IMG/VR virus record: IMGVR_UViG_3300035698_001710
Span: 1 to 23,689 of that record
Length of the DNA: 23,689 nucleotides
Strand: one strand, 5' to 3'
Source: a virus
Positions 1-23,689 of this stretch are shown in pieces. Every line of letters starts with the position of its first letter. The first letter of the stretch is position 1. Both the position numbers and the translations under genes were made by a program. Under the pieces are notes generated by a model. That model saw only the letters and a list, made by a program, of their open reading frames with translations. It ran no database searches and was not told the origin of the DNA.

Positions 1-42
1 ACAAGACTCTTTTAACAAATACAGTTTTTCAGGGCAGCAACA

Positions 43-738
43 ATGGTAACTAAAACAAAAGCGGGAGGCAATAAAAGCCTAGAAAAGACTGACAAAAAGA
101 CAGTTTCAAAGGGTGCAAATAGTGCCAAAAAATCCAAGACAATAGACACCAAGATAAAAAAGCGCAGTAAGTGCGCGGACAAAACCACGAAGCCACGCGC
201 CGCCAAACCCCGCAAACCAAGGCCCGCCGCTAAAAGTCCAAGCGCTTCCAGCTTACAGAGTGATGTTGATATTGCGCAGGCAGCTTTCAGGGAAATTCAC
301 CCGCCCGTGCATGTAAGGTTTAGACAAAAGGATTATTATTTTTGGGATGAAATTATTGCAAAGTTTGCAAAACATGATTGGGATGAAGCCAACTTAACCA
401 TTGCCGCCTTGCTGGCCCGCACGCTTACAGACCTTGAAAAAGAACAACACATAATGCGGCAAGAGGGCGGCGTATTAGTACAAAAGCAAATTCTGAAAGG
501 CAAAGATGGAAACGCGGATAAGCTGGTAGAAACTGGAATATATATAAACCCCCGCAAACAGCTTATTGATGCGCATTCAAAAAATGTTATAGCTTACCGC
601 CGGACTCTTGCGTTGCACGCCCGCGGCACGGATGGCGAGGCCCGTGACATAGGAAGGCGGCGCACCAAAGCAAAAGAATTGCAGGATAGCATTTTAGATG
701 ATGATGATGATTTGCTTGCCAAGCCGACTGTGAATTAA
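43..738 (+). CDS. terS: Terminase small subunit (P27-like)
   Basis: Probable small terminase subunit, which recognises phage DNA and hands it to the large subunit. The call rests on its place directly before the large terminase and on a C-terminal half (about residues 70-231) whose layout resembles P27-type small terminases: an acidic helix-rich core, then an NPRKQLIDAHSKNV segment matching the 'NP..K....A...' stretch of that family. The first 65 or so residues are an unusual Lys/Ala/Pro-rich basic tail, like histone H1 in composition and probably disordered or DNA-binding. The C-terminus has a run of five Asp. ATG at 43 is the only sensible start: no ATG, GTG or TTG occurs in frame between the tail and the core. 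The family assignment is by resemblance, not by a decisive motif. Confidence 0.72.
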   Translation: MVTKTKAGGNKSLEKTDKKTVSKGANSAKKSKTIDTKIKKRSKCADKTTKPRAAKPRKPRPAAKSPSASSLQSDVDIAQAAFREIHPPVHVRFRQKDYYFWDEIIAKFAKHDWDEANLTIAALLARTLTDLEKEQHIMRQEGGVLVQKQILKGKDGNADKLVETGIYINPRKQLIDAHSKNVIAYRRTLALHARGTDGEARDIGRRRTKAKELQDSILDDDDDLLAKPTVN

Positions 739-752
739 AGACGCGGTAAATT

Positions 753-2315
753 ATGAGCAAAAAAAAAACAGCAAATAAAACCACCCGCGGCGGAAGGGTA
801 ATTGATTTTATTGAATCTTATTGTCTTGTGCCGGAAGGTGATTTTATTGGCGAACCGGTAAGGCTTGCAAAGTTTCAAAAAAAATTCATTTTAGAAATTT
901 ACGATAATCCGCATATTACAGACACCGCCATTTTGAGTATAGCCCGCAAAAATGCAAAGACCGGCACCATCGCTTTTATTGTTTTGGCTCACGTTGTTGG
1001 GCCGGAGGCCGTTCAAAATTCTAGTATTATATCCGGCGCTATGTCCAGAGAACAGGCGGCGCAGGTTTACAATCTTGCAAGCAAGTGCGTGGCTATAAGC
1101 CCAAAGCTTACCGATAAAGTGCGGCCCGTACCGTCTAGCAAAAAGCTAATTGGGTTGGCGATGAATGTTGAATATCAAGCCATATCAGCAGATGCAAACA
1201 CAGCGCATGGGAAATCACCGATTTTGGCCATCCTGGATGAAGTGGGGCAAATATCCGGGCCATCATCTGATTTTGTTGATGCCATTGAAACTGCGCAGGG
1301 CGCATATGATAATGCGCTTATAATTTATATTTCAACCCAGGCTTCAAATGATGCGGATTTTTTTAGCGTTTTAATTGATGATGCCATTAAACATAAACCT
1401 AAAAACACAGTATGTCATATATACGAAACCCCCGATGATGCAGATTTATTAGACGAAGATGCCTGGCGGCTTTCAAACCCTGCCCTTGGGCTTTTCAGGT
1501 CATACCGCGATTTAAAAAAACAGGCCACAAAAGCCGCCCGGATGCCATCCTTTGAAAACACATTCCGCAATCTTAATCTTAATCAGCGCGTTTCTAAAAA
1601 CTCACCATTTATTAGCGTGGGCGTTTGGAAAACTTGCGGCGGGGATTTTGTAAAACAAGACGGAATCCGCTTAGAAGATTGTGAAGAAATATATGGAGGG
1701 CTGGATTTATCGAAAAGAACGGATTTAACCGCGTTTGTTTTGTTGGGGCGCATAGGCAAAGAGTGGTATGCGTTTTGCTGGTTTTGGACTCCTGAAATTG
1801 GTTTGGAAGAGAGGGGACATAAAGACCGGGCACCTTATGTTTTGTGGCACAAGCAAGGCTATATGTTCACGGTGCCAGGGGCCACCGTTGATTATGAGTT
1901 TGCCGCAACCGCGATTGAAGAAATAACCCGGCCCATTTCTGATAAATTAAAAGCTATTGCTTTTGACCGGTGGCGCATGGATGTGATGCTTAAGGAAATA
2001 ACACGGCTGGGGGTTGAACTTCCCTTTGTGCCCTGGGGGCAAGGCTTTAAGGATATGGCCCCGGCCCTGGACGCTTTGGAGGAAAAAATCCTTAATAAAG
2101 TTTTACACCACGGCGATAATCCAGTTTTGACAATGTGCGCGGTTAATTCCGTGGTGACAAAAGACCCGGCGGGCAACAGAAAGCTTGATAAATTTAAAAC
2201 ATCTGGCAGAATAGATGGGATGGTTGCGCTTGTGATGGCGGCTGGCATTGCGGAAAGACCGCATGAAGAAGAAGAACCCATTGAAGAATTTTTGAATGCG
2301 CCAATATCCGCATAA
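753..2315 (+). CDS. terL: Terminase large subunit (Terminase_1 family)
   Basis: Packaging motor ATPase and nuclease that pumps DNA into the prohead and cuts the concatemer. The 520-residue length is normal for the family. The ATPase domain shows the variant Walker A typical of Terminase_1 (RKNAKT, residues 65-70), Walker B ILAILDE (157-163, with D162-E163) and a coupling motif STQAS (194-198). The nuclease domain shows the expected acidic residues in GLDLS (D318), AFDRW (D405) and RIDGMVAL (D488). ATG at 753 lies 14 bases after the small-subunit stop. The product should work with the small subunit and dock on the portal encoded next. Family assignment is secure. Confidence 0.96.
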   Translation: MSKKKTANKTTRGGRVIDFIESYCLVPEGDFIGEPVRLAKFQKKFILEIYDNPHITDTAILSIARKNAKTGTIAFIVLAHVVGPEAVQNSSIISGAMSREQAAQVYNLASKCVAISPKLTDKVRPVPSSKKLIGLAMNVEYQAISADANTAHGKSPILAILDEVGQISGPSSDFVDAIETAQGAYDNALIIYISTQASNDADFFSVLIDDAIKHKPKNTVCHIYETPDDADLLDEDAWRLSNPALGLFRSYRDLKKQATKAARMPSFENTFRNLNLNQRVSKNSPFISVGVWKTCGGDFVKQDGIRLEDCEEIYGGLDLSKRTDLTAFVLLGRIGKEWYAFCWFWTPEIGLEERGHKDRAPYVLWHKQGYMFTVPGATVDYEFAATAIEEITRPISDKLKAIAFDRWRMDVMLKEITRLGVELPFVPWGQGFKDMAPALDALEEKILNKVLHHGDNPVLTMCAVNSVVTKDPAGNRKLDKFKTSGRIDGMVALVMAAGIAERPHEEEEPIEEFLNAPISA

Positions 2316-2319
2316 GTCC

Positions 2320-2348
2320 TTGCGTATTTCCCTTTAAAAACTTACAAT
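2320..2348 (+). promoter_or_regulatory. Possible sigma70-like promoter before portal gene
   Basis: In the 66-base gap between terminase and portal, TTGCGT (2320-2325, 3 of 6 matches to TTGACA) and TACAAT (2343-2348, 5 of 6 matches to TATAAT) are separated by exactly 17 bases. The -35 box is weak, so this is only a candidate for extra transcription of the head genes. Confidence 0.28.
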
Positions 2349-2381
2349 TTATCCAGGACTATTTTATAAAAGGTTTTTTCT

Positions 2382-3593
2382 ATGAGCTTGTGGCGCAATG
2401 TTATTAGTTATTTTTCGGGCGGCACAACGCGGAGTGTGGGACAGCAAACATCTTCCCCGGGTTCATATGCAAACCAATCCGCAACGCCGGTAACAATAGA
2501 CTCCGCCTTACAATTATCCGCGGTGTGGGCCTGCACAAGATTGATTGCAGAATCCATAGGCTCTATGCCTATCAATGTTTATAAAAAGCATGATGATGGG
2601 GAGCTAGAGCTTTTTAATGACCACCCGCTTTCAAAATTATTCCGCGGTAAAATGAACCGGTGGCAGACTCGGCAAGAATATTTTGAATCTATAACTTATC
2701 AATATGTCATGCAGGGCAATAACTATTCTGTGATACAACGCAATTCAAATGGTGCAATAATTTCCCTTATTCCCCTTATGACTCCACAAATGTGTGTTGA
2801 ATTACAAGAGGATGGCCGCGTACAATACCAATACACCGAGGATAAGGGATTGCGCGTATATGACCAAAACACCATTTGGCACAACAAGCTTTTTGGTAAT
2901 GGCATTATCGGGCTATCACCATTGGCATATGCCCGCAATAGCGTTGGTGTAGGGCAGGCCGCGGAGCTTGCCACAACCAAGGTTTATAAAAATGGCGGGA
3001 AGCCATCCGGCTTGCTGATGATTGATAAGGTTTTGAAGCCGGAACAAAGGGACCAGATAAAAAAGAACTTTTCAGAACTTACAGAGGGCAATGACGACAG
3101 GCTTTTTGTTTTGGAAGCTGATATGAAATATGAACAAGTTTCATTATCACCACAAGATATTGAGCTTTTGGCATCGCGGCGTTTTCAGATTGAGGATATT
3201 TGTAGATTTTGGGGTGTGCCATCGGTTTTGGTTAATGACACTCAGGCCGGAACACCCCTTGGCACCGGCATTGAACAGATTATACAGGGCTTTTATAAAT
3301 TCAATTTAAAGCCCTATCTTTCAAGATATGAAGCATCTTTAGAATGTAATTTATTAACCGCAAAAGAACGCGACACGATGAAAATACAATTTGATTTTAA
3401 ATCATTGTTGCGCCCGGACCAGACCGACAGAATCACGTCCGGCAAAGAGGGCGTGACAGGCGGGATTTTAACGCCCAATGAAGTAAGATTAAATGAGGGT
3501 TTGAAAGGGCTGGCCGGTGGTGATAAACTATATCTGCAACAGCAAATGACTCCCATTGAAGAATTGCAGGACATGGAAAGAAAAAAAGGTTAA
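2382..3593 (+). CDS. Portal protein (HK97 family)
   Basis: Dodecameric portal ring at the single vertex through which DNA enters and leaves; it is the docking point for terminase and connector. The 403-residue protein is of usual length for HK97-type portals. It has the family's early segment (VDSALQLSAVWACTRLIAESIG, about residues 39-60, slightly different here), the central DRLFVLE...Y..VSLSPQD region, and the EDICRFWGVP segment (about 270-282) followed by N..... ..G.GIEQ, which is highly typical. AAAGG at 2369-2373 lies 8 bases before the ATG. The next gene, the protease, begins 3 bases after the stop, a standard head-gene order. Confidence 0.94.
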   Translation: MSLWRNVISYFSGGTTRSVGQQTSSPGSYANQSATPVTIDSALQLSAVWACTRLIAESIGSMPINVYKKHDDGELELFNDHPLSKLFRGKMNRWQTRQEYFESITYQYVMQGNNYSVIQRNSNGAIISLIPLMTPQMCVELQEDGRVQYQYTEDKGLRVYDQNTIWHNKLFGNGIIGLSPLAYARNSVGVGQAAELATTKVYKNGGKPSGLLMIDKVLKPEQRDQIKKNFSELTEGNDDRLFVLEADMKYEQVSLSPQDIELLASRRFQIEDICRFWGVPSVLVNDTQAGTPLGTGIEQIIQGFYKFNLKPYLSRYEASLECNLLTAKERDTMKIQFDFKSLLRPDQTDRITSGKEGVTGGILTPNEVRLNEGLKGLAGGDKLYLQQQMTPIEELQDMERKKG

Positions 3594-3595
3594 AG

Positions 3596-4459
3596 ATGAA
3601 AACCCAAAAGACGATAAATAATAATCCGTGCGGCGCTTTGTCGGCGAAGGACATATCAGCATTTATGCCAGAAAATGTTATGGCCCGATGGCACCCCGAC
3701 ATTCACGCCGCCGACTCAAACGATGAGGCCAACATTAATATTTATGATGTGATTGGCCAAGATTTTTTTGGGGATGGCATGACAGAAAAGATTGTTAGCG
3801 CCGTGCTGCGCAAGAATAAAGGCAAGGCCGTAACGGTAAATATTAATTCACCGGGCGGCGATGTGTTCACCGGCATTGCAATTTATAATCTTTTAAAAGA
3901 ACATGATGGCAAGGTTACGGTGCGTGTTGTTGGTATGGCCGCAAGTATTGCCTCAATTATAGCGTTGGCAGGTGATGAAATTAAGATTGCGGAAAGCGCA
4001 TTTTTTATGATCCACAACGCATGGAATATTATTTTAGGCAATAAAAATGAAATGCGCGAGAATGCAAATGTGTTGGCGCAGTTTGATGAATCTATGGTTG
4101 GAATTTACGCCAAGGCCGTAAACCTGGACGAAGATGAAATCATTGCAATGATGGACGCAGAAACCTGGATTAGCGGCACGGATGCCATTGAAATGGGCTT
4201 TGCAAGTGCGTTTCTTGATAGCGATGAATTGCAGGTTGAAGAAGAACAGCAAGCAAGCTATAATTCCAGCTTAAAGGAAGTGGATGTTATACTTGCAAAG
4301 GCTGGAAAGTCGCGCAGTGAACGCCGCGCCCTTATTAAAGATTTGACCGGTACGCCGTGCGCTACCGACAATAACCAAGTCAAGCCGTGCGCTGATGATA
4401 ATAAACTTTGTGATGCCGTTGTGGCGTTGCAAAAAACAATCCATAACATGAAAGATTAA
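3596..4459 (+). CDS. ClpP-like prohead maturation protease (S14)
   Basis: Serine protease that cleaves the capsid scaffold domain during head maturation. The ClpP fold signature is clear: INSPGGDVFTGIAIYN (84-99, substrate-groove strand), GMAASIAS with nucleophile S117 (113-120), and FMIHNAW with catalytic H140. A third, acidic catalytic residue is likely D187 or E189 in MMDAETW, a segment found in most phage ClpP-like proteases. The C-terminal 70 residues are variable and charged, ending in two similar PCA(T/D)D segments (254-258, 264-268). It sits between portal and capsid genes as in HK97-like phages. The capsid ATG follows 4 bases after its stop. Confidence 0.95.
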   Translation: MKTQKTINNNPCGALSAKDISAFMPENVMARWHPDIHAADSNDEANINIYDVIGQDFFGDGMTEKIVSAVLRKNKGKAVTVNINSPGGDVFTGIAIYNLLKEHDGKVTVRVVGMAASIASIIALAGDEIKIAESAFFMIHNAWNIILGNKNEMRENANVLAQFDESMVGIYAKAVNLDEDEIIAMMDAETWISGTDAIEMGFASAFLDSDELQVEEEQQASYNSSLKEVDVILAKAGKSRSERRALIKDLTGTPCATDNNQVKPCADDNKLCDAVVALQKTIHNMKD

Positions 4460-4463
4460 TAAC

Positions 4464-5669
4464 ATGGACAAAGTACCAGCAACTACAACAGACCCGGCGG
4501 AGCTTGTTACACAGGCAACCGCCTCAATCGACGCTTTTCTTGAAAAGCAAAAAGAAGTTGAAGCTAATATTAAAACTTCGGTTGAAGCCAGTGGAGCGGA
4601 CGCGAAAGCCGCAGTGACACGGGCAGATGAACTTGCAAAAGAACTTTCTGGCATTTCCGCGCAGATTTTGGACATTGAACAAAATATGACGGATAACGTC
4701 ATGTCCGGCAAAGCTGCGATTGAAACGCTTGGTGAAATGGTTATTAAGTCGGATGCCTTTAAGCAATTCGCACAAGGTAGCCAAACCAAACTGCAATTCC
4801 AGGCCAACACTATTATTAGTCAGGAAGGTTCACCGCTTGAAAATGCCGACACCCTTGTGCAAACACAGCGCTTGGCCGGTATTATTCCCGGTGCGTTTCG
4901 CACGTTGCGGGTTTCTGACATTCTCCCACAAGGCACAACTGGCAGCAATATGGTGGAATACACCCGTGAATTGCTGTTTACGAACGCCGCGGCAGAAACC
5001 AATGAAGGTGTTGCAAGCCCGGAATCAACTCTAACTTTTGAGTTGGTACAGGCCGCTGTCAAAGACATTACGCACCTTATTAAAGCTTCGCGTAATGTTC
5101 TTGAAGATGCACCGGCACTGCAAAGCTATATTGACACCCGCTTGCGCTATGGTGTTGATTTGAAAGTTGACACTCAGCTTTTGACAGGTAACGGCACAAA
5201 CCCTAATATTTCCGGCATTACAGACACCGGCAATCATACGGTGTTTACACCGCTGACAGGGGAAAATGCGCTTGATAGCCTTAACCGGGCCATTGAGGCG
5301 GTACACACTGCGGATTACGCGCCGAGTGCTATTATCTTGAACCCTGCGGATTGGTTTGCAATAAGCCGCCTTAAGGTAAATGCTGGGACAGATGATCGCT
5401 ATATCATTGGCAACCCATCATCTGCAATGGGGCCGGTTCTTTGGGGGTTACCGGTTGTGGTTTCTAACGCCATGACAGCCGGTTCATTTGTCACTGCCGC
5501 TTTTGATATCGCCTATCAAGTGTGGAACCGCAAGGAAACGATGGTTGAAATGTACGAACAGGACGAAGATAACGCTCAAAAGCGGCTTTTGACGATTAGT
5601 GCAACGGCCCGCAAGGCACTGGCGATTTACCGCCCAGCCTCCGCGCAATCTGGATTGCTGACTGTTTAA
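4464..5669 (+). CDS. Major capsid protein (HK97 fold, with delta domain)
   Basis: Main shell subunit, 401 residues, of the HK97 (Phage_capsid) family. Residues 1 to about 110 form an acidic, helical coiled-coil-like region, the delta domain that acts as an internal scaffold and is removed by the protease encoded upstream. The mature shell part probably starts near residues 111-116, just before ANTIISQEGSP; the exact cut site cannot be read from sequence. The later part carries the usual features: a domain with TLVQTQRLAGIIPGAFRTL, then DILPQG, then an A-domain stretch with ILNPADW (about 292-298) and LWGLPVVVS (about 324-332), both highly characteristic. No separate scaffold gene is present, which fits the fused delta domain. 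It is followed by a strong terminator. Confidence 0.95.
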   Translation: MDKVPATTTDPAELVTQATASIDAFLEKQKEVEANIKTSVEASGADAKAAVTRADELAKELSGISAQILDIEQNMTDNVMSGKAAIETLGEMVIKSDAFKQFAQGSQTKLQFQANTIISQEGSPLENADTLVQTQRLAGIIPGAFRTLRVSDILPQGTTGSNMVEYTRELLFTNAAAETNEGVASPESTLTFELVQAAVKDITHLIKASRNVLEDAPALQSYIDTRLRYGVDLKVDTQLLTGNGTNPNISGITDTGNHTVFTPLTGENALDSLNRAIEAVHTADYAPSAIILNPADWFAISRLKVNAGTDDRYIIGNPSSAMGPVLWGLPVVVSNAMTAGSFVTAAFDIAYQVWNRKETMVEMYEQDEDNAQKRLLTISATARKALAIYRPASAQSGLLTV

Positions 5670-5670
5670 G

Positions 5671-5699
5671 TTGACGATTTAAAAAACTACCTATAGAAT
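5671..5699 (+). promoter_or_regulatory. Strong sigma70-like promoter candidate behind capsid gene
   Basis: TTGACG (5671-5676) and TAGAAT (5694-5699) each match the consensus at 5 of 6 positions and are separated by exactly 17 bases. The -35 box starts 2 bases after the capsid stop codon. A start point 6-7 bases after the -10 box falls near 5706, inside the left arm of the terminator hairpin that follows. It would serve the connector gene and everything downstream. Assignment is by consensus only. Confidence 0.5.
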
Positions 5700-5700
5700 T

Positions 5701-5729
5701 AAAGGGCACCGGAATTGGTGCCCTTTTTT
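5701..5729 (+). terminator. Intrinsic terminator after major capsid gene
   Basis: AAAGGGCACC (5701-5710) pairs perfectly with GGTGCCCTTT (5717-5726) around a six-base loop, and T's run to 5729. This is a textbook rho-independent terminator. It probably limits transcription beyond the capsid gene, so that head genes are expressed more than connector and tail genes. Confidence 0.85.
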
Positions 5730-5751
5730 CATTGTTTGAGAGGCATTATAG

Positions 5752-6141
5752 ATGAAAAACCCCATAAAAATCCCTTCAATTCTACCCAATCGCAAGGTTG
5801 AAATCCGCTTTACCAAAGAAACAACAAGCGCATTGCTTGGCAATATTTGGGCCGGGCGCTTAACAACACTGAATTATTCAACAGCAAAACGCTTTGTTGA
5901 AGCGGGTGTTGCTGAATTTGTAGATACAAAGCTTGTAAAGCCAAAAGAAACACCACCGGTTGAAGAAGATACAAAGCTTTCTTTGGTGGATGCCCTTGCT
6001 TCATTAAAGCATGATGATGATGCACACTGGACCAAAGGCGGCGCACCGGATTTAAACGTAGTCAAAGAGCTTACCGGCACGGCCCATAAGCGGGCGGATG
6101 TTGAGGCCGCGGCACCGGACTTGGTGCGTAAAGAGGCATAA
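5752..6141 (+). CDS. Small head-region protein of unknown function (HI1506-like C-terminus)
   Basis: A 129-residue protein between capsid and connector. The N-terminal half (PNRKVEIRFTKE... ...GVAEFVD, residues 10-60) looks like a small beta-rich domain. After a Pro/Glu-rich linker comes a C-terminal helical segment with DDDAHWTKGGAPDLNVVKEL and ADVEAAAPDLVRK. This 'HWT..G.P.v..v..LtG...tra.ieaaaP' pattern recurs in small phage head-region proteins, including Mu-like ones (HI1506-type). No biochemical role is known to me. GAGG at 5738-5741 precedes the ATG, and the gene is the first one downstream of the capsid terminator/promoter. It may be a minor head or connector-associated protein. Confidence 0.7.
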   Translation: MKNPIKIPSILPNRKVEIRFTKETTSALLGNIWAGRLTTLNYSTAKRFVEAGVAEFVDTKLVKPKETPPVEEDTKLSLVDALASLKHDDDAHWTKGGAPDLNVVKELTGTAHKRADVEAAAPDLVRKEA

Positions 6142-6419
6142 TGTCATTAGTTACACTCGCACAGGCTAAAGAGCATTTACGTGTAACGCACACCAATGAA
6201 GATGTTGTTTTGCAGCTTTACATGGATGCCGCGGATGAAGTGATTGAAAACTTCCTTAACACCGCCAATCCGGCGCAAACCTACGCCATCAAAGCCGCGG
6301 CGCTTTTGTTGATTGGTTCTATGTATGAGAACAGGGAAGCGCATGTTGAAAAGGATTTAAAGGACAATCCGGCGGTTTCAAGCCTGCTCTATCCGTATAG
6401 AGAGGATATAGGTTTTTAA
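6141..6419 (+). CDS. Head-tail connector protein (gp6/QLRG-like)
   Basis: Adaptor ring that binds below the portal after packaging and forms the first layer of the neck. The 92-residue, all-helical protein has the family pattern: an N-terminal T.(A)QAKEHLRV segment (residues 5-15), an acidic helix with DVVLQLYMDAADEVIENFL (21-39), and a central YAIKAAALLLIGSMYENRE segment (48-66). The C-terminal SSLLYPYRED stretch is typical of HK97 gp6-type connectors. Its ATG overlaps the stop of the preceding gene (TAATG). In related phages the head-closure gene follows at once. Here that gene is 5.7 kb away, at 12094. Confidence 0.88.
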   Translation: MSLVTLAQAKEHLRVTHTNEDVVLQLYMDAADEVIENFLNTANPAQTYAIKAAALLLIGSMYENREAHVEKDLKDNPAVSSLLYPYREDIGF

Positions 6420-6773
6420 ATGGACCCCATCAAACGAGATTTAAAGCTTTTCAAAGGCGCAACATTCACAATCAATTTCCGCATAAAGGTTGGTGGAGCG
6501 GCGCTTGATGTTAGTGCATATGAATTTTATTTTAAGGCAGTTGAAATAAACGCAGGCGGGACAGAGGTTTTAAGCGCCTCCACAGAAGATAGCCCCGCCA
6601 CAATCACGGTGGATTCAACGGATGGATATTTGGTAGATATAACCATATCCAAAGTTGACACCGCGGCCATCACAGAAACCGGCGAATTGTATTTTGAGAT
6701 TGATTATGTTGATGAAACCGGCGAACGTATCCGCCTATGGATTGGTGACATAAGACTAATTGAGGCGGCTTGA
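6420..6773 (+). CDS. Ig-like / BppU-N-like appendage protein
   Basis: A 117-residue beta-rich protein. It opens with RDLKLFKGATFTINFRI and continues LDVSAYEFYFKAVE, then TITVDSTDGYLVDITIS and GELYFEIDYVDETG. This matches the common phage pattern 'DL.i.rGdtf...f......pvDLtgy....qir' followed by an Ig-like sandwich, related to the N-terminal domain of baseplate upper protein (BppU). Such proteins usually sit next to fibre or collagen-like genes and are thought to anchor or assemble them, and here the collagen-like protein follows directly. The ATG abuts the connector stop. The role in the virion is inferred from the family pattern and from context. Confidence 0.6.
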   Translation: MDPIKRDLKLFKGATFTINFRIKVGGAALDVSAYEFYFKAVEINAGGTEVLSASTEDSPATITVDSTDGYLVDITISKVDTAAITETGELYFEIDYVDETGERIRLWIGDIRLIEAA

Positions 6774-6774
6774 T

Positions 6775-7575
6775 ATGACCACCACAAAAACCCTGGAAAT
6801 AACCCAAAGCATTCAAACCGTTGAAATTGTTGATAATGGAATTTCTGTAGAAATTCGGCAAGGCATCCGCGGGGGAAAAGGCAACACCGGAGACACGGGT
6901 GCAGATGGTAGCACCGGCGCGACAGGCGGCACCGGCGCGGCGGGTGCAGATGGCAGCACGGTTTTAAATGGTACGGGAGTCCCGTCAAGCGGGCTGGGCG
7001 GTGATGGAGATTTTTACATTGACACTGCGGCATCTGATTTATACGGGCCAAAGGCCGCGGGGGCTTGGGGTTCTGCAACGTCCCTTATAGGTGCAACAGG
7101 CGGCACCGGGGCCACCGGCGAGGGTGTGCAAACAGGCGGCGCAACCGGGCAGATATTAAGAAAAGCCTCTGGTACTAATTTTGATACAGAATGGCATGAC
7201 CCTGTAAAATACGTTCAAATTGTTGTTACGGCCCCGGCGGGTGCGGTGGAAACCGGCGATGATGCAGCGCAATTCATAGCACCCGCTGTTCTTAATGGTT
7301 ATAATATTACAAGCATTGAAGCCGGTGTTAATGTGGTTTCAAGCAGTGGGGCAATAACCTTGCAGCTTAGAAATGACACCGCCGGGGCAAATATTCTTTC
7401 AACAGCCTTAACCATTGATGTTAGTGAAAATAATTCATCTACCGCCGCCACGCCCGCCGCTATTGACACCGCGGAGGATGATTTATCCACCGGTGATGTT
7501 ATCGCGGTGGATGTTGACGGAGCCGGAACCGGTGCGCAGGGGCTACAAATTACCCTGGGCGTGACAAAGCCATAG
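6775..7575 (+). CDS. Collagen-like virion fibre protein
   Basis: A 266-residue fibre-like protein. Residues 1-29 are a short beta-rich head. Residues 30-62 are eleven uninterrupted Gly-X-Y triplets (GIR GGK GNT GDT GAD and so on), rich in Thr, Ala and Ser, which should form a collagen-type triple helix. Then comes a segment known from many phage fibres (GTGVPSSGLGGDGDFYID, YGPKAAGAWG, about 66-99), four more triplets (106-117), and a GGATGQILRKASGTNFDTEW trimerisation-type motif (121-140). The C-terminus (145-266) is a probable beta-sandwich knob. I take ATG 6775, just after the upstream stop and preceded by GAGGCGG, over a TTG at 6760 inside the upstream gene. Its Thr/Ser-rich triplets make it a candidate substrate for the glycosyltransferases downstream; that is inference. 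Confidence 0.85.
   Translation: MTTTKTLEITQSIQTVEIVDNGISVEIRQGIRGGKGNTGDTGADGSTGATGGTGAAGADGSTVLNGTGVPSSGLGGDGDFYIDTAASDLYGPKAAGAWGSATSLIGATGGTGATGEGVQTGGATGQILRKASGTNFDTEWHDPVKYVQIVVTAPAGAVETGDDAAQFIAPAVLNGYNITSIEAGVNVVSSSGAITLQLRNDTAGANILSTALTIDVSENNSSTAATPAAIDTAEDDLSTGDVIAVDVDGAGTGAQGLQITLGVTKP
6862..6960 (+). repeat. Collagen-type Gly-X-Y triplet repeat
   Basis: Eleven consecutive codon triplets starting with a glycine codon, written as degenerate GC-rich nine-base units (for example variants of GGCACCGGC and GGTGCAGAT). A second, shorter block of four triplets lies at 7090-7125 in the same gene. Such repeats often change copy number between related phages. Confidence 0.85.
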
Positions 7576-7584
7576 GGGGCCGCA

Positions 7585-7974
7585 GTGTTTTATAATAATG
7601 CGCCATTAACCGATTTGGAAGCTTACGGGCTTGCTCTTACTGGAAACGCACAAGAGGATTGCAAAGTTTGCACCCTTATTGTTGCCCCGGCATTAGAGCA
7701 AGACCCAAACATGACATGGGGAACATTCCTTGATCTTATACAAACCTACCCGGCTGAATACGCCCAAGCATGGGCTTGGATCATTATAAACTTTGAGCAT
7801 GTTATTCATTACACAGCGAAAGATAAGCTTATATCCGCCGCCGCCATGAGCGAAGAGGGAGCGCGGGAGCTGTATATGTCAGAAGCATCTTTAAGTCAAG
7901 ACGAGAAAGATGTGTTACTAGATGCTGTGGCGGATGCGCCTAATTTCTTGGCGGAAATGCTGGCGAAACCATGA
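7585..7974 (+). CDS. Unknown small protein between fibre and beta-sandwich genes
   Basis: A 129-residue protein I do not recognise. It starts at GTG 7585, with AGGGGGC just upstream (7574-7580); no ATG lies near the start of the open frame. Residues 1-60 contain a CKVC pair (C26, C29) and hydrophobic stretches. Residues 60-85 include an aromatic-rich YAQAWAWIIINFEHVIHY segment. The C-terminal third is acidic and helical (EARELYM..., LSQDEKDVLLDAVADA; first residues differ slightly). There is no signal peptide. The stop overlaps the next ATG (ATGA), so it is translationally coupled to the beta-sandwich protein gene. It could be a fibre chaperone or a minor structural part, but nothing in the sequence proves either. 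Confidence 0.6.
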   Translation: MFYNNAPLTDLEAYGLALTGNAQEDCKVCTLIVAPALEQDPNMTWGTFLDLIQTYPAEYAQAWAWIIINFEHVIHYTAKDKLISAAAMSEEGARELYMSEASLSQDEKDVLLDAVADAPNFLAEMLAKP

Positions 7975-8543
7975 CCGTATCTGTTGTAACCATCGCCGCG
8001 CAAACCTTTATCAATAAGGCCGGGTTGGGTCAGGATTGGATAAACCCCGGCAATGTAGCGGTTCAGGACGGTGTAGGGGCTTCGATTGATCCGCTTACTG
8101 GGTTTACTAGTGATCCTCTTCACGCAACAAATTTAGATTTCACCCCATACCCGTCCGATACTGTGCTATCCGAAAGCTCTGGCGCTTGCATTGTTATGAC
8201 GGTTCGTAAACGAAACCTGAGTACCGGATGGAATGGCAACGGCAAAGCCACAGATGGTAACCATTCTCTAGTCGAGGCTGGCTCGCCAATCGGGGCGAAT
8301 AAGAAAACCGGGACAAACTGGCCGAACAGCTATGGCAACACGTTTTATGTTTGGACATTGGCAGAGATAAACGGCTTGGGGTTTACCACGCTTGCGGACT
8401 TTGGAACAGATTTCGGGGTTACGGCTGCCGTGACAGACAATTTTAAAAACTCACAAGACCCACAAGTTTATATTGATACAATTACAATTCAGATGGCTCT
8501 GGAAATTCCGCAGGGGGTTGCGCAACAGGTAATTTATTTCTAA
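7971..8543 (+). CDS. Beta-sandwich virion protein (putative decoration or appendage)
   Basis: A 190-residue beta-rich protein with no predicted enzyme motifs. It has a pattern I associate with a jelly-roll type domain in phage fibre and virion proteins: W-x-NP-x-N followed by a DG segment (WINPGNVAVQDG, about residues 24-35), then an 'L.ATNLDF..YPSDTV' strand, a variable middle, 'WTLAEINGLGFTTLADFG', and a closing strand 'YIDTITIQMALEI'. It is placed between a collagen-like protein and glycosylation genes, so it may be a fibre tip, a capsid decoration or a neck protein. The ATG overlaps the upstream stop. Its virion location is inferred, and a host-glycan-binding role would be equally consistent. 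Confidence 0.55.
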   Translation: MTVSVVTIAAQTFINKAGLGQDWINPGNVAVQDGVGASIDPLTGFTSDPLHATNLDFTPYPSDTVLSESSGACIVMTVRKRNLSTGWNGNGKATDGNHSLVEAGSPIGANKKTGTNWPNSYGNTFYVWTLAEINGLGFTTLADFGTDFGVTAAVTDNFKNSQDPQVYIDTITIQMALEIPQGVAQQVIYF

Positions 8544-8584
8544 GGTTAAGAGACTTGAATCTTAAGATGGGTAAGGTGAACACC

Positions 8585-9160
8585 ATGAAAACTGCCATAT
8601 GTATTGCGTCCGGCCCCTCTTTAACCAAAGAGGATGTTGCATATTGTCGCGGCAAAGGCAAAGTTTATGTTGTGAAAGAGGGCTATCTTTTGGCCCCGTG
8701 GGCGGATGTTCTATATGCCGCAGACACAGACTGGTGGGATTTGCAAAATGGATGCCCGGATTTTAAAGGCGAAAAATGGACGGTTTCGCATGAATCACAT
8801 TTAAAATATGGTTTAGATTTTGTGCGGCCCAGGGCCAGCCCGCCGCATTTTTGGTGTGAGGATATACGGTTTGGGGTTGCAACCGGTGGCAATAGCGGCT
8901 TTCAGGCTATGAACCTTGCGTATTTGCAGGGTGCGGAAAGAATAATATTATTGGGTTATGATTATGGTTTTGATGCAAAAAAAGACCATAAACATTGGTG
9001 GGACGAAGAACACCCCAGGGAATCCCGGTTTAGCAATTATTCTAACTGGATAAAATATATGATTAAAGCCAAGCCGTTAATAAAAATTCCGGTATTAAAT
9101 GCGAGTCGACAAACCGCAATCCCCTGTTTTGAACGGGTAGAATTAATAGATGTTTTATGA
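8585..9160 (+). CDS. DUF115/MAF-like putative glycosyltransferase
   Basis: A 191-residue protein of a conserved phage family often left unnamed. It starts ICIASGPSL (residues 5-13), a nucleotide-binding-like 'C.asGPSL' turn, continues with ADVLYAADTDWWD (40-52), and has GGNSGFQAMNLAYL (101-114) followed by RIILLGYDYGFD (119-130). The GGNSG and LLGYD blocks resemble DUF115/MAF proteins, a group tied to sialic- or pseudaminic-acid glycan transfer. I take ATG 8585 because the conserved N-terminus begins there and AAGGTGA (8573-8579) stands 5 bases before it; a TTG at 8555 also has a purine-rich upstream but adds non-conserved residues. Its stop overlaps the next ATG. Activity is inferred from the family; the sugar is unknown. 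Confidence 0.65.
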   Translation: MKTAICIASGPSLTKEDVAYCRGKGKVYVVKEGYLLAPWADVLYAADTDWWDLQNGCPDFKGEKWTVSHESHLKYGLDFVRPRASPPHFWCEDIRFGVATGGNSGFQAMNLAYLQGAERIILLGYDYGFDAKKDHKHWWDEEHPRESRFSNYSNWIKYMIKAKPLIKIPVLNASRQTAIPCFERVELIDVL

Positions 9161-9894
9161 CTCTTTTTATTCATAGGGTTGTTGGGAAACCACGGTCAAA
9201 GCGTTGGTGTGAAGCCTTTGCAAAAGGTAGCGGCGGCGAGATAGTGGACACGTACACGCCGGGAATTTGGGCCGGATACGGTGCCCAGGCGCTGCACGAT
9301 GGCTTGCAGGAGAGTATTAAAGCCGGGTTTGATTATTATTTTGGGGATCATGCATATTTTGGCCGCGAAAAATATTGGCGAGTCACAAAAAACGCTTATC
9401 AACATGACGGGCGCGGCCCGGCGGACTATGAAAGGCTAAAGCTTTTTTATACAAAGGCGGCAAAGTGGAATAAGGGAGGGCGCAATATTGTTATTTGTAC
9501 GCAAACCCCGCAATATTATGAACGCCTGGGCATCCCGGATTGGCTGGAATCAACTATAAACGCCTTGCGGCTTTATACAGATAGGCCCATTATAATACGT
9601 GTAAAAAATACAGCGTATCCGCTGGCCCGTGATTTGAGAGATGCACATTGTTTGGTTTGTTGTACATCTAATGCGGCGGTTGAGTCCTTGATGTGTGGCG
9701 TGCCGGTTATAACCACCGGGGATTGTGCAGCGTCAAGAATGGGATTACATAGCCCGGCTAATGTGGAGAATCCATATTATCCGGATAATCGTATGGAATG
9801 GGCCGGTGCATTGGCAGCAAATCAATGGACCTTAAGGGAGATTGCCGCGGGGCAGTGTTGGGATAAAATGCAAAATATGGAGAATCTAAAATGA
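9157..9894 (+). CDS. Phage glycosyltransferase-like protein (capsule-synthesis type)
   Basis: A 245-residue protein of a family seen in many phages. It carries YYFGDHAYFGREKYWRVTKN (60-79) followed by AYQHDG (80-85), a signature of the family. Its C-terminal half looks like the nucleotide-sugar half of a GT-B fold: IVICTQTPQYY (111-121), RPIIIRVKN (143-151), and above all AHCLVCCTSNAAVESLMCGV (163-182) with PVITTGDCAA following. The S-N-A-A-x-E-x-x-x-x-G-x-P pattern is that of capsule-type transferases. The ending NQWTLREIAAGQCW is also family-typical. ATG 9157 overlaps the upstream stop (ATGA), and its own stop overlaps the methyltransferase ATG. The substrate is unknown. Confidence 0.68.
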   Translation: MTLFIHRVVGKPRSKRWCEAFAKGSGGEIVDTYTPGIWAGYGAQALHDGLQESIKAGFDYYFGDHAYFGREKYWRVTKNAYQHDGRGPADYERLKLFYTKAAKWNKGGRNIVICTQTPQYYERLGIPDWLESTINALRLYTDRPIIIRVKNTAYPLARDLRDAHCLVCCTSNAAVESLMCGVPVITTGDCAASRMGLHSPANVENPYYPDNRMEWAGALAANQWTLREIAAGQCWDKMQNMENLK

Positions 9895-10544
9895 TTAAAT
9901 TTGATAAATGGTATATGCCGGACGGTGAAGAACATTTGACAAAATGGATGAACACAGTGGGCAACCGCGTTGATGGGAGGCTTACATATCAGCACGGTAA
10001 ATATCATATGGCCAAGGCCCATATTAAAAGCTTTAACACTGTGATTGATGTGGGGGCGCATGTTGGGTTGTGGTCTTATTTCTTTGCTCTGGATTTTAAA
10101 ACCTTGCAAGCGTTTGAACCGCTGGAAATCCACCGGGAATGCTGGCGCAAAAATCTGGAAGGTTTAGAAAACGCCCATATGCACCCCTTTGCGCTGGGCG
10201 AGGAGGCGGCTTTTGTTGCGCTGGAAACGCGCACCGATGGTTCAAGCGGCGACACGCAAGTAAAGCCTGGGGAGGTGGGGACAATAGAAATGAAGCGCCT
10301 GGATGAATATGATTTTCAAGATGTTGATTTGATTAAAATTGACTGTGAAGGTTATGAAGAATTTGTTTTACGCGGCGCGGTTGACACGCTGGAACGCTGC
10401 AAACCGTGCGTGATTGTTGAACAAAAACGCGATATGTCCGGGCGCTATGGATGCCAGAAACTATCTGCGGTGCGCTATTTACAGGATTTGGGCGCAGAAG
10501 TGAGAACGGAAATTTCAGGGGATTACATTTTATCATGGACATAG
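9891..10544 (+). CDS. FkbM-family SAM-dependent methyltransferase
   Basis: A 217-residue methyltransferase that transfers a methyl group from S-adenosylmethionine, typically to a sugar hydroxyl. The Rossmann motif I is VIDVGAHVGLWS (51-62), motif II has the acidic E76 in QAFEP, and the FkbM block is LDEYDFQDVDLIKIDCEGYE (137-156) with EFVLRGA following. FkbM enzymes commonly O-methylate sugars in glycan clusters, so here it likely caps or tunes the sugar added by its neighbours. Coupled to both sides: ATGA overlap with the gene before, and the stop (10542-10544) lies within the start of the small membrane peptide gene that follows. Confidence 0.88.
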   Translation: MIKFDKWYMPDGEEHLTKWMNTVGNRVDGRLTYQHGKYHMAKAHIKSFNTVIDVGAHVGLWSYFFALDFKTLQAFEPLEIHRECWRKNLEGLENAHMHPFALGEEAAFVALETRTDGSSGDTQVKPGEVGTIEMKRLDEYDFQDVDLIKIDCEGYEEFVLRGAVDTLERCKPCVIVEQKRDMSGRYGCQKLSAVRYLQDLGAEVRTEISGDYILSWT

Positions 10545-10633
10545 ATATTTATATTGCCTGTGTTCTTGGTGTTATTATCGGTGTTTTAATCGCCGGGTGG
10601 GTTTTGGAGTGTGTTTGTTATGGGCCTTGGTGA
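10535..10633 (+). CDS. Possible 32-residue single-pass membrane peptide
   Basis: Small open frame, ATG 10535 to stop 10631-10633, encoding a short acidic N-terminus (MDIDIY) followed by one strongly hydrophobic helix (IACVLGVIIGVLIAGWVL) and a Cys-rich tail (ECVCYGPW). AGGGGA (10517-10522) lies 12 bases upstream. It overlaps the methyltransferase stop by 10 bases and the likely start of the GT9-like gene (10620) by 14. It exactly fills what would otherwise be a 75-base gap in a tightly packed operon. It may anchor or gather the glycan enzymes at the membrane. With so few residues, it could also be chance. Confidence 0.42.
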   Translation: MDIDIYIACVLGVIIGVLIAGWVLECVCYGPW

Positions 10634-11378
10634 TGAAATAATGGCGCTGGGCCGTTGCGAAGCTGAATTTGAGCGCACCGGTATGGCCCACTCAATTAGG
10701 ACAATGACAAACGCCAAGCGGGATTTTGAAATATGGCACGGCAACCCAGCTTATAACCCTAATGCTGCAAAATATATCATTGATGGCGGCGGTGCCCGGC
10801 CATATATCAAAGGATGGCATGGCAGGCAGTGCAGATTCAATCTTGATTACCGCGCCCGCGCCGGCCGCATTTATTTTGATGATGGATATATTGAAAGATG
10901 CGCTTTAAAACAACCCTATGCCATTGTTGCGCCCAATCTTAAAAAGGGTGCGTCTGTCAATAAGAATTGGGGTTTAAAGCGCTGGGAACAGGTGATAAAA
11001 GATTTTCCTGTTCCCGTTTATCAATTAGTGCAAGACCATAGGGAGCCGGTTATTGATGGCGCTATTCCCTATCAAACCCCGGAAATCTATATGGCGCTGG
11101 CCGCTATTAAAGGCGCGGCGCTTGTGATGTGTAATGAAGGGGGAACGCACCATATAGCCGCGTCTATGCGCAGGCCCGCGGTTGTTATATTTGGTTCTTT
11201 TGTACCACCCCAGGTAACGGGTTATGAATCACATTACAATGTTGCGGTTGAAACGGATGAAGGGTATTGTGGACGGTGGGACCATTGCGAACATTGCGCC
11301 GCCGCGCTGGCCTCAATTAACCCCGATGATGTAAGGGAAAAGGCGCTTTTAATGATGGATACTGCGCATGGGAATTAA
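10620..11378 (+). CDS. GT9 (heptosyltransferase-like) glycosyltransferase
   Basis: A 252-residue GT-B fold transferase related to the ADP-heptose:LPS heptosyltransferase family (GT9). It opens with MGLGDEIMALG (1-11), the family's N-terminal 'G.GD......' glycine loop. The C-terminal domain starts near PYAIVAPNLKKGASVNKNWG (99-118) and RWEQVI, and ends with the sugar-nucleotide site NEGGTHHIAASMRRPAVVIF (172-191) with GSF.PPQVTGY after it. It is shorter than usual (about 340 residues): the first Rossmann domain is reduced to about 90 residues. A CGRWDHCEHC cluster near the C-terminus could bind metal. I take ATG 10620, 10 bases after GGAG (10606-10609), rather than GTG 10611. The sugar donor is unknown; heptose is only the family's usual donor. 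Confidence 0.8.
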   Translation: MGLGDEIMALGRCEAEFERTGMAHSIRTMTNAKRDFEIWHGNPAYNPNAAKYIIDGGGARPYIKGWHGRQCRFNLDYRARAGRIYFDDGYIERCALKQPYAIVAPNLKKGASVNKNWGLKRWEQVIKDFPVPVYQLVQDHREPVIDGAIPYQTPEIYMALAAIKGAALVMCNEGGTHHIAASMRRPAVVIFGSFVPPQVTGYESHYNVAVETDEGYCGRWDHCEHCAAALASINPDDVREKALLMMDTAHGN

Positions 11379-12093
11379 TGCTTTTATTGGGTTTGATACA
11401 AGATTTTCAATGGCCTATGCCGTAACAATTCATTCATTGTTGCAATATTCCAGCTTTTCCTATGAAGAAACGCACCCCATTTTATTACCACATTTACAGG
11501 GCATGGGCATTTATGACCGGCCCACAACAAAAAGAAACGGGCAGATGTGGGACGATATAAGCGGCGCACCGATGGCCACGGAGTTTGCTATATCCCGGTT
11601 CTTTATTCCGTTCATGAATAACTTTCAAGGGTGGTCATTGTTTTGTGATAGTGATTTTTTGTTTAGGACAGATATAGATGATTTGCTTGCACAGATTGAT
11701 GATAAATATGCCGTTATGTGCGTTAAGCATGAGCATTGCCCCACAGAAGCCAAAAAGATGGATGGACAATTACAAACATTATACAAGCGCAAAAATTGGT
11801 CCTCTATGATGCTGATTAATAACGCCCATCCAAAAAACTCCGTCTTAACGCCCGCTTTGCTTAATGCCGTGCCTGGGCGGGACTTACATGCTTTTAACTG
11901 GCTGGAAGATGATGAAATTGGCGAGGTAGGGCCGGAATGGAACTGGCTGGAAGGTCATAGTGATAATTCGATAGATGCAAAAATTGTGCATTTTACCCGC
12001 GGCACGCCGGATGTTGCGGGCTATGAAGATGTCCCATATGCGGACGAATGGCATGATGTTGCAAATGAAATTACAATGTTTGGAGAGGGTTAA
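11368..12093 (+). CDS. GT8-like (GT-A fold) glycosyltransferase
   Basis: A 241-residue nucleotide-diphospho-sugar transferase. It begins FIGFDTRFSMAYAVTIHSLL (6-25), the usual start of GT8-like enzymes where the donor base is held. It has RFFIPFMNNFQGWSLFCDSD (77-96) containing the metal-binding DxD (D94-S-D96) and then DFLFRTDIDDLL. A later 'AKIVHFTRGTPD' segment supplies the conserved His that usually completes the metal site. This layout matches glycosyltransferases found in phage genomes. The ATG overlaps the end of the GT9-like gene by 11 bases, and its stop abuts the head-closure gene. It is the last enzyme of the cassette. Donor and acceptor are not visible. Confidence 0.82.
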   Translation: MGINAFIGFDTRFSMAYAVTIHSLLQYSSFSYEETHPILLPHLQGMGIYDRPTTKRNGQMWDDISGAPMATEFAISRFFIPFMNNFQGWSLFCDSDFLFRTDIDDLLAQIDDKYAVMCVKHEHCPTEAKKMDGQLQTLYKRKNWSSMMLINNAHPKNSVLTPALLNAVPGRDLHAFNWLEDDEIGEVGPEWNWLEGHSDNSIDAKIVHFTRGTPDVAGYEDVPYADEWHDVANEITMFGEG

Positions 12094-12432
12094 ATGCGCG
12101 GCGGAGACTTGGACCAACTTGTTTATTTTGAATCCCCATCCCGCGTAAATGTGGAGGGTGAGGTTACAACAACATGGATTGATGCATCCGGGGATTCCCC
12201 AAGAAGCCCTGATTATGCAATGATTTTAACACAGCGCGGCTCAGAAGCTTTTGAGGCAGCACGCACGCATTCAAAGGGTATCATCCGCGGCAAGGTGCGT
12301 TTCCGCAGTGATGTGCAAACAGACTGGCGCATTGAATGGGATGGACAGACATATAACATCCAGGATGTTGATAGAACCAAGCGCCGCGATGGTGAATTAT
12401 GGTTTACCGCTGAATTGTTAGAGGCCTATTAA
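12094..12432 (+). CDS. Head closure / head-tail joining protein (SPP1 gp16-like)
   Basis: Small ring protein that seals the connector after DNA packaging. The 112 residues show the head-tail joining family pattern: GDLDQLVYFES (4-14) with a beta strand, then a WID-containing turn (V.TTWID, about 25-31), a helix with GSEAFEAARTHSKGIIRGKV (49-68; the last strand continues RFRSD), then WRIEWDGQTYNIQDVDRTKR (77-96) and a closing WFTAELLE strand. The 'R..W.G..Y.I..v......r...l.l......' ending is characteristic. It should be the immediate partner of the gp6-like connector at 6141-6419, from which it is separated by the fibre/glycosylation block. Confidence 0.85.
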   Translation: MRGGDLDQLVYFESPSRVNVEGEVTTTWIDASGDSPRSPDYAMILTQRGSEAFEAARTHSKGIIRGKVRFRSDVQTDWRIEWDGQTYNIQDVDRTKRRDGELWFTAELLEAY

Positions 12433-12869
12433 TGACAATTAAAACAGAAATAAAACTTGATGGCTTTGAAGAGTTGGACAATCTTTTACAGAAATTACCG
12501 GAGAAGGTAGCAAAGCGGGCATTGCAGGCATCGGTTAATAAAGCTATGCGCAGTGCAGTGAAAACAGTTAAAGCCGCCACGCCCGTTCATACCGGCGAAC
12601 AATCGCCATCATCCAAACAATACAAGACAGCACGTAAAAACATTAAGGTTAAAAAATTGCGCCGGGTTAAAAAGGGGCAGAAGGGCGCACGGCTTGACAC
12701 CGGCAAAGCATTTTGGCTGTTTTTCTATGAAAAGGGCACGCGCAATCAACCGGCCCGCCCTTTCTTTTTACAGGCTATCAACCGTTCCCGTGCTAACATG
12801 TTTGAGGTTTTGGGCAAGGCGCTGGGCGATAACATAGAAAAAGAAGCAAGAAAGCTGGCAAAGAAATAA
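12432..12869 (+). CDS. HK97 gp10-like tail/neck protein
   Basis: A 145-residue protein of the HK97 gp10-like family, which sits between head closure and tail completion in siphophages and helps join tail to head. It starts with ITIKTEIKLDGFEELDNLLQ-like beta strand and helix (about 2-20), continues PEKVAKRALQASVNKAMRSA (24-43), and has the 'AKAATPVHTGEQ' turn (about 49-60; here AATPVHTG). The C-terminal WLFFYEKGTRNQPARPFFLQ (95-114) is the family's hallmark 'fyE.GT...pArPFl.pA' motif. The central 65-85 region is very Lys/Arg-rich. TAATG overlap with the head-closure gene. Confidence 0.9.
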   Translation: MTIKTEIKLDGFEELDNLLQKLPEKVAKRALQASVNKAMRSAVKTVKAATPVHTGEQSPSSKQYKTARKNIKVKKLRRVKKGQKGARLDTGKAFWLFFYEKGTRNQPARPFFLQAINRSRANMFEVLGKALGDNIEKEARKLAKK

Positions 12870-12870
12870 T

Positions 12871-13293
12871 ATGTTTAAGATTGTTGAACCCGCTATATAT
12901 GAGAAATTAAAGACCCTGGCCGGGGGTAATGTGTTCGCAATGCGTGCGCCGGACAACCAGGGCGGGCCGTTTGTTATATCTCAGATGATAGATAGAAACA
13001 TAGAGATTGAGGACGTTTTAAACCGCACCGCGGGGGAAACGGGCGTTGTGCAAAGCACTATTCAGATTGATGCTTATGATGTGAAGTATTATGATGCTAA
13101 AGCGCTGGGGGCTTCTATAGAGGAAATTCTTGATGGTTTTTCTGGCATAGTGCCGCATGGGACGGATAGCCCTCAGAATTTTGTTGAAATTGAAGCAATT
13201 TCATTGCAGAATGATGTAGATATATTCGATCAGACAGATGAACCGCTTTTGTTTCGAAGCTCAGCGAGTTATCTAGTAACATACAAACAATAA
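12871..13293 (+). CDS. Tail completion protein (DUF3168 / gp17-like)
   Basis: A 140-residue tail-terminator type protein that caps the tail tube and joins it to the neck. It begins with a helix VEPAIYEKLKTLAG (about 5-18) and a beta strand, then GGPFVISQMIDRN (31-43), VVQSTIQIDAYDVKYYDAKA (59-78), and a helical ASIEEILDGF. It closes with a strand ending SASYLVTYK (131-139). The 'yPyvv......... l.iq...d.y....yaka.ala..i...L.g' pattern is the DUF3168 signature. It lies just before the tail tube gene as in HK97 and lambda-like order. Confidence 0.85.
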   Translation: MFKIVEPAIYEKLKTLAGGNVFAMRAPDNQGGPFVISQMIDRNIEIEDVLNRTAGETGVVQSTIQIDAYDVKYYDAKALGASIEEILDGFSGIVPHGTDSPQNFVEIEAISLQNDVDIFDQTDEPLLFRSSASYLVTYKQ

Positions 13294-13305
13294 GGAATTG
13301 AAAAA

Positions 13306-13719
13306 ATGACAGCCGGAATCGTAGCACAAGGCTTTTTGCTTGAAATTGGTCCATCTGGTGAGTCCCCCGCGGGTCTTACGGAAGTGTCGGAAGTAACTAA
13401 TTTTAGTGGTTTTGATGGACAGGCCGCAGAAATTGAATTTACAAATCTCCAATCCTCCGCCAAAGAGTTTAAAATGGGATTGCAGGATTTTGGCAACTTT
13501 CAGGTTGATGTTAATTATCTGCCTGCTGATGCCGGACAGGTTGAGGCCCGCGCCGCAAAGGCCGCAGGGACGCAAAAAGCGTTTCTTGCAACACTGAGCG
13601 ATGGCACAACAGCAACATTTGAAGGTTTTGTTTTATCAAATCCGCTTTCCGGCGGTGTTGATGGCAAGGTTGATTCAAGTTTTGTTGTGAGAATCACCGG
13701 TTCTGTAACATTTGCGTAA
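13306..13719 (+). CDS. Major tail (tube) protein
   Basis: Subunit of the hexameric rings that form the tail tube, 137 residues, near the usual length for small tube proteins. It starts MTAGIVAQGFLLEIG, has LTEVSEVTNFSGFDGQAAEI (23-42) and FKMGLQDFGNFQVDVNYLPAD (about 57-77; the strand that pairs between rings), and ends with a beta-rich segment FEGFVLSNPLSGGVDGKVDS (105-124) then VRITGSVTFA. The 'g.....i..v.....ld...eeie.T...s..ke...gl.d.g......y' profile is typical for phage tail tube proteins. AAGGA stands at 13292-13296. Its neighbours, tail completion before and chaperone after, support the call. Confidence 0.85.
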   Translation: MTAGIVAQGFLLEIGPSGESPAGLTEVSEVTNFSGFDGQAAEIEFTNLQSSAKEFKMGLQDFGNFQVDVNYLPADAGQVEARAAKAAGTQKAFLATLSDGTTATFEGFVLSNPLSGGVDGKVDSSFVVRITGSVTFA

Positions 13720-13734
13720 AGCGTTTATTATAGT

Positions 13735-13773
13735 GGGGCTTGGGAACCCCGGCGCGTAAAGACCCCTTTTTTT
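13735..13773 (+). terminator. Weak terminator-like structure after tail tube gene
   Basis: In the 84-base gap after the tube gene, GGGG (13735-13738) can pair with CCCC at 13747-13750 (8-base loop), or with CCCC at 13763-13766, which is directly followed by seven T (13767-13773). Neither pairing is strong. The layout resembles the gap after the capsid gene, the other gene needed in high amount, so partial termination is plausible. Confidence 0.3.
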
Positions 13774-13803
13774 AACTCTTTTTAATACGGACAAGGCAAT
13801 AAC

Positions 13804-14145
13804 ATGGACAACCCGCAAAATGGTGAAGTTTTACTTGAAATGAACGGCGATGCTTACACGCTCAAATATGATTGGGCGGCGCTGGGCAAGCTTAAGGCCG
13901 CATTCACTGATGAAGATATTGAAAAGGTGGTTAATGGCGCAAACATGGAAATCATGGCAGATGTTTTGTCCATAGGCTTATATGCGCACCACGGCATCAT
14001 TTCCAAAGATAAAATCATTGAGTTTTCACCGCCGCTGGTTGTTGCGGTTCGGGCCATTGATAAAGCATTATCATTTGCTTATTTTGGACCAGAAGAACCG
14101 CCGGAAGTAAATGAAGAAGAAAAAAAAAGCAAAAAGGCGAAGTAA
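13804..14145 (+). CDS. Tail assembly chaperone, short form (gpG-like)
   Basis: A 113-residue soluble chaperone that coats the tape measure protein during tail assembly. The N-terminal part reads as a small beta strand (GEVLLEMNGDAYTLKYDW) and then helices with LGKLKAAFTDEDIEKVV and a hydrophobic VAVRAIDKALSFAYFG. This matches the chaperone family also seen in gene transfer agents (Phage_TAC type). The C-terminus is a charged Glu/Lys tail encoded over a run of nine A (14120-14128). A fraction of ribosomes should slip -1 there to make the longer form. It is placed between tube and tape measure, as the lambda G/GT genes are. Confidence 0.82.
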   Translation: MDNPQNGEVLLEMNGDAYTLKYDWAALGKLKAAFTDEDIEKVVNGANMEIMADVLSIGLYAHHGIISKDKIIEFSPPLVVAVRAIDKALSFAYFGPEEPPEVNEEEKKSKKAK

Positions 14146-14483
14146 AAGAAAAGCGCGATGAAATCACAGCCGCGCTAAAATCCGCTTTTTATATTGGAAT
14201 TTCCATTAAAGATTTTTGGGCTTTAACACCGTGGCAGCTATTCACCGCGATTGCGGCATATGGCGAAGTTTTAGAGGCAAAATATAACCATGATGCCTGG
14301 TTGATGTATAATAATGCAGTGCTTGGGCGGGTTAAAAAGATGCCGCCCTTTAAAAACTATTTATTTAGCGCAACAAAGAAGGTGAACACAGTGAATGAAA
14401 CTGCTATTATTGAGAGAATGACAGCACATAATGTGCAAATTTCGCAACTCGAAAGCATAAAATCACATGGTTCAGGTAGCTAA
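14115..14483 (+). CDS. Tail assembly chaperone extension (T domain), reached by -1 frameshift
   Basis: This open frame is in the -1 frame relative to the short chaperone. It runs from after a TGA at 14112-14114 to a TAA at 14481-14483, and has no ATG, GTG or TTG before 14301. Its product reads ...RDEITAALKSAFYIGISIKD, then FWALTPWQLFTAIAAYGEVL and ...DAWLMYNNAVLGRVKKMPPF, a pattern typical of the T part of chaperone fusions ('W.LTp.el...............r..a.law..aal.R.KkLPp'). Slipping on A AAA AAA at 14121-14127 gives a 226-residue G-T fusion: 108 residues, then 118 in the new frame. It overlaps the tape measure start by 17 bases. The TTG at 14301 would cut this domain in half and is not a credible start. 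Confidence 0.82.
   Translation, partial: RRKKKQKGEVKEKRDEITAALKSAFYIGISIKDFWALTPWQLFTAIAAYGEVLEAKYNHDAWLMYNNAVLGRVKKMPPFKNYLFSATKKVNTVNETAIIERMTAHNVQISQLESIKSHGSGS
14120..14128 (+). promoter_or_regulatory. -1 ribosomal frameshift slippery site
   Basis: A run of nine A inside the last codons of the short chaperone. In frame it contains the perfect heptamer A AAA AAA followed by AGC, where both tRNAs can re-pair after a -1 slip. It lies inside the only window (14115-14142) where a shift joins the two frames. An AGCGCG/CGCGCT hairpin (14152-14157 with 14171-14176) lies about 23 bases downstream, farther than usual for a stimulator, so its role is doubtful. Confidence 0.75.
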
Positions 14484-16200
14484 ACTAAGCGCAGATCTTT
14501 TTGCAAATACTTCCAGATTTGAAGCGGGCATGAAAAAAGCCCGTGTTAGCTTTAAGAGCTTTGGCAGCACGGTAAAAAAAGGCGCGAAAGCCGCAAGCGT
14601 TGCTATTCTTGGTGTTGGCACAGCCTTAAGCGTTTTGACAGTTAAACAGGCGGGCGTTATTGATGAAACCGCCAAGCTTACAGCCGCGCTGGGCGTTAAT
14701 ATCAAAGAGTTTCAAGCCCTGGCACAAGCCGCAAGCGAGGCCGGAATTTCCCAGGACCAGATGGGGACAATTATAACCAAGTCGCAACGCTCTATTGTAG
14801 AGGCATCCCGCGGGCTGGAAACATATGCAAGAAGTTTTGAAACGCTAAACCTTGCCCCGGCAGAGCTTTTGAGACTTTCACCGGAAGAACAATTTAAAGC
14901 CATTGCCACGGCGCTTAATCAGGTTGATAACGCCACCATAAGAACAGCCACGGCGCTGGAAATCTTTGGCCGTTCCGGGCGGCAAGTTATCAATTTACTG
15001 GGCAACTTCCAAGAAAACCTTGATTCCGCCCGTGAATTTAATGACAAGTTTGGCATAAGCCTTAATAAGATTGATGCGGCGAAAGTGGAAGAGGCCAATG
15101 ATACCTTTGCCCGCGTGCGCAAGTCCATTGGAGGACTTGGGAATATTCTGGCGGTAGAGCTTGCGCCCGCCGTAACGGCCATATCAGAAGCCTTTCTTGA
15201 TTCTGGCATTGACGCAGAAACATTTGGTAAGTCGGTAGAGGGTGGATTGCAGAACACCGCCGCCGGTATTGATTTGGTAAGGCTTGGCTTGTTGGGCTTA
15301 AGGGGCATTTTGCTTGAATCTGCGCTGGCCATTGATTTGTTTGTACTGGATGCATCCACAGCATTTTTTGCGCTGGCGCAATCTATAAGAAAATTCTTAA
15401 AGCCTTTCCAGGATGAATTAGGGCAGGCGGAAGCGCTGTTTTTAAACATAAATAAAAACGCACAGGCCAATGCAAAACGCAACATTGAATCACAAAAAGA
15501 ATTGAATAAAGTGGCGGGCGAATTTGTATCATTGCAGGATAAGCTTTTAAAGGCGCAAAACGATGCGCAAGCCCGTGCTGAAAAACGCTTTGAAACCGAA
15601 AAAGAATTTGGAAACCTTGCGGTTGAAAACCTTGAGAAACAGTCCGAGGCTCAAGAAAAAGTAACGAAAAACACCAAAGAAACCGACAATGCCACCAAAG
15701 GTTTGGGGCTTACATTCACAAGAGCCTTTGAAAAGGCCGTGCAGGGTGGTGAGTCTTTCCGCGATATATTGCAGGGCATTTTAGATGATATTCAAAACAT
15801 CCTATTGCGGCGCGTTGTAACGGACCCATTAAAGGGGGCCATAGATGATTTTCTTGCCGGTGCGCAGGGCGGTGGCGGGTTTTTCGACTTTTTGCCATCC
15901 TTTGCGGTGGGCACAAATTTTGTGCCACAGGATATGATTGCACAAATCCACAAAGGAGAAATGATTGTGCCTGCATTTGAGGCACAGAATATGCGCAATG
16001 GTGGCGGTTCATCTTCCGTTGCGGTTGTGATTAACAACAACGCTGGCGCACAGGTCCAGGCGCAATCACAGGAAACAATGGACGGTGTTCAATTAAATGT
16101 TATGATTGACCGCGCCGCCGCGGAGAATATAAACACGCCGGGAAGCCTGACGCGCAAGGCACTGCAAGATTTTTCAGGCAGAACGGTAATAAGGAGATAA
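14467..16200 (+). CDS. Tape measure protein
   Basis: A 577-residue protein that fixes tail length and passes into the host at infection. It begins VAKLSADLFANTSRFEAGMK (4-23), the usual tape-measure opening, followed by a basic hydrophobic stretch (about 33-62) and a TAALGVNIKEFQALAQAASE segment (73-92). It has a second long hydrophobic block (about 265-310) that may be membrane-active, and a coiled-coil, Gln/Glu-rich part (about 320-400). The C-terminus has RAFEKAVQGGESFRDILQGI and then SFAVGTNFVPQD..., IHKGEMIVPA, the end usual in these proteins. By the lambda rule of about 0.15 nm per residue the tail would be near 85-90 nm. There is no clear Shine-Dalgarno; the start overlaps the chaperone T frame and may be coupled to it. 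Confidence 0.93.
   Translation: MVQVAKLSADLFANTSRFEAGMKKARVSFKSFGSTVKKGAKAASVAILGVGTALSVLTVKQAGVIDETAKLTAALGVNIKEFQALAQAASEAGISQDQMGTIITKSQRSIVEASRGLETYARSFETLNLAPAELLRLSPEEQFKAIATALNQVDNATIRTATALEIFGRSGRQVINLLGNFQENLDSAREFNDKFGISLNKIDAAKVEEANDTFARVRKSIGGLGNILAVELAPAVTAISEAFLDSGIDAETFGKSVEGGLQNTAAGIDLVRLGLLGLRGILLESALAIDLFVLDASTAFFALAQSIRKFLKPFQDELGQAEALFLNINKNAQANAKRNIESQKELNKVAGEFVSLQDKLLKAQNDAQARAEKRFETEKEFGNLAVENLEKQSEAQEKVTKNTKETDNATKGLGLTFTRAFEKAVQGGESFRDILQGILDDIQNILLRRVVTDPLKGAIDDFLAGAQGGGGFFDFLPSFAVGTNFVPQDMIAQIHKGEMIVPAFEAQNMRNGGGSSSVAVVINNNAGAQVQAQSQETMDGVQLNVMIDRAAAENINTPGSLTRKALQDFSGRTVIRR
16191..16196 (+). promoter_or_regulatory. Strong ribosome binding site for minor tail gene
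   Basis: AAGGAG, the best Shine-Dalgarno match in the window, lies 8 bases before ATG 16205 and overlaps the end of the tape measure gene. It fixes the start of the minor tail gene. Confidence 0.75.
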
Positions 16201-16204
16201 CAAC

Positions 16205-16552
16205 ATGGCAACATGGCCCGCCGCCCTTCCTGCCCCCGCCATAAGCACGCTGCGCGAGTCGCCGCCTAGCAATTCTATACGCACACAAATGGACCGCGGC
16301 CCGGATAAAGTCCGCCGGCGCACCACGGCCAACATCCGCCCGCTGGAATTTGTTCTTAAATTAACGCCCGCCGAGGTAGAGGCGCTAGATTTGTTTTATA
16401 CCGATACCGTGTTTTCCGGTGCAGATGAATTTACCTATACGCACCCGCGCACCGCCGCGAGTGTTTCCGCAAGATTTGTGAACCCGCCGCAATACACAGA
16501 AAATGAAGGTGTGATGTATAATGTTGCAATTTCATTGGAGATAATGCCTTAA
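16205..16552 (+). CDS. Minor tail protein (gpM-like)
   Basis: A 115-residue tail-tip protein resembling the minor tail (gpM) family. It starts ATWPAALPAPAISTLRESPP, has a basic MDRGPDKVRRRTT turn (29-41), a 'LEFVLKLTPAEVEALDLFYT' strand and helix (47-66), and a closing strand MYNVAISLEIMP (104-115). The 'WP..LP.......e.......mD.Gp.kvR.R.T' and 'w.v...l' pattern recurs in phages just after the tape measure. It probably belongs to the rings joining the tube to the tail tip. The next gene starts directly after its stop. Confidence 0.75.
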   Translation: MATWPAALPAPAISTLRESPPSNSIRTQMDRGPDKVRRRTTANIRPLEFVLKLTPAEVEALDLFYTDTVFSGADEFTYTHPRTAASVSARFVNPPQYTENEGVMYNVAISLEIMP

Positions 16553-17053
16553 ATGCCAAGAACCCTATCCACCGCCGGTAAAGAGGCCATTTATTCACAA
16601 ACCACAGAAGAGGCGTTTATTGTGCTTGTCACGGTTTCGCATTCGTCTTTTGCGGATGATGTGCGCATTTGTTCTGATGCATTTGAATTGTTACCCACGG
16701 CCAATGTGCGCGGCGTTGTATCCAATGCGCTGGAATATATATTCATGCCGTTTCAAATAACCTTACCGGTGCAAGACGATACCGGCATCGCCAAGGCTAA
16801 AATCACCATTGATAATATCAGCCGGGAAATCATCGCCGCCATCCGCACAGCGGATTCTGCACTTTCAATCAATATTGAAATTGTGCTTTCATCCGATGTG
16901 GACACCCCAGAGGCTTCGATAGTTGATTTTAAGCTTGATGCGGTGCGCTATGATGCTTTGACAATCACCGGGGATATTTCAGTTGAATATTTTGATTTGG
17001 AACCATTTCCGGCAAGGCGCTTTTCCCCTGCGGATTTTCCCGGTTTATTTTAA
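16553..17053 (+). CDS. Tail-tip protein (DUF1833)
   Basis: A 166-residue protein of the DUF1833 family, in the position of lambda gpL. It starts with a helix (KEAIYSQTTEEAFIVLVTVS, 10-29; the last residues form a strand), followed by DDVRICSDAFELLP (35-48), then a beta-rich core FMPFQITLPVQDDTGIAKAK (64-83), ITIDNISREIIAAIRT (84-99), and ends with a YFDLEPFPARRFSPADFPGL segment (145-164), the DUF1833 hallmark. It is thought to form part of the tail tip hub. Its stop overlaps the next ATG (TAATG). No metal-cluster cysteines are seen, unlike lambda gpL. Confidence 0.87.
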   Translation: MPRTLSTAGKEAIYSQTTEEAFIVLVTVSHSSFADDVRICSDAFELLPTANVRGVVSNALEYIFMPFQITLPVQDDTGIAKAKITIDNISREIIAAIRTADSALSINIEIVLSSDVDTPEASIVDFKLDAVRYDALTITGDISVEYFDLEPFPARRFSPADFPGLF

Positions 17054-17451
17054 TGTTATGGTATAATAAATATATAAAATGCCCATTTAAAATCAAGGGC
17101 CGCGGGCCTGATACATTCGATTGCTGGGGGCTTCTTCAATATGCTTATTTGCATGACCATCCAGAGAAAATAAGCCTGCCTAGTTATGATGAATATTATG
17201 AAGATACCAATGACAGAGAAACACTTTCAAAGGTTATATTTGAACAAAGGCAAGCCCGCTGGAAACCCATTGAGGTGCCCCGGCCCTGGGATGCGGTTTT
17301 ATTGCGGATGCGCGGCGTGCCAATGCATGTTGGTATAGTCACTACGCCGGGGAGCATGTTACACTGCGGAATAGGCATTAACACCACGCATGAGCGATAT
17401 GACTCGATGCGCTGGAAAGATAAGGTTTTGGGGTTTTTTAGATATGAATGA
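17053..17451 (+). CDS. NlpC/P60 tail-tip peptidase
   Basis: A 132-residue cysteine peptidase of the NlpC/P60 type, likely cutting peptidoglycan stem peptides to let the tail tip through the wall. The catalytic C24 lies in FDCWGLLQYAY (22-32), H92 in PMHVGIV (90-96), and H104 in SMLHC is the likely third residue. It corresponds to the C-terminal half of lambda gpK; the N-terminal metalloprotease-like (MPN) domain found in gpK is absent here. Placed between the DUF1833 and J-like genes as in other siphophages. It is a tail component, not the lysis endolysin. The J-like ATG lies 8 bases before its end. Confidence 0.92.
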   Translation: MLWYNKYIKCPFKIKGRGPDTFDCWGLLQYAYLHDHPEKISLPSYDEYYEDTNDRETLSKVIFEQRQARWKPIEVPRPWDAVLLRMRGVPMHVGIVTTPGSMLHCGIGINTTHERYDSMRWKDKVLGFFRYE

Positions 17452-20400
17452 TGTGCAAATTTATGCTTCGCCGCTTCCTTTCAGCAACGCGCAGATTTCA
17501 ATGGTTATTCCAGAGGGTGCCACGCTGGAAGAAATGGTTGCCGAGGTGGTGCCGGACAGGTACAATAGCGCAGAGATTGGCGCGATTGTGCAGATTGATG
17601 GCGAACCAATCCCCAGGCAGCACTGGGCATCTATCAGGCCAAAACAAAACTCCCTAGTTAATATCCGTATTGTCCCCACAGGCGGCCGCGGCGGGAAAAA
17701 CCCCATTGCAACGCTTTTATCCATTGCCGTGCTTATTGCCGCGCCTTACGCCGCTGGGGCAATTTTAGGCGGCGGTATCATTGCGGGGACCGCCGCGGGC
17801 GCGGCGCTTATCACAAGCGGCTTAACGGCTGTTATTGGTGCGGTTGGGCGCTTGGCTATTTCCGCGCTGGCCCCGCCGCCAGGTGCGTCAAATACTGGTT
17901 TTGCTAGCAGCAGTTCAATAAATGCGTCTGAATCCCCAACGCAATTTATTGAAGGTGCGTCAAATTCAATTAGCCCTTTTGGTATAATCCCGGTATGCCT
18001 TGGCACAAACCGCATGTTCCCGCTGCAAGCCGCCCGCCCGTTCACAGAAACGGAAAATAATGACCAATATGTTAGACAGCTATTCACATATGGATATGGG
18101 GAAGCAATAACAATAGCCGATTTAAAAATTGGTGAAACATTGCTTACGGAATTTGATGAAGTTGATGTTGAACACAAGACCGCCGGGGATTTGGATAGCG
18201 GCACCACGCTTTACACAAATGACGTATTCCAGGATAATTTTAGCATTGTGCTTAGTTTTGCAACCGGTTATGTAACAAGAACCACACAGCTTGATATTGA
18301 CGAATCTATTGTTGACATTACGTTTCCGCGGGGCTTGGTTCATTTTGGCGCGGACGGATCGCGCAACGCAAGAACAGTGGAATATGATGTTGAATATGCC
18401 CCATCCGGCGTATCGCCGCAAACATGGACGGTTGCATTTAGCGGAAGAATTGGCGCAGCAACATCAGAGGCAATTAGAGAATCGCAAAGGATCATATACC
18501 CTACAAATGGCTCATACGATGTAAGAGTCCGCCGGGTTTCTATTGATTCCACTAGCCAAGAAAATATTGACGAAATGTTTTTTACCGCGCTTAAATCGGT
18601 TAAATATCAAAGCCCGGTTAATCTTCCTGGTATAAACGGCACAGCGCTGCGCATTAAAGCAACAGACCAGTTGAACGGCGCAGTGGACAAGTTAAATGCA
18701 CTTATTAGCATTCATGTACCGGATTATGATATTGACACCGATACATGGATAACACGGGCATCTAGCAACCCCGCGTCCTTATACCGCTTTGTATTGCAGG
18801 GCTTGCCCAATGCCCGGCGCTTGGCAGATTCAAAACTTAATATTGAAGCTTTGGAAGATTGGCACGCCCATTGTGTGGCGGAGGGGTACACATATAACCG
18901 TGTGATTGATTATGATTCCACGGTTGACGCGGTGTTGCGCGATATAGCAAGCGCTGGCGCGGCATCCCCTGCCATTGTTGATGGCAAGCGCACGGTGGCG
19001 ATTGACAGGGTAAAGGACACCATCACGCAGGTTGTTACCCCGCGCAATAGTTGGGGTTATGCCGGTGATATAATTTATCCCACGCTGCCCCATGCATTCC
19101 GGGTGCAGTTTCGCAATGCGGATAAGGGGTTTTTACAAGATGAAATCACAGTTTATGATGATGGATATGATGAAAATAACGCCACAGAATTTGAAGTTAT
19201 GGAGCTGCAAAGCACCACAAATTCAGACTTAGCATTTAAAACAGGACGCAGACATATTGCCGCGGCGCGGTTACGTCCAGAGACTCACTCATGGCTTATG
19301 GATGTTGAAAATCTTGTTTCGCTGCGCGGTGATAGAATAGTTTTAGAACACGATATACCACTTGTGGGCGTCGGTGACGGGCGCATAAAGTCCATACAAA
19401 ATAGTGGCAATAGCCCGGATACAGTGGAGTCCATTACGCTGGATGATACCGTTGCAATTCCTTCATCATCCGCAACCTATTATGTGCGCGTTCGCCTGGC
19501 GGATGGCTCAATGCTTTATAGAGAATTAAACAGCGTTGCAGGCAGCACCAAAATATTAACATTCCTTACGCCGCTGGCGCTGGCCGACACGCCCGCGGCT
19601 GGTGATTTGGCATATGTTGTGGAGGCTGGCGGGGAATTAGATTTAATCATTACGCGCATAGAGCCGCAAAATGATTTAAGCGCCCGGCTTACCGGCATTA
19701 ATTATGCACAACCGGATATTAACAACGCAGAGAATGCCCCAATCCCGGCATTTGATAGCAATGTAACAACCCCGCTATCTCTTATCCGCCCGGTTTCTCC
19801 GTTGCTTATTGAGGAACAAAGCGACGAAAACGCCATGATACTTAATAGCGATGGCAGTTATATTGCGCGCGCCATCTTTACCCTGGAAAATAGAAATGAG
19901 GGGGATATAGATGTTTTTGCAAGTGTGAAAGTATCCGGCACAGATGTTTTTACACGGGCTAATTTGTTGGAAGCCTCACCGGATAGAATTACAATTACAG
20001 GGTTGGAAGATGGCACCAGATATGATCTTCGTATTTTTTATAAGCGGAAAAATTCAACATTGCTTTCCCTGCCTTTGCAAATAAATAATTATTTATTTAT
20101 TGGTGCGTCCGGGGTGCCTGCCGATGTTTCCAATTTTACAATCGCAGTGGCGGGCGAAACCGCATTATTAAAATGGGATTCCAACACAGAAATTGACATT
20201 TCGCATTATATAATAAAATTTTCACCGGTATTTAGTGGGGCCAGCTATGCCACGGCGCTGGTTTTAGAGGAGAAAATCTTTGAAAACAGGCTATCAACAT
20301 TGTTTAGAGGTGGCACATATTTAATCAAGGCAGTGGACCGGCTGGGCAATGAAAGCGCGGATGCGGCGGCAATTATAACATTTGACCCCGGAAGCATTGC

Positions 20401-21160
20401 AAACGCCGTTGCGGAAATTATTGAACAACCGGATTGGGGCGGCACGCACGATAACACGATTGAAACAAGTGGCACGCTGGTATTGGCGGATTCTGACGCG
20501 GTTGGCACTTATATTTTTGAAGATACGATTAACCTTGACGGTGTGTTTTCATCCATAGTTTCCGCCAGCATTGTTGCCGGTGGCGTGTTTAGTAATGATG
20601 TTTTTGATTTTGTGGACATTTTTACAGAAGATGATATTTTTGGTGCCGGGCAAAATGATGTATTTGCATTTACGAATATGTTTGCAGTGGAAGATATATT
20701 TGGCATTGGCTTTGATGCCTGGGATGTTTCGCTAGAATTTCGCACTACACAGACAGACCCCACGGACTCACCGCCTGGATGGTCCGCATGGGAAGTTTTG
20801 CAGGATGGTGTTTTAGAATTTTACGCCATTCAATTCCGGCTTATTCTTACAAGCCTTGAACAAAACATATCACCCCAGGTAACACAGGCGATTATTCAGG
20901 TGGATATGCCGGACAGAATAGAGCGCGGCGAAGATTTGGCCGTGCCGGTGGCAGGCGTAACCGTGACATTCACTCCGGGTTTTAGGGCCGCGCCTGCGGT
21001 TGCAATCACAATTCAGGATGGTGATGTCGATGACAGAATTGAATTTACAGCAAAAAGCGCTGGCGGTTTTACATTTAAAGTTTATAATGAAACGGCCAGT
21101 ACGCATGTTGACAGAACATTTGACTACATTGCATCGGGTTTTGGCCGTGAAAGCACATAA
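17444..21160 (+). CDS. Central tail-tip (J-like) host specificity protein
   Basis: A 1238-residue hub and host-recognition protein. Domains in order: a gpI-like/ubiquitin-like N-terminus (about 10-80, with ATLEEMVAEVVPD and HWASIRPKQN); a Gly/Ala-rich hydrophobic stretch (about 86-145); the J hub core from SPFGIIPVCLGTNRMFPLQA (about 178-197) to about 870; a fibronectin-type III domain (about 887-970, with ALLKWDS and HYIIKFS); a 19-residue repeat present twice (1051-1089, NDVFDFVDIF/NDVFAFTNMF); and a C-terminal beta domain (about 1165-1238) with TVTFTPGFRAAPAVAI and VDRTFDYIASGFGR, similar to H-type lectin-like tips. I take ATG 17444, overlapping the peptidase stop, over an ATG at 17390 that lies inside the peptidase gene. 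The C-terminal part is the likely receptor-binding region. Confidence 0.9.
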   Translation: MNDVQIYASPLPFSNAQISMVIPEGATLEEMVAEVVPDRYNSAEIGAIVQIDGEPIPRQHWASIRPKQNSLVNIRIVPTGGRGGKNPIATLLSIAVLIAAPYAAGAILGGGIIAGTAAGAALITSGLTAVIGAVGRLAISALAPPPGASNTGFASSSSINASESPTQFIEGASNSISPFGIIPVCLGTNRMFPLQAARPFTETENNDQYVRQLFTYGYGEAITIADLKIGETLLTEFDEVDVEHKTAGDLDSGTTLYTNDVFQDNFSIVLSFATGYVTRTTQLDIDESIVDITFPRGLVHFGADGSRNARTVEYDVEYAPSGVSPQTWTVAFSGRIGAATSEAIRESQRIIYPTNGSYDVRVRRVSIDSTSQENIDEMFFTALKSVKYQSPVNLPGINGTALRIKATDQLNGAVDKLNALISIHVPDYDIDTDTWITRASSNPASLYRFVLQGLPNARRLADSKLNIEALEDWHAHCVAEGYTYNRVIDYDSTVDAVLRDIASAGAASPAIVDGKRTVAIDRVKDTITQVVTPRNSWGYAGDIIYPTLPHAFRVQFRNADKGFLQDEITVYDDGYDENNATEFEVMELQSTTNSDLAFKTGRRHIAAARLRPETHSWLMDVENLVSLRGDRIVLEHDIPLVGVGDGRIKSIQNSGNSPDTVESITLDDTVAIPSSSATYYVRVRLADGSMLYRELNSVAGSTKILTFLTPLALADTPAAGDLAYVVEAGGELDLIITRIEPQNDLSARLTGINYAQPDINNAENAPIPAFDSNVTTPLSLIRPVSPLLIEEQSDENAMILNSDGSYIARAIFTLENRNEGDIDVFASVKVSGTDVFTRANLLEASPDRITITGLEDGTRYDLRIFYKRKNSTLLSLPLQINNYLFIGASGVPADVSNFTIAVAGETALLKWDSNTEIDISHYIIKFSPVFSGASYATALVLEEKIFENRLSTLFRGGTYLIKAVDRLGNESADAAAIITFDPGSIANAVAEIIEQPDWGGTHDNTIETSGTLVLADSDAVGTYIFEDTINLDGVFSSIVSASIVAGGVFSNDVFDFVDIFTEDDIFGAGQNDVFAFTNMFAVEDIFGIGFDAWDVSLEFRTTQTDPTDSPPGWSAWEVLQDGVLEFYAIQFRLILTSLEQNISPQVTQAIIQVDMPDRIERGEDLAVPVAGVTVTFTPGFRAAPAVAITIQDGDVDDRIEFTAKSAGGFTFKVYNETASTHVDRTFDYIASGFGREST
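20594..20710 (+). repeat. Tandem 19-residue Phe/Asp-rich repeat in J-like gene
   Basis: Two copies of a 57-base unit (20594-20650 and 20654-20710, 60-base period). The proteins NDVFDFVDIFTEDDIFGAG and NDVFAFTNMFAVEDIFGIG agree at 11 of 19 positions, with Phe at regular spacing. The DNA copies have diverged, so this is an old duplication kept at protein level. Confidence 0.75.
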
Positions 21161-21173
21161 AGGAAAAAGATAA

Positions 21174-22685
21174 ATGTCACAAAGCGATATGGGCAATCTT
21201 GAAAGCCCCCTTTCCGGTACAGCATTTATAAACACACATATTGAACCGTGGCGCAGTGCCTTGCACACAATGCACAGTGGCGCGTCCCGCCCGTCTTACG
21301 CCGTTCAAGGCATGATGTGGCTTGATACAACAACAGACCCCTACATCATTAAAGTTTTCGACGGAACAAGCACAGATATAACGATAGGAACGCTGAATAT
21401 TGCCGGGGGAGTTTTTGCACCCGCGGGCGTTCAAACCTATGGGGGGAGCGCCGGGGGAAGCGCCGATGTTATAACATTAACACCACTCAGAGCGCTTGCT
21501 GCCTATGGCGCCGGTGATGCTTTTGATTTTCTGGTTACGGCAACAAACACAGTGGCTGGGCCGACAATAAATGTTTCCGCGCTGGGCGCAAAAACCATTA
21601 AATGCAGCGTGGGAGGAGCCAAAGTGAATGCGCCTATTGGGTCATTACAAAGCGGCATGATTGTGCGTATTGTGTATGACGGAACAGATTTTTTATTGCT
21701 TAATGTTCGCCCTACAAATGCCGGGGTTGCGATTGCAACAGCAACCACGCTTAATTTAAACAACGCCACAGGCGATTTTGTCCATTTAACAGGCACCACG
21801 ACCATAACGGGAATTACATTATCACAGGGCCGCGAGGTGACTTGTGTTGCAGATGGTATTTTTACAATTACAGATTCTTCCGGGGATTCACCGCCCGGCG
21901 TTATAAATCCCGGCACAGTAGATATCACCACCGTTGTTGGTGATGTTTTCACAGTCCGCGGGGATAGTAGCGGTACGGCGCGGATTGTGAAATATACAAG
22001 GATTGAAATTTCAGTAGATTCCGGCGCACCCGCCGGGATGGTGGCACCATTTGGTGGGTTTGCGCCGCCCACAGGATGGATGGAATGTGATGGGTCCGCC
22101 GTATCGCGTTCAACATACCCACTTTTATTCGCCGCAACAACATTGACGCAAAGCGGTGTAAGAACAACATCAAGCGCTATTATCACCGGGCTTGTGGATA
22201 CATCAAAAATGGCCGCTGGGATGTTTGTTAGCGGTTCTGGCATCCCCGCCGCCACCATTATTGACAGTGTTGATAGTGGAACACAAATAACATTAAGCAT
22301 AAACGCGACAAGCTCAGGAACAAGTGATGTTGTTGTTGCGCTGCACGGGATTGGTGACGGAAGCACAACTTTTAATGTGCCGGATATTCGCGGCGAATTT
22401 GTCCGTGGCTGGGACAACGGCAAGGGAACAGATAGCGGCAGGGTGTTGGGTAGCACGCAAGCTCACGCGCTGGAAGATCATGACCACGATTTAGGAGCAT
22501 CCCAAGAGGACGGTAGCGGTGGTCCTGTTCCATTAGGTACAACAACACAACTGCAAGATTATGGCACGGTTACTACCACCGGGTTTTCCCGAAGATACAC
22601 GTCAGGGCTTACCGAAAGTCCATATAATGTTGCCCCGGAAACAAGGCCGCGTTCCCTGGCTTTGATGTATATTATTAAAACTTAA
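21174..22685 (+). CDS. Tail fibre with collar domain carrying an inserted domain
   Basis: A 503-residue tail fibre. The N-terminus has SYAVQGMMWLDTTTDPYIIK (41-60) followed by VFDGTS, a common attachment-domain motif. Residues 80-280 are beta-rich repeats of a fibre shaft. The tail collar domain starts at GMVAPFGGFAPPTGWMECDG (288-307), continues STYPLLFA (313-320), and resumes at GIGDGSTTFNVPDIRGEFVR (392-411). Between the two halves, about residues 322-390, sits an extra Ser/Thr-rich domain with SAIITGL, GMFVSGSGIPAATII and QITLSINATSSGTS. The C-terminus has an HxH pair (H436-D-H438), seen in metal-binding fibre tips, and the typical ETRPRSLALMYIIK (489-502) end. The ATG follows AGGA with 9 bases between. 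It is probably the second receptor-binding protein. Confidence 0.9.
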   Translation: MSQSDMGNLESPLSGTAFINTHIEPWRSALHTMHSGASRPSYAVQGMMWLDTTTDPYIIKVFDGTSTDITIGTLNIAGGVFAPAGVQTYGGSAGGSADVITLTPLRALAAYGAGDAFDFLVTATNTVAGPTINVSALGAKTIKCSVGGAKVNAPIGSLQSGMIVRIVYDGTDFLLLNVRPTNAGVAIATATTLNLNNATGDFVHLTGTTTITGITLSQGREVTCVADGIFTITDSSGDSPPGVINPGTVDITTVVGDVFTVRGDSSGTARIVKYTRIEISVDSGAPAGMVAPFGGFAPPTGWMECDGSAVSRSTYPLLFAATTLTQSGVRTTSSAIITGLVDTSKMAAGMFVSGSGIPAATIIDSVDSGTQITLSINATSSGTSDVVVALHGIGDGSTTFNVPDIRGEFVRGWDNGKGTDSGRVLGSTQAHALEDHDHDLGASQEDGSGGPVPLGTTTQLQDYGTVTTTGFSRRYTSGLTESPYNVAPETRPRSLALMYIIKT

Positions 22686-22704
22686 ATTATTAAAAGGTAA
22701 TCTT

Positions 22705-23295
22705 ATGTTTTATGTTTTATTAATCGTTTTAAGTGTGATGGGTGGCGTGTTTTACCGCTTTCGCGGGGGCTGGCCGGACATTCCGCGCCCGCTGGAACAA
22801 ATGCTTTTTTGTTCAATCTTTCTTTATATTCTTATATCCGGTGGGGCAATGTTGTTGCATTCCCTTATTGCTTATGGGCTGGCGGTATGGGCCACCACCA
22901 AGGGACACGGGAATAATATGGATTTGGGGCATTATGATAAGCCCGGGGATTTGGAATGGTATGAAAGCCTTATCCGGGGTTATTGGGACCGGCTGGGCGC
23001 ATACTGGTATGAGGCGCTGGGGCTTGCAATATCCGGCTTTGCAATAACCTGTATGCCGGGCCTTGTGCTTTCTTTCTATTATCCTGTTACCGGGCTGTTA
23101 ATCGCCCTTTCTGGCCTTACAAAGCCGCTGGCCTATATGATTGGTTGGGGGTTTCATCCAAAATACGACAACGGCATCATCAAATTCCATGTTGGAAATT
23201 TCATGGTAGATACAGCAACGGAGTGGGGCGAATTTCTGTTTGGTGTTTTTGTGTGGGGCATAGCGGCTTTCGTTATTCTATACGGAGTCTTATAG
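22705..23295 (+). CDS. Polytopic membrane protein of unknown function
   Basis: A 196-residue membrane protein. About five hydrophobic helices are visible: residues 1-17, 34-62 (one long or two), 104-126, 128-147 and 176-195. Between them lie a RFRGGWPDIPRP segment (18-29), a polar loop TKGHGNNMDLGHYDKPGDLE (65-84) and an aromatic YWYEALG turn. The RGGW..IPRP and GHG...DLG motifs recur in unnamed phage membrane proteins near lysis genes. The length and number of helices exceed those of most holins. A role in lysis or in exclusion of other phages is possible but not shown. AAAAGG stands before the ATG. Confidence 0.65.
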   Translation: MFYVLLIVLSVMGGVFYRFRGGWPDIPRPLEQMLFCSIFLYILISGGAMLLHSLIAYGLAVWATTKGHGNNMDLGHYDKPGDLEWYESLIRGYWDRLGAYWYEALGLAISGFAITCMPGLVLSFYYPVTGLLIALSGLTKPLAYMIGWGFHPKYDNGIIKFHVGNFMVDTATEWGEFLFGVFVWGIAAFVILYGVL

Positions 23296-23314
23296 GGTGG
23301 AGGATGATGATAAA

Positions 23315-23593
23315 ATGAATATTGTTTTAGCACGTATGGATAGATTTGAAGAACATCTTGACCAGGTGCGGGACGCAATAACGCAGATGGCGCGGACGGA
23401 AGAAAGAGTCTCCATTGTTTTAGAACAAAATTCACAGATATTTTCAAAGCTTTCAGAGGTACAAACCAGAATTTCAACAATAGAAACGGCGCTTGCCACG
23501 CAAAAACAATCTTTGGGGATGTTTGAGCGCATAGGGTGGCTTATAGCCGCTGGACTTGCAAGCGTGGCAACATGGAAATTAACGGGTGAATAA
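23315..23593 (+). CDS. Coiled-coil, tail-anchored membrane protein (XhlA-like)
   Basis: A 92-residue protein: residues 1-70 are a charged heptad-like coiled coil (ARMDRFEEHLDQVRDAITQM and following), ending in one hydrophobic helix (about 73-89, IGWLIAAGLASVATW) and a short polar tail. This is the layout of XhlA-like hemolysin/holin-associated proteins and of several small phage lysis-region proteins. A GGAGG (23299-23303) lies 11 bases before ATG 23315; a GTG at 23297 just after the upstream stop would add six residues and cannot be excluded. Its stop overlaps the next ATG. The function is inferred only from shape and place. Confidence 0.62.
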   Translation: MNIVLARMDRFEEHLDQVRDAITQMARTEERVSIVLEQNSQIFSKLSEVQTRISTIETALATQKQSLGMFERIGWLIAAGLASVATWKLTGE

Positions 23594-23689
23594 TGCTTTT
23601 AAAGCTTCAATTCAATCCTAATGCCTGGGGCACGTTTAAAGGGGTTGTTGATGATGAAATTCTTGTTGCCATCCGCCCGCAATTTATCA
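23593..23689 (+). CDS. Start of a further gene, cut by window end
   Basis: An open frame from ATG 23593, overlapping the stop of the coiled-coil gene (TAATG), runs without a stop to the last base. About 32 residues are visible (beginning MLLKLQFNPNAWGTFKGVVD). They are too few to name it. In this position an endolysin or another small lysis-region protein would be common, but no active-site motif is seen yet. Confidence 0.55.
   Translation, partial: MLLKLQFNPNAWGTFKGVVDDEILVAIRPQFI

Follow-up and report, generated by a model that had tools for sequence, protein, structure and literature searches.

What occupies the 5.7 kb between two genes that, in HK97, simply abut? In the window analysed here (the whole stretch of 23,689 nucleotides, positions 1 to 23,689 of IMG/VR virus record IMGVR_UViG_3300035698_001710), that distance separates the genes for the head-tail adaptor Ad1 (gp6-like) and the head-closure protein Hc1, which in L243, a relative with 55% identity in the major capsid protein (MCP), are only 29 bp apart. 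Because the genes abut in HK97 and nearly do so in L243, their separation is a real insertion. An earlier note on this DNA had described fibre and glycan-modification genes set into the head-tail joining genes, and this is borne out, as are its identification of both flanks and its open reading frames, every one of which lies on the plus strand where it had been placed (better gene starts are 6775, 8585 and 10620). The questions that follow are whether fibre and enzymes belong together, and what the enzymes might decorate.

A two-part insertion in the head-tail joining genes

The insertion consists of two separable modules, A (6420-8543) and B (8585-12093), set among the genes of an HK97-type phage (Table 1) whose MCP is ~38% identical to HK97 gp5. 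Between the capsid gene and the insertion stands a probable intrinsic terminator with an 11-bp stem and a T run (-19.6 kcal/mol, z -4.7), at a position where terminators are also annotated in HK97 and PMG1. The junctions had been characterised as mostly ATGA-type overlaps; overlaps of 4 bp are real at three of them (7971, 9157 and 9891), but "mostly" was an overstatement, as GT9 and GT8 overlap by 11 bp and the remaining genes abut or leave gaps of 1-75 bp. The small hydrophobic reading frame, once suggested to encode a membrane peptide, is absent from L002, the nearest relative, and is probably not a gene.

Table 1. Features of the insertion and its surroundings, in window coordinates.
Feature	Coordinates	Strand	Evidence or remark
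Major capsid protein (MCP), HK97 type	4464..5669	+	TIGR01554 123.8 bits; phrog_10 3e-55
Probable intrinsic terminator	5701..5726	+	3' of capsid gene, upstream of insertion
Head-tail adaptor Ad1 (gp6-like), left flank	6141..6419	+	phrog_40 1.3e-23; PF05135 44.4 bits
Module A: LtfC-like beta-sandwich	6420..6773	+	phrog_1084 5.8e-7; PF23926 LtfC 21.5 bits (cut-off 27)
Module A: collagen-like fibre	6775..7575	+	Gly-X-Y repeats; weak collagen/tail-fibre matches
Module A: orphan protein, 129 aa	7585..7974	+	no family match
Module A: orphan protein, 190 aa	7971..8543	+	no family match
Module B: GT42/sialyltransferase-like, DUF115-related transferase ('D115')	8585..9160	+	phrog_4603 alpha-2,3-sialyltransferase 1.1e-34
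Module B: GT-B transferase, KpsC/WbbB (beta-Kdo transferase)-like fold	9157..9894	+	AF2 model, Foldseek
Module B: FkbM-family O-methyltransferase	9891..10544	+	TIGR01444 75.3 bits; PF05050 52.9 bits; phrog_8156 1.7e-26
Small hydrophobic ORF	10535..10633	+	32 aa, one hydrophobic stretch; overlaps FkbM end and GT9 start
Module B: GT9 (heptosyltransferase-like) transferase, short form	10620..11378	+	PF01075 28.9 bits (cut-off 22)
Module B: GT8-like transferase	11368..12093	+	phrog_28018 4.2e-57; conserved DxD
Head closure Hc1, right flank	12094..12432	+	phrog_25 1.3e-14
Major tail (tube) protein	13306..13719	+	phrog_158 7.9e-24

Module A opens with what is probably a fibre-anchoring protein, relatives of which pass the LtfC threshold in L241 (PF23926, 27.3 bits against a cut-off of 27) and match phrog_3304 ('L-shaped tail fiber protein assembly') in L305; its structure model is all-beta (pLDDT 67), and a fold search with that model gave no match below 0.001. 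In the adjoining fibre an N-terminus rich in LEI/VEI strand-like motifs precedes the Gly-X-Y repeats (runs at residues 30-62 and 106-117), and by analogy these motifs appear to resemble the LtfA strands that complete LtfC sheets in the lateral fibre of T5 and DT57C, where, as in the window, an LtfC-like beta-sandwich gene adjoins a fibre gene (PMC10713586). The window differs in its collagen-like fibre body, its sub-threshold LtfC match and its position beside neck genes. L241 carries an analogous fibre in the order Ad1, LtfC, collagen-like fibre, GT42-like gene. The 129-residue orphan returned no PHROG or Pfam match, no credible NCBIfam match and no relative in viral contigs; its 190-residue neighbour, possibly a fibre or decoration subunit, returned no PHROG, Pfam or NCBIfam match, and neither viral contigs nor phages yielded a relative of it. 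Module A would form a lateral fibre anchored by LtfC. The neck, which the earlier note gave with the capsid as the probable place of the appendage, is unproven: in the solved structure from DT57C the LtfC ring surrounds the tip of the tail (PMC10713586), and given LtfC the fibre may sit there instead.

The enzymes of module B confirm the earlier description of glycosyltransferases accompanied by an FkbM methyltransferase: four transferase-like proteins plus FkbM. Two of the original assignments pointed in the right direction and can be sharpened. The 'DUF115-like' protein becomes GT42-like: a 31-sequence profile matches alpha-2,3/8-sialyltransferase chains over a Rossmann-like core (2.5e-4 to 1e-3), and since the score against PF01973 (MptE-like, DUF115) is 23.1 bits, below the cut-off of 34.6, we label it GT42/DUF115-like and not a DUF115 member. 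Among its relatives are P1 pmgO and the PMG1 relative of D3 Orf7. The 'capsule-type transferase' acquires a KpsC/WbbB-like fold; its sequence yields just a weak match to DUF6716 in Pfam, and its AF2 model (pLDDT 96.4, pTM 0.90) retrieves KpsC as best Foldseek match (1.4e-5, probability 1.00), followed by WbbB and KrkA, at TM scores of 0.4-0.6. Sequence profiles of the KpsC-like family found no Kdo transferase among PDB sequences. Both FkbM models score above cut-off, with a SAM motif and the DVGAHVGLWS and KIDCEGYE regions conserved; a 6-sequence GT9 profile matches LPS heptosyltransferase II (2.8e-6); and the last enzyme, which reaches 15.5 bits against PF01501 (cut-off 24.3) and is hence termed only GT8-like, belongs to a 10-sequence alignment in which D94-x-D96 is invariant.

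Independence of fibre and enzymes at a shared site

The cassette recurs between capsid and neck genes in divergent phages, and the GT42-like gene is the anchor of the site. In 84 of 94 loci no other recognised gene comes between it and MCP/Ad1 upstream, and in a sample anchored on the MCP it occupies 41 of 52 complete MCP-to-Hc1 intervals, with six intervals empty. Where at least three cassette enzymes accompany any structural gene, 38 of 41 loci place them between MCP/Ad1 and Ad1/Hc1/neck genes. Contigs related to one another are counted here, and the loci do not represent separate events; the HMM set behind the counts was built without the last tail genes, and its labels for divergent head genes can be wrong. 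The content of the site is graded, from the GT42-like gene alone (L115), through its pairing with a KpsC-like gene (L240), to all five enzymes (L017, L242, L098), a series that fits an initiating enzyme plus add-ons.

Does the cassette serve the fibre beside it? The earlier note had the appendage glycosylated by a gene cluster of its own; in such a model the collagen-like protein would be a dedicated substrate alongside which the enzymes evolved. The modules do adjoin in the window and in L241, and near relatives fill the slot with small proteins, several of them beta-rich by sequence. Against this, dozens of loci have module B at the head-tail site and no fibre gene, the LtfC-type module occurs there without any module B enzyme in L305-L307, and the two orphan genes lack detectable relatives whereas B is conserved. 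The modules are independent and have one exchange site in common; dedicated fibre glycosylation is therefore rejected as the main reading, and we consider it quite improbable. Around 18 other loci with collagen-like proteins beside the GT42-like gene or Ad1 were rejected as support for a tie between enzymes and fibre: the proteins inspected have their matches in portal C-terminal or collagen/tail-fibre families, differ from the window fibre at their N-termini and are not clear relatives of it. Module B probably serves as an exchangeable kit that coats virions with sugar.

Candidate targets of the cassette

On balance we favour, with some reserve, a module B that is a late-expressed cytoplasmic kit glycosylating a virion protein, the fibre being optional. 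The GT42/DUF115-like protein would most likely add the first sugar in a manner akin to flagellin glycosylation by Maf proteins, its donor perhaps being a CMP-activated ulosonic or nonulosonic acid. Extending the chain with sugars from the host would fall to the KpsC-like, GT9 and GT8-like enzymes, and its O-methylation to FkbM. These donors are suggested by remote similarity (TM 0.4-0.6 for the KpsC-like fold, 2.5e-4 for the sialyltransferase match). That the host supplies the sugar nucleotides, as previously proposed, is likely: no CMP- or NDP-sugar synthetase gene (CTP_transf_3 or NTP_transferase homologue) occurs in 14 records, a set that includes the whole genome records of three named phages. 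As the enzymes are not dedicated to the fibre, a conserved and abundant virion protein is the likelier acceptor, the capsid and tail-tube proteins being candidates and the neighbouring fibre a possible substrate. The benefit could be that the coat shields particles against antibodies or defence, or keeps them from adsorbing to debris.

The same enzymes might instead act late in infection on a glycan of the host surface, be it LPS core, O-antigen or capsule; by hiding receptors, for instance, they would keep progeny from being wasted on debris or on superinfected cells. Bacterial relatives of GT9 and KpsC act on LPS or capsule, in keeping with the heptosyltransferase and Kdo transferase resemblances found here, and surface-polysaccharide loci commonly encode GT8-like and FkbM enzymes. 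Furthermore, another phage group (L005, L042, L061, L087) carries the same five enzymes beside a helicase gene, away from head genes, and CcrColossus has a similar set outside the head-tail joint, so the target cannot be read from position. Yet phages that otherwise diverge persistently keep the cassette within their capsid-neck operon, hydropathy gives none of its five enzymes a membrane segment, and the 14 records contain no gene for a GtrA-type flippase (PF04138), which also separates the window from serotype-conversion (gtr) clusters. We regard host-glycan modification as unlikely. Far less credible still is hypermodification of phage DNA, for which known DNA-acting phage glycosyltransferases (cited in PMC12619734) and a thymidylate-synthase-family gene in two of the 14 records speak; the other 12, including the three named phages over their whole record, have none, the enzymes are of LPS-transferase-like types and their genes lie in the late operon.

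Virion glycosylation, in addition to site recurrence, the graded series and the lack of membrane segments, synthetases and GtrA, has a precedent. As two papers report, mycobacteriophages (Che8 and related cluster F1; Freeman et al. 2023) bear glycans on capsid and tail-tube C-termini, added, as would be the case here, by phage-encoded glycosyltransferases (PMC11256854, PMC12619734), and by analogy capsid or tail tube is again a likelier target than fibre. Inspected by eye, the MCP and tail-tube C-termini show nothing that separates cassette-bearing from cassette-free relatives. In mycobacteriophage Maravista the glycosyltransferase genes lie near the genome 3' end, whereas in the window a five-enzyme cassette that includes GT42-like, KpsC-like and FkbM enzymes lies in the head-tail joining genes. 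More speculatively, the MCP-Ad1-Hc1 joint of HK97-type phages could be a preferred docking site for exchangeable virion-modification islands. In this one, protein O-glycosylation started by the GT42/DUF115-like enzyme would be continued by the KpsC-, GT9- and GT8-like enzymes and FkbM, which would draw on the host's CMP-Kdo and ADP-heptose pools to give capsid or tail an O-methylated oligosaccharide resembling an LPS core. We hold that view only tentatively; if true, the virion is dressed in a likeness of the surface of its host.

Similar blocks in named phages

Glycosylated virions are documented for few phages. Were this cassette to coat virions, glycan-coated particles would be common among uncultivated HK97-type siphophages, and their genes recognisable from one conserved neighbourhood. 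The gene combination at this site had not been recognised as described, and no published description of the arrangement was found in the literature searched; a similar block is nevertheless already in GenBank, and D3-like phages of P. aeruginosa show a smaller version. The former belongs to Tetraselmis viridis virus S20 (NC_020840), annotated piecemeal only, which between MCP and Hc1 has two GT42-like genes, more glycosyltransferases and an FkbM match (identities to the window: MCP 40%, GT42-like 32%, FkbM 35%) but no match to the KpsC-, GT9- or GT8-like profiles. Pseudomonas phages D3/PMG1, D14C and Psp6 likewise have a GT42-like gene after MCP, and more glycosyltransferase and methyltransferase genes around the joining genes; their cassette is split around Ad1/Hc1 or differently composed, and the GT42-like gene alone matches the window's enzyme profiles. 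Caulobacter phage CcrColossus groups GT42-like, KpsC-like (two), GT8-like and GT9 genes with an annotated methyltransferase among them, but is a 280 kb large-genome phage in which a tail gene and the endolysin flank the block. If the cassette does coat virions, laboratory phages with the GT42-like gene would provide simple test systems for genes (P1 pmgO, D3 Orf7) whose annotation so far goes no further than 'putative morphogenetic function' or hypothetical. The pmgO product is a homologue at ~32% identity, in the different neighbourhood of the pmg operon.

Recurrence of the cassette at the capsid-neck joint

The window, a 23,689-base genome fragment from IMG/VR, runs from terminase, portal, protease and HK97-type capsid genes through joining and tail genes to fibre genes. 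The earlier note had claimed an insertion between the head-tail adaptor (Ad1) and head-closure (Hc1) genes, and this insertion is real: the same pair abuts in HK97 and lies 29 bp apart in L243, a viral locus whose major capsid protein (MCP) is 55% identical to that of the window, whereas here 5.7 kb divide it.

Features of the window and of a related fibre module
Feature	Position	Remarks
Hairpin	5701-5726	just 3' of capsid gene
Ad1	6141-6419	left flank of insertion
LtfC-like protein (module A)	6420-6773	Pfam match below cut-off
Collagen-like fibre (module A)	6775-7575	LEI/VEI strand-like motifs at N-terminus, then Gly-X-Y repeats
GT42-like transferase (module B)	8585-9160	phrog_4603 alpha-2,3-sialyltransferase, 1.1e-34
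KpsC-like transferase (module B)	9157-9894	almost without sequence match; structure model pLDDT 96
FkbM methyltransferase (module B)	9891-10544	above curated cut-offs
GT9 (module B)	10620-11378	above cut-off
GT8-like (module B)	11368-12093	below cut-off; invariant DxD
Hc1	12094-12432	right flank of insertion
Tail assembly chaperone with open -1 frame	13804-14480	
Orphan protein	22705-23295	196 aa
Fibre module, L305 (also L306, L307)	4831-9895 of L305	complete; LtfC-like, short collagen-like adaptor, two fibres, DUF7936 protein

All open reading frames of loci found through the enzymes were searched with profiles built from the window genes. The synteny search that the earlier note had proposed places the cassette (module B) between MCP or Ad1 and Ad1, Hc1 or neck genes in 38 of the 41 loci that encode three or more of the enzymes together with a structural gene of any kind, counts here and below being of loci on partly related contigs rather than of independent events. 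Where an upstream portal, MCP or Ad1 was present, the next recognised gene after MCP/Ad1 was GT42-like in 84/94 loci. As the enzymes had served to find these loci, capsid protein was used to select a second sample; 41 of its 52 complete MCP-to-Hc1 intervals held a GT42-like gene, six were empty and five had other content, a proportion valid for that capsid group only, as the sample was seeded from cassette-bearing relatives. Site content is graded, from a GT42-like gene alone (L115), through the addition of a KpsC-like gene (L240), to all five enzymes, in the window's order in L017, L018, L242, L098 and L035 and permuted in L089 and L078. Enzymes of L035 share 46-52% identity with those of the window against 32% for MCP, while in L286 MCP (52%) and tail tube (64%) exceed the enzymes (38-45%); such unevenness suggests a cassette whose evolution or movement is independent of the capsid genes. 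In L108, a sulfotransferase-family gene (2624-3244) separates Ad1 from the GT42-like gene, suggesting sulfation as a further decoration at the site.

Other contexts occur. In a second phage group (L005, L042, L061, L087), the five-enzyme set directly follows a phrog_62 helicase gene rather than head genes, and CcrColossus carries a similar set, but between a tail gene and endolysin. In Tetraselmis viridis virus S20, the interval from MCP to Hc1 contains a pair of GT42-like genes, further glycosyltransferases and a match to FkbM, and in D3-like Pseudomonas phages a GT42-like gene follows MCP, with additional transferase genes lying around Hc1; thus, the arrangement is already present in sequence databases. 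The combination had seemed undescribed at this site, and in the literature searched no published description was found. What makes it interesting is that the cassette docks so widely, and in exchangeable form, between capsid and neck genes.

Fibre and enzymes as separate modules

Fibre and glycan enzymes do share the joint, as first interpreted, but they are two modules that occur separately rather than one linked unit. L241 has the window's order (Ad1, LtfC, collagen-like fibre, GT42-like); in near relatives (L099, L017, L018, L020, L024, L150) only one or two small proteins fill the fibre slot, and in most other loci the GT42-like gene directly follows Ad1, with a gap below 60 bp in 55 of 74 adjacencies. 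In L305-L307 the stretch from MCP to Ad1 holds a fibre module of LtfC type and none of the enzymes, one of the two L305 fibres bearing an S74 chaperone domain. Given fibreless cassettes and this enzyme-free module, the fibre is neither required for the enzymes nor always accompanied by them. The proposal that it is modified by its own cluster is therefore not supported, and the module A fibre is a distinctly improbable dedicated target, its company with the enzymes in the window and L241 notwithstanding.

Of the relatives of the LtfC-like protein, the one from L241 passes the LtfC Pfam cut-off and the one from L305 hits the family 'L-shaped tail fiber protein assembly'. In DT57C, two short strands from the fibre N-terminus complete the sheets of an LtfC ring that encircles the tail tip (PMC10713586). 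By this inferred likeness a lateral fibre is plausible for module A; since the DT57C ring sits at the tail tip, a neck position should not be assumed. No relatives of the 7585 and 7971 products were found. In ~18 loci (including L053, L074, L086, L097, L156, L163, L170 and L177), Gly-X-Y (collagen-like) proteins also immediately precede Ad1 or the GT42-like gene; their N-termini are unlike that of the window fibre, and several of these proteins match portal C-terminal families.

Proposed virion glycosylation

Homologues of the GT42-like gene include P1 pmgO and the D3/PMG1 Orf7 gene, and a 31-relative profile matches alpha-2,3/8-sialyltransferase chains (2.5e-4 to 1e-3) across the N-terminal GPSL motif and central SG region. 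The KpsC-like model matches KpsC, WbbB and KrkA, all Kdo transferases (probability near 1, TM ~0.4-0.6). Hydropathy gave no membrane segment in any of the five enzymes. The earlier remark that sugar-nucleotide synthesis genes are absent is borne out in 14 records, including the whole records of three named phages, none of which yielded a CMP-sugar synthetase, an NDP-sugar pyrophosphorylase or a member of the GtrA family; positive controls in well-known genomes were detected for each family.

The best supported reading, and on balance a probable one, is a cytoplasmic kit that would glycosylate a conserved virion protein late in infection, drawing sugar nucleotides from the host. The graded site content suggests that the GT42-like enzyme would act first. 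Of the candidate acceptors, capsid or tail tube would be likeliest, given the mycobacteriophage analogy and since fibreless carriers have both in common; Maf flagellin glycosylation may offer a further analogue. If of the kind proposed here, as we rather think, the system belongs to a known type, phage-encoded virion glycosylation. Modification of host LPS by the same cassette is a good deal less likely, and modification of DNA very improbable, a thymidylate-synthase-family gene occurring in only 2 of the 14 records.

Other features of the window

The hairpin behind the capsid gene is strong and terminator-like (-19.6 kcal/mol, z -4.7), and terminators are annotated at the same place in the HK97 and PMG1 records; capsid expression may thus exceed that of the genes downstream. 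The orphan protein, without a PHROG match, follows the tail collar fibre and has a hydrophobic segment at its C-terminus. The tail assembly chaperone frame ends in an A-rich stretch, gaagaaaaaaaaagcaaaaagg, from which the -1 frame is open to about 14480, a pattern that a programmed frameshift of the lambda G/GT type would produce.
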